NCBI RefSeq assembly: GCF_033193315.1
Contig: NZ_CP136187.1
Span: 2,507,501 to 2,571,500 of the forward strand
Reading direction: 5' to 3'
DNA length: 64,000 bases
DNA from: Agathobaculum sp. NTUH-O15-33
Lineage (GTDB): Bacteria; Bacillota; Clostridia; Oscillospirales; Butyricicoccaceae
Part shown: in pieces, positions 1 to 64,000 of the stretch
How the letters are laid out: every line of letters starts with the position of its first letter
Numbering within the stretch: the stretch's first letter is position 1
The notes under the pieces: model-generated
Told to the model about the DNA's origin: nothing
Databases searched by the model: none
The model's input: only the letters and a program-made list of their open reading frames with translations
Translations under genes and position numbers: made by a program

Positions 1-120
1 CGCCGCGAGGGCGATGCGCCCTCTTCCGCTATGTATACCGCCCAGCCGGGCCGCGGCCAGCAGGGTCGCGTAATCCATCAGTGCGTTCACCGCGAACAGC
101 ACATCCACATAGACCGTCAT
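1..120 (-). CDS. spoIIGA: Sporulation sigma-E factor-processing peptidase SpoIIGA (N-terminus only)
   Basis: Only the first 40 codons are inside the window; the gene runs off the left edge. The product begins MTVYVDVLFAVNALMDYATL and continues with an Ala/Leu-rich stretch, matching the first membrane helix and the 'YxDVLFxxNxxMDY' start of SpoIIGA. In the family, this membrane aspartic protease activates pro-sigma-E in the mother cell after asymmetric division. The identification rests on the N-terminal signature only, since the protease domain lies outside the window. It is the first gene downstream of the M42 peptidase operon on the same strand, separated by an AT-rich inverted-repeat element, so co-transcription is doubtful. 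Confidence 0.75.
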   Translation of the reverse strand, partial: MTVYVDVLFAVNALMDYATLLAAARLGGIHSGRGRIALAA

Positions 121-198
121 ACGCGCCCTCCCTCCGCCGATTGCTATCATATCACTTTGCGGCCGAGCTTTTTGACGAAAGGACACAAGCAAAAAAAT

Positions 199-340
199 AG
201 GAGATAGGAAGTAATGAGAAATTAGGAATTAGTAGTTAGGAATTGTGGTATCGCGCAAAGCGCGATGATTGAATATCCGGCTTTGCCGGAACTCCACCAT
301 TACTAATTACTAATTTCTAATTACTACTTCCTAACCCCTA
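199..340. repeat. AT-rich palindromic intergenic element, copy 1
   Basis: The left arm is built from repeated AATTAGGAATTAGTAG-type words and the right arm is its approximate reverse complement (about 40 bp per arm). Inside are two small GC hairpins, TCGCGC-aaa-GCGCGA and CCGGC-ttt-GCCGG. A second copy with the same layout lies at 10907-11031. It fills the space between an M42 peptidase gene and spoIIGA. It resembles a MITE-like or REP-like non-autonomous repeat and has no coding capacity. Confidence 0.75.
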
Positions 341-349
341 CTTTAAAAC

Positions 350-1345
350 TTAAAACGTATGGCAAACGGCGTGTGCGAGCAGCGCGGCCGCGGCGGCGAC
401 GTCGCTTTCGGCGCACATTTCGCTTGGGGAGTGGATATACCGCGTCGGGATGGACACCGCGCCGGACAAAACGCCCGTGCGCGTCTTTTGCAGGGCGGCC
501 GTATCCGTGCCGCCAAACTGCAATATCTCGCGCTGGAGCGGCAGGCCGAGCGCTTCGCCCGCCTGCGTCAATCCCGCGACGACCTGCGGCGCGCAAATGA
601 CCGAGCGATCCATGACCTTGATCGCGGGGCCGCCGCCGAGCGATACCGCCATGGGGCTTTTGCGCTCGGGCAGGTCGCCGGTATCGGTCACATCGACCGC
701 GAGCGCCAGATCGGGCTCAACCGCGAACGCGGCGGCGCCCGCGCCCCGCAGGCCGACCTCCTCCTGCGAGGTAAACACAAAGTATAGGTCGTTATCCGTT
801 TCGGCGAGCTGCTCCATCGCAAGCAGCAGCGTCACGCAGCCGATGCGGTTATCCAGATAGGGGCCGCACAGCACGCCGTTCTGTGAAAAGCTCGGCGCGG
901 CAAACACGGCGAAATCACCCACCTGAACCTGCCGCTCCGCCTCCGCGCGGTCTTTCGCGCCGATGTCGATAAACAGGTTGTCGAGCGTCAGCTCCTTAAA
1001 GGGCGTTTTTTCCTCATAGGAGATCACGCCGCGCGTGCCGTTTGCAAACCGCACCTGAATATTGATCAGATCGCCCTTAAATAGGCCGCCGACCGGTGAA
1101 AAGCGCAGAAAGCCGTTATCGTCGATATACGTGGCGACCACACCGATCGAATCCATGTGCGCGGCCAGCAATATCTTTTTGCCGCCGCCTTTTTTCCGGC
1201 AGATCAGGCTGCCGAGCGCGTCCGTCGTCATATCGTCCACATAGTCTGCGGCGAGGGCGGCAATGGTCTCGCGCACCTCCTGCTCGCGGCCGGACGGCCC
1301 GAACGCGCCGCCCACCTTCTGGTAAAGGTCAAATATTTTACTCAT
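350..1345 (-). CDS. M42 family metallopeptidase (aminopeptidase/FrvX-like), third of three
   Basis: This 331-residue protein has the di-metal layout of M42 aminopeptidases: AHMDS with His63/Asp65, LDNR with Asp165, the catalytic Glu pair in SQEEVG (195-196), Asp218 in AVDVTD, and a late His in YIHSP. Family members form large tetrahedral cytosolic complexes that trim peptides from the N-terminus. Length is normal for the family. It overlaps the preceding M42 gene by 8 bp and closes a three-gene operon. It could be a glutamyl/aspartyl- or leucyl-type enzyme; substrate preference cannot be read from the sequence. Confidence 0.9.
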   Translation of the reverse strand: MSKIFDLYQKVGGAFGPSGREQEVRETIAALAADYVDDMTTDALGSLICRKKGGGKKILLAAHMDSIGVVATYIDDNGFLRFSPVGGLFKGDLINIQVRFANGTRGVISYEEKTPFKELTLDNLFIDIGAKDRAEAERQVQVGDFAVFAAPSFSQNGVLCGPYLDNRIGCVTLLLAMEQLAETDNDLYFVFTSQEEVGLRGAGAAAFAVEPDLALAVDVTDTGDLPERKSPMAVSLGGGPAIKVMDRSVICAPQVVAGLTQAGEALGLPLQREILQFGGTDTAALQKTRTGVLSGAVSIPTRYIHSPSEMCAESDVAAAAALLAHAVCHTF

Positions 1346-2363
1346 CGTCGTTCCCTCCGAGTTCCTCTAAAAATGCGCGGCAGAGCGCCAAAACAGCCTC
1401 ACAGTCCGCCGTGGCCGCGACGCTTGCGGGCGAGTGGATATAGCGCACCGGCGCGGCGACCGCGCACACGCGCACGCCCGCGCGGCTCTTGTGGATGCGG
1501 CCCGCGTCCGTGCCGCCGGAAACGCGGCTTTTGGTCTGCCACGGAATATGGCGCGCCGCTGCGGCGTCCCGCAGCAGCTCGAACAGCGCGGCGTCGTAGA
1601 TCGTCGAACCGTCCATGAACGGAATGACCGCGCCGCCGCGCAGGCGGCAAACAGCCTTGCCATCCTTTACATCGTACAGGTCCGCCGCGGTCGTGCCCTC
1701 AATCACCAGACAAAAGCCGGGGTCGAGCGCATACGCCATGGTCGCGGAGCCGCGCAGGCCGGTTTCCTCCTGCACGGTGAAGCAAAACCACGTATCAACC
1801 GGCGGCTTGTCCTTCAGTATCGTCAAAAGCACGGCGCAGCCGATCCGGTCGTCGATCGCGCGGGCCTTCAAAAAGCCGTCGCCAAACAAAACGGGCGGGG
1901 AATCAAACACGCCGTAATCGCCGGGCGCGACAAGCGCCTCCACCGCAGCACGGTTCTCCGCGCCGATATCGATATACAGGTCGCGCGTCTTTGGCATGTG
2001 CTTCCGTTCCGCCGCCGTGGTCAGGTGTACGGCCTTAATGCCGATCACGCCCACCGTTTTGCCGAAGCGCACGCGCCGTCCGATGACGACGCGGGGATCA
2101 ACCCCGCCGACAAAGCCGAATTTCAGCATGCCGTCCTCGGTCGCGCGCTTTACAATCACGCCGACCTCGTCCATGTGCGCGGCCAGCACGACCGGGCGCT
2201 CGGGCGCTTTTTCGCCCCGGCGCAATACCATCAGGTTGCCGATCGCATCCTCGCGTATTTCGTCGGCAAAGGGTTCGGCCTGCCCACGGATAAAGTCCCG
2301 TACCGCGTCCTCACAGCCCGAGGGGCCGGGCAGCGCGCACAGGGTTTTCAGCAGTTCGATCAT
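1338..2363 (-). CDS. M42 family metallopeptidase, second of three
   Basis: This 341-residue M42 peptidase shows AHMDE (His63, Asp65), the bridging Asp in AIDDR (171-172), the catalytic Glu pair in TVQEETG (199-200), a metal-binding Glu222 in VIEGTT, and the C-terminal His in YIHSP. Where its downstream neighbour has Asp at the fourth ligand position, this one has Glu, so the metal site differs slightly. The gene overlaps its upstream neighbour by 4 bp and its downstream neighbour by 8 bp, consistent with translational coupling. A cytosolic role in peptide recycling is inferred from the family. Confidence 0.9.
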   Translation of the reverse strand: MIELLKTLCALPGPSGCEDAVRDFIRGQAEPFADEIREDAIGNLMVLRRGEKAPERPVVLAAHMDEVGVIVKRATEDGMLKFGFVGGVDPRVVIGRRVRFGKTVGVIGIKAVHLTTAAERKHMPKTRDLYIDIGAENRAAVEALVAPGDYGVFDSPPVLFGDGFLKARAIDDRIGCAVLLTILKDKPPVDTWFCFTVQEETGLRGSATMAYALDPGFCLVIEGTTAADLYDVKDGKAVCRLRGGAVIPFMDGSTIYDAALFELLRDAAAARHIPWQTKSRVSGGTDAGRIHKSRAGVRVCAVAAPVRYIHSPASVAATADCEAVLALCRAFLEELGGNDDE

Positions 2364-3403
2364 GCGCCCACCTCCCCATCGAATTTGCGGACAAACTGGT
2401 AGATCAGATCAGCCGTGTCCGTCAGATCGGACAGACGGATCGCTTCGATCGGCGTGTGCATGTAGCGCAGCGGAATGGAGAGCAGCGCGGTCGCCACGCC
2501 GTGCGCGACGATCTGCATCGTCCAAGCGTTGGTGCCGGTATTCCCTTCCATTACCTCGGTTTGATAATGGATATCCTCCGCCTTGGCGGTCTTCTGAATA
2601 GCCGTCGTCAGCCCCCGGTGCAGGTTGGGGCCCACGCCGATGAGCGGGCCGCCGCCGTATTCAAACACGCCCTCCGCCGGTGCGTCCGGCGTTTTGGCAT
2701 GGCTGACATCCACCGCGATCGCAAACGAAGGCTGCACCGCAAACGTACCCGTGGCCGCGCCGAGGCCGGTCACTTCCTCCTGCGCGCTGATCAATACGGC
2801 CACATCGCATCGCAGCGATTTTTCACCCGCAAGCCGCTCCATCGCGCTGAGGATGGCGGCAATGCCCGCGCGGTCGTCCAAGCTTTTGCCCGAAACGCAG
2901 TCGCCCGCGAGCCTCACCGGCTCGCCCGCGAACACGATCGGCGTGCCGATCGTGATTTTCTCCTTCGCGTTTAAAAGGCCGGTGTCGATCAGCATTTCGT
3001 CGACCGGTACGGCATTGTCCTGCTCGCCCGCCTTCAGCAGATGCGGCGGCAGGCAGGATACCACGCCGAACAACGGCTCTTCCGCTAGGATGGTCACCTC
3101 TCCCGCCAGCAGCATACGCGGGTCAACCCCGCCCACCGGCGCAAAACGTAAGAAGCCGCCCTCCAGCACATCGGTCACCAGAAAACCGATCTGATCCAGA
3201 TGCGCGTCCAGCAGGATGGTGGGGGCGTCCGGCTTGCCGCAGCTTTTGCGCGCCAGCACATTGCCGTGCACATCGACCGAGACTTCGCTGCAATAGGGCC
3301 GCAGCATATCCGCTACCGTTTCCGCGGCCTTTGGCTCAAACCCACTCACCGCCGGCAGGGCGCACAGCGTTTTTAGGGTCTCAAATATCTCCAAAACATT
3401 CAT
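2360..3403 (-). CDS. M42 family metallopeptidase, first of three
   Basis: This is the promoter-proximal M42 gene (347 residues). Metal ligands are visible as DAHLDQ (His68, Asp70), SLDDR (176-177), the Glu pair in SAQEEVTG (209-210), Asp232 in AVDVSH, and His in YMHTP. The start ATG follows a GGGAGGAATG-type ribosome site, and a sigma-A-like promoter lies about 40 bp upstream. The three paralogues differ clearly in sequence, so they are old duplicates and may co-assemble or divide substrates, as the TET peptidases do in archaea (established for that group; only inferred here). Confidence 0.9.
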   Translation of the reverse strand: MNVLEIFETLKTLCALPAVSGFEPKAAETVADMLRPYCSEVSVDVHGNVLARKSCGKPDAPTILLDAHLDQIGFLVTDVLEGGFLRFAPVGGVDPRMLLAGEVTILAEEPLFGVVSCLPPHLLKAGEQDNAVPVDEMLIDTGLLNAKEKITIGTPIVFAGEPVRLAGDCVSGKSLDDRAGIAAILSAMERLAGEKSLRCDVAVLISAQEEVTGLGAATGTFAVQPSFAIAVDVSHAKTPDAPAEGVFEYGGGPLIGVGPNLHRGLTTAIQKTAKAEDIHYQTEVMEGNTGTNAWTMQIVAHGVATALLSIPLRYMHTPIEAIRLSDLTDTADLIYQFVRKFDGEVGA

Positions 3404-3436
3404 TCCTCCCTTTCCTGATTTGTTTTGTCAAGGAAT

Positions 3437-3465
3437 ATTATACCCTTTGGGCCCTCCCATTACAA
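3437..3465 (-). promoter_or_regulatory. Sigma-A-like promoter of the M42 operon
   Basis: On the minus strand, TTGTAA (3460-3465) and TATAAT (3437-3442) are separated by exactly 17 bp, upstream of the first M42 gene. It is divergent from the promoter at 3516-3544. Confidence 0.65.
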
Positions 3466-3515
3466 TAAAATCTGTTTGCTTTGCCGCTATAATTCCCTTT
3501 TCTGTTGATTCTCAC

Positions 3516-3544
3516 TTGACGGCCTTGCCACGCGGTGGTATATT
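3516..3544 (+). promoter_or_regulatory. Sigma-A-like promoter of the orphan gene at 3601
   Basis: TTGACG (3516-3521) and TATATT (3539-3544) are separated by 17 bp, about 57 bp before the start codon at 3601. Confidence 0.65.
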
Positions 3545-3600
3545 GTTGTTATAGCGAAACGTAAATATTATTTACCTTTTTGAAAATGGAGGGATCGAAC

Positions 3601-4584
3601 ATGACCGAGCTCACCCTTGCCGCGCGTTTTGCGCTGCTTTCTCTCAATGCACAGGATAGCCTGCATATGACAGTCGCCAAGCGTATGGCGCTGCGCTGCA
3701 CGGCTGCCGCCGCTGTTTGTGAAGTACAGCTTGATCGCGGCTTTCCGCTGGATAGCGCTTTTCTCACCGCGCCGGGCGATCCTTCTCTGTCGCTTTACCA
3801 ACAGGCGGCGCTTGAAGCGCTGGACCCTCAGCCTGCCGACACGGCCATCGACCTGCTCGCGCGCACCGCGCATCTGCATGATAAGGCGCTCGCCGCCGTT
3901 GAGCGCGCTGTGACCGATCTGTTAAAAGGCCGAAATCTGCTGGACGAGGTTCAATCCCTGCTCGCGTGTGATATGGATTTTGACGTACAAAACATGGATT
4001 TGCTCGAATACCGCGCGGAGCGGGAGGCGTATCATTCCATCGCTGAAGCCCTCCACACCGAGATTTTGACGGACGACCAAATGGACGATGAAAACGTGCT
4101 GTTCTTTTTCCTGCTGCGCGAAAGCGGCTGCATCCACGACTTGTTTTCCGAAGGCGAGATGCCCACGGTCCATGTGCAGATGCAAAAAGCAAGCGCCTTT
4201 TCCCCACTCGCCAAAGTGCTGTTTCCGCTCGATATCCATAAAAATATGGAGAAAAAGATCAAGGAATTTTTGGAGGGGAAAAAGAACATGTCCACCGCAG
4301 ACTGCGGGGTCGGCCTGAACTTTCTTTTCCCTGTTTTTCAGCGCAATCAATCAGTCTTTATCGATGTGGAAAAGCTGTACGAATCGAACGAGGACTTTTT
4401 GGCTCATGTTTTGGAGCGTCTTAAAAACCACGAAGTCGAGGTGCTGCGAACCGGCAAGGTACCGCTTTTGCGGATCGATAATGTTCTGTACGAGGCCGTG
4501 CCCAGCGCCGTACCCGTCGGCGGCGTAGGTTTACGCGTACCCGTTTACGGCGCGCGCCTGCGGCTCTATCCAATGTTTCAGTAA
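3601..4584 (+). CDS. Uncharacterised cytosolic protein, possibly GPP34-like at its N-terminus
   Basis: This 327-residue protein is not confidently recognised. The start is set at ATG 3601 because GGAGGGATCGAAC sits just before it; an upstream in-frame start lacks a better site. The N-terminus (MTELTLAARFALLSL) resembles the opening helix of GPP34/GOLPH3-type proteins, but that is a weak resemblance. The middle is helical and acidic, with no signal peptide or membrane segment. The C-terminal 40 residues are rich in Val/Gly/Arg, suggesting a beta-rich end. It is monocistronic, with its own promoter, divergent from the M42 operon and followed by a long hairpin array. Confidence 0.6.
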   Translation: MTELTLAARFALLSLNAQDSLHMTVAKRMALRCTAAAAVCEVQLDRGFPLDSAFLTAPGDPSLSLYQQAALEALDPQPADTAIDLLARTAHLHDKALAAVERAVTDLLKGRNLLDEVQSLLACDMDFDVQNMDLLEYRAEREAYHSIAEALHTEILTDDQMDDENVLFFFLLRESGCIHDLFSEGEMPTVHVQMQKASAFSPLAKVLFPLDIHKNMEKKIKEFLEGKKNMSTADCGVGLNFLFPVFQRNQSVFIDVEKLYESNEDFLAHVLERLKNHEVEVLRTGKVPLLRIDNVLYEAVPSAVPVGGVGLRVPVYGARLRLYPMFQ

Positions 4585-4843
4585 AGACGCGGCAAGCTAC
4601 CGCGGCTCTCCCCCATGGTGGACAAAACGGCGGCGTGTGGTCACGCCGCAGTGCGCATAGAATGGAAAATGGAGCGAAGCGACGTAAAATCCGTTTTTTC
4701 GGGGGCGTGTACCTCGAAAAAACACCTCGACCCGCGCCACCGGGCGCGTAACCCGGGGGTATCGAGACCGGTTTCTCCGAAACTGGCCGAGTATCTAGGG
4801 GGCACGGGGTGCCCCCTAGACAGCGTGTCGACTTTGTCGACAC
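4585..4843 (+). repeat. Structured intergenic element, copy C, followed by stacked hairpins
   Basis: This gene-free stretch contains several hairpins in series: CGGCGTG-tggt-CACGCCG; the core hairpin at 4693-4723 (GTTTTTTCG, a 13-nt loop GGGGCGTGTACCT, then CGAAAAAAC); CGCGCC-acc-GGGCGCG; a 12-bp stem at 4794-4820; and an 11-bp stem at 4822-4846. The core loop matches copies A (22485-22515) and B (57499-57531), while the stem bases differ but still pair. Confidence 0.6.
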
Positions 4844-4893
4844 GCTAAAAAGGAGGAGGGACAACCGTTTGGTTGTCCCTCCTCCTTTTTAGC
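4844..4893. terminator. Bidirectional terminator with 23-bp perfect stem
   Basis: GCTAAAAAGGAGGAGGGACA followed by ACC, a GTTT loop and the exact complement form a 23-bp stem with A-run and T-run on the two flanks, so it can end transcription from both convergent genes. The stop codon of the carbonic anhydrase gene (4889-4891) lies inside the stem. Confidence 0.85.
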
Positions 4894-5500
4894 ATGCTTT
4901 TGAGTTTTCCGGCTCATTCACCTGTAAAAGCGTGACCTCGCCGGTTTGGGTATTGTACTTGGCGGCGGCAAAGGTCAAATCGGGCACGCTTGCCAGCACG
5001 GGGTCTGCCCGAAGTAGGGCAAGGCTGCTTAGAATATTGAAATTCTCCGCTTGTTCGGCCACTTGCTCGGGCAAGGCCGCTTGTCGGATCGCCTGTTCGA
5101 CCGAGGGGGCGATCTGGCTAAGCACCCGCTTCATGCAGCCGTTTCCCTTGCCTTGCAGCGCGCCCGCCACAGCGCCGCAGCCCGAATGGCCCATCACCAG
5201 CACCAGCCGCGCGCCCAGATCGGCGACCGCGTATTCCACGCTGCCGCGTTCAAAATCCGAAACCACGTTTCCGGCTGTGCGGATCGAAAAAATCTGCCCC
5301 AGCCCTTGGCAAAAAACCAGCTCCGGCGTGACGCGGGAATCCGAACAGCACAGCACCGCCGCCCGCGGCCGCTGCCCTTCGTTGCAAAGGCGGGCAATCT
5401 CCGCCCGGTCCGCGATGGCGGGGCCTTGCCCTTCGCGAAAGGCGCGGTTGCCCTCCAGCAAGCTTTCCAGCACCGCCCGGCCTTGCCCGCTTTGCTTCAT
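4889..5500 (-). CDS. Beta-class carbonic anhydrase
   Basis: This 203-residue enzyme interconverts CO2 and bicarbonate. Zinc ligands and the catalytic dyad are visible: CSDSR (Cys52, Asp54, Arg56) and HSGC (His105, Cys108). Its length is typical of bacterial beta-carbonic anhydrases. The start is set at ATG 5500 because AGGGAAGGGG lies 8 nt upstream; an in-frame start 33 nt earlier would overlap gatB and lacks such a site. It follows gatB by about 20 bp, so it is probably the last gene of the ligA-gatCAB transcript, and it may supply bicarbonate for carboxylation reactions (inference). Confidence 0.9.
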   Translation of the reverse strand: MKQSGQGRAVLESLLEGNRAFREGQGPAIADRAEIARLCNEGQRPRAAVLCCSDSRVTPELVFCQGLGQIFSIRTAGNVVSDFERGSVEYAVADLGARLVLVMGHSGCGAVAGALQGKGNGCMKRVLSQIAPSVEQAIRQAALPEQVAEQAENFNILSSLALLRADPVLASVPDLTFAAAKYNTQTGEVTLLQVNEPENSKAC

Positions 5501-5519
5501 GCCATCGGCCCCTTCCCTG

Positions 5520-6950
5520 TTACAGCTTTGCAAGCTCCTCCGCGATCAGCTTATTGATGATCTGCGGATTGCCCTGTCCCTTGGAGGCCTTCATGCACTG
5601 GCCCACAAGGAAGCCGGTGACGTTTTTACCGGCCTTGAAGTCGGAAACGGCCTTTTCATTGTTTGCCAGCACGTCCTGCACGATCGCGCGAATCGCGCCC
5701 TCATCGGACACCTGCTTGAGGCCCATGCGTTCGACGATCGCCTCGACCGCTTCGTCGGTCTCGAACATGGCGGGCAGCACCTTTTTGCCTGCCGCGCCCG
5801 AAATCGTGCCCTGATCGATCAGCACGATCAGATCGATCAGCTTATCGGCGTTCAGCCTCGTGCTTTCCAATTCGACCGCCTTGTCGTTCAGATACTTGGA
5901 AATATCCGAAAGGATCCAGTTGGCGGCCGCCTTGGGCTTTACCTTGCCGGATTTCGCGCAACGGTCGAGCAGCTCCGCCTTGGCGAAGTTCTCCGAGATC
6001 AGTCGCGCTTCCATCGCGGTCATGCCGTACTCGTTCAGATAGCGCTCGTAACGGCTGATCGGCAGCTCGGGGATCTCGCTTTCGATCCGGCGCATCCACT
6101 CGTCGTCGATCTCGACCGGAATCAGGTCGGGATCGGGGAAATAACGGTAGTCCTGCGCGTCCTCTTTGGTGCGCATGACGGTGTTTTTCAGCTTCACATC
6201 ATCCCAGCGGCGCGTTTCCTGCTGTACCTCACCGCCGTGCTCTACCAGATCGATCTGGCGCGCGATCTCGTAATCAATGGCGCGCACCGCGCCCGAGAAG
6301 GTGTTGACGTTCTTCATTTCCACGCGCGTACCCAGCGTATCCGATCCTTCCGGGCGGATGGACACGTTCACGTCGCAGCGGATCGAGCCTTCCTCCATCT
6401 TGCAATCCGAGATATCGAGGTAGCCGAGCGTGGTCTTGATCATTTCGAGAAATTCCTTGGCCTCCGCCGAGGAACGCAGGTCGGGCCGCGTGACCATTTC
6501 GATCAGCGGCACGCCGCAGCGGTTAAAGTCGACGACCGTGCCGTCGATCTCGTCATGCAACAGCTTGCCCGCGTCCTCCTCAAAATGGATGCGCTCCAAC
6601 CGGCAGGACTTTTTTTCGCCGTCCACATAGAAGAACACCTCGCCGTTTTCGCAAATCGGCACATCGAACTGCGAAATTTGGTAGGCCTTGGGCAGGTCAG
6701 GGTAAAAATAATTCTTACGGTCGGCCTTGCACAGCCGGTTTACCGTGCAACCGGTGGCCTTGCCCATCTTGGCGGCATAGTGCACGACCTCGCGGTTCAA
6801 TACGGGCAGCGCGCCCGGCATGCCCGTGCAGACCGGGCAGGTATGGGTGTTGATCGGCGCACCGAATCCGGTCGAACACGAGCAGTAGATCTTGCTCTTC
6901 GTCGATAGCTCCGCGTGCACCTCAAGGCCGATGACAGCTTCGTATTTCAT
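5520..6950 (-). CDS. gatB: Asp-tRNA(Asn)/Glu-tRNA(Gln) amidotransferase subunit B
   Basis: This 476-residue GatB starts MKYEAVIGLEVHAEL, the family's N-terminal signature, and carries the Cys-rich zinc segment (YCSCSTGFGA and CPVCTGMPG) and the C-terminal YqeY-like tRNA-binding domain ending in LIAEELAKL. GatB binds misacylated Glu-tRNA(Gln) or Asp-tRNA(Asn) and phosphorylates the acyl group before transamidation with ammonia from GatA. It sits behind gatA with 113 bp between them, a gap that contains a small inverted repeat (6980-7055). Length is normal and no damage is visible. Confidence 0.97.
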   Translation of the reverse strand: MKYEAVIGLEVHAELSTKSKIYCSCSTGFGAPINTHTCPVCTGMPGALPVLNREVVHYAAKMGKATGCTVNRLCKADRKNYFYPDLPKAYQISQFDVPICENGEVFFYVDGEKKSCRLERIHFEEDAGKLLHDEIDGTVVDFNRCGVPLIEMVTRPDLRSSAEAKEFLEMIKTTLGYLDISDCKMEEGSIRCDVNVSIRPEGSDTLGTRVEMKNVNTFSGAVRAIDYEIARQIDLVEHGGEVQQETRRWDDVKLKNTVMRTKEDAQDYRYFPDPDLIPVEIDDEWMRRIESEIPELPISRYERYLNEYGMTAMEARLISENFAKAELLDRCAKSGKVKPKAAANWILSDISKYLNDKAVELESTRLNADKLIDLIVLIDQGTISGAAGKKVLPAMFETDEAVEAIVERMGLKQVSDEGAIRAIVQDVLANNEKAVSDFKAGKNVTGFLVGQCMKASKGQGNPQIINKLIAEELAKL

Positions 6951-6979
6951 TTAAATGTATTCACTCCTTAAACCTATCT

Positions 6980-7055
6980 GTCATTCTGATGAGCGGAGCG
7001 AGGAAGAATCCCGCGCGTACGCGCGAGTTCCTTCGCTGCGCTCAGGAAGACGATG
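6980..7055. repeat. Short inverted-repeat element between gatA and gatB
   Basis: CATTCTGATGAGCGGAGCGA, an inner CGCGCGTACGCGCG palindrome, and a complementary right arm form one large hairpin. The arm sequences match the arms of the larger elements at 35176-35439 and 40892-41106 (CATTCTGAGGAGCGAAGCGA), so this is a reduced relative. Confidence 0.65.
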
Positions 7056-7063
7056 CGGGTAAC

Positions 7064-8530
7064 TTACAGTGCCGCGATAATATTCTTGAGACCGGACGCC
7101 TGCTCAAACGCAAGGCCGGCGTTTAAAAGCTTTTGCTCGCCAAAGCGCGGGCCGATCAGCTGCATGCCGACGGGTAGGCCCGCCGCGTCATAGCCGCAGG
7201 GTTGCACCAAACCGGGCAGGCCCGCGATGTTGACCGATACCGTGCAGATATCGCCCGCGTACATCTCGATCGGGCTGGCGGTCTTGGAGCCCAGCTCGTA
7301 CGCCGTCGTCGGCGCGACCGGGGTTAGAATCACATCGCACTTCCGGAACGCTTCGGCAAACTCCTCTTTGATCTTGCGCTGCGCGGCGCGCGCCTTTTTG
7401 TAGTAAGCATCGTAATAACCGGAGGACAGCACATAGGTGCCCAGCATAATGCGGCGCTGCACCTCGGCCCCAAAGCCCTCCGAACGGCTTTTAACATACA
7501 GGTCGATCAGATCCTCAAAGCCTTCGGCGCGGTAGCCGTACTTGACGCCGTCGAACCGCGCGAGGTTGGAGGACGCTTCCGCCGACGACAAAATGTAATA
7601 AACCGGCAGCGCATACTCCACAAGCGGCAGAGAGATCTCGAATACCTCGGCGCCTAGGCTTTTATAGGTCTCGGCGGCCTTCATCACGTTATCGCGAACC
7701 TCATCCGAAACGCCCGCGCCGAAATACTCCTTCGGCAGGCCGATCTTCATGCCCTTGACGTCCGCGTTCAGGTTTTGGCGGACCGAGCCCTCAAACGGCG
7801 TCTTGACCGAGGTCGAATCGTGCAGCGGGTCGTGGCCGGTGATCGCGTCCAGCAGCATGGCCGCGTCCTCGATCGAACGGGCGAACGGGCCGATCTGATC
7901 CAGCGAGGATGCAAACGCGATCAGACCATAGCGGGACACCGCGCCGTACGTCGGCTTGAGGCCGACCACGCCGCAGAACGACGCAGGCTGGCGGATCGAT
8001 CCGCCGGTGTCGGAACCGAGCGAAAGCGGCGCTTCGCCCGCGGCCACGATCGCGGCCGAGCCGCCGGAGGAGCCGCCCGGCACGTGGTCCAGCCCGTGCG
8101 GGTTATGCGTCGGATGCACGGCCGAATTTTCACAGGAAGAACCCATGGCGAACTCGTCCATATTGGCCTTGCCGGTGATGACCGCGCCGTGCGCGGCCAG
8201 CTTTTCCACGACCGTCGCGTTATACGGCGGCTTAAAGTTATAAAGCATTTTGGAAGCGCAGGTGGTCAGCGTTCCCTTGGTGCAAATATTATCCTTCACG
8301 GCGACCGGAATGCCCGCAAGCGGCGAAAGCGCTTCGCCCGCGGCGCGCTTATCATCCACCGCCTTCGCGGCGGCAAGCGCCGCGTCCTCGGTCACGGTCA
8401 CATAGCCCTGTACCTTGTCCTCCACGGCCTTGGTGCGCGCCAGCACGTCTTGCGCCAGCTCGACGGCGGAGATCTCCTTATTGCGGAGCTTGTCGGACAG
8501 TTCCGCTGCTGTCTGCTTAAAAAGTTCCAT
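7064..8530 (-). CDS. gatA: Asp-tRNA(Asn)/Glu-tRNA(Gln) amidotransferase subunit A
   Basis: This 488-residue amidase-signature enzyme hydrolyses glutamine and channels ammonia to GatB. The Ser-cisSer-Lys triad is visible at standard positions: Lys79 in IPVAVKDN, Ser154 in PGGSSGGS, and nucleophile Ser178 in GSDTGGSIRQPA. It lies between gatC and gatB in the usual order and is separated from gatC by 18 bp. The GatCAB pathway means the host likely lacks glutaminyl-tRNA synthetase (known correlation; not testable here). Confidence 0.97.
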   Translation of the reverse strand: MELFKQTAAELSDKLRNKEISAVELAQDVLARTKAVEDKVQGYVTVTEDAALAAAKAVDDKRAAGEALSPLAGIPVAVKDNICTKGTLTTCASKMLYNFKPPYNATVVEKLAAHGAVITGKANMDEFAMGSSCENSAVHPTHNPHGLDHVPGGSSGGSAAIVAAGEAPLSLGSDTGGSIRQPASFCGVVGLKPTYGAVSRYGLIAFASSLDQIGPFARSIEDAAMLLDAITGHDPLHDSTSVKTPFEGSVRQNLNADVKGMKIGLPKEYFGAGVSDEVRDNVMKAAETYKSLGAEVFEISLPLVEYALPVYYILSSAEASSNLARFDGVKYGYRAEGFEDLIDLYVKSRSEGFGAEVQRRIMLGTYVLSSGYYDAYYKKARAAQRKIKEEFAEAFRKCDVILTPVAPTTAYELGSKTASPIEMYAGDICTVSVNIAGLPGLVQPCGYDAAGLPVGMQLIGPRFGEQKLLNAGLAFEQASGLKNIIAAL

Positions 8531-8548
8531 TCTGCTGCTGTCCCTCCC

Positions 8549-8836
8549 TTATTCGACGACGCGCGGCACAGCCACGCCGCCCGCCTGAAAGTCCGGCGCG
8601 TTCGGCGCGACCAGCTCGTCCGGTGTAAATTCCTGAATCACTTCGTCCTCATGGAACGCGTTCTTGCGTTCGGTGTCGATCACATCGGTGATATCGCCCA
8701 GATCAAGGTCGGCCAGCTTGTCCACCATGCCGACGATGCCCTGCATATCCTCCGCCAGCCGGTCGAACACGCCGCCATTGGAATCGAGCCGCGCCAAAAC
8801 GGCGATGTGCTCGATCTCACCCCGCGAAATTGCCAT
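8549..8836 (-). CDS. gatC: Asp-tRNA(Asn)/Glu-tRNA(Gln) amidotransferase subunit C
   Basis: This 95-residue GatC begins MAISRGEIEHIAVLARLDSN, the standard helical start of the subunit, and ends with the extended segment PDFQAGGVAVPRVVE that wraps the GatA-GatB interface in known structures. It begins 1 bp after the ligA stop codon and precedes gatA, consistent with a single ligA-gatCAB transcript. Confidence 0.95.
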   Translation of the reverse strand: MAISRGEIEHIAVLARLDSNGGVFDRLAEDMQGIVGMVDKLADLDLGDITDVIDTERKNAFHEDEVIQEFTPDELVAPNAPDFQAGGVAVPRVVE

Positions 8837-8837
8837 A

Positions 8838-10862
<2,025 letters not shown>

Positions 10863-10906
10863 TTATTATACCAAATTTTCTCGCCCACTGAAAGAGGGAA
10901 TTTAAT

Positions 10907-11031
10907 TAATTAGGAATTAGTAATGAGTAGTTAGTAATTGTGGTATCGCGCGGGGCGCGATCATCAAATCAATCGGCCCGCGGCCATTCCTTGTTTTTAA
11001 TTCCTAATTCCTAACTACTAATTCCTAATTG
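10907..11031. repeat. AT-rich palindromic intergenic element, copy 2
   Basis: It has the same layout as the element at 199-340: arms made of AATTAGGAATTAGTAAT-type words in inverted orientation around TCGCGCGGGGCGCGA and a GC-rich centre. The right arm runs into yunB and supplies its final codon and stop (AATTAG). Confidence 0.75.
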
Positions 11032-11708
11032 GTTTCCGCGTAATCGTTGATTTTTCCCAACAGACCGTCCCTCGTATCGTCGATATAGGTATACTGCTCG
11101 GGCACGGTGCCGATGATCACGGTATCCGTCACCGGATAGGAGGTCTTCACCTCTTTATACGTCACGCCGAACGGGGTCAGGATGCGGAAACCCGCCCGCA
11201 CCTCGATCAGGATGTTATGCCGTGTTTGGTTGATGCCTGCGGAGGAAAACGCGCTGACGAACTCGGCGGACATCTGCGATAGCGCGGTCATGCCGACATC
11301 CACCGTCGGCCCCATGCCGCTGAACAGCGAGGGCGCGAACACCGAGCCGAGCGGCACCTCTACCGTTGTCTGCTCCAGATCCTCCAGCCGTTCAAATAGG
11401 CCGTTGACGAGCGCGGCCTTGATCTGGCCGATCGCGATTACATCGGTTTTCAGCGCGGTGACATGGTTTTCGTCGTCTCTTTCCAGTACGACCAGATTTT
11501 CATAGGTTTCTCGGTCTGCGTATATTTTATCCTGCAAAACGTTGTTGATCTCTTGCAAGGCGCTGTCTTCGCATAAATTCACTGCATATTCCATAAAAAC
11601 CGGCCGAAACCGCAACGTGATCACAGCGGCGAGCGCCAATACAACCAGCGCGCAAACGACCAGCCACCGCGCGCCCCGCCCTCTTCTCCGGTACCTTCTT
11701 CGCCGCAT
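11025..11708 (-). CDS. yunB: Sporulation protein YunB
   Basis: This 227-residue protein has a basic, Arg-rich N-terminus (MRRRRYRRRGRGARW), one membrane helix at about residues 14-36, and an extracytoplasmic YunB domain with the signature PLGS and GPTVDVGM near the middle. In Bacillus it is a sigma-E-controlled protein needed for normal sporulation. The domain matches in length and motif order. The last two residues and the stop codon fall within the terminal repeat of an intergenic element, suggesting that the element's insertion set the present C-terminus. It is transcribed alone between ligA and ispH-rpsA. Confidence 0.85.
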   Translation of the reverse strand: MRRRRYRRRGRGARWLVVCALVVLALAAVITLRFRPVFMEYAVNLCEDSALQEINNVLQDKIYADRETYENLVVLERDDENHVTALKTDVIAIGQIKAALVNGLFERLEDLEQTTVEVPLGSVFAPSLFSGMGPTVDVGMTALSQMSAEFVSAFSSAGINQTRHNILIEVRAGFRILTPFGVTYKEVKTSYPVTDTVIIGTVPEQYTYIDDTRDGLLGKINDYAETN

Positions 11709-11839
11709 TCACACCAACCCCTTCAGGGTCAGTATACGCGGAACACGCAGTCTGGTATCACAAAGATTGAACGCGGCACCCCGCCTGCTGTTTTCTATTT
11801 TGTGCCCGCCGCCGCATGATGGACGTTTTCTAAAGACAA

Positions 11840-11870
11840 AAAGGCCCGCTGCAGCATGCAGCGGGCCTTT
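11840..11870 (-). terminator. Terminator after ispH-rpsA
   Basis: AAAGGCCCGCTGCA and its perfect complement around a 3-nt loop form a 14-bp stem, followed on the minus strand by a T-rich run. It lies 16 bp past the rpsA stop. Confidence 0.85.
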
Positions 11871-11885
11871 GAACGCATTTGAAAC

Positions 11886-13820
11886 TTATTCGTCGTCGTA
11901 CTCGTCGTCATCGACAAGCAGAGCGCGGATGGAAAGGGATACCTTCTTCTTCTCATCGTTGATGTCGATGATCTTGGCATCCACCTGCTGGCCGGCGGTC
12001 AGCGCATCCTCGGGCTTGGCGATGCGGTGATCGGCGATCTGCGAAATGTGGATCAGGCCGTCCACGCCCGGTACGATCTCAGCGAACGCGCCGAAGGGCA
12101 TGAACTTGAGGATCTTGACTTCCGCTACGTCGCCCACAGCGTAGTTGGACTTGAATACGTTCCACGGATTGTCCTCTTCGCGCTTGTAGCCGAGAGAGAT
12201 CTTCTTGTTTTCCTTGTCCAGACCGATTACAAACACCTTGATCTGATCGCCGACAGCGACGACCTCGCTCGGGTGCTTGATGCGGCCCCAAGACAGCTCG
12301 GAGATATGGACCATGCCGTCCACGCCGCCGATATCTACGAACGCGCCGTAGCTCGTCAGGGACTTGACGGTGCCGTCGTACTCGTTGCCGACCTCAATGG
12401 TCTCCCAGATCTTTTCAGCGGCAACCTTGCGGGCTTCCTGCTGGATCTGGCGGATCGAACCGACCACGCGCTTGCGCTGGCGGTTGATCTCGGTAATATA
12501 GAAGGACTGCTTGGTCTTAACCAGCTGGCTCATCGGCTGATCCTTGGGCACGCCGGTCTGGCTGGCGGGCACAAACACGCGCACGCCGAACGCCGTGGCG
12601 ACAACGCCGCCGCGGTTCTCTTCGACGATAATGCCTTCGACGACCGCGTGGTCCTCAAACGCCTTCTCGATGGTCTCCCAGCCCTTGAGCTGATCGACGC
12701 GCTTCTTGGACAGGGTAACGGTACCCTCGCCGTCGTTGACACGAACGACAACGGCTTCGATCTCATCGCCGGGGTGGATATTGGCGTTTACGTCGTAGGA
12801 CGGGTCGTCGGACAGCTCGCTCAGCGGGATGTAAGCGGTATGCTTAACGCCTAAATCGACCTGCACATCGGTCGAGGAAATCGCTACTACCGTACCGGTG
12901 ACTTTCTCTCCTGTATTTAAAGTTTTGAAGGACTCTTCGAGCATCGCCGCAAAGTCTTCACCATTTTCAATTTTCGTTTCTTCGCTCATCATGTTACTGA
13001 CCTCCTTAATTATCCATGCCGGTGTGGATGCTCCCGCCGTGATCCCGACCCTGCGGCCGTGCCCGCGCTCCTGTGCCTGAAGCTCCTCGGCGTCCTCGAT
13101 GAGCAGGACGTTTCCGCACAGCGAGCGGCTGATCTCGTACAGCCGTTTGGTGTTGGAACTTTTTTTATCACCGATTACGATCATCTCATCCGACGCACCG
13201 GCAAGCAGACGAGCCTCCGACTGGCGCTCATCCGTCGCTTTACATATTGTATCAAAAATTTTGAGGTTTGTACACCTTTTTTTTAGTAAGCCGATAGATT
13301 TATTCCAAAGCGTTCGGTTTACTGTCGTCTGCGCGACGACAGAGATCGGCCGCCGGCAAAAGGCGGGGTCTTCCACGGCGCGCGCGGTCTCCGTTTCGCT
13401 TGCCAGAACGACCGATTCCCCGCACCAGCCCTGTATGCCCACCACCTCTGGATGGCCTGGGCTGCCGAAGATGACGACGAGCCGCCCGTCGGCCGATTGC
13501 TCGTCCGCTATTTTATGGATCTTATGCACAAAGGGGCAAGTCGCGTCGAATATTTCGCAGCGCTTTTCGGCCAGCTGCCTCAGTGCCGCGCGGGGCACGC
13601 CGTGCGCGCGGATCAAAACGGGCGCGCCGTCCGGAATCAGCGCGATCTCCCCCGCGGTCTGCACGCCCTTTTCGGTGAGCCGGTCTATCTCATGCTGGTT
13701 ATGGATAATCTCGCCGTAAGCGTAAATGCGACCGCGTTTTTCAGCTTCCGCCTCTGCCAGCTCGACCGCGCGGCGCACGCCGAAACAGAACCCGGCGGTT
13801 TTGGCGACGGTCACACTCAT
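11886..13820 (-). CDS. ispH-rpsA: Bifunctional HMBPP reductase (IspH) / ribosomal protein S1
   Basis: This is a 644-residue fusion. Residues 1-275 are IspH, the [4Fe-4S] enzyme that makes IPP and DMAPP in the last MEP-pathway step; the three cluster cysteines are Cys12 (GFCFG), Cys95 (DATCPF) and Cys193 (TICKAT). Residues 300-640 hold four S1 RNA-binding repeats with the S1 word GAFVDIGGVDGMVHISELSW in the third. The start is ATG 13820, overlapping the plsC stop by 4 bp; the longer reading frame upstream is only plsC read in another frame. This fusion is known in clostridia. The acidic tail DDDEYDDE is unusual but intact. Confidence 0.95.
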   Translation of the reverse strand: MSVTVAKTAGFCFGVRRAVELAEAEAEKRGRIYAYGEIIHNQHEIDRLTEKGVQTAGEIALIPDGAPVLIRAHGVPRAALRQLAEKRCEIFDATCPFVHKIHKIADEQSADGRLVVIFGSPGHPEVVGIQGWCGESVVLASETETARAVEDPAFCRRPISVVAQTTVNRTLWNKSIGLLKKRCTNLKIFDTICKATDERQSEARLLAGASDEMIVIGDKKSSNTKRLYEISRSLCGNVLLIEDAEELQAQERGHGRRVGITAGASTPAWIIKEVSNMMSEETKIENGEDFAAMLEESFKTLNTGEKVTGTVVAISSTDVQVDLGVKHTAYIPLSELSDDPSYDVNANIHPGDEIEAVVVRVNDGEGTVTLSKKRVDQLKGWETIEKAFEDHAVVEGIIVEENRGGVVATAFGVRVFVPASQTGVPKDQPMSQLVKTKQSFYITEINRQRKRVVGSIRQIQQEARKVAAEKIWETIEVGNEYDGTVKSLTSYGAFVDIGGVDGMVHISELSWGRIKHPSEVVAVGDQIKVFVIGLDKENKKISLGYKREEDNPWNVFKSNYAVGDVAEVKILKFMPFGAFAEIVPGVDGLIHISQIADHRIAKPEDALTAGQQVDAKIIDINDEKKKVSLSIRALLVDDDEYDDE

Positions 13821-14401
13821 ATGGTATCCTTCAGCGCATAAATGCGGCGCAGGATATCGTCCGCGATCACCGCGTAATCCTTTTCCTTGGGATCGGGCAG
13901 GAACGGCTTGCCGATCACGACCGTGGCATGGCAGCGGCGGCCCTTGCCCTCTGAAATGTACATGGGCAGAATCGGCGCGCGGGTCTTGACCGCGAGCATC
14001 GCCGCGCCCTTTTTCGTCTCCCCCTCGGCCGCGTCGCGCGTGCCCTGCGGGAAGATGATGAGTTTTTGCCCTTGCTTTACCGTATTCAGCGCCGTTTTGA
14101 TCGCGGTGATATCCGCGCCGCCCCGGTCGATCGGGAACGCGCCCAGCCAAGTGATCAGCGGGCCGAGCAAGCCCTTCTGGAACAGCTCCTTTTTCGCCAT
14201 CAGCCGCAGCGGCACCTTGCCGCCGAGCGCGGACGCGGCCAGCGGCGGATCGGACAGCTGGCAGTGGTTGGGACAGACGACGCAGCCGCCTGCCGGGATG
14301 TTTTCCCGCCCTTTTACCGTAAAGCCATAATAGATATGATAGGCCAGCGCCACGAACGGGATCGCGATGCGCTGAAACCAGCGATGATATTTACTTTTCA
14401 T
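13817..14401 (-). CDS. plsC: 1-acyl-sn-glycerol-3-phosphate acyltransferase
   Basis: This 194-residue membrane-associated acyltransferase makes phosphatidic acid from lysophosphatidic acid. The HX4D catalytic motif appears as NHCQLSD (about residue 46) and the glycerol-phosphate-binding motif as PQGTRD (about 122). The N-terminus has one hydrophobic segment. It overlaps cmk by 4 bp upstream and ispH-rpsA by 4 bp downstream, a conserved clostridial cmk-plsC-ispH order. Confidence 0.93.
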   Translation of the reverse strand: MKSKYHRWFQRIAIPFVALAYHIYYGFTVKGRENIPAGGCVVCPNHCQLSDPPLAASALGGKVPLRLMAKKELFQKGLLGPLITWLGAFPIDRGGADITAIKTALNTVKQGQKLIIFPQGTRDAAEGETKKGAAMLAVKTRAPILPMYISEGKGRRCHATVVIGKPFLPDPKEKDYAVIADDILRRIYALKDTI

Positions 14402-15078
14402 GCTGTCTCCTCCTTTTCCCGAATGATGCGTACGACCGCTTCTATGCTCTCCGCGAGCGTCAAATCGCTCGTATCGAGCTTAATAGCATCCTCCGCTTGG
14501 CGAAGCGGGGCGATAGCGCGCGTCATATCCTGCCGGTCGCGCCTTTCGATATCTTGCGCAACGCTTTGCAGCGTTACGGTAAGTCCCTTTTCGCAAAGCT
14601 CGTCGTACCGGCGCTTGGCACGGCACGCGACCGAGGCGGTCAAAAAGATCTTGACCTGCGCGTCCGGCAGAATGACCGTGCCGATATCGCGCCCATCCAT
14701 AATAACGTTGTTCTCTCGGGCCATGCCGCGCTGTAAATCGAGCAAGAACCGCCGTACCTCGGGCACGGCTGAAACCTTGGAGGCGTACTGCGCGATCTGC
14801 GGCGTGCGAATGGCCGCCGAAACGTCCTCGCCGCCCAGCAACACGTGCTGCACGCCGTCTTCGTATCGCAGCGAAACACGCAGGCCGTCAAGGGCCGCAA
14901 TAATACCCGCCGTATCCTCATCCGCCACGCCGCGGCGGCAAACGCAAAGGCCGATCGCGCGATACATCGCGCCCGTATCCACATAGATGAATCCGAGCTG
15001 CGCCGCCGCCGCCCGCGCCACTGTCGATTTGCCCGCGCCCGAAGGCCCGTCAATCGCAACCGCAAGATATCCCATCAT
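14398..15078 (-). CDS. cmk: Cytidylate kinase
   Basis: This 226-residue kinase phosphorylates CMP and dCMP. It has the P-loop GPSGAGKST (about residues 12-20), the short YVDTGAMYR substrate-binding segment, and the DGRDIGT motif in the NMP-binding insert. Two adjacent ATG codons (15078 and 15075) follow GGGAGG; the first is chosen arbitrarily. A much longer in-frame extension upstream would overlap the flavoprotein gene and is rejected. Confidence 0.95.
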   Translation of the reverse strand: MMGYLAVAIDGPSGAGKSTVARAAAAQLGFIYVDTGAMYRAIGLCVCRRGVADEDTAGIIAALDGLRVSLRYEDGVQHVLLGGEDVSAAIRTPQIAQYASKVSAVPEVRRFLLDLQRGMARENNVIMDGRDIGTVILPDAQVKIFLTASVACRAKRRYDELCEKGLTVTLQSVAQDIERRDRQDMTRAIAPLRQAEDAIKLDTSDLTLAESIEAVVRIIREKEETA

Positions 15079-15088
15079 AGCTTCCTCC

Positions 15089-16312
15089 CTATGCGTGCGC
15101 CGCGGAAAGCCCGGCAAGCCTTCCGGTCGACCACGCGATCTGTAAATTGAACCCGCCGGTATAGCCGTCCACGTCGAGCACCTCGCCCGCGAAATACAGG
15201 CCGGGCGTTTTTTTCGATTCCATCGTCTTGGGGCTGACCTCCTTGACGGATACGCCGCCCGTGGTGACAATCGCTTCCTCCACCGGACGCTTGCCCGACA
15301 GGGCGACCGGAAACGCGCGCAGCGTGTGCAGCAGCTTCCGCCGTTCCTCCTTGGTGATGGAATGCACCTTGGCGCGCGGATCGATCCCGGCCGCCAATAT
15401 CACGGCGGGGATCATCTTGCGCGGCAACAGCTCGCCCAAGGCGTTAACAAAATCGCTATTTTTATGCTTTTCAAAGTCGCTCAGCAAGCGCTTGTCAAGC
15501 GTTTTTTCATCCAGCGCGGGCTTAAGATCGATCTCCGCGCGGTAAGTTTTGCTACCAAAATGCCGCATGTGCGCCGAAGCGGACAGCACCAGCGGACCGG
15601 ATAGGCCGAAATGCGTAAACAGCATTTCGCCAAAATCCTCATAAATCTTTTTATCGTTTTCCAGAATGCTGAGCCTCACGTTGCGCAGGCTCAACCCCAT
15701 CAGCTCGCCGCACACGTTCCCCGCTTCGGTCAGCGGCACGAGCGAGCCGTTCGGCGGCACGATCTTGTGCCCCAGCGCCTTAGCAAAGCGGTAGCCGTCG
15801 CCGGTCGAGCCGGTCTGCGGATAGGACACGCCGCCGGTGGCCAAGATCACAGCGTCCGCCTCGTAGATCTTGCCGCCCGCCCGCGCGCCGGTCACACGGC
15901 CATCCGCCGCGGTGAGCTCCTCCACGGCTTCGTTTACAATCGTAACACCCGATTGTTTGTTCCATGTAAAAAGCGCGTCAATAATATCGGCGGATCGATC
16001 GGAAACCGGAAAAACGCGGTTTCCCCGCTCGGTCTTGAGCGGCACGCCGCGCGCCTCAAAGAAATCCTTTACATCCTGCGCGGAAAAACAGCCCAGCGCG
16101 GAATATAAAAAGCGCGGATTGACCGGTACATTCTGCAAAACGGTTTCGTTATCGCAATCATTGCACACATTGCAGCGGCCCTTGCCGGTGATGAAAAGCT
16201 TGCGCCCCACCTTTTCATTCTTTTCAAACAGAGTGACGCGCGCGCCCTGCTCCGCGGCCGTGCCCGCCGCCATCAGTCCGGCGGCGCCGCCGCCAACGAC
16301 TAAAATATTCAA
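15089..16312 (-). CDS. HI0933-family NAD(P)/FAD-dependent oxidoreductase
   Basis: This 407-residue flavoprotein starts with the FAD-binding GGGAAGLMAAGTAAEQG fold, has GKGRCNVCND, the family's second signature, near residue 45, and a C-terminal FAD segment (YFAGEVLDVDGYTGGFNLQ). Members of this family (YhiN/BaiN-like) are often adjacent to cmk in clostridia; the true substrate is generally unknown, although one member reduces bile-acid intermediates. It overlaps the rpiR gene by 4 bp and precedes cmk by 10 bp. Confidence 0.88.
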   Translation of the reverse strand: MNILVVGGGAAGLMAAGTAAEQGARVTLFEKNEKVGRKLFITGKGRCNVCNDCDNETVLQNVPVNPRFLYSALGCFSAQDVKDFFEARGVPLKTERGNRVFPVSDRSADIIDALFTWNKQSGVTIVNEAVEELTAADGRVTGARAGGKIYEADAVILATGGVSYPQTGSTGDGYRFAKALGHKIVPPNGSLVPLTEAGNVCGELMGLSLRNVRLSILENDKKIYEDFGEMLFTHFGLSGPLVLSASAHMRHFGSKTYRAEIDLKPALDEKTLDKRLLSDFEKHKNSDFVNALGELLPRKMIPAVILAAGIDPRAKVHSITKEERRKLLHTLRAFPVALSGKRPVEEAIVTTGGVSVKEVSPKTMESKKTPGLYFAGEVLDVDGYTGGFNLQIAWSTGRLAGLSAAHA

Positions 16313-17178
16313 GTGGTCTCGTCCTCCGGCTTCTCATATACGTCATATTCCTCCCAGATGCTCTCTAGGGAGTTAAAGGTGGCTTCTATCTCTTTTTTAT
16401 GCTCCATACCGACCGCGACGATCAGCGCGTTGATGACGGAAAGCGGCGCGATCAGCGAATCGACAAAGCTGGCCATGTCGCTTTTGGCGATCAGCGTATG
16501 ATCGGCCACGCGGGCCAGCGGAGACAGGTGCGAATCCGTCAGCGCGATCACGCGCGCGCCGCGGTCCTTCGAGTAACGCATGGCGGAAAGCGTGCGCTTG
16601 GAATAGCGCGGAAAGCTGATGCCGAGGAACACATCCCCCTCGCCGATGCGCAGCACCTGCTCGAAAATCTCGCTGATGCTATTGGTGTGCACCAAATGTA
16701 CGTTATCGAACAGCAGGTTAAAGTAAAAGCCCATGAAGCTCGCCAGCGCGCCCGAGGAACGCACGCCGAGAATGTACACGCGGCGGGCATGCAGCAGCGC
16801 GTCCACCGCGCCCTGAAAGGCGTCCCGGTCGATCTCGTCCAGCGTCATGCGGATCATATCCATATCCGCGTGCAGAACGGTCTGCAAAACGTCCCGGCCG
16901 CCCATCCGGTCGGAGGATACCTCCATACGCTGCACCGAGGTAAGCTTGTTGCGGATCATTTCCTGCAGCGCGCGCTGTAAATGCGGGTAGCCCTCGTAGC
17001 CAAGTTCGGTCGCAAAGCGAACGACGGTCGATTCACTGACACCGACCGTCGTTCCGAGCCGGCTGGCAGTCATAAACGCCGCTTTATCATAATGCTCTAA
17101 GATAAAGCGCGCAATCTGTTTCTGACCCTTGGAAAAGCCGGGCAATTCATTTTGTATTTTTCCGATCAAATCGTTCAT
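16309..17178 (-). CDS. MurR/RpiR family transcriptional regulator
   Basis: This 289-residue regulator has an RpiR-type helix-turn-helix at about residues 1-75 (including GVSESTVVRFATELGYEGY) and a SIS phosphosugar-binding domain at about 125-265 (VYILGVRSSGALA and DVFLGISFPRYSKRT). Such proteins sense sugar phosphates. No sugar gene is adjacent; it is instead the first gene of a set with the flavoprotein and cmk, so its regulon cannot be told from context. A strong GGAGTG-like site precedes the start. Confidence 0.9.
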   Translation of the reverse strand: MNDLIGKIQNELPGFSKGQKQIARFILEHYDKAAFMTASRLGTTVGVSESTVVRFATELGYEGYPHLQRALQEMIRNKLTSVQRMEVSSDRMGGRDVLQTVLHADMDMIRMTLDEIDRDAFQGAVDALLHARRVYILGVRSSGALASFMGFYFNLLFDNVHLVHTNSISEIFEQVLRIGEGDVFLGISFPRYSKRTLSAMRYSKDRGARVIALTDSHLSPLARVADHTLIAKSDMASFVDSLIAPLSVINALIVAVGMEHKKEIEATFNSLESIWEEYDVYEKPEDETT

Positions 17179-17256
17179 TCCTTAACACTCCTGCTGCCGC
17201 TTAGGTTTCGGCCAATTTCATTCTAAGCGGTTTACAGCAAAAATGCAAGAAGTATT

Positions 17257-17985
17257 TCACCCTTCCTGCATATTTGCAGCAAGGCCCTGCAAATACGCAA
17301 GCTCCTTTTCGGTCAGCTCGCGCCATGAGCCGGGCGTTAAACGCGGGTCGAGCATCAATTTTCCAATGGCGATACGTTTTAAACGGCGCACCTCCAGCCC
17401 GCACTGCTCGCACATTTTGCGGATCTGGCGGTTGCGCCCTTCGTGTATTCCCAGACGCAGCTTCACGCTTTCTTCGTCATGCTCTAAAATGTCCACCGTG
17501 GCGGGCGCGATCTGATAGCCGTCAATTTCCATGGGTTCGGACAGGCGCATAGCCTGATCGACGCGGCCGCGCACGCGTACCTCGTAATACTTGGGCACCT
17601 CATGGCGCGGATGGGTGAGCGCATAGGTCAGCGCGCCGTCGTTGGTGAGCAGCAGCAGCCCCTCGGAGGTATAATCCAACCGGCCGACCGGCACCACGCG
17701 CGCGCCGCAGTTCGCTGTGAGCGCGGCCACGGTTTTGCGCCCGTGCTCATCCTGCATGGTGGAGACCACGCCGCGCGGCTTGTTAAGCATCAGATAGCGC
17801 TTTTGCTCGTTTCCGCCGATCGGCTTGCCATCCACGCAGACGCGCTCCTTTTGCGCGTCCGCCTGATCGCCGAGCGAAGCGCGGCGGCCATTCACCGTCA
17901 CGCGCCCGGCTTCGATCCAGCTTTCCGCCGTACGGCGCGAGCACAGGCCGGCCTGCGCGAGTATTTTCTGTAACCGTTCTTTCAA
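17257..17985 (-). CDS. rluB: 23S rRNA pseudouridine synthase (RluB/RsuA family)
   Basis: This 242-residue enzyme has an N-terminal S4 RNA-binding domain (residues 2-60; QKILAQAGLCSRR) and a pseudouridine synthase domain with catalytic Asp104 in GRLDYTSEGLLLL. It isomerises a uridine in 23S rRNA (RluB) or, less probably, 16S rRNA (RsuA). It lies 41 bp downstream of the dacF-type gene, as in other clostridia. Confidence 0.92.
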   Translation of the reverse strand: MKERLQKILAQAGLCSRRTAESWIEAGRVTVNGRRASLGDQADAQKERVCVDGKPIGGNEQKRYLMLNKPRGVVSTMQDEHGRKTVAALTANCGARVVPVGRLDYTSEGLLLLTNDGALTYALTHPRHEVPKYYEVRVRGRVDQAMRLSEPMEIDGYQIAPATVDILEHDEESVKLRLGIHEGRNRQIRKMCEQCGLEVRRLKRIAIGKLMLDPRLTPGSWRELTEKELAYLQGLAANMQEG

Positions 17986-18026
17986 GATGTCATCCTCCGT
18001 TTTGTCTAATGCCTATCGTCTTGTCT

Positions 18027-19112
18027 TTAGGAAAACAGGCGCTCCCAAAGGCGCGCGGGCAGGCTTTTCTGCTCCGGCGTTAAAAGCGACGCTTCGCCGT
18101 ACAGCACGTTATCCTCAGCGAGCACCGCGCCTCCCAGCCGGTATTCCATACGCCCCGCGCGCGCCGTTTTGACAACGGGCGCGTAGCAGATGGTATCACC
18201 GTAGCGGACCGCCTGTATTTTTTCCTTTTCCTCTGGCGTTAAATACGCCGTTACCGTGTGCTGCGCGATCAGCGGTACTTCGTCCGCGTCGCCGCCGAAC
18301 ACATGCTGGGTGCCCACCTGATCGCCCGCGTGGTGCAGCGTCACTTCTTCGTAGCGGGAAAAGCCGTTGTCCAGCATGGCCATATGATCGTTCCAATCGT
18401 CCGGCGCGTTCAGCGTCACGGCGACGAGCGTGCGGCCATTTCGCTCGGCGGCGGAAACCAAGCAGCGGCCGCTGCGCTTGGTAAAGCCGGTCTTGATGCC
18501 GATCGCGTCGTTATAAAGCGTCAATAGCCGGTTGTGGTTGCTCATCACGCGCTCGCCCGCGCGGTAGTTTTTCGTGCCGACGATCTGCCGGAACGTGGGG
18601 TCCTGCATTCCGGCGGCCGCGATTTTGGCAAGCTCCAGCGCAGTGGTATAATGCGTTTCGCTGTCGAGCCCGTTCGGGTTATCGAAATGGGTGTTTGTCA
18701 AGCCGAGTTCCTTCGCCTTTGCGTTCATTTTATCGATAAACGCGTCATAGCCGCCGCACTCTCCCGCGATGGCGACCGCGGCGTCGTTGCCGGATTCCAG
18801 CAGCAGGCCGTACAGCGTGTCGCGCACGGTGAGCGTTTCGCCCTCGCGCAGGTACATGGACGAACCCTCCACCTGTGTATACGCCTTTTTCACCTGATAG
18901 GTGCGGTCGAGGTCGCCCTCCGAGATCGCGACCAGCGCGGTCATGATCTTGGTTGTGGAGGCCATCGGCAGGCGCGTATCGGCGTTTTGCTCGAACACCG
19001 TTTCGCCCGTATCCGCGTCCAGCACAGCGGCGGCGGCGGCGTTTACCGCGCCCGCCCGACCGGGCAGAAACAGGCAAAGCGCCAAAAGGCAGGCTATTTT
19101 TTTCATATCCAC
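18027..19112 (-). CDS. dacF: D-alanyl-D-alanine carboxypeptidase (DacF/PBP5 type)
   Basis: This 361-residue secreted penicillin-binding protein trims the terminal D-Ala of peptidoglycan stem peptides. A signal peptide spans about residues 1-22 (KKIACLLALCLFLPGRAGA). The three active-site motifs are STTK (Ser52, Lys55), SGN (107-109) and KTG (207-209), followed by a PBP5-like C-terminal beta domain and a short amphipathic tail. Its place between ytfJ and rluB suggests the sporulation-associated DacF/DacB group, but a vegetative role is possible. Confidence 0.93.
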   Translation of the reverse strand: MDMKKIACLLALCLFLPGRAGAVNAAAAAVLDADTGETVFEQNADTRLPMASTTKIMTALVAISEGDLDRTYQVKKAYTQVEGSSMYLREGETLTVRDTLYGLLLESGNDAAVAIAGECGGYDAFIDKMNAKAKELGLTNTHFDNPNGLDSETHYTTALELAKIAAAGMQDPTFRQIVGTKNYRAGERVMSNHNRLLTLYNDAIGIKTGFTKRSGRCLVSAAERNGRTLVAVTLNAPDDWNDHMAMLDNGFSRYEEVTLHHAGDQVGTQHVFGGDADEVPLIAQHTVTAYLTPEEKEKIQAVRYGDTICYAPVVKTARAGRMEYRLGGAVLAEDNVLYGEASLLTPEQKSLPARLWERLFS

Positions 19113-19127
19113 ATCTCCCTGTATAAC

Positions 19128-19162
19128 AAAACCTACTCATAAAAATACTATGAGTAGGTTTT
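19128..19162 (-). terminator. Terminator between ytfJ and dacF
   Basis: AAAACCTACTCATA and its perfect complement form a 14-bp stem with a 7-nt loop, followed on the minus strand by TTTTGTTAT. It separates the scpAB-ytfJ transcript from dacF. Confidence 0.75.
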
Positions 19163-19178
19163 GCGGGGAGCGGGCCTC

Positions 19179-19601
19179 TTATTCCGCGTCTTCTCCGGTT
19201 TCGTCTGCCATTTTTCCGTGGCGGCCGTTCATAAAGCCGGATACCTTGGAGATCGCGCCGGGGATCATTTCGACCAGACGGTCGACCGTGGTGGACGCCT
19301 GCGCGTTGACGCCTAGGATCTGCGCGTCCCCGCTTGGCGAAAGGATCAAAAAGCAAACAGGCGAAACCGTAACGCCCGCGCCGCCGCCGCCGCCAAAAGC
19401 GAGGGGCGCGCCGCTTTGCGCGTGGCGGGGCAAGAAATCGCTGCCGCCCGATGCAAAACCAAAGGTCACCTTGGAGACCGGGATAACCGTCGTGCCGTCC
19501 ACCGTGTGGATCGGCGTGCCGATGATGGTGTTGACATCCACCATTTCCTTGATTTTAGCCATGGTTTCGGTCATCAGGTTGCTGATGGGATGCTCACTCA
19601 T
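19179..19601 (-). CDS. ytfJ: GerW family sporulation protein YtfJ
   Basis: This 140-residue GerW/YtfJ protein contains the family blocks MVDVNTIIGTPI, VTFGFASGGSDF, the glycine run FGGGGGAGVTV, and PVCFLILSP. In Bacillus it is needed for germination of spores. Its start overlaps the end of the DUF2953 gene by 8 bp, the same pairing (ytfI-ytfJ) seen across spore formers. The C-terminus has an acidic tail. Confidence 0.93.
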   Translation of the reverse strand: MSEHPISNLMTETMAKIKEMVDVNTIIGTPIHTVDGTTVIPVSKVTFGFASGGSDFLPRHAQSGAPLAFGGGGGAGVTVSPVCFLILSPSGDAQILGVNAQASTTVDRLVEMIPGAISKVSGFMNGRHGKMADETGEDAE

Positions 19602-20228
19602 TTTCTATCGCCTCTTCTTTCTTTGTCAGGTTTTTATACATCCTATAAAGCTTTTTGCCGTGCCGCAGCAGAATCAGCGCCAGCCGCAGCGGACGGATCG
19701 AACAAAACACCGTGAACGCCCATTCGGTATGGTCCGCATCAAAATCCGCGTCCGCGCTCACGTGATAGTCCTTCATATCAAAAGTATTCTCCAAAAACGG
19801 CGTTACCATGCCGCAAAGAGTAGAAAAATAACCGAGATACAAACCCGTTTTCGCCGCGTCGTCCGTGCCGAATAGCACGCGCACGCGCAGTTTGGATATC
19901 CGAAGGGAATCGCTCGCCTCACCCAGCAGGGTAAACAGCAGATCGATTGCCTGCTCCAGTTCGATTTCGCGCAAATTCAGGCCTTTTTTTTTCGGCGCCG
20001 GCGGCTTTTCCGCGGCGGGCGGCGGCGGTTTTTCCTCCTTTTTTTACGGTGGGGCGGCGGATAAAGAGGAATGCGCACAATGCCGTAGCGCAGATCGATG
20101 GTGATATCTCCGTTTACCCCGGCGGCCTCCACGCCGGTGCGGACCGTGAGCAGCAGCAGGGCAAGTACGAGCACCGCGAGAAGCACGATCAGCACCACGC
20201 GCAGCAGAATCAGAAGGATGCCAGCCAT
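19594..20228 (-). pseudogene. DUF2953 (YtfI-like) protein, frameshifted at a poly-A run
   Basis: Two halves of one DUF2953 protein lie in different frames. The N-terminal half (20228 to a TGA at 19977) has a membrane helix and the LRYGIVRIPLYP block, then an Arg/Lys-rich tail. The C-terminal half (to 19594) has the typical RVRVLFGTDDAAKTGLYLGY core. In the alternate frame, the DNA between an A7 run (20039-20045) and an A9 run (19984-19992) encodes a Lys/Glu/Pro linker (EEKPPPPAAEKPPAPKKKG) leading straight into the second half. One extra A at the A7 run, or a -1 slip there or at the A9 run's A-AAA-AAG, restores a 211-residue protein. Transcriptional slippage, real mutation or assembly error are all possible. 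Confidence 0.75.
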
Positions 20229-20235
20229 CCGTTAT

Positions 20236-20850
20236 TCACTCCGTTTCGTCCGTCCCGGCGGACGGCTGCTCCAGACCGATCTGCCCGTCCACCTCTTGTT
20301 CGGGCGCCGCTTCTTCCAGCCTTAGCTCCATTTGCTCGTTTTCCTCCAAAGAGGGCAGCGCGGGCAATTCGGACAGGCTGGTGAGCGAAAAGGTGCGTAA
20401 AAAGATATCGGTCGTGCGGTACAGGATCGGGCGGCCGGGCACATCCATGCGCCCCGCTTCCTCGATCAGCCCCTTTTCGACAAGGCCCGCGACCGTGCCG
20501 CCCGAATCAACGCCGCGCAGCTGGTCGATGAACGCGCGCGTCACCGGCTGGCGGTAAGCCACGATGGTGAGCACTTCGAGCGCCGCGGGGGAAAGCGAGG
20601 GCGGGCGTCGGCTTTCGGTCACGCGGCGGGCGGCGTCCGCATAAAGGGGGCGGCTGCAAAGCTGTAGCTTGTCCTCCATGCGCAGCAGCATGATGCCGCG
20701 CTGTTCAAAATCATAGGCGTTCGCAAGCTCCTGCGCCGCCTCCAACAGTCGTTCCCGTGTGGTTTCCAGGGCGGCGGCCAGCCGGTCGACCGGCACGGCG
20801 TCGCCCGCGGCGAAAAGCACGGCCTCCAGACCGGCCTCCAGCTCTGTCAT
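20236..20850 (-). CDS. scpB: Segregation and condensation protein B
   Basis: This 204-residue ScpB has two winged-helix domains; the first begins LEAGLEAVLFAAGDAVP and the second contains LSPAALEVLTIVAYRQPVTR, both diagnostic. It binds the ScpA kleisin of the SMC-ScpAB complex that organises the chromosome. It overlaps scpA by 4 bp. The C-terminal 30 residues are acidic. Confidence 0.95.
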   Translation of the reverse strand: MTELEAGLEAVLFAAGDAVPVDRLAAALETTRERLLEAAQELANAYDFEQRGIMLLRMEDKLQLCSRPLYADAARRVTESRRPPSLSPAALEVLTIVAYRQPVTRAFIDQLRGVDSGGTVAGLVEKGLIEEAGRMDVPGRPILYRTTDIFLRTFSLTSLSELPALPSLEENEQMELRLEEAAPEQEVDGQIGLEQPSAGTDETE

Positions 20851-21569
20851 ACAGTTTCCTTCTCCTTATCTGTGGCGAGCGTCAGCTCCAAGTCTTCCCC
20901 GTCGCCCTCCAGCAAGACGCGCTTGGTTTTGGACAGCTCCAATACAGCCAAAAATGTCGCGACGATCTCCGAGCGGTTCTTTGCATCGTCGAACAGGCGC
21001 TGGAATCGCACCCGCGCCGACCCAAAAAAGCGCTTTAAGATAGCGGTGATCCGCGTGGATACCGGCACCGGCTCGTGGCCGACGATGCCGCTGAACGCGT
21101 TCGCCGAAGGCGGCATGCGCCGTTCGGCTTTTTGCAGCATGCGGTTTGCCGCGCGCACCAGATCGCTCACCGAATGGCGATATTCGCGCACAGGCGCGCC
21201 GGGCAGCGTTTCCGGGGATTTGACAAAAATATCGCGCCCAAATTCGCTTTTGGACTTTAAGACCGGCGCGATCTCTTTCATGCGCTGATATTCGAGCAGC
21301 ATTTCGACCAGACCGGCGCGCGGGTCCTCTTCCTCTTCTTCCTCGTGCTTTGGCAGCAGCATTTTGGATTTGATATACACGAGCTGCGCCGCCATCGCAA
21401 CGAAATCACCCGCCACATCCATGTCCATGACGTGCGCATCGTGCAGCACGGCAAGGTACTGGTCCAGAATCTCGGCGATCGGGATATCGTAGATGCTCAC
21501 CTTGTTTTTCGCGATCAGGTGCAGCAGCAGGTCGAGCGGCCCGTCGAAATTTTCTAAATGAAAATCCAT
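20847..21569 (-). CDS. scpA: Segregation and condensation protein A
   Basis: This 240-residue kleisin bridges the SMC heads. The N-terminus shows FDGPLDLLLHLI and the segment IAEILDQYLAVL, the family signature, and the C-terminal winged helix contains IVATFLAVLELSK. A Glu-rich linker (EEEEEED) lies near residue 78. It sits between the site-2 protease gene and scpB. Confidence 0.95.
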   Translation of the reverse strand: MDFHLENFDGPLDLLLHLIAKNKVSIYDIPIAEILDQYLAVLHDAHVMDMDVAGDFVAMAAQLVYIKSKMLLPKHEEEEEEDPRAGLVEMLLEYQRMKEIAPVLKSKSEFGRDIFVKSPETLPGAPVREYRHSVSDLVRAANRMLQKAERRMPPSANAFSGIVGHEPVPVSTRITAILKRFFGSARVRFQRLFDDAKNRSEIVATFLAVLELSKTKRVLLEGDGEDLELTLATDKEKETV

Positions 21570-21573
21570 GTTT

Positions 21574-22233
21574 TCACCCGATCAAGACGCTCATCAAATT
21601 CCAAGCAAGGTTCTGCACCCACAGATTGACCCCACCGATGAGGAAATCGAGCCAGCCGAACCAAAGCGCGGCAATGAACACGATCAGGATGATGGACTGA
21701 TATTTTTGCAGCTTGAGCGACCAAGAGAACGGCAAAAAAGCATCGACCACACGCGAACCGTCCAGCGGGTGGATCGGGATCAGGTTGAACACGCCCAGAC
21801 CGACCGACATGCTGGCAACGATACGGCAAAACAGCAAAATGGCGATTTGAAGCGCGCCCAGCTGCATTGTCCCCAGCCAGAGGTACAGGCAATAGAACAC
21901 AAACGCGGTCAGCAAATTCGACGCCGGGCCAGCCAGCGCGGTCGCCGCCATGCCGAAGCGGCGGTTTTTAAAGTTTGAAATATTGACCGGCACCGGGCGC
22001 GCCCAGCCGAAGCCAAATAAGATCAGGCACAAAAAACCGAACGGGTCGATATGCGCCAAGGGGGAAAGCGTCAACCGGCCCGCAGCCTTGGCGGTACGGT
22101 CGCCCAAAAGGCTCGCCATGCCGCCATGCGCGGCTTCGTGCACGGTCAGACACAGCACAACGGCCGGCAGCGACAGCGCCAAATAGATCAGCGCCGTGCG
22201 CAAATCGCCGATACGCAAAGCATTCCAAAGCAA
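21574..22233 (-). CDS. Site-2 protease family zinc metalloprotease (M50)
   Basis: This membrane protein of about 219 residues has the zinc motif HEAAH (His32, Glu33, His36) within the first helices and the second motif NLIPIHPLDGSRVVDAF (Asp ligand) near residue 160; five or six hydrophobic segments are visible. The start is set at TTG 22233 because GGAGGAACC precedes it, giving the usual family length; a longer frame reaching 22347 has no ribosome site. Rhomboid-like intramembrane cleavage of a regulator is the family role, with unknown substrate here. The gene precedes scpA, as in many Firmicutes. Confidence 0.85.
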   Translation of the reverse strand: MLWNALRIGDLRTALIYLALSLPAVVLCLTVHEAAHGGMASLLGDRTAKAAGRLTLSPLAHIDPFGFLCLILFGFGWARPVPVNISNFKNRRFGMAATALAGPASNLLTAFVFYCLYLWLGTMQLGALQIAILLFCRIVASMSVGLGVFNLIPIHPLDGSRVVDAFLPFSWSLKLQKYQSIILIVFIAALWFGWLDFLIGGVNLWVQNLAWNLMSVLIG

Positions 22234-22382
22234 AATAGGTTCCTCCAACGATAGTAATACAACATATAGTATACCTGCTTTTGCCCATAAAAACAAGCAT
22301 TTCCTAGGGTCCGCCCAAAACTTTGGCAATCCATGATAAGCTTGCAAAACTTCTCTTGCGCCGCTAGGGAGATTGTGATAGA

Positions 22383-22409
22383 ATTAATTAAACCGATAGT
22401 TCAATTAAT
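22383..22409. promoter_or_regulatory. Palindromic operator, probable TetR autoregulatory site
   Basis: ATTAATT-A-AAC...GTT-C-AATTAAT is a 27-bp imperfect palindrome with 10 of 11 arm bases matching. It overlaps a possible promoter (TTGTGA at 22373-22378 and ATAGTT at 22396-22401, 17-bp spacer) 210 bp upstream of the tetR gene. Confidence 0.6.
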
Positions 22410-22418
22410 TTACAGTGC

Positions 22419-22598
22419 GTCAAAGAACCCCTCGCGCCGCAGCGCGCAATAAAATTGAAAGTTGAAGCTTTGCTTCAATTTGACCAAAAACCGGGAGCAT
22501 GTATCTCGGTTTTTGAACAAACCGGCGGCGAAGTGTGCCCAAAGGGCGCGCGCCAGAGCCGGAATTCTCGATCGAAATGGGGCTTTGTTTCGATCGAC
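22419..22598 (+). repeat. Structured intergenic element, copy A
   Basis: The element starts GTCAAAG and ends GATCGAC. Hairpins in order: CGCGC-CGCA-GCGCG; TTGAAGC-ttt-GCTTCAA; the core CAAAAACCG, 13-nt loop GGAGCATGTATCT, CGGTTTTTG (22485-22515); GTGTGCCC-aaa-GGGCGCGC; and a terminal TCGATCGAAA...TTTCGATCGA stem. Copy B at 57418-57595 (opposite strand) shares every block. It lies in the probable 5' leader of tetR. Confidence 0.8.
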
Positions 22599-22622
22599 AT
22601 TTAATTAATTCTGGAGGAGCGC

Positions 22623-23264
22623 ATGGGCCGAAGAAAGAAGGAACCGGAAAGCGTGCACCGCGACAACATCGCCGCGGCCGCGGAACGCCTGTTTGCCGCT
22701 AAAGGCATAACCGCAACCACCATGGATGATATCGCGAAGCAGGCCGGATACAGCAAGGCTACCTTATATGTGTATTTTACAAACAAGGAAGAGATTGTTG
22801 GGCTGCTGGTGCTGAAAAGCATGAAAATGCTTCGCGCCGTTCTGCACGAGGCCGTATCCGCACCGGCCGCGACCAAGGAAAAGTATGAGCGGCTCTGTCA
22901 CGCCTTGGCGCAATATCAGGCGCAATACCCGCTTTACTTTTCGCTTGCATTGGGAGAGATCAATATTGATTTTGACAAAAAGGATCACCTCCCCGTAGAG
23001 AGAGAAACGTTCGAGGTCGGCGAGCAGATCAACGCCGAAATCGTTCAGTTTCTCCGGTCCGGCATAGAAGCGGGGGCGCTTTTGCCGGACATTCCGGTTT
23101 TGCCCACGGTTTTTCTATTTTGGGCTTCTTTGTCCGGCGTTATACAAATGGCGGCGCATAAGAGGGCCTATATTGAACAAGCAATGGGCCAAACGAAGGA
23201 ACAATTTCTAACATACGGCTTCGACAGGCTCTACCGGCTGATCGCAAGGGAGGACAAAGAATGA
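22623..23264 (+). CDS. TetR/AcrR family transcriptional regulator
   Basis: This 213-residue repressor has the TetR helix-turn-helix at about residues 15-60 (AAERLFAAKGITATTMDDIA and YSKATLYVYFTNKEEI) and a variable ligand-binding C-terminus. GGAGGAGC precedes the ATG. It overlaps the downstream flavodoxin-like gene by 4 bp, so both are probably controlled by this protein through the palindrome at 22383-22409 (inference). The ligand is unknown. Confidence 0.92.
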   Translation: MGRRKKEPESVHRDNIAAAAERLFAAKGITATTMDDIAKQAGYSKATLYVYFTNKEEIVGLLVLKSMKMLRAVLHEAVSAPAATKEKYERLCHALAQYQAQYPLYFSLALGEINIDFDKKDHLPVERETFEVGEQINAEIVQFLRSGIEAGALLPDIPVLPTVFLFWASLSGVIQMAAHKRAYIEQAMGQTKEQFLTYGFDRLYRLIAREDKE

Positions 23265-23830
23265 GAAAAAAGCTGCTTGCGCTCTTGGGCAGCCCGCATG
23301 ATCACGGCTCGACGGCGGCCATGCTGGATCGCGCCGTACACGCCGCTGCCGCGCACGGGTGGGAAGTCACCACCGTGCGGCTGTACCAAAAACAGCTCGC
23401 CTATTGTAAGGGCTGCCGGGTCTGCGCCCAAACCAGAACCTGTGTCATAGACGATGATATCCAAGAGATCGCCGCGCTGCTGCGAACCTGCGACCGGGTC
23501 GTATTGGCCGCGCCCACCTATTGGGCAAACGTACCGGCTAACGTAAAAAACCTGTTTGACCGGCTGCTTGGCACGGCGATGGAGGAGACCGCAACCTTCC
23601 CCCGCCCGCGCCTATCCGCGGAACAAGAATACTTACTCTTGACCGCCTGCAATACCCCCTTCCCCTTTTCGTGGCTGTGCGGGCAAAGCAGCGGCGCTTT
23701 ACGCGCCATGCATGAATTTTTCAAAACCGCGGGCATGAAGCGTATAGGAAGCGCCGTTTTCTCGGGCGCGAAAGGCAGCGCCGCATTGCCGCGCAGAACC
23801 GAGAAAAAGATCGAACGGTTTTTCCGCTAA
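23261..23830 (+). CDS. Flavodoxin-fold NAD(P)H-dependent FMN reductase
   Basis: This 189-residue protein has the flavodoxin-like fold of NADPH-dependent FMN reductases: an N-terminal LLALLGSPHDHGSTAAMLDR phosphate-binding loop, a CKGCRVCAQTRTC cysteine block near residue 48, and APTYWANVPANVKNLFDR, the flavin-binding segment. The cysteine block is shared with iron-sulfur flavoprotein-like reductases, so a bound cluster or redox cysteines are possible. It is translationally coupled to tetR, which suggests a quinone, nitro-compound or other electrophile detoxification role (inference). Confidence 0.85.
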   Translation: MRKKLLALLGSPHDHGSTAAMLDRAVHAAAAHGWEVTTVRLYQKQLAYCKGCRVCAQTRTCVIDDDIQEIAALLRTCDRVVLAAPTYWANVPANVKNLFDRLLGTAMEETATFPRPRLSAEQEYLLLTACNTPFPFSWLCGQSSGALRAMHEFFKTAGMKRIGSAVFSGAKGSAALPRRTEKKIERFFR

Positions 23831-23848
23831 CTATCATAGAAGGCTAAA

Positions 23849-23887
23849 AACGCGTACGCTTTCCGACTGGATGAAAGCGTACGCGTT
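23849..23887. terminator. Bidirectional terminator
   Basis: AACGCGTACGCTTTC and its perfect complement form a 15-bp stem between the convergent flavodoxin-like and Gfo/Idh genes. Confidence 0.8.
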
Positions 23888-23902
23888 GCTTTTGCCGTGG
23901 AA

Positions 23903-24982
23903 TCAAAGCCTCGCGGGGCGGCGGCAGGCGGTCCCTAGGGTTACAAACCGCTCTTCCCCGGCGCTTGTCAGAAAAGCGTGCAGGATTTCTAGGGTGTGCA
24001 GCGCCAATTCCCCGCTCGCCCGGTGCGGGCGCCCCTCCCGGATTGCCTCCGCCATATCGAGCAGGCCGATACCGCGGCAGTTTTCGGTATGCCCATAGGT
24101 CAGCGGCACTTCGCGAAAGACGCTTTCCCGCGCGCGCAGCAGACAGACCGGCCCGCCAAAGGTATCCGGATCAGGCACGCGCAGCGTGCCCTCGGTTCCG
24201 TATATCTCAAGGAACGGCAGCCCATGCCCCCATACGTCAAAGCTATGCAGAACCGTCGCCAGCACGCCGTTTTGAAACCGGATCGTCCCGGTCACATGAG
24301 TAGGCGTTCCGACCGAAAACATCTCTCCCGCATGCGGCCCGGGGCAGGTGCAGGTGCGCGTGTCAAACCCCTTTGCCGTCATTGCGCAAACGGAGCGCGC
24401 GGGCCCCAGCAGATGGATCAGCGCCGTCATATAGTAAGGCCCGTAGTCCAGCAGGGGTCCCGCGCCGGGCTGATACAAAAACGCCGGGTTGGGGTGCTCG
24501 TGCTCCGGCCCGTGCCATGCCAAAAACGCACAGGCTGCAAGGGGACGGCCGATCTCCCCCTGATCGAGCAGCTGGCGGCAGGTCTGCAAGCCGCCGCCCA
24601 GAAAGGTATCCGGCGCGCAGCCGATGCGCAGGTTCCGTTCCCGCGCGAGCCGCAACAGCTCCCGCGCCTGTTCCGGCGTTCCTCCAAGCGGTTTTTCCGA
24701 ATAAACATGCTTGCCCGCCAAAAGCGCGCGGCGGTTGATTATATCGTGCGCCGCCGGGGCGGTCAAATCGAGCACCAGATCGATCGACGGATCGGCCAAC
24801 AGCTCGTCGATGGTCATCACCCTTGGGATATGGTGCTTTTCCGCCGCCGCGCGGGCCGCTTCGATATGCCGGTTCGCGCAGGCTGTCAGACAAACGGAAT
24901 CCCGCTCCCCCGCAAGGTTTTTAAAATAAATATCGCTGACGTCGCCGCAACCGATCACGCCGACGTTTACCCGGTTAAGCAT
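23903..24982 (-). CDS. Gfo/Idh/MocA family oxidoreductase
   Basis: This 359-residue NAD(P)-dependent dehydrogenase begins with the Rossmann fold (VNVGVIGCGDVSDIYFKNLA), has YSEKPLG, the family's Glu-Lys-Pro motif with catalytic Lys near residue 97, and a C-terminal substrate domain. Family members oxidise or reduce sugars and cyclitols. The start is ATG 24982 behind GGAGCGGGAGA. It is the last gene of the ABC-transporter operon, about 65 bp after the zinc dehydrogenase, pointing to catabolism of the imported sugar or polyol. Confidence 0.88.
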   Translation of the reverse strand: MLNRVNVGVIGCGDVSDIYFKNLAGERDSVCLTACANRHIEAARAAAEKHHIPRVMTIDELLADPSIDLVLDLTAPAAHDIINRRALLAGKHVYSEKPLGGTPEQARELLRLARERNLRIGCAPDTFLGGGLQTCRQLLDQGEIGRPLAACAFLAWHGPEHEHPNPAFLYQPGAGPLLDYGPYYMTALIHLLGPARSVCAMTAKGFDTRTCTCPGPHAGEMFSVGTPTHVTGTIRFQNGVLATVLHSFDVWGHGLPFLEIYGTEGTLRVPDPDTFGGPVCLLRARESVFREVPLTYGHTENCRGIGLLDMAEAIREGRPHRASGELALHTLEILHAFLTSAGEERFVTLGTACRRPARL

Positions 24983-25046
24983 TCTCCCGCTCCTTTCCAA
25001 AAGAGGACCGGCCCGGTGTGAAGAAGCCGGGCCGGCCGAAAGTTTT

Positions 25047-26057
25047 TTATTTTACTTCGATCACGGTTTTAACCGATTTAGCCGCGGCCATCTGGTCGAT
25101 GCCGTACTTGGTTTGCTCGAGCGGAACGCGCAGCGTGACCAGTTTCTCCACGGGGATCCTGTGATTTTCAATGATGTCGACCGCCTGCGGGAAGGTGCCC
25201 TTGGTGATATAGGCGCCGACGATCTGCAGCTCCTTAAAGACGATCTCCACCTGATGTACCGTGGGCTGTGCAACGGTATTGATGCCGAACAGCACGATCG
25301 TGCCGCCCTTTTTCGCGGCCAAGATCGCGGTATCCAGCAGTACGCCCACCGCGTCCACCACGATATCCGCGCCAATCCCGGTCTTCTCCATCAGAAATGC
25401 CGGCACATCCTGCTTCATCGGGTTTACCGTGTAGGTCGCGCCCAGTTCCGCGGCAAAGCGCAAGCGCTCCTCGTTGGTGTCGCTCACGCAAACGTCCGCG
25501 CCCATGGCCTGATACAGCATCATATACAGCATGCCGATCGGTCCCGCGCCCAGAATGAGCACAGTCTCGCCCGGATGCGCGCGCGCCTTGTTGGTGCCGT
25601 TGAGCACGCAGGCCAGCGGTTCGGCCATGGCGGCGATATGCGCGGGCACCTCGGCCGAGATCTTGTACACCATCCGTTCCGGGATACAGGCAAACTCAGC
25701 CATTACGCCGTCGATGCTGTCGCCGATGTGCTGAAAATTCTCACAGAGGTTGATGTGGCCCGTCCTGCAGTAGTGACACTTGCCGCACCAGATATTCGGA
25801 TGAATGACCACATGATCACCCACCGCGACGCCCGTGACGTCCGAACCAACCCCGACAACCTTGCCCGTGCCCTCATGGCCTAGAATCAGTCCCTTTTTAA
25901 ACTCGTAGAGCGGCGGAACCGCGAGCGCCCGGATATCGGTGCCGCACACGCCGATGGCGTGGATTTCAATCAATACGTCGTCCGGATTTTTCACCTCGGG
26001 CTTTGGTACGTCCTTTACCTCGAGACAGCCGGAGCCTTGAAACAGAGCAGCCTTCAT
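25047..26057 (-). CDS. Zinc-dependent alcohol/polyol dehydrogenase (MDR family)
   Basis: This 336-residue medium-chain dehydrogenase has catalytic-zinc residues Cys38 (GVCGTD), His61 and Glu62 (GHEGTG), the structural-zinc cysteines 91, 94, 97 and 105 (CGKCHYCRTG), and a Rossmann segment (VLILGAGPIGMLYM). The pattern is that of sorbitol, galactitol-1-phosphate or threonine dehydrogenases. Its position directly after a ribose-type permease suggests NAD-linked oxidation of a sugar or sugar alcohol. The exact substrate is not evident. Confidence 0.88.
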   Translation of the reverse strand: MKAALFQGSGCLEVKDVPKPEVKNPDDVLIEIHAIGVCGTDIRALAVPPLYEFKKGLILGHEGTGKVVGVGSDVTGVAVGDHVVIHPNIWCGKCHYCRTGHINLCENFQHIGDSIDGVMAEFACIPERMVYKISAEVPAHIAAMAEPLACVLNGTNKARAHPGETVLILGAGPIGMLYMMLYQAMGADVCVSDTNEERLRFAAELGATYTVNPMKQDVPAFLMEKTGIGADIVVDAVGVLLDTAILAAKKGGTIVLFGINTVAQPTVHQVEIVFKELQIVGAYITKGTFPQAVDIIENHRIPVEKLVTLRVPLEQTKYGIDQMAAAKSVKTVIEVK

Positions 26058-26096
26058 AACTGATAAGCCTCCTTTTGGGTTTCAGCATCTTGCGCC

Positions 26097-27203
26097 TTAC
26101 GCGCCCTTCTTGTTTTTAAACTGCGTATCAACGATCACGGCGACCAGAATGATAAGCCCCTTGAAAATATTCTGGAAGTCCGAAGAAACGTTGAGCAGCG
26201 ACAGCAGATTTGCCAGCACGCCGATGAGCAGCACGCCGATGATGGTGCCGCCGATGTTGCCGATGCCGCCCGACAGGCTGGTGCCGCCGATGACGGTGGC
26301 GGCAATCGCGTCCATCTCCGCGCTTTGGCCCGCGGTGGGCACGCCGCTCTTGAGCTTGGCCGCGATCAGCAGGCCGCCGAGCACCGCGCAGAAGCAGGCG
26401 CACGCATGGCCCTGCATAATGGTGCGGTCCACGTTGATGCCGGCCATTTTGGCCACGTCCTTATTGCCGCCGACCGCGTAAATGCGGCGGCCGAACGCCG
26501 TATGGTTGAGCAGGAAATAGGTCAGCAGCAGCATGACGCCTAAGTACAGAATCTGGCAGTTCATAAAGCCCGTCGATATGACCAGATAGGCCATGTACGC
26601 CTCAATGATGAGGTACAGCGCGGCAAACAGCACGGCGTTCGCCGTCGACGTTTTCTGCTGGCGAATCTTTTTCAGGCAGGAAAGCACGATAAAAACCGCG
26701 ATTACCGCCAAAATGGCGAGCACGACCTGATACGGCACCCTGCCGGAACCGAAGATATCCAAAAAGCCCTGCTGGCTGATGGGCAGGTTGGCCGCGCCGG
26801 TAATGGCGAGCGCCGCGCCGCGAAAGCCGGTCAGACCGGCCAGCGTGGCGATAAAGGCGGGGATTTGAAATTTTGCAATGATTGCGCCAATGCCGTAGCC
26901 GAGCGCCGCCGCGCCGACCAAAAGGATCAGCACCGCGAAATACCACGGCATGTGCTGCATCAGAACCGCGGCCAACACGCCCGTCAGGCCGAAGAGCGAG
27001 CCGACCGTCAGGTCGATACCGCCCAAAAGGATCGCAAACATCGCGCCGCAGGAAGCCACGCCGTTGGTGCAGATCTGCCGAAGCACATTAAGGATATTGA
27101 CCGGTTTTAGGAACGTGCCGCTGAGGATGGCCGAGATCACGATCAGAACGACCAATGCAATCAGCGAGGTAAACTTGGATACATCGATATTTCGTTTCCT
27201 CAT
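26097..27203 (-). CDS. Sugar ABC transporter permease (RbsC/XylH family)
   Basis: This 368-residue membrane protein has eight to ten hydrophobic segments and the BPD-type block GGIDLTVGSLFGLTGVLAA near residue 63, with GGTSLSGGIGNIGGT, typical of this permease family, near residue 297. It forms the channel for the carbohydrate importer with the ATPase two bases upstream. A ribose-like or polyol substrate is inferred from the family. Confidence 0.92.
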   Translation of the reverse strand: MRKRNIDVSKFTSLIALVVLIVISAILSGTFLKPVNILNVLRQICTNGVASCGAMFAILLGGIDLTVGSLFGLTGVLAAVLMQHMPWYFAVLILLVGAAALGYGIGAIIAKFQIPAFIATLAGLTGFRGAALAITGAANLPISQQGFLDIFGSGRVPYQVVLAILAVIAVFIVLSCLKKIRQQKTSTANAVLFAALYLIIEAYMAYLVISTGFMNCQILYLGVMLLLTYFLLNHTAFGRRIYAVGGNKDVAKMAGINVDRTIMQGHACACFCAVLGGLLIAAKLKSGVPTAGQSAEMDAIAATVIGGTSLSGGIGNIGGTIIGVLLIGVLANLLSLLNVSSDFQNIFKGLIILVAVIVDTQFKNKKGA

Positions 27204-27205
27204 GT

Positions 27206-28729
27206 TTATTCTCTCCCTATAGCAATTCTGAACAGTGACTCTTCCGTTATCGCATCGCCGATCATTTCGCCTGCATTACAGCCGCCGCGCACCACGATCA
27301 CGCGGTCACAGTTGCCGATGGTCTCCGGCAGCTCGGAGCTGACGATCAAGATCGCGATGCCCTGCTCGGCGAGTTTTCTCAGCTTTTTGTATATCTCCGC
27401 TTTGGTGCCTACGTCGATGCCCTTGGTGGGCTCGTCCAGAATCAGCACCTTCGGATCGGTCAGCAGCCACTTGCCCACGACGACCTTTTGCTGGTTGCCG
27501 CCGGATAGGCTGCTCGCGGTCTGCCGCTTTGTGCTGATGCGCACCTCCATCTGTTTGATCATCGCGTCGTTTCGTTTTGCCTCTTCTTCAAAATCCAGTA
27601 CGCCGAACTTTTTGGTCAGCGTGGGCAGAGACGGCGCGGTCAGGTTGTCGTTGATCGAATGGTTCAAAACCAAACCGTTGCCCTTTCGATCCTCCGTTAT
27701 CAGCGCAATGCCGTGCTTTACCGCGTCCGAGGTCGATCTGATCTCGATCTTCTGCCCATGCAGATAGACCTCGCCGGAGGTAAATTTGTTAACGCCTTCA
27801 AAAATAGAATTGACCAGCTCGGTGCGCCCCGCGCCTACCAGACCGTAAAAGCCCAGAATCTCGCCCTGCTTGATCTGGAAACTGAAATTATCGATGATTT
27901 TGCGTTCGGGCAGGTGCGCGTCGAACAGGTTCCAATTTTTCACCTCGAACACCACGGGCGCGTCGGCCTGATACGTCGGCTTTTGCGGATACATATTTTT
28001 CAGATCGCGGCCGATCATCAGCTGCACCACATCGTCCTTGTTGATCGTCTTGATATCAATGCCCGCCTGAATGAGTTTTCCATCCTTTAAAACCGTGACC
28101 GTGTCGCAGATCTGGAATATCTCATCGAGCTTATGCGTGACAAAGATACAGGTGACGCCCTTCTTTTTTAAGGCGCGCACGATCTCGAAAAATCCATCGA
28201 TCTCCTTATTGGTCAGCGAGCTGGTAGATTCGTCGAAAATCACGATTTCGCCCTGTTCGGAAAGGGCCTTGGCGATCTCGACCATCTGCTGCATCGCGAC
28301 CGTAAGCGAACGAATCTTTACCTGCGGGTCGATATCGAGACCGACCTCCGTGAGACATTCCTTCGCTTTTTCGTTCATGGTCTTTTTATCCAAAACGCCG
28401 AATTTGGTCGGATAATGGCTGAGAAAGATATTTTCCGCCACCGTCATATCCTGTAAAAGCGCCAGCTCCTGATGCACCAGAAAAATGCCCTTGCGCTCCG
28501 CGTCGACGGATAGACGGTTTTCGAGCTCCTCGCCCTTGAAGATGACCTGTCCTTCGTATGCTCTTTTGGGGTTTACACCGGCCAAAATCTTGGCCAGCGT
28601 CGATTTCCCCGCCCCGTTTTCGCCGCAAAGAGCCATGACCTCGCCTTTTTCGATCCCAAAGGAGACGCCGTCCAACGCTCGCACACCGGGAAACTGGATG
28701 GATACGTTTTTAAATTCTACCAGTGCCAT
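27206..28729 (-). CDS. Sugar ABC transporter ATP-binding protein (RbsA/MglA type)
   Basis: This 507-residue protein carries two ATPase domains. The first has Walker A GENGAGKST (about residue 36) and signature-like LTVAMQQMVEIAKAL; the second has a degenerate Walker A (GLVGAGRTEL), an LSGGNQQKVVVGKWL signature and DEPTKGIDVG Walker B. This asymmetry is normal for the family. It drives uptake with the permease and the lipoprotein receptor. Confidence 0.94.
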   Translation of the reverse strand: MALVEFKNVSIQFPGVRALDGVSFGIEKGEVMALCGENGAGKSTLAKILAGVNPKRAYEGQVIFKGEELENRLSVDAERKGIFLVHQELALLQDMTVAENIFLSHYPTKFGVLDKKTMNEKAKECLTEVGLDIDPQVKIRSLTVAMQQMVEIAKALSEQGEIVIFDESTSSLTNKEIDGFFEIVRALKKKGVTCIFVTHKLDEIFQICDTVTVLKDGKLIQAGIDIKTINKDDVVQLMIGRDLKNMYPQKPTYQADAPVVFEVKNWNLFDAHLPERKIIDNFSFQIKQGEILGFYGLVGAGRTELVNSIFEGVNKFTSGEVYLHGQKIEIRSTSDAVKHGIALITEDRKGNGLVLNHSINDNLTAPSLPTLTKKFGVLDFEEEAKRNDAMIKQMEVRISTKRQTASSLSGGNQQKVVVGKWLLTDPKVLILDEPTKGIDVGTKAEIYKKLRKLAEQGIAILIVSSELPETIGNCDRVIVVRGGCNAGEMIGDAITEESLFRIAIGRE

Positions 28730-28761
28730 GTTTCACCTTTCCAATCTTTCGTAAAGGTTTT

Positions 28762-28802
28762 GCTGCAAAAGCCGGCGGACAACGCACACCGGCTTTTGCA
28801 GC
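28762..28802 (-). terminator. Intra-operon hairpin between receptor and ATPase genes
   Basis: GCTGCAAAAGCCGG and its exact complement form a 14-bp stem with a 13-nt loop in the 91-bp gap. No long T-run follows, so it could act as an attenuator or 3'-end stabiliser that favours the receptor message. Confidence 0.55.
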
Positions 28803-28820
28803 AGCGCGTGCAGATCGCGT

Positions 28821-29879
28821 TTACTCGAACAGATGCGGATACATTTCCTTGCCGACGGTCAGATCGTCGCAGCTGTTCCAGCGCAGATCGATCAGCGACA
28901 TCTTAACGCCCGCGTCATTGATCTTGTCGTAAGCGGGCTCTTCGCCGTTCGCCAGCGAGATCGCCGCGTCGATCACCTTGGTGCCGTACAGCTTGGAGTT
29001 TTTATCAACGCTATAATACTTGATGCCCTTTTGCATCAGCATGACGGCGTCCTCGTCGTCATCCATCGAAACGAAGATCACGTCCTTCTCAATGCCGATC
29101 TCCTCGCAGGCGTTATACGCGCCAACGCCCATCGCGTCGTTCGCACTGATTACGCCCTGAATATCCGTGGTCTTGGCAAGCACGTTCTGCATGGTGGTCA
29201 TGGCGAAATCGCGCGCCCAATCCGGGCACCATTCCTGATGCACCACGGTAATCTGCGGATAGTTTTTCAGCTGGTCCACGGCGCCGTTGTGCACAGCGGT
29301 GGCAACGGAATCGCCCAGCGTGCCGTCCATCAGCACGATGTTGGCCGGGCCGTCGCCAAAAACTTCGACGAATTTATCGACCTTGGCCTGTCCAATACCA
29401 TAGAAATCGCCGGAAACAAGGATATCGGGCATATTTTCGCCTTCAAAATCAACTTCGAGCGAGATAAAGGGAACGCCCGCGTCGACGCAGGCCTGCGCCA
29501 TCTCTACCGAGACCGTGCCGTTGACCGGCTCGATCGCGATAACATCGAAGCCACGGGTGATGTAGTTGTGGATGATATCGAGCTCCTTGGAAGCGTCCAG
29601 ATCGCAGGGCTGCCACTCCATGTAAACGCCCTTTTCAATCGCCCGCTCCTCGGCGCCCGCCATCATATCACGGTAGGTCTTTTCCTTCATGGTCTGACTG
29701 GTGATGCCGATCTTGATCGAAGCTTCCTCTTCACTGATCATGCCCGCCGACTGGGGGGCGTCCGTGCTCTGCGTATCCTCGGGCGTATCTGCCGCCGGTG
29801 TGTCCGTACCGGTGCCGCCACAAGCCGTAAATCCGAAAACCATGATAACCGCAAGCAACATCGCAGCGATTTTTTTCAT
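28821..29879 (-). CDS. Sugar ABC transporter substrate-binding lipoprotein
   Basis: This 352-residue periplasmic-binding-protein-like receptor has a lipoprotein signal peptide (lipobox FTAC, Cys20) and a Gly/Thr/Asp/Pro linker to about residue 45. The body has the peripla_BP_4 layout seen in RbsB-like proteins (VIAIEPVNGTVSVEMAQAC; GVISANDAMGVGAYNACEEI). It is anchored outside the membrane and feeds the RbsA/RbsC-type importer. AGGAGGAAA precedes the start. No sugar specificity can be read. Confidence 0.92.
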   Translation of the reverse strand: MKKIAAMLLAVIMVFGFTACGGTGTDTPAADTPEDTQSTDAPQSAGMISEEEASIKIGITSQTMKEKTYRDMMAGAEERAIEKGVYMEWQPCDLDASKELDIIHNYITRGFDVIAIEPVNGTVSVEMAQACVDAGVPFISLEVDFEGENMPDILVSGDFYGIGQAKVDKFVEVFGDGPANIVLMDGTLGDSVATAVHNGAVDQLKNYPQITVVHQEWCPDWARDFAMTTMQNVLAKTTDIQGVISANDAMGVGAYNACEEIGIEKDVIFVSMDDDEDAVMLMQKGIKYYSVDKNSKLYGTKVIDAAISLANGEEPAYDKINDAGVKMSLIDLRWNSCDDLTVGKEMYPHLFE

Positions 29880-29996
29880 TTTTATTTCCTCCTCAGGTAG
29901 GTAAACATTGTCGTTTTCATTCTATCTGTGTTTTACTAGGAGTTCCGGTGTTTCAGGTGGCGCCTATCATACAGATATTGCACGGGCAATAAATCA

Positions 29997-30012
29997 TATA
30001 TTAATATATTAT
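29997..30012. promoter_or_regulatory. AT palindrome upstream of the ABC receptor gene
   Basis: TAATATATTA (30002-30011), inside a longer TATATTAATATATTAT stretch, recurs at 31051-31060 upstream of the SDR gene. A shared operator is possible; AT-richness makes coincidence plausible. Confidence 0.3.
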
Positions 30013-30103
30013 GTATCGTAAACAGATACGCTTCTTCCTCTCCTGTGACGGGATACCACCTTTGCTTTTACTGGATTTTACTTTTTTGCCGAGGAACTGA
30101 TTC

Positions 30104-30892
30104 TTAGTGCATTTCTTGGCCGCCGCTTACATTGACCGCCTGCCCCGTCATGTAGTCGCTAAGCTCGGTCGCCAAAAATACGGCGACGCGCGCGATCTCG
30201 ACAGGGTCCGCATAATGTCCTAGGGGGATAGCGCTTTCCCACTCGCGCAGAATAGTTTCGGCGTCCCTTCCTTGAATCTCAGAAGCCCAAACCGATTCCC
30301 GAAGCGTCATATCCGTCATCACAGAGCCCGGGCAGAAGCAGTTGACGCGGATATTGTCTTGTGCCAGTTCAAGCGCCAAGCCCTTGGTAAAACCGATTAC
30401 GGCGGCCTTGGTGGCGCAATAGTGGGTCAGCAGCGCGGCGCCTGTTTTGCCGCATTGGGACGCGGTATTGACAATCCGCCCGCCGCCCTGCTTTTTCATG
30501 TAGGGTATGACGGCGCGCGAGCAAAGGAACACGCCCCTGCAATTCACCGCGAAGATTTCCTCCCAATCCGCCAAGGGCAAATTTTCGATGGTGGACATGC
30601 TGATCGTGCCCGCGTTGTTATACAGCAGATCGATCTTTCCAAAGTACGCCTCCGCGGTCTTTGCCATTTCCGCCGCGTCCGCTTCGCTTTTCACATCCAT
30701 TTGAAACGCAATGCTTTTGCGGCCCATTTTTTGAATCTCTTGCACGACTTCGTTAGCCCGCTCTTCGTTACGGCCGCATACCATCACATCCGCACCGCAT
30801 TCGGCCAGCCCCAGTGCGATCGCGCGGCCGATGCCCGCTGTTGCGCCGGTGACGATCGCCGATTTTCCGGTCAGATCAATGGTGTAGTTCAT
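30104..30892 (-). CDS. Short-chain dehydrogenase/reductase (SDR)
   Basis: This 262-residue classical SDR has the cofactor motif TGATAGIG (about residues 14-21), NNAG near 91, the catalytic Ser in ASQCGKTG and the YCATK Tyr-Lys pair near 158-162, and an SGGQEMH C-terminus. It is an NAD(P)-linked oxidoreductase acting on a sugar, polyol or keto acid. It is 225 bp upstream of the transporter operon on the same strand, so a shared pathway is likely but not shown. Confidence 0.88.
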   Translation of the reverse strand: MNYTIDLTGKSAIVTGATAGIGRAIALGLAECGADVMVCGRNEERANEVVQEIQKMGRKSIAFQMDVKSEADAAEMAKTAEAYFGKIDLLYNNAGTISMSTIENLPLADWEEIFAVNCRGVFLCSRAVIPYMKKQGGGRIVNTASQCGKTGAALLTHYCATKAAVIGFTKGLALELAQDNIRVNCFCPGSVMTDMTLRESVWASEIQGRDAETILREWESAIPLGHYADPVEIARVAVFLATELSDYMTGQAVNVSGGQEMH

Positions 30893-31226
30893 TTTTCATT
30901 CCTCCCCATCGTTTCGTGCTGTAGCTTGCGTACTATACTTGCTTGTGGCATGCCTACCTCCCTTCGTTTCATTTTTCAAATTATGATACAGGAAGGTCTC
31001 CCTCCTTGAATCCTCTCAACCTCGATTGCTGTGTCCGCTTTATTGTTTACTAATATATTAATACTTTTGTTAGAGAGTGTCAATCACTTTCTCACAAAAA
31101 CACCACAAAATCAGGTGTCTATTTTCGGTTATTCTTAACGAAAACCAACCCTATTTCTACCTTTTTACCCACTTATCCGGTTTTCTCAGCATGTGCGAAC
31201 GCCGCGCTGTTTTCCCGATCTATACG
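30893..31226. other. Intergenic region without genes
   Basis: This AT-rich gap between the SDR start and the HIT terminator holds the palindrome TAATATATTA (31051-31060) and no plausible reading frame or RNA gene that I can support. Confidence 0.6.
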
Positions 31227-31270
31227 AAAAAGCGCACTGCAAGCCCTATCGGTTTTGCAGTGCGCTTTTT
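31227..31270 (-). terminator. Terminator after the HIT gene
   Basis: AAAAAGCGCACTGCAA and its complement form a 16-bp stem with flanking A and T runs, 25 bp past the HIT stop codon. Confidence 0.85.
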
Positions 31271-31295
31271 TCGTTTCACGGCATACGCCGGGTTC

Positions 31296-31718
31296 TTACA
31301 TGCCGAGTTCCTTTTTGAGCGCAGCAATCATTTCCTGATACTCTTCATCCCCCAGGAAAACCGGCTGATCGTTGCCGATGGCAAAGCTGCCGCCAAACTC
31401 AAAGCCGCCCTCGTACTTCGGGACGATGTGGAAATGCAGGTGCGGGTTGGTGTCGCCATAGGAGCCCAGATTGATCTTGGTGCAGCCCCACAGCTTCTTG
31501 ACGGCGCCGGAAGCGGCGGCCAGATCGTCGGCAAAGTCGTGGCGCTCCTGCTCGGTGCACTCGCACAGTTCCTTCTTATGCGTGCCCAGCGCCAGCGCGC
31601 AGCGGCCCTTATGCGCCTGATCCTTAAATAGGTACAGCGTGCCGGCCTTCATCTTGCCGACCTCGAACATCAGCGCCTCGCGGCCCTCATGGTGTTCGTC
31701 ACAGTAAAAACATCCCAT
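31296..31718 (-). CDS. HIT family nucleotide-binding protein
   Basis: This 140-residue protein has the histidine triad HLHFHIVP (His93, His95, His97) near its C-terminal third and an N-terminal Cys pair with nearby His (CFYCDEHHEG) that may bind zinc. HIT proteins hydrolyse or transfer nucleoside phosphates such as AMP-amidates or diadenosine polyphosphates. It is monocistronic with its own terminator. The precise activity is not predictable. Confidence 0.9.
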   Translation of the reverse strand: MGCFYCDEHHEGREALMFEVGKMKAGTLYLFKDQAHKGRCALALGTHKKELCECTEQERHDFADDLAAASGAVKKLWGCTKINLGSYGDTNPHLHFHIVPKYEGGFEFGGSFAIGNDQPVFLGDEEYQEMIAALKKELGM

Positions 31719-31792
31719 TGTTATTCTCTCCCTTATGTTCAGAATTTAGCATATCTATTATACCGCGTTTTGCCGCTGATTTCCAGCCCTAT

Positions 31793-32866
31793 TTACCGCG
31801 CCGCTGCATATAAGTTCGTATCCCACGCGGGCACATAGGGGTGATGCCGCAGATACAGCCGGTACGCAGGATTCATTTCATGGATGAGCAGCGGCAGCTC
31901 AAAAAAGTCCGCGCTGGTGTGATAGGCCGCGATATTTAAGGCAGGGCCAAAACGCCGGATCGTTTCCCGCGCGCCCGCGATCGCTTGCCGTTCTGCCCCT
32001 TCCACATCCATTTTTAAATAGGTGCAGGGCGCGCCGTTCAGCACGCTGTCCAGCGCGCGCATTTCGGTTTTCACCCCCTCGCGCGCCACACGGCTTTGCC
32101 GCCCGGCCTTAGCCGCGAAGGTAAGCGTGGTATCCTCCCGCCATGCGCCCGCCTGCACCAGATGAATTTCCCCCGTGAGATTTTCCGCCGCATAGGCCGA
32201 AAGCTTGCGAAAGCTTCGCGCATCCGGCTCTAACGCGGTGATGGAAGCGTAGCGGCCCTTCGTATGATGCAGAAATTCGCGGACCGTATCGCCGGTATAC
32301 GCGCCCAGATCGGCAAAATGTTCGTTTTCTCCCAGACAAAGCAGGTTTTCAAATGCTTCGGCCTTTTCCGTTTCACTTCCAAACAGATACCGCAGGCGGC
32401 CCGAAAGCTTAAAGCGCACCGTGTCCAAAAACACCTGCCGCGAACGCTCGTCCGCCAGCAGTTCATACGCGCGGGCCATGGCGGCCTGATTTTGCCGGGC
32501 GAAAGCCGCATCGAACACCGGCCCGGGCACCACGGGCACATCGGGCGCGAACACATCGTACCGCGCGTCTAGATCGGTAAAGCGCCGAAGCAGCTCGGGC
32601 CGCTGGCTGGCAAAGCAGATGACGAGCACGATATGCTCCGACAGACGTTCGGTCACGCCGGAGAGCGTTTCCACCGGGAAGCCCCGAAAGGAATGGCCGC
32701 GCACAAAGCCGTCGCTTGCAAACACGGCGGCCGCGCGTATGCCGCGCGCTTCAAATTCGTTTAAGACCTTATCCGCTCCATCGCCCATGCCATATAGCGC
32801 GATCGGGCGCTTTTCATCCCGCAGTACATCCCACACGGATCGTTCCAACCGGTCAAAGTCCATCAT
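31793..32866 (-). CDS. FkbM family methyltransferase with an N-terminal Rossmann-like domain
   Basis: This 357-residue protein has two parts. Residues 1-110 look like a nucleotide-binding domain (IALYGMGDGADKVLNEF) similar to those preceding FkbM or sugar-modifying enzymes. Residues 180-310 form the SAM-dependent FkbM domain, with DLGAYTGDTVREF as motif I and YLKMDVEGAERQAI as the FkbM signature. FkbM enzymes methylate sugars or natural products. It is divergent from the Gly/Ser-rich protein gene across 402 bp containing three 101-bp repeats, so both may act on surface glycans (inference). Confidence 0.85.
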   Translation of the reverse strand: MMDFDRLERSVWDVLRDEKRPIALYGMGDGADKVLNEFEARGIRAAAVFASDGFVRGHSFRGFPVETLSGVTERLSEHIVLVICFASQRPELLRRFTDLDARYDVFAPDVPVVPGPVFDAAFARQNQAAMARAYELLADERSRQVFLDTVRFKLSGRLRYLFGSETEKAEAFENLLCLGENEHFADLGAYTGDTVREFLHHTKGRYASITALEPDARSFRKLSAYAAENLTGEIHLVQAGAWREDTTLTFAAKAGRQSRVAREGVKTEMRALDSVLNGAPCTYLKMDVEGAERQAIAGARETIRRFGPALNIAAYHTSADFFELPLLIHEMNPAYRLYLRHHPYVPAWDTNLYAAAR

Positions 32867-32898
32867 TCTTTCCTCCTGCCCGCCCTATCAAAACAAGC

Positions 32899-33131
32899 GG
32901 TATACTAGCCGTTTCGCGGTTAGTATACCACAGCGGCAAGCAATTCCGAAGAGTCAAAACACACCTAAGAGCCGCTGATGGTATAATTAATTCAATCCTG
33001 GTATAATAGGCGCTTTGCGGCTATTATATCACAGCGGCATGCGCAAATAAAGCTATCAGCATTCGCTAAGCGCCGCTGATGGTATAATTAATTTAATCCG
33101 GGTATAATAGCCGTTTTGCGGCTATTATACC
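32899..33131. repeat. 101-bp tandem repeat, 2.3 copies
   Basis: Units begin at 32899, 33000 and 33101, exactly 101 bp apart. Each starts with a hairpin of the form GGTATAATAGCC-gttttgc-GGCTATTATACC; the first two then carry CAGCGGC...GCCGCTG arms and GATGGTATAATTAATT. Hairpin sequences differ between units with pairing mostly kept. The last unit is truncated after its first hairpin. Confidence 0.85.
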
Positions 33132-33201
33132 ATATTTTCGCACCGGTTGCAAAGTGACCGGTCCCCAACGAAAAATAACCGCGCAAACGACCAAATTCTC
33201 G

Positions 33202-33230
33202 TTGCGGTTTTCCTCCCCTTCCAGTATAAT
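33202..33230 (+). promoter_or_regulatory. Promoter of the Gly/Ser-rich protein operon
   Basis: TTGCGG (33202-33207) and TATAAT (33225-33230) are 17 bp apart, 38 bp before the start codon at 33269. Confidence 0.6.
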
Positions 33231-33268
33231 TTAAATATACGAAATTATTGGAGGGGGAGGTGCGGCCC

Positions 33269-33727
33269 ATGGCTTTGTCAAACGGCATCCTTGCCATGAA
33301 CCCGGACAAGTACCGTGAAATGGACGGCGTAGTGTTCGACCTGAACAGCTATGCCCGCCATTGCCAACCTTCCGAGCCCGAAGTCCCCGCGGAAGAGCCC
33401 GCCGTTCCGGCCGCCGCCGCGCCCGCGCCGGTGTTCGCGGTCGATCCGTTCCACGCGGGCTGGTACGAAGCGGAGGAGGGACAGGCCCCCGTGCCCATCA
33501 TGGGCGGCTTCCTGCCGCCGGATGAGACCTGCGCTGTTACCGAGGGCGCGATTACCGTGACGCGCACCGTGTTTGTACGCCCCGGCTCGGGTTCCGGCTC
33601 CGGTTCGTCCTACACGACCTCATACACCACTTCTTACCGCATATCCTATCTGGGCTCCGGTTCGGGTTCCTATGTCTTCGGCTCGTGCGTCTATCTGGCG
33701 GGCGGTTACGGATTGGAGCTGATCTGA
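33269..33727 (+). CDS. Gly/Ser/Tyr-rich small protein of unknown function
   Basis: This 152-residue protein is unrecognised. The start ATG 33269 follows GGAGGGGGAGG. Residues 1-30 look like a compact leader (MALSNGILAMNPDKYREMDG), followed by an acidic Pro/Ala linker (about 34-55), a middle with two Cys, and a C-terminal low-complexity tail of GSGSGSGSS, TTSYTTSYRISY and GSGSGSYVFGS ending in GGYGLELI. There is no signal peptide or membrane helix. The next gene, glycosyltransferase-like, overlaps its stop (TGATG). A leader-plus-repeat design with a coupled modifying enzyme fits a substrate of glycosylation or a RiPP-like precursor, but this is inference. Confidence 0.75.
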   Translation: MALSNGILAMNPDKYREMDGVVFDLNSYARHCQPSEPEVPAEEPAVPAAAAPAPVFAVDPFHAGWYEAEEGQAPVPIMGGFLPPDETCAVTEGAITVTRTVFVRPGSGSGSGSSYTTSYTTSYRISYLGSGSGSYVFGSCVYLAGGYGLELI

Positions 33728-34578
33728 TGCATGCTTTTCACTCCAACTGGACGCGGCCCTTCTTTGCCCGTAACCCGGGCGGCGACTACGCGGTAGAACC
33801 GTTCGAGCTGCTCACCACCGCGCTCTCCGCGCTTCAGTGGCAGCGCGAAAACGGCGCCATTTCCATGCTGTGCGACACTGTGGCCGCGCGCTACTACGAA
33901 GCGCTCGGCCTTTTCTTTTTATGGAACGGCGGGGTCTATCCCCTGCTGGACGATATCCCGGCGGACGTCAACCCCATCGCCTTTTGGGCGGCGGGCAAGC
34001 TGTACGCGCTCGCGGCCCTGCGCGCGCCCTGCGTCATGATCGATACGGATTTTATCGTGTGGAAGCCAATCGCTCCGCTGCTGAACGAGCTGGACGCCGC
34101 CGCCATCCACCGGGAGGACATCTCCCCCGGCATCTATCCCGGCCCCGAAGCCTTTGGCCGTTCGCAGGGATTTGACTTGTCTGCGCTCGATTGGACCGTG
34201 CGGCCGCTCAACACCGCGCTCGCGTACTTTGGAAGCGACGCTTTCCGCCGGTTTTATACCGATACCGCGATTAGCTTTATGCGCTCCGCGCCCGAGGCGG
34301 ACGATGTGCTCACCTATATGGTCTTTGCCGAACAGCGTATGCTCGCCATGTGCGCGGCGGGCTACGGCGCGCGTGTTGCCGCCCTGTCCGATCTGCCCGG
34401 CCTATTTGGCGGTCAGGCGTATTACACCCATGTCTGGGGCTTCAAACAGCAAATGCGCGATAACAGCGAACTTTACAGTGATTTTTGCCGCCGCTGTGCC
34501 GCCCGCCTGTGCCGCGATTTTCCCGAAGCGGCGGAGCAGATCGCCAAGGTCCCCTCGCTCGCGCCTTACTTTGCATAA
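33727..34578 (+). CDS. Glycosyltransferase-like protein (DUF6734 type)
   Basis: This 283-residue protein starts at ATG 33727, overlapping the preceding stop by one base. It opens MHAFHSNWTRPFF, has the hydrophobic strand plus DTD motif PCVMIDTDFIVWKPI near residue 112, and a later YTHVWGFKQQM segment. A DXD-like motif after a hydrophobic strand is the metal/nucleotide-sugar site of GT-A glycosyltransferases; the overall pattern resembles DUF6734 proteins, whose activity is unproven. The coupling to the Gly/Ser-rich protein suggests it acts on that protein. Confidence 0.65.
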   Translation: MHAFHSNWTRPFFARNPGGDYAVEPFELLTTALSALQWQRENGAISMLCDTVAARYYEALGLFFLWNGGVYPLLDDIPADVNPIAFWAAGKLYALAALRAPCVMIDTDFIVWKPIAPLLNELDAAAIHREDISPGIYPGPEAFGRSQGFDLSALDWTVRPLNTALAYFGSDAFRRFYTDTAISFMRSAPEADDVLTYMVFAEQRMLAMCAAGYGARVAALSDLPGLFGGQAYYTHVWGFKQQMRDNSELYSDFCRRCAARLCRDFPEAAEQIAKVPSLAPYFA

Positions 34579-34616
34579 CGACAGGCGTCTGGCAAGAAAA
34601 CAGTGCATTGAAAAAC

Positions 34617-34656
34617 GGGTCTGACTCGGAAGGATTTTCGAGTCAGGCCCTTTTTA
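34617..34656 (+). terminator. Terminator after the glycosyltransferase-like gene
   Basis: GGGTCTGACTCG pairs with CGAGTCAGGCCC (12 bp, one G-T pair) and is followed by a T-run. It lies 38 bp past the stop codon. Confidence 0.85.
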
Positions 34657-34878
34657 TATACACATAGCGACATAAGCAAACGGAAAAACATCAATCATCC
34701 AGAAGGGATTCGTCAAGCGATCTACCATCTAAAAGACGAAAAATAAGAGAGCGGCGTCCAGTCGTCAAACAAGCCGCCGCTCCCCAGATGCACAACCGTC
34801 CAAAAGGACAGAGCGCATAAATATTATACACTATACGCCCTCCCTCTTTCAAGCGGTTGTAAAAGAAAGAGTGACATT

Positions 34879-35166
34879 ATGGAAAACGGATACCATTCAT
34901 TTGCAACAAACTTTAAGGATTGCTGCGCCCGCTCCTGTACCCGCTTGGCGTACGAAAAGGAGAAAACAGATCCAGACTTTATCACTGCATCTCAGGAGTG
35001 CAGTGAGCTTTATCAATCAATACAGGCAAAGTTGTCTGGCGACGCACTCCTGCTCAACAGATTTGACGCTGCAAAAAATAACGAAAATGCGATCAGCGTC
35101 GAGTTTGTGTATCAACAAGGCTTTCAGGACTGTATTTACCTCCTGCGTTGGTTAGGGCTGCTATAG
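34879..35166 (+). CDS. Small uncharacterised protein (DUF6809-like C-terminus)
   Basis: This 95-residue protein is all-helical by composition and soluble. Its C-terminus (SVEFVYQQGFQDCIYLLRWL) resembles the FxxGFxxGxxLxxE end of DUF6809-like small proteins that are common in gut clostridia. The N-terminus contains a Cys pair (DCCARSC). The ribosome site is weak (GAAAGAG). It is monocistronic between a terminator and a repeat element. Function unknown. Confidence 0.55.
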   Translation: MENGYHSFATNFKDCCARSCTRLAYEKEKTDPDFITASQECSELYQSIQAKLSGDALLLNRFDAAKNNENAISVEFVYQQGFQDCIYLLRWLGLL

Positions 35167-35175
35167 AATAATAAA

Positions 35176-35439
35176 GGGGCTGTAAAATAAGTTCTCACAA
35201 ATGAATAGAAAACAGTTGCAAAGCGAAAAATGCTACCAATTCTGTCATTCTGAGGAGCGAAGCGACGAGACCGTAGTCTGCTATCCTTAATCTGCCGCTT
35301 AGTGGCATTTTAATGAGTGCGAATCTCGCGCGAACGCGCGGAATTTACGCTGGGAACGCGCGTTCGCGCGAGATTCTTCACTTCGTTCAGAATGACATTT
35401 GGGTACTCTTCTATTTTGCAACAGTTTTTACAGTCCCTT
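35176..35439 (+). repeat. Palindromic repeat element flanking the sucrose cluster, left copy
   Basis: The element begins GGGGCTGTAAAATAAGTTC and ends with TTGCAACAGTTTTTACAG. Internal parts are CATTCTGAGGAGCGAAGCGA, nested TCTCGCGCGAACGCGCG palindromes, and AATGACATTTGGG. The reverse complement of 40892-41106 matches it almost throughout, apart from about 54 extra bases here (about 35270-35325). Confidence 0.85.
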
Positions 35440-35515
35440 CCATTCTTTTTAGATTAATAACCAGCAGTGAAGGCCGGGTATTTAATAAAAATTCTTTTCC
35501 CTGCACTGTTATGTA

Positions 35516-36481
35516 TCATGCTTCCGGATACGCCTTTTGCAGCTCTTCCAGCGTTGCCATGGCCGCGCCTTTTTGCTGCACGGTGAGCGACGCATAGCGG
35601 GCGGAAAAGCGCAGGTAAGCGGAGAGCGTTTCCTCTGTCAGCTTTGCCAGACCGTCCGCCGTGACGCCGTCGCGAATAAGCTGATAGAGAAACGAGCCGA
35701 TGAACGAATCGCCCGCGCCCGTCGTATCGGCGACCGGCACCGCGATCGGCTCGCAGGCAGCCGAAGCGCCCTGTGTGTATACTGCCGAGCCCGCCGGCCC
35801 CTTGGTCACCAGCAGCAAACGGCAGCCGCCGGCAAAAAGCTGCTTCGCGGCTTCCCGCTCGTCCGAAACGCCGGTGACAAACGCGATCTCATCATCCGAC
35901 AGCTTGACCAGATCGGCATAGGGCAGAAATTCACGGATGGCGGCGCGGCATTCTTCGGGCGAATCCCACAGCGGCAAGCGCACATTGGGGTCGAACGAAA
36001 TGAGTGCGCCCGCCTGACGCGCCGACTCGATCGCGCGCCGGTGCGCCTGCTTTACCGGCCAATCCACCAAATCGACCGAACAGAAGTGCAGCGCGGCGCA
36101 GCCCGTAAACATCGCGGGCGTGATCTGTTCAGGCCCAAGGTAGAGATCCGCCGAGGGATTGCGGAAAAAAGAAAACTCGCGGTTGCCCGCCGCATCGAGC
36201 GAAACAAAGGCAAGGCCGGTATTTGCGCGCCCGGTGCGGAACACATACGAGGTATCCACGCCGTTGCTTTGCAGCACCTCCAGAATATGATCGCCGAACG
36301 CGTCCTCGCCCACCTGTGAGATCATGGCCGCGTCGCCTCCAAGGCGGCTGACCGCCGCGGCCACATTGGCCGGCGCGCCGCCCGCGACGCGCTCAAAATG
36401 CGTCACCTCGCGCAGCGCGCAGCCCTTTTCCTGCGGCACAAAATCGATCAGCAGCTCGCCGATCGCCACCATACGCTTCAT
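35516..36481 (-). CDS. scrK: Fructokinase (PfkB/ribokinase family)
   Basis: This 321-residue sugar kinase phosphorylates fructose released from sucrose-6-phosphate. It has the N-terminal GG signature (FERVAGGAPANVAAAVSRLG) and the C-terminal catalytic motif DTTGAGDSFIGSF with the Asp base near residue 253. It is the last gene of the sucrose operon. The symbol is assigned from context; a general PfkB kinase is the alternative. Confidence 0.88.
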   Translation of the reverse strand: MKRMVAIGELLIDFVPQEKGCALREVTHFERVAGGAPANVAAAVSRLGGDAAMISQVGEDAFGDHILEVLQSNGVDTSYVFRTGRANTGLAFVSLDAAGNREFSFFRNPSADLYLGPEQITPAMFTGCAALHFCSVDLVDWPVKQAHRRAIESARQAGALISFDPNVRLPLWDSPEECRAAIREFLPYADLVKLSDDEIAFVTGVSDEREAAKQLFAGGCRLLLVTKGPAGSAVYTQGASAACEPIAVPVADTTGAGDSFIGSFLYQLIRDGVTADGLAKLTEETLSAYLRFSARYASLTVQQKGAAMATLEELQKAYPEA

Positions 36482-36484
36482 CTG

Positions 36485-37354
36485 CTACATCCCCTTCAGC
36501 ACATATTTTTCGATCGCCCGCGCGACGCCGCACGCAAGGTTGGACGCGGTTACAGCGTCCGCCGCCGCGCGCACGGACGGCAAAGCGTTCTCCATCGCCA
36601 CACCGAGGCCCGCCATGCGCAGCATGCTCAAATCGTTATCGCTGTCGCCCAGCGCGAGCACGCCCTCCATGCCGCAGCCCAGCCGCCCGGCGAGCGCTTC
36701 AAGCCCCCGCCCCTTGTGTACGCCCCGGCTGTTTACCTCCACATTTTTCAGCTTGCCGCCATACATGACCGATGGAGCGGTCTCAAACAGGCCCGTCCGA
36801 TCGAGCGCGGCGGTCATTTCGTCCACAACCGCGGTATCGCCATGGTACAAAATGGCCTTTGTGATCCGTCCCCGCTCGCACCGCAATACCTCGCGCCATG
36901 CGTCCTCGGTCTGCACAAAGATCAGGTTTTCCCTTTGTTGTCCGCCGAAAATGTCGTGCCCGTAGGTCTCGCGCAGCGTGCGGACAAACTTTTCAAATTC
37001 CCAGCCATAATACATATGGGTCGCGGTATACAAACACGGGTCAGTGCCAAAGGCGGCGCAAACCGCTTGTAAAGCGGCAAGCGCGGCGTCATCCAATCCC
37101 GCAAACAAAACCGGCTCTCCCTGCGGCAGCGGCCGTACATCGGCGCCATTGGCCGTGACCGCCCAATCCGCGGGCGCGAGCAGCTGTTCGCTGTACCAGC
37201 CGGCGTCCAGATAGTTGCGGCCGGTGCACAGAGCGACCTGCGCGCCGTTAAGCTGCGCCTGACGGATCGCGCGCGCGTTTTCCGGCGGCACGCGGCTGTT
37301 TTCATCCAGCAGCGTACCGTCCAAATCGATCGCTATCAGCCGGTACTGCGGCAT
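36485..37354 (-). CDS. Cof-type HAD-IIB family hydrolase
   Basis: This 289-residue phosphatase has the HAD nucleophile motif DLDGTLLDE (Asp10, Asp12), Lys in the middle region, and the GDSDNDLSML metal-binding motif near residue 220, with a C2 cap of the Cof type. The start is ATG 37354 behind GAAAGGGGAG; an in-frame extension of 19 residues overlaps scrB. Its place between scrB and scrK suggests removal of excess sugar phosphate (inference). Confidence 0.9.
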   Translation of the reverse strand: MPQYRLIAIDLDGTLLDENSRVPPENARAIRQAQLNGAQVALCTGRNYLDAGWYSEQLLAPADWAVTANGADVRPLPQGEPVLFAGLDDAALAALQAVCAAFGTDPCLYTATHMYYGWEFEKFVRTLRETYGHDIFGGQQRENLIFVQTEDAWREVLRCERGRITKAILYHGDTAVVDEMTAALDRTGLFETAPSVMYGGKLKNVEVNSRGVHKGRGLEALAGRLGCGMEGVLALGDSDNDLSMLRMAGLGVAMENALPSVRAAADAVTASNLACGVARAIEKYVLKGM

Positions 37355-37377
37355 TGACGCGTCTCCCCTTTCCTGAT

Positions 37378-38769
37378 TCAGCGTTTGATCGTGAGCGAAC
37401 CCATTTCCCACAGACGAACCTTGCCCTTTCCGGTAAAGCGCACGCCCCGCGCGTCCGGCCGCGGGTAGTAGCGCGTAGTGAGCACGCTTTCCCCGTGATT
37501 GACGAAAATTTCAAGCGACGAGGTATCGGCCAGAATGCGCAGCGCGCGCACCTCGCCCACCTTGGCATGGCGCACGGTGCGGCCCGCGCCGCCGCCGGTG
37601 AACGAAAGGGTCATTTCTCCCTGTCCCCATTCTAACACAGCGCTGTCCCGGATGACAAGACCGCCCTTCGCGCAATCCGTGAGTTCCAGATCGAACACCG
37701 CCGCGTCCCCAGCCTCGACCGGTCCCCGGCGAAGCGCTTCCAGCTCCGCGGCCGGATAGCGCAGCATACGGCCGTTTTGCCAATCGCACCGGCAAGGCAC
37801 GGTCATGGCGTGCTGCCAACCATAGGCCACGGTCGGATTTTCATACGGCGCGTCCGGCATGCCCATCCAGCCGATCAGCAGGCGGCGCTCCCCGTCCAAA
37901 AAGGTCTGCGGCGCGTAAAAATCAAACCCGGTATCCATCTCACGGTACGCGCCAAGCGTATAGGCCGAACGAAAATCGCCGTCCAGCGGGAAATATCCGC
38001 AGGAATACACGTTTTGAAACGTATCGCGCCCGTGCTCCACGCCCTGCGGCGAACAGACCGCGACCCATTGCCCATTCAGTTCAAACAGGTCGGGGCATTC
38101 CCACATATAGCCGAACGCGTCGGGCGTTGTGATCGTGTTGATATGCGTCCAATGCCGCTTGTCGCGGGATTCAAAGACGAGCAGCTCACCCCTGTTTTCC
38201 AGCGTGCGCGCGCCCTGCACCATATAATACGCCCCGTCGTACGCGAAAACCTTGGGATCGCGCACATGACAGGTCAGCCCGGCGGGATAGTCCCGGTTTT
38301 CCAAAAGCAGCTCGTTGGACTGGGCCGTCACGCCGTCCCGGCAAACGGCCAGCGCGGTGTTGTGTCCGCGCCCCTCGGTCACATAGTCAAAATCGCCGGG
38401 GTGCTTGACGTTTCCGGTGTAATATAGGTACATCACACCGTCCTCCACCAGCGCGGAGCCCGAATATACGCCGTGCAGGTCCCATGTCTGATCCGGATAC
38501 AGCAGGGGCGGCAGCTGCTCCCACTGGACAAGGTCGCGGCTGCGGTAATGCCCCCAATGCTTGACCCCGCCGGTCGAATCGAACGGGCCGTACTGATAAA
38601 ACACATGGTACCAATCCCCACATCGGCATAAGCCGTTGGGATCGTTCATCCAGCCGACGGGCGGCATGAGATGAAAGCGTAGGCGGTAGGGGTCCTGCTC
38701 CGCGCGGGCAAGCCCCTGCCGCTCCGCCTCGGCGACAAGGCGGGCAAGGTCGCGGTGCAAAGCATTCAT
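37378..38769 (-). CDS. scrB: Sucrose-6-phosphate hydrolase (GH32)
   Basis: This 463-residue cytosolic GH32 enzyme splits sucrose-6-phosphate into glucose-6-phosphate and fructose. The nucleophile Asp43 lies in WMNDPNG, the transition-state stabiliser in VRDPKVF, and the acid/base Glu in WECPDLF. No signal peptide is present, matching an intracellular role. It follows the sucrose PTS gene by 16 bp. Confidence 0.95.
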   Translation of the reverse strand: MNALHRDLARLVAEAERQGLARAEQDPYRLRFHLMPPVGWMNDPNGLCRCGDWYHVFYQYGPFDSTGGVKHWGHYRSRDLVQWEQLPPLLYPDQTWDLHGVYSGSALVEDGVMYLYYTGNVKHPGDFDYVTEGRGHNTALAVCRDGVTAQSNELLLENRDYPAGLTCHVRDPKVFAYDGAYYMVQGARTLENRGELLVFESRDKRHWTHINTITTPDAFGYMWECPDLFELNGQWVAVCSPQGVEHGRDTFQNVYSCGYFPLDGDFRSAYTLGAYREMDTGFDFYAPQTFLDGERRLLIGWMGMPDAPYENPTVAYGWQHAMTVPCRCDWQNGRMLRYPAAELEALRRGPVEAGDAAVFDLELTDCAKGGLVIRDSAVLEWGQGEMTLSFTGGGAGRTVRHAKVGEVRALRILADTSSLEIFVNHGESVLTTRYYPRPDARGVRFTGKGKVRLWEMGSLTIKR

Positions 38770-38785
38770 ATCCGTTTTCCCTCCG

Positions 38786-40696
38786 TTATTTGGATAGCGT
38801 GAGCAGCGTGTCCGTGACCGCGCCGACCGCGCCTAACGTTTTCTGTACCGCCTGATAATCGTCCGAATTGGTGACGATGACGGGAATGATGGTCTTGTAG
38901 CCCTCGGCTTCTATCGCTTTCAGGTCGCATTCAAGCAGCAGGTCGCCCGCCTTAACATGCGCGCCTTCCTGCGCGTGGCCGGTAAAATGCTTGCCGTTTA
39001 AATTGACGGTGTCGATGCCCACATGGATCAGAAGCTCGGCCCCGTTATCGCAAGTCAGGCCGACCGCGTGTCCCATCACGGTCTCAACGGTCGCGTCGCA
39101 GGGGGCGAACACCTTTCCCTCCTCGGGTTGGACGGCCACGCCCTTGCCGAGCACCTCGGCGGCGAAGGCCTCATCCCCCGTTTCGGAGAGCGGTACCGCG
39201 CGGCCGGTCACAGGCGAGGCGATCGATACCGAAGCGGTCTGCGCGGCGGGAACGGATACCGGCGTTTGCTCTTCCGGTATTTGGAGCGGCGCTTCCGTCT
39301 GGTCTTCCTCGGGCGCTTCCTCCTTGATGCCCATGATCCAAGACAGCGCGAAGGCCACGCCCGCCGCGATGACGACGGTGATCACATATTGGACCGGACG
39401 GTGCAGGTGCAGCAGGATACCGAAAATACCGGTAACGCCCGTGCCGGTCGCGCCCAGATGGACGATGGAGGCGTACAGCGCGCCGCACGCACCGCCGATC
39501 GATCCGGCGATGAACGGACGGAGATAGCGCAGGTTGACGCCGAAGATCGCGGGCTCCGTAATGCCAAGGAACGCGGAAAGCGAAGCGGGCAGCGCCATGG
39601 CCTTCAGCTTTTTATTGCGCGTCTTGAGCGCGACCGCGAGCGCCGCGCCGCCCTGCGCCACGTTGGCGGCCGAAGCCAGCGGCAGCCAGAAGGTCAGGCC
39701 GTATGCCGCGAGCTGTCCCAGATCGATGATGGTATACATGTGATGGATGCCGGAAACGACCGTAGTCGCGTACACGCCGCCCATGAGAAACGAACCGATG
39801 CCAAACGGGATGGCGATCAGCCACTGCACGCCGGAAATGATGTTGTTTTCGATAAAGGTGAACACCGGGCCGATGGCCGCGAGCGTCAGATAGCCGGTGA
39901 CGAAAACGGATACCAGCGGGGTGACGAACAGATCGAGCATGGCGGGCACGATCTTATGCAGCCGTTTTTCGATAAAGCACATAACCCAAACCGCAATGAT
40001 GACCGGAATGACATGCCCCTGATAACCGACGAGCGGCACCTCATACAGGCCGAAGAACACGGACTGCATGGTGTGTACGCCCTCGGTCGCCACCGTCCAT
40101 GCGTTTTGCAGGTTGGGGTGCAGCATGATCATGCCGATGACCGCGCCCAAAAACGGGTTGCCGCCAAACACCTTGGCCGCGGAAAACGCGATCAGGATGG
40201 GCAGGAACACATAGGCGACGTTGGAAAAGAGCTGCGCGAACACATAGAACGAACCGCTGGTGTTCAGTTCGATAAAACCGTTACCCACCATGAAGTTCAA
40301 AGACTCCATGATGCCCATCAGGAAGCCGGAGGCGACGATCGCGGGAATGATCGGCACGAAGATATCGCCCAGCGTTTTAATCGCGCGTTGGAACCAGTTG
40401 CCCTTTTTGGCGGCGGCGGCCTTTACCTCGTCCTTAGAGGCGGCGGACGCGCCGGACTGACGGATAAATTCGTCGTATACCTTATTGACCGTGCCTGTGC
40501 CGAAGATGATCTGGAGTTGTCCCTGCGCCTCGAACACGCCCTGCACGCCTTCGGCGTTCTCCAGCTTTTTCTTTTGCACCTTACCATTATCCGCAATGAC
40601 CAGCCTGAGTCTGGTCGCGCAGTGCGCCGCGGATACGATGTTGTCTTTGCCGCCGATGCAGGCGAGCACTTCAGAAGCCGCTCTCTGATAATCCAT
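38786..40696 (-). CDS. scrA: Sucrose/beta-glucoside PTS transporter EIIBCA
   Basis: This 636-residue protein imports and phosphorylates sucrose. It has EIIB with phosphorylated Cys26 (AHCATRLRL), a ten-helix EIIC channel at about residues 105-450, and a glucose-type EIIA with active His in LLIHVGIDTVNL near residue 560. Domain order B-C-A is that of the sucrose/beta-glucoside class. With scrB and scrK downstream, sucrose is the most likely substrate; trehalose or beta-glucosides are alternatives. Confidence 0.94.
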   Translation of the reverse strand: MDYQRAASEVLACIGGKDNIVSAAHCATRLRLVIADNGKVQKKKLENAEGVQGVFEAQGQLQIIFGTGTVNKVYDEFIRQSGASAASKDEVKAAAAKKGNWFQRAIKTLGDIFVPIIPAIVASGFLMGIMESLNFMVGNGFIELNTSGSFYVFAQLFSNVAYVFLPILIAFSAAKVFGGNPFLGAVIGMIMLHPNLQNAWTVATEGVHTMQSVFFGLYEVPLVGYQGHVIPVIIAVWVMCFIEKRLHKIVPAMLDLFVTPLVSVFVTGYLTLAAIGPVFTFIENNIISGVQWLIAIPFGIGSFLMGGVYATTVVSGIHHMYTIIDLGQLAAYGLTFWLPLASAANVAQGGAALAVALKTRNKKLKAMALPASLSAFLGITEPAIFGVNLRYLRPFIAGSIGGACGALYASIVHLGATGTGVTGIFGILLHLHRPVQYVITVVIAAGVAFALSWIMGIKEEAPEEDQTEAPLQIPEEQTPVSVPAAQTASVSIASPVTGRAVPLSETGDEAFAAEVLGKGVAVQPEEGKVFAPCDATVETVMGHAVGLTCDNGAELLIHVGIDTVNLNGKHFTGHAQEGAHVKAGDLLLECDLKAIEAEGYKTIIPVIVTNSDDYQAVQKTLGAVGAVTDTLLTLSK

Positions 40697-40722
40697 GCCT
40701 TGTTCCGCCTTTCTCTTTTATA

Positions 40723-40736
40723 TGAAATCGTTTTCA
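40723..40736. promoter_or_regulatory. LacI-family operator / cre-like site before scrA
   Basis: TGAAATCGTTTTCA (minus strand TGAAAACGATTTCA) is a near-palindrome of the LacI/CcpA type, 13 bp downstream of the -10 box, positioned to block transcription. The adjacent LacI-family gene or CcpA could bind it. Confidence 0.7.
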
Positions 40737-40748
40737 CTTTATGGTTTC

Positions 40749-40777
40749 ATTATAGGACCGTTGCCTCTGTTTGTAAA
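40749..40777 (-). promoter_or_regulatory. Sigma-A-like promoter of the sucrose operon
   Basis: Minus-strand TTTACA (40772-40777) and TATAAT (40749-40754) with a 17-bp spacer precede scrA. Confidence 0.75.
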
Positions 40778-40891
40778 TCCGCATTCTATCCAAATTTAGC
40801 GCTCTGTTTTTGCGCATTTCACCGAAAGCACAAGTTAGTTTTCCCCATCTTGAAAGAATCATCCTTTGGAATTCGGTTGCCACAAAGCGAA

Positions 40892-41106
40892 AAGGCTGTA
40901 AAAAAACTGTTGCAAAATAGAAGAGTCCCCAAATGTCATTCTGAACGAAGTGAAGAATCCCGCGCGAACGCGCGTTTCCAGTGTAAATTCCGCGTGGTCG
41001 CGCGAGATTCTTCGTCGCTTCGCTCCTCAGAATGACAAAATTAGTAGCATTCTTCGCTTTGCAACAGTTTCCTATTCATTTTTGGGAACTTATTTTACAG
41101 CCTCTT
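40892..41106 (-). repeat. Palindromic repeat element flanking the sucrose cluster, right copy
   Basis: This is the same element as 35176-35439 but in the opposite orientation, ending in AACTTATTTTACAGCC. It lacks the roughly 54-base insert of the left copy. It lies between the sucrose promoter and the end of the LacI gene. Confidence 0.85.
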
Positions 41107-41138
41107 TTCGCGCAGCGATCTATTGTAAAAGCAAGATT

Positions 41139-42128
41139 TTACACCGTTTCGCCGCGAATAATCTCAAACCCAAGCATGAGCTGACGCTTTTGGTCGGTGC
41201 CGCTGTCGATGATATGCAGCAGGTCGCGCGCGGCCTCCTCCCCGCTGGAAAAGTAATAATAGTGCGCGGTCGTCAGCCGGGGCCGCAGCAGCTCGGCCAT
41301 TCTGGAATGTCCGATGCCCGCCACCGCGATATCCTCCGGCACACGGCGGCCAAGATCACGCAGCGTGTCGATCGCGCCGATCGCAATGGAATCGGTTGCA
41401 CAAAAAACACCATCTATATCCGGTATGCGCTCGATCAGGCGGCGCGCTGCGGCGCGACCGCCTTCCACGGAAAAGTCACTTTGCTCGCACAGCGCAGGGT
41501 CCTCTTGCAGCCCGGCTTGCCCCAGCGCCGCAAAATAGCCTTCATAGCGCAAAACACCCGCCGCTTTATCGCGGCGCGTCACGCCGATGCAGCCGATGCG
41601 CCGCCGCCCGGACGCCGCCATCAGCGTCGTCAGCGCTTCGGCAGCGCTTTTATCATCATGATAGATGCAGCTGATCCCCGGCGCCTGCTGTCCGACCACA
41701 ACGGCGGGCACGCCCGCCGCGCCGAGCGCCTTCTTGTGCGCCGCGGAAAGCACAGTCGCGACCAATATCACGCCGTCCACCATGTTGCCCCGGAATACTT
41801 CGAGATATTCCAGTTCCTTTTCCGAACGGTTATCGGTATTGGCCAGCAGCAGACGGTAACCGCATTGCTCCAGCACGCGCGAAATCCCGGCCACCACGCG
41901 GCTGATCGATTCGGAATCGATACGGGGCACGATCACGCCGATCATTTTTGTGCGGCCCGTGCGCAGCGTTTGCGCCTGCTGCGAGGGAACATAGCCGGTC
42001 TCCTCGATCACTCGGCGGATCGCCTCGCGTTTTTCCGAAGAAATATACCCGTTGTTCAGATAGCGCGAAACCGCCGCCTTGGATACGCCCGCCCGCTGCG
42101 CGATCTCTGCAATGGTCATTCTCTCCAC
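41139..42128 (-). CDS. scrR: LacI family transcriptional regulator, probable sucrose repressor
   Basis: This 329-residue regulator has the LacI helix-turn-helix at residues 4-50 (MTIAEIAQRAGVSKAAVSRY; LNNGYISSEKREAI) and a periplasmic-binding-like effector domain. Its position just upstream of the sucrose operon on the same strand and the operator at 40723-40736 make it the likely sucrose regulator. The repeat element separates it from the promoter it probably controls. The name is by context. Confidence 0.85.
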   Translation of the reverse strand: MERMTIAEIAQRAGVSKAAVSRYLNNGYISSEKREAIRRVIEETGYVPSQQAQTLRTGRTKMIGVIVPRIDSESISRVVAGISRVLEQCGYRLLLANTDNRSEKELEYLEVFRGNMVDGVILVATVLSAAHKKALGAAGVPAVVVGQQAPGISCIYHDDKSAAEALTTLMAASGRRRIGCIGVTRRDKAAGVLRYEGYFAALGQAGLQEDPALCEQSDFSVEGGRAAARRLIERIPDIDGVFCATDSIAIGAIDTLRDLGRRVPEDIAVAGIGHSRMAELLRPRLTTAHYYYFSSGEEAARDLLHIIDSGTDQKRQLMLGFEIIRGETV

Positions 42129-42188
42129 GTCCTTTGCCCCAAACTTGCTGCGTACATTTTATCACGCCGCGCGGCGCGCGTCAAATGC

Positions 42189-42701
42189 TCAGCGCAGCAG
42201 GGCGCGGCGCGCCTTGTAATCGGGCAGCACGCTTTCGACCAACCGCCAAAATCTTGGGCCGTGATTTTTATGGACGATATGCGCCAACTCGTGCACGACC
42301 ACATAGTCGATCGCTTGCTCCGGGTAATCCATCAAATACAGCGAAAAGCACAGACGGTTTTTCGCGCTGCATGAACCGAACCGCGTGCGCGCCGCCGTTA
42401 TGCTGATCCCGGTGGGGCGCAGGTCCATTTTTTCCGCATAAGCGTTCACGCGCGCGGGCAGCTCTTGCTGGGCGCGCAAAATAAGCTGCCGCCGTTTTTC
42501 CTCATCCGGCTCCGGGTGCGCGTCCAGCCGTGCCTGCTGGCGGGCGAGCGCGCGTTCGAGCCAATCCCCGTGCGCCCGCAAAAAGTCTTCGATCTGGGCC
42601 TGCGTCACGCGCTTGGGCGCGCGGACCAGCACCTTGCCTTCCCGCGTCACTTCTAGCGCAAGCGTGCGGCGCGCCGAACGAATCAGCGTGTAGTTTTCCA
42701 A
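42189..42701 (-). CDS. YgjP-like M48 metallopeptidase domain protein
   Basis: This 170-residue soluble protein carries the zinc motif HELAH (His137, Glu138, His141) followed by NHGPRFW with the third His, as in the DUF45/YgjP family. The N-terminal half is a beta-rich segment (RSARRTLALEVTREGKVLVR) common to the family. Peptidase activity is presumed. It is 60 bp upstream of the LacI gene on the same strand. Confidence 0.88.
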   Translation of the reverse strand: MENYTLIRSARRTLALEVTREGKVLVRAPKRVTQAQIEDFLRAHGDWLERALARQQARLDAHPEPDEEKRRQLILRAQQELPARVNAYAEKMDLRPTGISITAARTRFGSCSAKNRLCFSLYLMDYPEQAIDYVVVHELAHIVHKNHGPRFWRLVESVLPDYKARRALLR

Positions 42702-42730
42702 CTTGTGTTTCCTCCCTATACCCCAAAAAC

Positions 42731-42763
42731 GACGGAGCGCGGCTTTTGCCGCGCTCCGCCGTC
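42731..42763 (-). terminator. Terminator after the HD-GYP regulator gene
   Basis: GACGGAGCGCGGC pairs with GCCGCGCTCCGCCGTC around a short T loop, with one bulge, 27 bp past the stop codon. Confidence 0.7.
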
Positions 42764-42789
42764 TTTGAAACGTTTTTTTGTTTTGCCGC

Positions 42790-44367
42790 TCAGTTTTTCT
42801 GGGTCAGCGCCGCGTCGTTCTTGGCCGCGAGCTCTTGTAAGCGCGCAAGCTGCGTTTGCTCTTCGTGGATATCCACGAACTTGCCGATCGCGCCGACGAC
42901 CTCGCCGCTGCTCTCATTCTCCCACAGCGGGCGCGCCACGGCCTTGAACCAGCGTTCCTGCCCGCCTACATGCAGCCGGTAGGAAGCTTTGGCGATCGGC
43001 CGGTCGGGCGTGGCGCTGCGCAGCCGGTCGCGCAGGTCCTGATAGTCGGCCTCGCGGAACACACGCCGCATCTCGGCGTTCTCCGCCGGATGCTCGATCA
43101 GCATGCTCAGTCCCAACTGCCGCGCGCCCCATTCAGACATCGTCAGCACGTCGGTATGGTAGTTGTACTCAAACTGAATTTCGTTGGACATCGAGGCAAA
43201 GAACTGATATTTCGTCCGCTCCTGCTCCAAAAGGGACAGCGTGCGGCTGGATATCTTCTTGCCCGTCAATATCTGGCTGGACAGCGCGCGTATATTTTCC
43301 TCGTTCACCTCGCCCTGCGAATGCAGGCGCAGTTCTTCCTTCAGAAAAGGCGCGACTTGCCGCAGGCAATCCATCAGCAGCGGGTTAAACGTACCGCACT
43401 CGCCGCCAAGGATCATGTTCAGCGCGGTCTCGTGCGAATACGCCGCCTTGTAAACGCGTTCGCTCGTCAGCGCATCGTACACATCGGCCAGCGCGACCAC
43501 CTGCGCTTCGATCGGGATATCGTCGCCTTTCAGGCGGTCCGGATAGCCGCGCCCATCGTACCGCTCATGGTGCCAGCGGCAAATGCTGTAGGATACCTCG
43601 ATCAGTTCCTCGTGGTGCCGGAGCATCGCGTCCTTCATAATCGCGGCGCCGATCTCGCTGTGCGTTTTCATGACCTCAAACTCCTCGGTCGTCAGCCGAC
43701 CGGGCTTGTTGAGGATATTTTCCGGGATGGATATCTTACCGATATCGTGCAGCGCGGAAGCGTTGACGATGAGCGCGATCTTAGCCGCGGAAAGCGGGTA
43801 TCGGTCGGTCATTTCCTGCAGCTTGCGCAGGAATATCTCGGTCAGCGTGCGGATATGCAGCACATGCAGACCGCTTTCGCCATTACGAAATTCCACGATA
43901 TTGCTCAGGATTTCGACCATCAAAAAGTTATTCTTTTCCTTTTCCACGACCTGCTCGGCCACCATGCCCTCTAATTCCTTCTGTTTGGAATAGAGCATGA
44001 TAATGTTATGGACGCGGCGCTTGACCGTCTTTTCGTCAAACGGGCGGCTGATATATTCGCTCGCCCCCAGATCATACGCGTGATCGATATAGGAGGAGGC
44101 GGTTTCGGAAGAGATCGTGATGACCGGAATGCGCGCGATCCAGTCGTTTTTGTTCATCATGGCCAGCACTTCAAACCCATCCATTTCGGGCATGACAATA
44201 TCAAGCAGGACCAGAGAGATCTCATCCTGCCTTCTTTTCAGTGCTTCGACCGCTTCCGCGCCGTTGGACGCTTCGATGATCTGATAATCGTCCGCCAGCA
44301 TATCGGCAAGCATCGCGCGGTTCATCTCGGTATCGTCCACGATCAGGATCGTGCCTTGCTTTTTCAT
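42790..44367 (-). CDS. Response regulator with HD-GYP phosphodiesterase and C-terminal PAS domain
   Basis: This 525-residue protein has a REC domain (phospho-acceptor Asp56 in LLDIVMPEMDGF), a coiled stretch near 125-145, then an HD-GYP domain with His207-Asp208 (LHDIGK) and GYP at 274-276 (DGRGYPDRLKGD). Residues about 385-500 resemble a PAS domain. HD-GYP enzymes degrade c-di-GMP. A C-terminal PAS on an HD-GYP regulator is less common. It is downstream of the Hpt gene by 22 bp, suggesting that it is the terminal receiver of a phosphorelay. Confidence 0.9.
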   Translation of the reverse strand: MKKQGTILIVDDTEMNRAMLADMLADDYQIIEASNGAEAVEALKRRQDEISLVLLDIVMPEMDGFEVLAMMNKNDWIARIPVITISSETASSYIDHAYDLGASEYISRPFDEKTVKRRVHNIIMLYSKQKELEGMVAEQVVEKEKNNFLMVEILSNIVEFRNGESGLHVLHIRTLTEIFLRKLQEMTDRYPLSAAKIALIVNASALHDIGKISIPENILNKPGRLTTEEFEVMKTHSEIGAAIMKDAMLRHHEELIEVSYSICRWHHERYDGRGYPDRLKGDDIPIEAQVVALADVYDALTSERVYKAAYSHETALNMILGGECGTFNPLLMDCLRQVAPFLKEELRLHSQGEVNEENIRALSSQILTGKKISSRTLSLLEQERTKYQFFASMSNEIQFEYNYHTDVLTMSEWGARQLGLSMLIEHPAENAEMRRVFREADYQDLRDRLRSATPDRPIAKASYRLHVGGQERWFKAVARPLWENESSGEVVGAIGKFVDIHEEQTQLARLQELAAKNDAALTQKN

Positions 44368-44389
44368 TCGTGCTCTCTCTTTCTGACCG

Positions 44390-44746
44390 TCAGGCGTTCA
44401 CGCAGCATGCAATGCACCGGATCGTTTCTTCATAGGTCTCCTTCGCCCGGTCGTAAAGGGTCTCCGCATCGGGTGTGATCAAGCCCCCGCGCAGCGCCTC
44501 GGTAAGCGCCGCGGCAGCGTTCTGCAGCTTTGTCAGCGACAGGTTCATGCAAATGCCCTTCAGCGAGTGGGCGGCGCGGAACGCTTCTTCCGCGTTGCCG
44601 CTCTGCATGGCGTCCGTCAGGGTTGCAAAGCTCAAATCTCCCTTAAACATACGGAGAAAACGGGCGATCCGGTCATCGCTCATCAGGCGGCGGCGCACGT
44701 CCTCGTAATCCGCGCCCATGCTTTCATAACATTCTTTTATCGTCAT
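44390..44746 (-). CDS. Histidine phosphotransfer (Hpt) domain protein
   Basis: This 118-residue four-helix Hpt protein has the phosphorylated His60 in AAHSLKGICMNL. It relays phosphate between a hybrid kinase receiver and a response regulator. Its start overlaps the end of the GGDEF-EAL gene by 4 bp. In this cluster the hybrid kinase at 46874-50203 and the HD-GYP regulator are the obvious partners. Confidence 0.92.
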   Translation of the reverse strand: MTIKECYESMGADYEDVRRRLMSDDRIARFLRMFKGDLSFATLTDAMQSGNAEEAFRAAHSLKGICMNLSLTKLQNAAAALTEALRGGLITPDAETLYDRAKETYEETIRCIACCVNA

Positions 44747-46611
44747 TGTGCGTGATTCTCCTTGCTTTCTTTTATCAGCAGGCTCTCAAACTCCGGCTGC
44801 GGCATGGGGCGGTAAAATACATAGCCCTGCACATAATCGCAGCCGATCTCCGTTAGATATTTGACCTGATCCATTTCCTCGATGCCCTCCGCCACGGTGT
44901 GGATATGGAACTTTTGCAGCAGCTCCACGATACCCTGCACCAGCGCCAGATCACGCGTGTGGTCGGCGCCGTCGGTGAAGAAAAAGCTGTCTATCTTGAC
45001 CACATCCACCGGCAGGTCCTTGAGCAGGCTCAGCGAGGAATAGCCCTTGCCAAAATCATCGATCGAGCAGGAAAAGCCGTGCGCCTTCAAATCCTGCACG
45101 ATGTTCAGCATCAGCCCGGCGTTATCAAATACGATCGATTCGGTAAATTCAATTTCCAGCAGCGCGGGCGGGATGCGGTACTTGTCCCGGATCTCCACAT
45201 AGCGCCGTACAAAGTTTTGGTCATAAAACTGAATGCGCGAAACATTCACCGAAACCGGGCACACAGGCTTGCCTTCGTCCATCATGCGGCGCAGGCTGCG
45301 GCACACGTCTTCCAGCACATAGCGGTCCAGCTGGTCGATCATGAACTTTTGCTCGAATACCGGGATGAAGCGATCGGGCGGGATGATACCGCCATCCTCC
45401 GTCCGCCAGCGCACCAGCGCTTCCGCGCACCCCACCCGTCTAGTCTTTAAATCGACCTTGGGCTGGTAATGAACCGTAAACTCGCGGCGTTCCAGCGCTT
45501 CCAGCATACGGTTTTCTATGTTCTTCTCTTCCCGCAGACGCTGCCGGATGCTTTCGTTGTAGTACACATAATTATGGTTGGTACCGTTTTTAACCGTTTT
45601 GCGCGCAAAATTCGCGCGATCAAGCAGACCGTCGATGGTCAGCTTTTCGACCACGTCTTCGATGCAGCAAATGCCGCAGCAAGTCGGCAGCGACTGGCGA
45701 TAGTTCGAGGCGTGCATAAACTCGGTGATCAGATGGTCGACGCGGCGCTGTCTGACGGCGACCTCTTCCTTATTTTGATAATGCAGCAGCAGTACAAAAT
45801 TATCCGCCGACACGCGACCGCACAGTTCCCTCTCGTCCAGCTCGGCCAAAAGCATTTCGCTGTACCGCGACAGCACGCTGTCGCCGTAGGCATAGCCGAA
45901 CACATCGTTTATGTATTTAAAATCCGCGAAATCGGTATAGACGATCGCGTATTTTACCAATTTTTCGCTGTCAATCAACTGCTGCGCTCGTTCCTTGAAC
46001 GCACTGAGCACATATACGCCCGTCAGCGTGTCGCGGCGGGTCAAGTCGCTCAATTTGCGGTTGGTGTTTTCCAGCGTCAGCAGCTTTTGCGAGGAAGCCC
46101 AGAAAATAAACGCCCACGTGACCAACATGACCAGCAGCATCCCAACGCAGATGATCATCAGCTGCCGCGTCATTCTGGCTGAATACGCCTCGGCTGCGAA
46201 TACCGTATCGTTCGCCTGATCAAAATATGCTTCGCTCAGGGTCAGCAGCTCCTCGTGGGTCGCCGCGCCACTGCGGTGCGCATAGATTTCTCGTTTTACC
46301 TCGTCCCACATTGCGCTGAGCTTGGCGAGGTTTTGCTGGTAAGCGGCGTCGTCCGGCGTCGGCAGGCCGTATTCGCCCTGCGCTCCGTTCAGCTCGCGCA
46401 AGATATTGTCCAGATATTCCAGCGTATCGTCATTCGGCTGGCCCATCAGTTCCAGCTTGATCAGCCGCTGCGTCGCGCCGCGAACGATACCGACGTAGTT
46501 GATCAGCCTGCCGTTCGACTGCATCCGCACGATGGCGCTCACCGTGATACTGCCGAGCAGGATGAGCGATAGGAATAAACTGATTAGGCCCACCTTTAAG
46601 AACCGCTTCAA
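44743..46611 (-). CDS. Membrane c-di-GMP protein with degenerate GGDEF and intact EAL domain
   Basis: This 622-residue protein has membrane helices at about residues 8-30 and 150-172 enclosing an extracytoplasmic sensor domain. The GGDEF domain (about 190-350) carries SADNF where GGDEF should be, so cyclase activity is unlikely. The EAL domain (372-615) keeps EALVRW, the Asn in SVNVSR, EFTES, IDDFGKGYSS, VVKID and AEGIE, consistent with active c-di-GMP phosphodiesterase. It may be a sensory phosphodiesterase regulated by GTP binding. Confidence 0.93.
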   Translation of the reverse strand: MKRFLKVGLISLFLSLILLGSITVSAIVRMQSNGRLINYVGIVRGATQRLIKLELMGQPNDDTLEYLDNILRELNGAQGEYGLPTPDDAAYQQNLAKLSAMWDEVKREIYAHRSGAATHEELLTLSEAYFDQANDTVFAAEAYSARMTRQLMIICVGMLLVMLVTWAFIFWASSQKLLTLENTNRKLSDLTRRDTLTGVYVLSAFKERAQQLIDSEKLVKYAIVYTDFADFKYINDVFGYAYGDSVLSRYSEMLLAELDERELCGRVSADNFVLLLHYQNKEEVAVRQRRVDHLITEFMHASNYRQSLPTCCGICCIEDVVEKLTIDGLLDRANFARKTVKNGTNHNYVYYNESIRQRLREEKNIENRMLEALERREFTVHYQPKVDLKTRRVGCAEALVRWRTEDGGIIPPDRFIPVFEQKFMIDQLDRYVLEDVCRSLRRMMDEGKPVCPVSVNVSRIQFYDQNFVRRYVEIRDKYRIPPALLEIEFTESIVFDNAGLMLNIVQDLKAHGFSCSIDDFGKGYSSLSLLKDLPVDVVKIDSFFFTDGADHTRDLALVQGIVELLQKFHIHTVAEGIEEMDQVKYLTEIGCDYVQGYVFYRPMPQPEFESLLIKESKENHAQ

Positions 46612-46815
46612 CCGCCCGTCACCGCCCTTTTATATAGACATTTTTACATAAACGCGCACGAATACATCACCCGCACGAAAAACAGCACAATATTTAACGT
46701 ACGTGTCCGCCCCGGTTACCCGCGCCGCAGCATAATCTATACTTAATGTATATTGTACCTCATTTAGGTCAAAGAAGCAAGCCGAAGTCGCCGCTCGTTT
46801 CCGATAAATACATGA

Positions 46816-46855
46816 AAACGGGCGGATCGGCCCGAAAGCGCCGATCCGCCCGTTT
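46816..46855 (-). terminator. Terminator after the hybrid kinase gene
   Basis: AAACGGGCGGATCGGC and its complement form a 16-bp stem, 18 bp past the stop codon. Confidence 0.85.
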
Positions 46856-46873
46856 GATTCTTGCGCTTGCCGG

Positions 46874-50203
<3,330 letters not shown>

Positions 50204-50380
50204 TTTGCCCCAACCTTTCTCTTTCGCACATGCGAAAAACAACATTTTCACTTTAATCATACCTGATTGCACGTAAAGCGTCAAGAACAATGGTGGTGAT
50301 TCAAAGAAAGAGGCGCGGATACCGCCACGATATCCGCGCCTTTTATTCCAAACAGGTCATAGAAACAGTATCCGCCACGC

Positions 50381-50653
50381 TCAGCTCCGCGCCTGCGGCC
50401 GCTCCAGTTCCATCACCCTACGGCAATCCGCCATACCGGGAGTCGTTGGATCGTTCAGCGCGTTCCAAATATTCGATACGATCACAAACAGGCAATAAGG
50501 GCTTTTCGCGGCGCCGACGACAACATTCCATACATCCGCCCAAGTCACCATGCTGGCGGCGGTCAAGCCGCCATAGGCCAACGCCGTCGCAAACGCGCCC
50601 AGCGTGATCTGAACCCAAACCACCGGGTTCCTCAGCCGCAGCTTCCAGTTCAT
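50381..50653 (-). CDS. Phage holin-like small membrane protein
   Basis: This 90-residue protein opens MNWKLRLRNPVVWVQITLG, the start pattern of phi-LC3-type holins, with one or two hydrophobic segments at about 10-35 and 45-65. Holins make pores that release endolysin. No endolysin or other phage gene is nearby, so it is a prophage remnant or a domesticated gene. GGGAGAACG precedes the start. Confidence 0.7.
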   Translation of the reverse strand: MNWKLRLRNPVVWVQITLGAFATALAYGGLTAASMVTWADVWNVVVGAAKSPYCLFVIVSNIWNALNDPTTPGMADCRRVMELERPQARS

Positions 50654-50728
50654 CTATCGTTCTCCCTTCCACCTATACATTTCCCGTTTTGCAGTATATG
50701 ACTTCCGGCGTTATTTTGTTCCGCTTCG

Positions 50729-51065
50729 CGGGTCTGCTCCGATAGCGAAGAAACACCCCGTCCGGCTTAGAAGTCTCGCCGTATTGCGGCGGGACTTCGT
50801 GCCATAAGGGGTGTCCCGTTCCTTTGTCCTCCTCGGAGCAGCGCCCAGCGCAGCGGGTCTGCTCCGATAACGAAGAAACACCCCGTCCGGCTTAGAAGTC
50901 TCGCTGCATTGCGGCGGGGCTTCGTGCCATAAGGGGTGTCCCGTTCTTTCGTCCTACTCGGAGCAGAGCCCAGCGCAGCGGGTCTGCTCCGACAACGAAG
51001 AAACACCCCGTCCGGCTTAGAAGTCTCGCCGTATTGCGGCGGGGCTTCGTGCCATAAGGGGTGTT
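50729..51065. repeat. 125-bp tandem repeat, about 2.7 copies, next to tRNA-Leu
   Basis: Units begin with CGGGTCTGCTCCGA at 50729, 50854 and 50979, exactly 125 bp apart. Each carries a long hairpin whose arms are GAAACACCCC and GGGGTGT(TTC), with an inner CGCCG...CGGCG stem. The unit nearest the tRNA ends within a few bases of its 3' end, so the set reads as tandem terminator-like hairpins on the tRNA transcript. Confidence 0.9.
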
Positions 51066-51071
51066 TCTGAG

Positions 51072-51158
51072 TGGTGCCGGTGACCGGACTCGAACCGGTA
51101 CGCTGTCGCCAGCGGTGGATTTTGAGTCCACTACGTCTACCAATTCCATCACACCGGC
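51072..51158 (-). tRNA. tRNA-Leu (anticodon CAA)
   Basis: The 87-nt gene shows acceptor GCCGGTG pairing with CACCGGC, discriminator A and encoded CCA (51072-51074), D-loop TGGAATTGGTAGA, anticodon arm GTGGA-CTCAAAA-TCCAC (CAA), a long class II variable arm CGCTGGCGACAGCG, and T-arm ACCGG-TTCGAGT-CCGGT. It decodes UUG. Confidence 0.97.
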
Positions 51159-51215
51159 AAAGATGGGGTGCAACAGAAATTATTATATCCTATTGCACCG
51201 CATTTTTCAAGTGTT

Positions 51216-52586
51216 TTAAGCAAAGAACTTATCTTTTATCCCAAGCGCAAAGATGATCAACACAATGACCGGAAGAATATAGCTGACATAGATGCGCATC
51301 CAGTCCTGCACCTTGATGCCGCCGCCTTCGTTGGCTTCCTCTTTAAACTTCTTCCAGCCCCAGCCGTAGCGGCTGGTACAGAACAGAAGGTAAACGAGCG
51401 AGCCGATGGGCAGCCACAGGTTGGATACGAGAAAATCCTCTAAATCGAGCACGGCGGACCCCGCGCCGAACGGCTGGAAGCCGCTCCACAGGTTGTAGCC
51501 CAGCACGCACGGCAGCGACAGCAGGATCATCAGCACGATGTTTACCGCCGCAACCTTTTTTCGGCTCGCGCCGGTCAGGTCCATACCGCAGGAGAGAATG
51601 TTCTCAAACACGGCGAGCACAGTGGAAAACGCCGCGAACGCCATAAAGACGAAGAACAGGCTGCCCCACAGGCGGCCAAGCGGAATATTATTAAAGATAT
51701 TGGGCAGAGTGATGAAAATCAGGCTCGGTCCGCTGTCCGACGGCACGCCGAAGGAAAAGCAGGCCGGGAAAATGATCAGGCCCGCCGTGATGGCCACAAA
51801 GGTATCCAAAATACCGACGCTGACCGCCTCGCCCATCAAGGCGCGGCCCTTGCCGATATAGCTGCCGAAGATCGCCATCGCGCCGATGCCAAGCGAAAGC
51901 GTGAAGAACGACTGGTTCATCGCACCGACGATGGTCGCGCCAACGCCGACCTCCGCCATGCGGGCAAAATCAGGCTTTAGGTAGAAGGAAAGGCCCTCGG
52001 ACGCGCCATCCATCATGATGCTGTTGACCGCGAGCACGACCATGATCGCGAGCAGCGCGATCATCATCACCTTGGTCACGCGCTCCAGACCGTTTTGCAG
52101 GCCGAACGAGCAAATGCCAAAGCCGATGAGCACGACCAGCACCATCCAGCCGCCCATGACGAGCGGCTGCGAGAGCATTTCGGTAAAGGTGCCCGCCACC
52201 TGATCGGGCGACGCGCCGACAAAACGTCCCGACGCGGTCAAATAAAAATAATGCAGCATCCAGCCCGCGACGGTGGTGTAAAACATCATCAGCAAATAGT
52301 TGCCGATCATCGCGAGATAGCCGTGGATATGCCATTTCTGCCCCGGCTTTTCCAGCGCCTGATACGCCGCTACCGGACTTTTCTGGCTCGCGCGGCCAAC
52401 GGCGAACTCCATCGTCATGATGGGCAGGCCGAGAATAATCAAAAAGAAGATGTAAAACAGTACGAATGCGCCCCCGCCGTACTGTCCCGCCATATATGGA
52501 AATTTCCACACGTTGCCGATACCGATCGCGCAGCCCGCCGACAGCAGGATGAACCCCAGCCGCGAGCCCAGTCTTTCTCTTTGCAT
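51216..52586 (-). CDS. Sodium-dependent amino acid transporter (NSS/LeuT family)
   Basis: This 456-residue integral membrane protein has 11 to 12 hydrophobic segments and the unwound first helix signature SAGCAIGIGNVWKFPYMAGQ, which binds sodium and substrate in LeuT. It imports an amino acid or similar solute with sodium. The start is ATG 52586 behind AAGGGG; a 50-residue in-frame extension overlaps tadA and is rejected. It is 10 bp downstream of tadA. Confidence 0.93.
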   Translation of the reverse strand: MQRERLGSRLGFILLSAGCAIGIGNVWKFPYMAGQYGGGAFVLFYIFFLIILGLPIMTMEFAVGRASQKSPVAAYQALEKPGQKWHIHGYLAMIGNYLLMMFYTTVAGWMLHYFYLTASGRFVGASPDQVAGTFTEMLSQPLVMGGWMVLVVLIGFGICSFGLQNGLERVTKVMMIALLAIMVVLAVNSIMMDGASEGLSFYLKPDFARMAEVGVGATIVGAMNQSFFTLSLGIGAMAIFGSYIGKGRALMGEAVSVGILDTFVAITAGLIIFPACFSFGVPSDSGPSLIFITLPNIFNNIPLGRLWGSLFFVFMAFAAFSTVLAVFENILSCGMDLTGASRKKVAAVNIVLMILLSLPCVLGYNLWSGFQPFGAGSAVLDLEDFLVSNLWLPIGSLVYLLFCTSRYGWGWKKFKEEANEGGGIKVQDWMRIYVSYILPVIVLIIFALGIKDKFFA

Positions 52587-52596
52587 ACAATACCCC

Positions 52597-53085
52597 TTAG
52601 TTTGTTTTTGAGGCGTTTTTCGCGCCCCTTCCCCTCTTTTCGCGAAGCTTTTTAAAGAATGCCGTGAGGAGACCCGCGCAGGCCTCCTCCATGACGCCGC
52701 CGACCACGGCGGGCTTATGGTTATAGGGCAGCGCAAACAGATCGACCAGCGTGCCGCAGGAGCCGGCCTTTGGATCGCTAGCCCCGTAAATAACGGTGCG
52801 GATGCGGGCGTTGATAATGGCCCCCGCGCACATCGGGCAGGGTTCCAGCGTTACGTACAGATCGCATTGATGCAGCCGCCAGCCGCCAAGCTTTTTGCAT
52901 GCCTTGCCGATAGCCTCGATCTCTGCATGGTGCAGGGCGTTCTTTTTGGTCTCGCGCCGGTTGCGCCCGCGGCCGACGATCTTACCATCGCGCACCACGA
53001 CGGCGCCGACCGGCACCTCGCCTTCCTCCGCCGCCTTCTGCGCCAGACGCAGCGCGGCCTTCATGTATTTTTCCTGCTCGGTCAC
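52597..53085 (-). CDS. tadA: tRNA-specific adenosine deaminase
   Basis: This 162-residue enzyme converts A34 to inosine in tRNA-Arg(ACG). The zinc site is HAE (53-55, Glu55 catalytic) and PCPMC (Cys83, Cys86). The typical N-terminus EKYMKAALRLAQKAAEEGEV is present. It overlaps mreB by 4 bp. The C-terminal basic tail is slightly longer than usual. Confidence 0.95.
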   Translation of the reverse strand: MTEQEKYMKAALRLAQKAAEEGEVPVGAVVVRDGKIVGRGRNRRETKKNALHHAEIEAIGKACKKLGGWRLHQCDLYVTLEPCPMCAGAIINARIRTVIYGASDPKAGSCGTLVDLFALPYNHKPAVVGGVMEEACAGLLTAFFKKLREKRGRGAKNASKTN

Positions 53086-54146
53086 TGCATCATCTGCCGC
53101 CGGCGGGAAAGATTCATGGTGCCATCCTGCATGGCTTGCAGGTTTTCCAGACAGTTGCCCGTGCCGTACGCGACACAGGAGATCGCTTCGTCCGCGATAT
53201 GGGTCGGGATGCCGGTCTTGGAGGCGACCAGCTTGTCAAAGCCCCAAATCAGCGAGCCGCCGCCCGTCATCACGATGCCGTTGGTGGAGATATCGCCGGT
53301 CAGTTCGGGCGGCGTGCGCTCGATAACCCAGTGGATCGCTTCGATAATGGCGGCGCTGACCTCTTCCAACGCGTCGAGGATCTCGGTCGAGTTGACCGAA
53401 AAGGTGCGCGGCAGACCGGTCATCAGGCAGCGGCCCTTGACCTCCATCGTGACTTCCTCGGTGCGGGGATAGACACAGCCGATGCCCTTCTTAATCGCTT
53501 CCGCCGTGCGGTCGCCGATCAGCGCGTTGTGCTTGCGGCGCACGTACTTGACGATGGCTTCATCAAACTTATCGCCCGCGATTTTGATCGAGGTCGATTC
53601 CACGATGCCGCCAAGGGAAATGACCGCCACATCGGTTGTGCCGCCGCCGATATCGACGACCATGTTACCGTTGGGCTTGGCGATATCGATGCCCGCGCCA
53701 ATCGCGGCAGCCACCGGTTCTTCCACCAAAAACACGCGCTTAGCGCCCGCCTGCGTGCCCGCGTCGATCACGGCGCGCTCTTCCACTTCGGTAATGACCG
53801 AAGGCACGCAGATCACCAGATTGGGCTTAAACAGACGGAAGCCCTGTACCTTGCGGATAAATTCCTTGATCATGCGCTCGGTCATCTCATAGTCTGAAAT
53901 GACGCCTTCGCGCAGCGGACGGATCGCGACGATATTGCCCGGCGTACGGCCCAGCATCTTCTGCGCGTCCGCGCCGACGGACAGTATTTTACCCGAAGCC
54001 TTGTCCACCGCCACAACAGAGGGCTCGTTCAGCACAACGCCCTTGCCCTTGACATAGACCAGCACGGTTGCGGTGCCGAGGTCAATCCCGATATCGCTTG
54101 AAAACAGCGAGAATTTTTTAGCCAGCGTTTCTAAAAAAGAGCCCAT
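53082..54146 (-). CDS. mreB: Rod-shape-determining protein MreB/Mbl
   Basis: This 354-residue bacterial actin has phosphate-1 motif IGIDLGTATVLVYVKGKG, phosphate-2 VVDIGGGTTDVAVISLGG near residue 160, and the adenosine motif VMTGGGSLIWGFD. It polymerises at the membrane to guide cell-wall synthesis. The N-terminus MGSFLETLAKKF is amphipathic. Absence of mreC/mreD next to it suggests the Mbl/MreBH group. It is followed by tadA and the NSS transporter in one probable transcript. Confidence 0.94.
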   Translation of the reverse strand: MGSFLETLAKKFSLFSSDIGIDLGTATVLVYVKGKGVVLNEPSVVAVDKASGKILSVGADAQKMLGRTPGNIVAIRPLREGVISDYEMTERMIKEFIRKVQGFRLFKPNLVICVPSVITEVEERAVIDAGTQAGAKRVFLVEEPVAAAIGAGIDIAKPNGNMVVDIGGGTTDVAVISLGGIVESTSIKIAGDKFDEAIVKYVRRKHNALIGDRTAEAIKKGIGCVYPRTEEVTMEVKGRCLMTGLPRTFSVNSTEILDALEEVSAAIIEAIHWVIERTPPELTGDISTNGIVMTGGGSLIWGFDKLVASKTGIPTHIADEAISCVAYGTGNCLENLQAMQDGTMNLSRRRQMMQ

Positions 54147-54253
54147 ATCTATTCATCCTTACCTTTAAGCCAAATTTTCATTCATTACATTATAACCCAA
54201 GCAGGTCATGCTTTTCAAGGCTATTTGCAAATTTATTATCAATTTGCACCCAT

Positions 54254-56491
54254 TTACCCCGAATTTTCCGTTTTTTCCGTCCCCGGCTGCCACTTGTCGC
54301 GCAGCCGCACCTTGAGCGCGCTGTAACGCCTGCCCTTCTGGTTATTATCCACCATGTAGGTAATGGTCTCGCCGCTGCCGACAATGACCAGCAGCCGCTT
54401 GGCGCGCGTGATCGCGGTATACAAAATATTGCGCGTGAGCAAACGGCGCGGGATGCCGCTGGACAGAGCCAGCACCACCGCGTCAAATTCGCTGCCCTGC
54501 GCCTTGTGCACCGTTACGGCATAGGCCAGTTCCAATTCGTTCAGCATGTCAAACGTATATGTAGCCAGCTTATCGTCAAAGCGGACGATCAGGCATTCCT
54601 GCTGCGGATAGATCCTGACGAGCTCGCCCACATCCCCGTTAAAGATACCGGTGCCCGCTTCTTCCTCGCCGCTTTTTTCCCATACGATATCATAATTGTT
54701 GCGCACCTGCATCACGCGGTCGCCTTCGCGGAACACGGTTTCGCCAAAGCGCTTTTCCGCCTTGTCCGCGCTTGGCGGGTTAAGCGCCTCCTGCAAGCGA
54801 GCGTTGAGCGGCGCCGTGCCGCTCCCTTGCCGTCTGGCGGGCGACAATACCTGAATCTGCGAAGGGGCAAATCCATAGTGCTCGGGTAATCGCTTGACGC
54901 AGAGCTGCGCGATCGTTTCTATGACGGCCGCCGGGTCCGAGCGCTTCATGATAAAAAAGTCTCCATCGGCCGCAGACGCCCTCGGCATCTGCCCCGCATT
55001 GACCGCATGCGCGTTCATTACAATATCGGACTTTTGCGCCTGTCGGAATATCTCGGTCAGCTCGATCGTCGGCACGCAGTGCGAACCGATCAGGTCCCGC
55101 AGAAAGTTGCCCGGCCCAACGGGTGGCAGCTGGTCCGCGTCGCCTACGAGGATTAATCGCGCGCCATAGGGCAGCGCTTCGATCAGCGCCTGCATCAGCG
55201 AGATATCGACCATGGATACCTCGTCCAAAATGACCGCGTCGCATTCGAGCGGATTGGTCATACTGCGCTGAAAGGCCAGCCGGCCGCCCGCGGCGTAGCC
55301 CGCTTCCAACAAGCGGTGTATGGTCTTGGCCTCCATCCCGGTCAATTCGGATAAGCGCTTGGCGGCGCGCCCGGTAGGCGCGGCCAGCAGCGTATTAAGA
55401 CCGAGCGCCTCAAAAACCTCCAGAATGCCGCGCACCGTGGTCGTTTTACCGGTGCCGGGGCCGCCGGTCAGAATGACAAGGCCGTTTTTTGCCGCTTTCG
55501 CGATCGCCTGTTTTTGGTTTTCCGAAAACGGAAACGCGCTGTCCAGCTCCAATGCGGTTAGCAGCTCGTCCACATCAAAATCATATTCAAAGTTGCGTTC
55601 CGCCATATGGCACAGCGCTTCGGCCAAATAGGCCTCGGCTTCATGCATGGTACGCAGGTAAACCGCGTCCCGCCCGGCGATGAACTCCCGCACAAGCTTG
55701 CCTCCGTCGGCCAGCCGGTCGATGCTTTCCAGCGCGCGGTTTTCGTCGAATACCACATCATCCTCGCTGAGCAGGGCGCACACCGCGCCCACCAGCTTTT
55801 CCACGGGAATAAACGTATGGCCGTTATCCAAATTAAAAGAAAGCGTATAAATCACGCCCGCGTCCGCCCGTTCCTCGGATAGCATGGACAGACCCAGATT
55901 AAACGCCAGCGCATCGGCCAGTTTAAAATCAATCTCGTAATAAGCGTCGCACAGCAGATAGGGGTTTTCACACAGCGCGTCGATCGCGCTTGCGCCGAGG
56001 CGCTTATAAAGCAGCGCGGTCAGCGAGAGCGGCAGCGCATGCTCGTTTAGAAAATCCATCAGCAGCCGCATTTCGCTCTGTTCCGTGAACTGGCGGCCGA
56101 TCTCTTTCGCCTTGCGTTCGGTGATGCCGCGCAGCTCGGTCAACCGCTCGGGTTCGGCCATCAGGATATCAAAGGTATCCTCTCCAAACTTTTCGGCAAT
56201 GCGCGCGGCGAGCCGTTGACCCACGCCGCGTATCAGGCCGGAGCCGAGATACTCCGCGATACCGCGCACCGACGAAGGCAGGCGGCGTTCAAACGCCTCG
56301 GTGGAAAACTGTTCCCCATAGGACGGATGCGTGACCCAAAAGCCGGTCAGAATCACCTGTTCCCCCAGTCCGATATTGGGAAAGGTGCCGGTCGCGGTCA
56401 CCTCGCCCCCATCCTCGGACAGGAGACGCAGCACGGCATAGCCGTTTTCCGCATTGTAGAAAACGATCTGCTGCACCGTGCCGCGTATCAT
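54254..56491 (-). CDS. recD2: ATP-dependent RecD2 helicase
   Basis: This 745-residue SF1B helicase unwinds DNA 5'-3' in repair. It has an N-terminal OB-like region, helix-hairpin-helix segments (about 85-180), Walker A GGPGTGKTTT near residue 346, Walker B DEVSMVDISLM, and the C-terminal UvrD-like motif VHKAQGSEFDAVVLAL. The start is ATG 56491 behind GAGAGAGAG; an in-frame TTG 36 nt upstream lacks proper spacing. Confidence 0.95.
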   Translation of the reverse strand: MIRGTVQQIVFYNAENGYAVLRLLSEDGGEVTATGTFPNIGLGEQVILTGFWVTHPSYGEQFSTEAFERRLPSSVRGIAEYLGSGLIRGVGQRLAARIAEKFGEDTFDILMAEPERLTELRGITERKAKEIGRQFTEQSEMRLLMDFLNEHALPLSLTALLYKRLGASAIDALCENPYLLCDAYYEIDFKLADALAFNLGLSMLSEERADAGVIYTLSFNLDNGHTFIPVEKLVGAVCALLSEDDVVFDENRALESIDRLADGGKLVREFIAGRDAVYLRTMHEAEAYLAEALCHMAERNFEYDFDVDELLTALELDSAFPFSENQKQAIAKAAKNGLVILTGGPGTGKTTTVRGILEVFEALGLNTLLAAPTGRAAKRLSELTGMEAKTIHRLLEAGYAAGGRLAFQRSMTNPLECDAVILDEVSMVDISLMQALIEALPYGARLILVGDADQLPPVGPGNFLRDLIGSHCVPTIELTEIFRQAQKSDIVMNAHAVNAGQMPRASAADGDFFIMKRSDPAAVIETIAQLCVKRLPEHYGFAPSQIQVLSPARRQGSGTAPLNARLQEALNPPSADKAEKRFGETVFREGDRVMQVRNNYDIVWEKSGEEEAGTGIFNGDVGELVRIYPQQECLIVRFDDKLATYTFDMLNELELAYAVTVHKAQGSEFDAVVLALSSGIPRRLLTRNILYTAITRAKRLLVIVGSGETITYMVDNNQKGRRYSALKVRLRDKWQPGTEKTENSG

Positions 56492-56539
56492 TACGTACTC
56501 TCTCTCGTCCACTTGCGCTTTCCCCAATCCTTGGCTTTA

Positions 56540-56839
56540 TTAGTCCAGATACATGATGTCCTGCCGCACCGCCATATGCTTAGCGATATTCTGCCCTTGC
56601 CCGTTGCCGATCTCGACAAAGGTGATGGACAGACCGGGCAGGTACTGCCTGCGCATATGCAGCGCAACGCGAATGAGCTGCTCGGACGAGGCGTCGCAGC
56701 CATCGCCATAGAGCGTCAGCTCCGCGCTGCCGCGTTGACGCAGCACGCGCATGAACACAAGCTCATACACGGTATGCAGCACCGTATAAAACCCGACAGC
56801 GGCAAAAACGGCGAGCACGGTTTGCCAGAAAACAGACAT
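56540..56839 (-). CDS. Small single-pass membrane protein of unknown function
   Basis: This 99-residue protein starts at ATG 56839 behind GGAGGGGAACACC. One membrane helix spans about residues 5-30 (WQTVLAVFAAVGFYTVLHTV) and the rest is a soluble alpha/beta domain (ELTLYGDGCDASSEQLIRVA...). It lies 48 bp upstream of recD2 on the same strand. It resembles short membrane proteins found beside recD2 in Oscillospirales, but no function is known. Confidence 0.65.
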   Translation of the reverse strand: MSVFWQTVLAVFAAVGFYTVLHTVYELVFMRVLRQRGSAELTLYGDGCDASSEQLIRVALHMRRQYLPGLSITFVEIGNGQGQNIAKHMAVRQDIMYLD

Positions 56840-56982
56840 GGTGTTCCCCTCCTGCATTCAGGCTATGCGCGCCCGTCGCCACGGGTTCCGATACTTATTT
56901 TATTTTATCACAGCATGGGGAAAAAGTAAATCACAGCGCCGCGCATGCAGACCTTTGCTTGCCGCCAAGGGAAAGCAAAAAC

Positions 56983-57018
56983 AGGGGCCGCGACGTTTGG
57001 CGTTTCGCCGCAGCCCCT
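56983..57018 (-). terminator. Terminator after the small acidic protein gene
   Basis: AGGGGC(C)GCG...CGCAGCCCCT form an imperfect stem followed on the minus strand by TGTTTTTGCTTT, 15 bp past the stop codon. Confidence 0.65.
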
Positions 57019-57033
57019 ACAAGTCGGCGCTGC

Positions 57034-57276
57034 TTAAAGCTCGTGCTCGCCGCACCAATCGCGCAGGTCGTCGCTGTTGGTCCCGCTGATCGGATGCGCG
57101 TGTCCGCAATCGCGGTCATGCGGGCTGAGCGCCTTGCCGGTCGGGAACGCTTCGTCCGCCGTCGGCGCGCCGCCCTGTGTGTCGCGCGCGGCCACGCTCG
57201 GCTTGGAAAGCTCCATCCACTCTATATTTTTCTTGGCCGAATCCAGTTGTTTTTGAGAAACCTCTTTCTTTTCCAT
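57034..57276 (-). CDS. Small acidic Cys/His-containing protein of unknown function
   Basis: This 80-residue protein starts at ATG 57276 behind AAAAGGAGG. The N-terminal third is a charged helix (MEKKEVSQKQLDSAKKNIEW); the C-terminus contains CGHAHP and WCGEHEL, a Cys-His-His/Cys-His pattern that could bind zinc. No signal peptide. It has its own terminator and lies downstream of the hairpin-rich tuf 3' region. Confidence 0.6.
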   Translation of the reverse strand: MEKKEVSQKQLDSAKKNIEWMELSKPSVAARDTQGGAPTADEAFPTGKALSPHDRDCGHAHPISGTNSDDLRDWCGEHEL

Positions 57277-57345
57277 GTGCAAAACCTCCTTTTGCACTTA
57301 TTCTCCCGCGCAAAACAGGTTTTCACACATGCAAAAACTTCAAAA

Positions 57346-57386
57346 ACAGGCAAAAGAGTGCCCGAACAAAATGTTCGGGCACTCTT
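57346..57386 (-). terminator. Second copy of the tuf terminator (41-bp direct repeat, distal)
   Basis: The 41 bp here are identical to 57594-57634 and include the stem GAGTGCCCGAACA/TGTTCGGGCACTC. The two copies flank structured element copy B. Confidence 0.85.
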
Positions 57387-57417
57387 CAGACTGTCAAAAA
57401 TAGTTTTTTGACAGTCT
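57387..57417. terminator. Additional hairpin beside element B
   Basis: AGACTGTCAAAAA pairs with TTTTTTGACAGTCT around a TAG loop (13 bp), lying between element B and the distal terminator copy. Confidence 0.6.
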
Positions 57418-57595
57418 GTCGATCGAAACAAAGCCCCATTTCGATCGAAAATTCCGGCTTCTGCGCGCGCCTTACAGGCACACTTGAAGTCGGCTTGTAT
57501 AAAAACCGAGATACACGCTCCCGGTTTTTATGAATTTTGCCGCAAGCGGCAAAATCCTATTTTATGCGCGCTGCGGCGCGAGGGAGTTCTTTGAC
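57418..57595 (-). repeat. Structured intergenic element, copy B
   Basis: On the minus strand it starts GTCAAAG and ends GATCGAC, as copy A does. Hairpins: CGCGC-CGCA-GCGCG; ATTTTGCCGC-tt-GCGGCAAAAT; the core ATAAAAACCG, 13-nt loop GGAGCGTGTATCT, CGGTTTTTAT (57499-57531); GTGTGCC-tgtaa-GGCGCGC; and the terminal TCGATCGAAA...TTTCGATCGA stem. Confidence 0.8.
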
Positions 57596-57634
57596 AGGCA
57601 AAAGAGTGCCCGAACAAAATGTTCGGGCACTCTT
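57594..57634 (-). terminator. Terminator of tuf (41-bp direct repeat, proximal)
   Basis: GAGTGCCCGAACA pairs with TGTTCGGGCACTC, followed on the minus strand by TTTTGCCTG, 48 bp past the tuf stop. Confidence 0.85.
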
Positions 57635-57682
57635 GAAAAGCGTTATAAATAACGGTTTTTCAAACTGCAAAGCAGCTTAAAA

Positions 57683-58885
57683 TTACTCGTTGATCTTGAT
57701 AACAACGCCGGAGCCAACGGTACGGCCGCCTTCGCGGATAGCGAAGCGGAGGCCTTCCTCGATAGCGATGGGGGTGATCAGCTCAACGTCCATTTCAACG
57801 TTGTCGCCGGGCATGCACATCTCAACGCCTTCCGGCAGAGCGATAACGCCAGTAACGTCGGTGGTACGGAAGTAGAACTGCGGGCGGTAGTTATTGAAGA
57901 ACGGGGTGTGACGGCCGCCCTCTTCCTTCTTCAGAACGTAAACCTGACCGCGGAACTTGGTGTGCGGGTGGATGGAGCCCGGCTTAGCCAGAACCTGACC
58001 GCGCTCGATGTCGGTCTTCTGGATGCCGCGAAGCAGAGCGCCGATGTTGTCGCCAGCCTCAGCGTAGTCCAGCAGCTTGCGGAACATTTCGATACCGGTA
58101 ACAACGGTCTTGCGGGGCGCTTCCATGAGACCAACGATCTCAACTTCTTCGCTCAGCTTCAGCTGACCGCGCTCAACACGGCCGGTAGCAACGGTACCAC
58201 GGCCGGTGATGGAGAATACGTCCTCGACAGGCATGATGAACGGCAGGTCCGCCTTGCGCTCGGGGGTCGGGATATACTCGTCAACAGCGTCCATCAGCTC
58301 GCGGATGCACTTGTACTCCGGAGCGTTCGGATCCTTGGAGTCGGACTCCAGCACGCCCAGCGCGGTGCCGCGGATAACCGGCACGTCGTCGCCCGGGAAG
58401 TCGTAGGAGGACAGCAGTTCGCGAATCTCCATCTCTACGAGATCGAGCAGCTCCTCGTCGTCGACCTGATCGACCTTGTTCATGAATACAACGATATAGG
58501 GAACGCCAACCTGACGGGCAAGCAGGATGTGCTCGCGGGTCTGGGGCATCGGGCCGTCAGCAGAAGAAACAACCAGAATAGCACCGTCCATCTGAGCAGC
58601 GCCGGTGATCATGTTCTTAACGTAGTCAGCGTGGCCCGGGCAGTCGACGTGCGCGTAGTGGCGCTTGTCGGTCTGGTACTCAACGTGAGCGGTATTGATC
58701 GTGATGCCGCGCTCTTTCTCTTCCGGCGCCTTATCGATCGCGTCATAGGCCTGATACTCCGCGTCGCCCGCGAGAGCCAGAACCTTGGTGATAGCCGCGG
58801 TCAGCGTGGTCTTGCCGTGGTCAACGTGGCCGATGGTGCCGATGTTAATATGCGGCTTATTTCTTTCAAACTTTTCCTTAGCCAT
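57683..58885 (-). CDS. tuf: Elongation factor Tu
   Basis: This 400-residue GTPase delivers aminoacyl-tRNA to the ribosome. GTP motifs are GHVDHGKTT (P-loop), DCPGHADYV and MNKVDQ, with switch [13 protein letters not shown]; domains II and III follow and the protein ends SGVVIKINE. It is the last gene of the str-type cluster, 82 bp after fusA. The start follows GGAGGATATCC. Confidence 0.98.
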
Positions 58886-58967
58886 GGTGGATATCCTCCT
58901 CGTAATTTGAATTCTAAGTCATTGGTAGATTTATTCTACCGCAAATTGCAGAAAAATGCAATAGGTT

Positions 58968-61073
<2,106 letters not shown>

Positions 61074-61111
61074 ATTGCTCTCCTTTCAAAGCGTAGCGGG
61101 AAACGCCTCTA

Positions 61112-61582
<471 letters not shown>

Positions 61583-61768
61583 TTTACTTCCCTCCTTCAA
61601 AAATATTTGATTTCATAGGTACTCCGGCCTTCTTATCAATTAAGAACAACCGTTGTAATGCCTGTCCGAGGTGATATATCGGTTTCGGATATAAAACGCC
61701 CAGACAAAGCATGCTTGTGCTTTGCTCTGAAAATTTTAACTTTTCTCGCAAAACGTCAGCAGGTAAGC

Positions 61769-62188
61769 TTACTTGCCTGCCTTAGGTCTTTTCGCGCCGT
61801 ACTTGGAGCGCGCCTGACGGCGATCCGCTACGCCCTGCGTATCCAGTGTGCCGCGGATGATGTGGTAGCGCACGCCAGGAAGATCCTTGACACGGCCGCC
61901 GCGAACCATAACGACAGAGTGCTCCTGCAGGTTGTGACCGATACCCGGGATGTAAGCGGATACTTCCATCTGGTTGGTCAGCTTAACACGAGCGACCTTA
62001 CGAAGCGCGGAGTTCGGCTTCTTCGGCGTCATGGTTTTAACCGTCGTGCAAACACCGCGCTTCTGCGGAGCGGACTGGTCGGTGGCCTTCTTCTTCTGAG
62101 AGTTGTAGCCTACCTGCAGAGCCGGCGCCGTGGACTTGGCGGTGACTGCCTCGCGACCCTTACGGACGAGTTGGTTAAAAGTTGGCAT
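61769..62188 (-). CDS. rpsL: 30S ribosomal protein S12
   Basis: This 139-residue S12 starts [16 protein letters not shown] and has the [15 protein letters not shown] segment where streptomycin-resistance changes map; the wild-type Lys is present. The start is ATG 62188 behind GGAGGAAATAAA. It lies 54 bp downstream of the L7Ae-like gene and 186 bp upstream of rpsG. Confidence 0.98.
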
Positions 62189-62242
62189 TTTATTTCCTCC
62201 TTCTTTCAAAAGTGTTTATGAAAAAGCGCGTTTTGCGCAGTT

Positions 62243-62494
62243 TCAGCTGGTTTGGCGCAGAACCGTGACCACCGCGGCGCCGACATCGATACCGGCCGCG
62301 TCGCCCAGTTCCGCCATAGTGGTGATCTCGCTCACCTTGGTATTCGTTTCGCCGCAAAGCTCATAGATGGGTGCTGTGACGCGCTTTTCCGCGTCCAGCG
62401 CGACGAAGACCTCGGCGGCCGCGCCGTCCCGAATGGCTTTTTTCGACTGCTTCACACCAATGACCTTGTGCGCCGTGCGAAGTTCTGAAAGCAT
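62243..62494 (-). CDS. L7Ae/YbxF-family ribosomal protein
   Basis: This 83-residue protein of the L7Ae/L30e/YbxF group binds RNA kink-turns. The start is ATG 62494 behind TAGGAGGGTTACT. Family features are LRTAHKVIGVKQSKKAIRDG and the C-terminal IDVGAAVVTVL. Its place between rpoC and rpsL is standard in Firmicutes. Confidence 0.92.
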   Translation of the reverse strand: MLSELRTAHKVIGVKQSKKAIRDGAAAEVFVALDAEKRVTAPIYELCGETNTKVSEITTMAELGDAAGIDVGAAVVTVLRQTS

Positions 62495-62598
62495 AGTAAC
62501 CCTCCTATACGGCATACTACATTAGTATAGCGGTTTGCAGCAGCGAAGTCAAGCACTTTTCCAGATTTATCGTAGAAATTCACAGTATTCTCTCCCCC

Positions 62599-62710
62599 AC
62601 GCCGCGCGCCGCAGCACGCATTCCAAAGGCAATGGCCAAAGCGCGCCGGAATCAAAATTCCGGTGTGCTTTGGGCGCAGGGATCGATTGCGAGCGCCGCT
62701 TGCAATCGAA
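62599..62710 (+). repeat. Structured intergenic element, diverged copy D
   Basis: It shares the CGCGCCGCAGCACGCA start, the GTGTGC...GGGCGC stem (62671-62683 region) and a final TCGATTGC...GCAATCGA hairpin with copies A and B, in the same order. The core GCRTGTA loop hairpin is missing and another hairpin (CCGGAAT-caaa-ATTCCGG) takes its place. It lies between rpoC and the L7Ae-like gene, antisense to them. Confidence 0.45.
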
Positions 62711-62711
62711 T

Positions 62712-62748
62712 AAAAACAGAGGAACGCCACAAAGCATTCCCCTGTTTT
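62712..62748 (-). terminator. Terminator after rpoC
   Basis: On the minus strand AAACAGGGGAATGC pairs with GGCGTTCCTCTGTTT and is followed by a T-run, 15 bp past the rpoC stop. Confidence 0.7.
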
Positions 62749-62762
62749 CCCTGTTTTATACC

Positions 62763-64000
62763 TTATAAGGAACTGTTGGAATCGAGATCCACCGTTTTTT
62801 CGTAATGACCGTCGCAGTACTCGGTCATGCCCGAACCGGCGGGGATCAGCTTGCCGATAATAACGTTTTCCTTCAGGCCCAGCAGCGGGTCGACCTTGCC
62901 CTTGATGGCGGCGTCGGTCAGCACGCGCGTGGTCTCCTGGAAGGACGCGGCGCTCATCCACGAATCCGTAGCCAGAGAAGCCTTGGTGATACCCATCAGC
63001 GTCGGCTCGGAGACCGCAGGCTGCAGGCCTTCCTCGCCCGCTTCGATACGGCTCTGCACCTGCTTGTTGCAGTCCTCAAACTCAAGCAGGTCCATGACCG
63101 AGCCGGGCAGCACGGTCGCGTCGCCCGCGTCCTCAACGCGCACCTTGCGCATCATCTGGCGGACGATAACTTCGATATGCTTATCATTGATATCAACGCC
63201 CTGCTGGCGGTAAACCTTCTGTACTTCCTTGATCTCATAATCGTGCACGGCGCGCGGATCGAGGATGCGCAGAATATCGTGCGGGTTCAGCGCGCCGTCG
63301 TTGAGCTGCTCGCCCACGGCGACAGTCTGGCCGTCCTCCACGCGGATGCCGGAGGAAGAAGCCAGCTGGTACGAAACCATTTCGCCGGAGTCGCGGTTGG
63401 TGATGTTGACGGTTTTGACCGTGGTGCGCTTGGATTCCTCGATCGAAACCACGCCGCCGATCTCCGCGAGGGTCGCGGCCTTCTTGGGCTTGCGCGCCTC
63501 GAACAGTTCTTCTACACGGGGCAGACCTTGCGTGATATCCGAACCGGCGACGCCGCCGGTGTGGAAGGTACGCATGGTCAGCTGGGTGCCGGGCTCGCCG
63601 ATCGACTGGGCCGCGATAATGCCTACCGCTTCGCCCTTGCCGCACGGATTGCCGGTGGCAAGGTTCATGCCGTAGCAATGGGTGCACACGCCCTTGCGCG
63701 CGCGGCATTCCAGAACGCTGCGCAGCTGCACGCGCTTGATGCCGGCGGCGATGATGCGGTCTGCGTCCGCCTCATCCAGCATTTTGCTGCTGGACACGAT
63801 CAGATTGCCCGCGTCGTCCATGATATCGTTCACCGGGTAGCGGCCGAGCAAGCGCTCGCGCAGCGGCTCGATGATCTGGTTGCCTTCCTTGATGTCTTCT
63901 ACCCAGATGCCCTTGACAGCGCCGCAGTCGTCCTCGCGGATGATGACATCCTGCGAAACGTCGACCAGACGGCGGGTCAGGTAACCCGAGTCGGCGGTAC
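62763..64000 (-). CDS. rpoC: DNA-directed RNA polymerase subunit beta' (C-terminal 411 residues)
   Basis: The frame is open from the right window edge, so this is the C-terminal third of RpoC. It contains the zinc-binding set (DDCGAV, then [20 protein letters not shown]), the trigger-loop-proximal [18 protein letters not shown], and the final [18 protein letters not shown] and [16 protein letters not shown] blocks. The catalytic NADFDGD region is outside the window. It is followed by a terminator and then the ribosomal protein genes. Confidence 0.98.

What the first reader, a model, noticed from the sequence alone, without database searches (positions are those of the whole stretch)
22419..22598. 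A dispersed structured element with a conserved loop and covarying stems
Copies A (22419-22598, +), B (57418-57595, -) and C (4585-4843, +) share a core hairpin: 13-nt loop GG[A/G]GC[A/G]TGTA[T/C]CT closed by a stem that is AAAAACCG/CGGTTTTT in A and B but TTTTTTCG/CGAAAAAA in C. Inside the loop, A-T becomes G-C at the second closing pair. The second hairpin and the GTGTGCC/GGCGCGC stem also change on both sides with pairing kept. This is the pattern of selection for structure, not only sequence copying. A diverged copy D is at 62599-62710. I do not recognise it as a named riboswitch or ncRNA family.
Basis: seen in the sequence. Interest (0 to 1): 0.75.

Follow-up and report, generated by a model that had tools for sequence, protein, structure and literature searches.

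The report
Mini-transposon that duplicates terminator hairpins
The repeated folded sequence is a small mobile DNA element that jumps into the hairpins at the ends of bacterial genes and copies the whole hairpin as it lands; its transposase family is known to aim at hairpins.

Summary
In detail: A, B and C share a multi-hairpin core whose stems covary (28 of 28 modelled pairs show a double change in 95 distinct copies). The reading as an unknown ncRNA is only partly right. The copies belong to a mobile family: 45 exact-loop copies in this genome, model hits in 25 of 25 genomes of the genus. Of 118 elements with enough flank, 74 have a flanking direct repeat, and in 62 of these its centre lies within 1.5 nt of a terminator-like palindrome's centre. 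A second strain has 5 of 12 tested sites empty, with one palindrome. The ends (CAGNNTGTC(A/G)AAA) match IS1182-family insertion sequences, whose own copies are flanked by palindromic repeats of 20-38 bp (32 of 45 loci with both ends found; mixed-pair control 3 of 1980). So this is a MITE of an IS1182 clade that duplicates its target hairpin, whereas IS1272 deletes it. Unsettled: why the core keeps covarying hairpins, how end-less copies arose, and where the transposase is (none detected in this genome). Copy D is inconclusive.

The parts
57594..57634 (-). B: target repeat, left copy (33-bp terminator-like palindrome plus 8 nt), downstream of the EF-Tu gene
   Evidence: identical to 57346-57386; EF-Tu at 57683-58885
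57387..57593 (-). B: the mini-transposon, complete except that its outermost 5' bases overlap or were replaced by the target repeat
   Evidence: R1 core at 57499-57581, 101.7 bits
57387..57418 (-). B: terminal hairpin Hp6 (CAGACTGTC...GACAGTCTG)
   Evidence: sequence
57346..57386 (-). B: target repeat, right copy
22413..22599 (+). A: copy with a 5' transposon end (CAGTGCGTCAAAG), without Hp6 and without a detected target repeat
   Evidence: R1 core at 22432-22516, 81.9 bits
4641..4846 (+). C: C-type copy, left end lost; Hp6 at 4822-4846
   Evidence: R1 4641-4724, 40.6 bits
4847..4890 (+). C: palindrome directly right of the element, the expected right copy of a target duplication whose left copy is missing
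62599..62710 (+). D: possible diverged end-less copy, unproven
   Evidence: R1 20.7 bits, E 0.031, same level as chance hits

Best explanation
A, B and C are copies of a non-autonomous mini-transposon (MITE) whose ends belong to a clade of IS1182-family insertion sequences. Shown: complete copies lie in terminator-like palindromes and carry a copy of the whole palindrome on each side; empty sites in a second strain of the species have one copy; autonomous relatives with the same ends do the same. Inferred: the palindrome is extruded as a cruciform, an IS1182-type DDE transposase acting in trans joins the element's 3' ends to the 5' foot of the hairpin on each strand, and gap filling copies the entire hairpin. 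The internal covarying hairpins are cargo of unknown role. Copies without ends (A and C in part) are probably older copies whose ends decayed.
For: Direct repeats at 74 of 118 elements, centred on a palindrome to within 1.5 nt in 62 of 74 (some rows are one insertion seen in two strains). 13 of 45 sites shared with the second strain, judged against 37 of its 38 exact-loop copies. Contiguous empty sites with one palindrome at 5 of 12 tested sites (L003, L004, L006, L011; L018). IS1182 transposase loci: 59 of 80 had room, 45 had candidate ends on both sides, 32 had an adjacent repeat of 20-38 bp, each a palindrome centred to within 0.5 nt although the script did not ask for palindromes; left and right flanks taken from different loci gave 3 of 1980. 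Transposases over the IS1182 cut-off (370-394 bits, cut-off 270) with DUF772 and DDE domains. The sister strain's IS1182 fragment (L234, also L361) and MITE copy L010 share 17 end letters with the Chakrabartyella IS.
Against: No IS1182 transposase was detected in the window's own genome (0 matches), nor in G003, G007, G016 or G022, some of them rich in this family; IS copies are often lost from draft assemblies, but G000 is one contig. 7 of 12 sites were not clean empty sites (L002 partial, L036 split over contigs, L039 inverted flank, four without a match). 13 of 45 IS loci with both ends show no repeat. 44 of 118 elements have no repeat and 12 of 74 repeats are off-centre. A has no target repeat, and B's repeat runs 8 nt past the palindrome. 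A few hairpin pairs are inverted, not direct (4 of 55). 11 of the 32 IS repeats come from one genome.
Confidence: 0.88

Rival explanations
1. The element is primarily a structured non-coding RNA; dispersal is incidental and the stems covary because the RNA is under selection.
For: Strong covariation; constant CATGT-like loop and a position-specific weak pair, G-T 72, A-T 15, G-A 6, other Watson-Crick 2 of 95; end-less copies between genes of operons (read by eye).
Against: Transposon ends, target duplications and site differences between strains. G-T 42 against A-C 29 elsewhere. No Rfam match above cut-off. Transcription not tested.
Confidence: 0.15
2. The covariation comes from DNA-level upkeep of inverted repeats (one arm copied from the other during replication or repair), with no function of the folded strand.
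For: Stems mostly change Watson-Crick to Watson-Crick with few intermediates. Target palindromes flanking one insertion also differ in a paired way (L007) or in loop orientation (L001, L007, L175).
Against: The loop and the weak pair stay nearly constant across the genus, which arm copying does not explain. Leaving out two poorly aligned pairs gives 34 G-T to 11 A-C (recounted).
Confidence: 0.35
3. A REP/RAYT- or IS200-type single-strand transposition system moves the elements (Y1 transposase).
For: Hairpin arrays with a conserved weak pair recall REP recognition (recalled, not tested); G000 carries 9 Y1_Tnp matches and one copy sits inside an element.
Against: PF01797 found in 5 of 25 genus genomes while the core is in 25 of 25; long target duplications are not expected of that chemistry (recalled).
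Confidence: 0.04

Closest known systems
IS1272 (IS1182 family), Staphylococcus: inverted-repeat-replacing transposition (PMC5678879: abstract, sections 22 and 24, first part of section 29 and found passages read; PMC4923244: found passages and first part of the discussion read)
   Same: IS1182-family transposase; targets are hairpins, many of them terminators, without a sequence consensus
   Different: IS1272 deletes or replaces the target hairpin and leaves no target duplication; here the whole hairpin is duplicated, the outcome that PMC5678879 drew only as a possible pathway (Fig. 13b legend)
IS1549 and IS1634 (passages of PMC2266710 read)
   Same: Long, variable target repeats (8-514 bp there), for which that 2008 paper says no model had been proposed
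   Different: Another family: our transposases score 18.6-25.4 bits against the IS1634 cut-off of 100
MITEs such as BOX, RUP and SPRITE of Streptococcus pneumoniae (passages of review PMC10969869 read)
   Same: Short, non-coding, multi-copy, strongly folded, intergenic, some terminator-like
   Different: Different sequence and ends; IS1182 does not occur in that review's main text
IStrons (PMC4227781: abstract start seen in a search listing)
   Same: A structured module joined to an insertion sequence
   Different: There a group I intron; no intron family was matched here

Membership tests
MITE of the IS1182-family clade | Short, without a transposase gene, multi-copy | tested here: met
   About 200-bp copies, 45 exact-loop matches; the one long copy inspected (L163) carries a nested IS200-like gene instead
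MITE of the IS1182-family clade | Ends shared with an autonomous IS of the family | tested here: met
   CAGNNTGTC(A/G)AAA ends on both; 17 shared end letters
MITE of the IS1182-family clade | Same target type and same target duplication as the autonomous IS | tested here: met
   Centred palindromic repeats: 62 of 74 MITE repeats, 32 of 32 IS repeats found among 45 loci
MITE of the IS1182-family clade | Transposase present in the same cell | tested here: not met
   None detected in G000; a C-terminal fragment at a contig end in the sister strain G004
MITE of the IS1182-family clade | Movement by that transposase | not testable with these tools
   Needs a transposition assay; site differences between strains are indirect
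IS1272-type hairpin replacement | Target hairpin deleted, no target duplication | tested here: not met
   Whole hairpin on both sides; single copy in empty sites
REP/RAYT or IS200 type | Y1 transposase present with the repeats | tested here: not met
   PF01797 in 5 of 25 genomes, core in 25 of 25
Known structured RNA family (Rfam 15) | Match above the curated score | tested here: not met
   Only a tRNA in the window; ten loci gave sub-threshold matches only
New functional RNA | Covariation beyond shared ancestry, with G-U pairs, and transcription | tested here: inconclusive
   Covariation strong but G-T 42 to A-C 29; phylogeny not modelled, transcription not testable

The most novel reading that the evidence does not exclude
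The Hp1-Hp5 core is an independent structured element with its own function (an RNA or single-strand DNA signal with a CATGT-like loop and a fixed weak pair). It lives end-less between genes of operons through the genus and was captured by IS1182 ends, giving a chimera comparable in kind to an IStron: a structured module riding on a hairpin-duplicating transposon.
Probability: 0.25. Interest if true: 0.8.

Novelty: new variant of a known kind. Interest (0 to 1): 0.58.

Why it matters
Long, variable target duplications of some insertion sequences had no model in the 2008 paper seen here (PMC2266710, passages), and whole-hairpin duplication was only a drawn possibility for IS1272 (PMC5678879). 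Here natural insertions with matched empty sites show that the duplicated unit is the hairpin itself, so target choice by DNA structure becomes directly testable. Such an insertion leaves a terminator on both sides, which may make it nearly harmless and explain the high copy numbers (inference).

Tried and rejected
Rfam at curated and relaxed thresholds: no credible match at the element. RAYT/IS200 mobiliser: disfavoured by distribution. A 1-kb copy thought to be autonomous (L163): an IS200-like gene nested in Hp2. IS1634 as the long-repeat family: far below its cut-off. Orientation bias of end-less copies relative to operons: it looked strong in a first handful read by eye, but the ORF table of 20 copies is mixed (-- 7, +- 4, ++ 4, -+ 4, +. 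1; its longest-ORF gene calls are rough) and L340 and L348 point the other way, so I dropped it. RNA versus DNA by mismatch type: 42 G-T to 29 A-C, inconclusive. Loop-pattern hits L059 (G078, the only genome outside the genus) and L056 do not look like elements. A first count of IS target repeats used 46 loci picked by hand (26 with repeats); I replaced it by a rule-based count with a control. Literature: nine searches listed no paper whose title or shown abstract start describes an IS1182-family MITE or a demonstrated whole-hairpin duplication; only openly licensed papers are held and most hits were not opened, so this is not proof of absence. A wider variable repeat length for IS1182 in ISfinder is recalled, from no call.

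Full report
What is there. They share an ordered set of hairpins: Hp1 (CGCGC-CGCA-GCGCG type), a CATAAAAT-like linker, Hp2, Hp3 with a 7-nt loop GC[A/G]TGTA, Hp4, Hp5 (TCGATCGAAA...TTTCGATCGA type in A and B) and, in complete copies, a last hairpin Hp6. The exact loop pattern occurs 45 times in the 4,005,854-bp genome (25 forward, 20 reverse; reversed-pattern control 1), in an A/B type and a C type. BLAST with B and with C returned dispersed matches of each type, 46 and 23 rows including short ones; only 40 candidates were scored in each search.

Structure. On 31 sequences below 90% similarity, taken from 92 usable copies (34 were selected and 3 then left out for another type or a misplaced Hp1), 23 of 28 pairs show a double change, and 132 cells change on both sides against 35.8 +/- 4.6 in shuffles. 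Model R1 gave 98 matches over 96 held loci, 95 of them distinct: 28 of 28 pairs with a double change and 456 double-change cells against 118.3 +/- 11.4, no shuffle of 500 as high. That second alignment is fitted to the model and leans towards it, and neither control models the tree of the copies. One pair in Hp3 is nearly always weak (G-T 72, A-T 15, G-A 6 of 95). Elsewhere G-T and A-C mismatches are 42 and 29 of 2423 cells. So the covariation is strong, but it does not tell RNA from DNA.

Mobility. Most complete copies lie between two copies of a local terminator-like palindrome. Among 118 elements with enough flank, 74 have a direct repeat scoring at least 16, 18-44 bp long, centred on the palindrome to within 1.5 nt in 62 of 74 (several rows are one insertion in two strains). 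A stricter search that asked for palindromic flanks found 55, of which 48 read better as direct, 4 as inverted, and 3 are self-complementary. The second strain of the species, G004, about 99% identical in flanks, has a copy with matching flanks at 13 of the 45 sites, judged against 37 of its 38 exact-loop copies (one of the 13 was matched on one side only). Of 12 joined empty-site queries, G004 holds 5 as one contiguous stretch with a single palindrome: L003, L004, L006 and L011 at 95-100% and the C-type L018 at 98%. The rest: L002 partial at 81%, L036 split over two contigs, L039 with its right flank inverted on both sides of the palindrome, and L008, L017, L032 and L038 without a match.

Source of the ends. 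An IS1182 transposase profile matched 15 of 25 genus genomes (over the cut-off in 1). Five fragmentary copies lie next to CAGNNTGTC-type ends that abut a palindrome (L232, L233, L234, L235, L245); L234, from G004, ends in CAGACTGTCAAAGAACC, as does MITE copy L010. A scan of species genomes with the L232 fragment kept 80 of 205 relatives. Of these 80, 59 have room on both sides of the match, 45 have candidate ends on both sides, and 32 have a direct repeat directly outside both ends. All 32 repeats (20-38 bp) are palindromes centred to within 0.5 nt, although the script did not ask for palindromes; 11 of the 32 are from one genome, Chakrabartyella piscis. Flanks mixed between loci gave a repeat in 3 of 1980 pairs. 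Three full-length transposases are IS1182 family (370-394 bits, cut-off 270) with DUF772 and DDE domains. The record behind L257, which matches the G009 fragment at 100%, is titled Candidatus Agathobaculum pullicola, so the genus is probably Agathobaculum.

Mechanism. Wan and colleagues (PMC5678879; abstract, sections 22 and 24, first part of 29) report that IS1272, of the IS1182 family, replaces hairpins without duplication. In the legend of their Fig. 13 they draw, as a possibility, joining at the 5' feet of a cruciform, which would duplicate the whole stem-loop. The insertions here have that outcome. In the strict set of 55 the cuts fall 0-6 A/T bases outside the last G-C pair. That a cruciform is the substrate, and that an IS1182 enzyme moves these copies in trans, is inference. 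No IS1182 transposase was detected in the window's own genome, so its copies may now be stranded, or an unrecognised enzyme serves them.

The window copies. B lies downstream of the EF-Tu gene between identical 41-bp repeats that run 8 nt beyond a 33-bp palindrome. A keeps a 5' end but lacks Hp6 and a detected target repeat. C lacks its left end and has a palindrome directly on its right. D is unproven.

The end-less form. R1 hits occur in all 25 genus genomes, 6-109 each and 67 in this one (not all inspected). In an even sample of 295 genomes of the order, searched with stricter filters, 9 have hits: 7 of this genus, G026 of the same family with three, and G133 with one weak hit. Some copies lack both ends and target repeats and lie close to gene ends and starts. 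Whether they are decayed transposons or an independent element is open, and it is the most interesting remaining question.

Noticed in passing
L012, L030, L041, L042, L164, L172, L174, L176; reversed in L070: A nested mini-element (GCTCTCATTTAATC...GGATAGAGGCCTACGGGC) sits inside the stem of Hp3.
   Followed up: no
L014, L143, L171, L175: A second nested mini-element (AGAAGGTGAATT...GGCCGGCC type) sits inside Hp3 or Hp4.
   Followed up: no
L163 (G000:C1:3928500-3931200): An IS200-like element with a 165-aa Y1 transposase is inserted in Hp2 of a copy; G000 has 9 Y1_Tnp matches, five of them besides this one with the same score.
   Followed up: partly
L001, L007, L175; also L172 by eye: The right-hand target hairpin has its loop inverted relative to the left-hand one, as hairpin opening on the other side, or a later flip, would give.
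   Followed up: partly
L053 (G014) and L054 (G015); L340 (G014) and L342 (G018): Apparently the same intergenic spot holds different core types, or the core in opposite orientations, in different species (by eye).
   Followed up: no
G004:C27:19549-19754: The site of L039 has its right flank on both sides of the palindrome, inverted; real or an assembly fold-back.
   Followed up: no
window 50728-51102: Three tandem copies of a 125-nt unit, the last overlapping the tRNA at 51075-51158.
   Followed up: no
window 35173-35429 and 40902-41107: Inverted repeats of 96 and 109 nt, 92-94% complementary, about 5.5 kb apart.
   Followed up: no
window 32965-33132; 209-274 and 10904-10969: Two other repeated intergenic-looking units with hairpins.
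   Followed up: no
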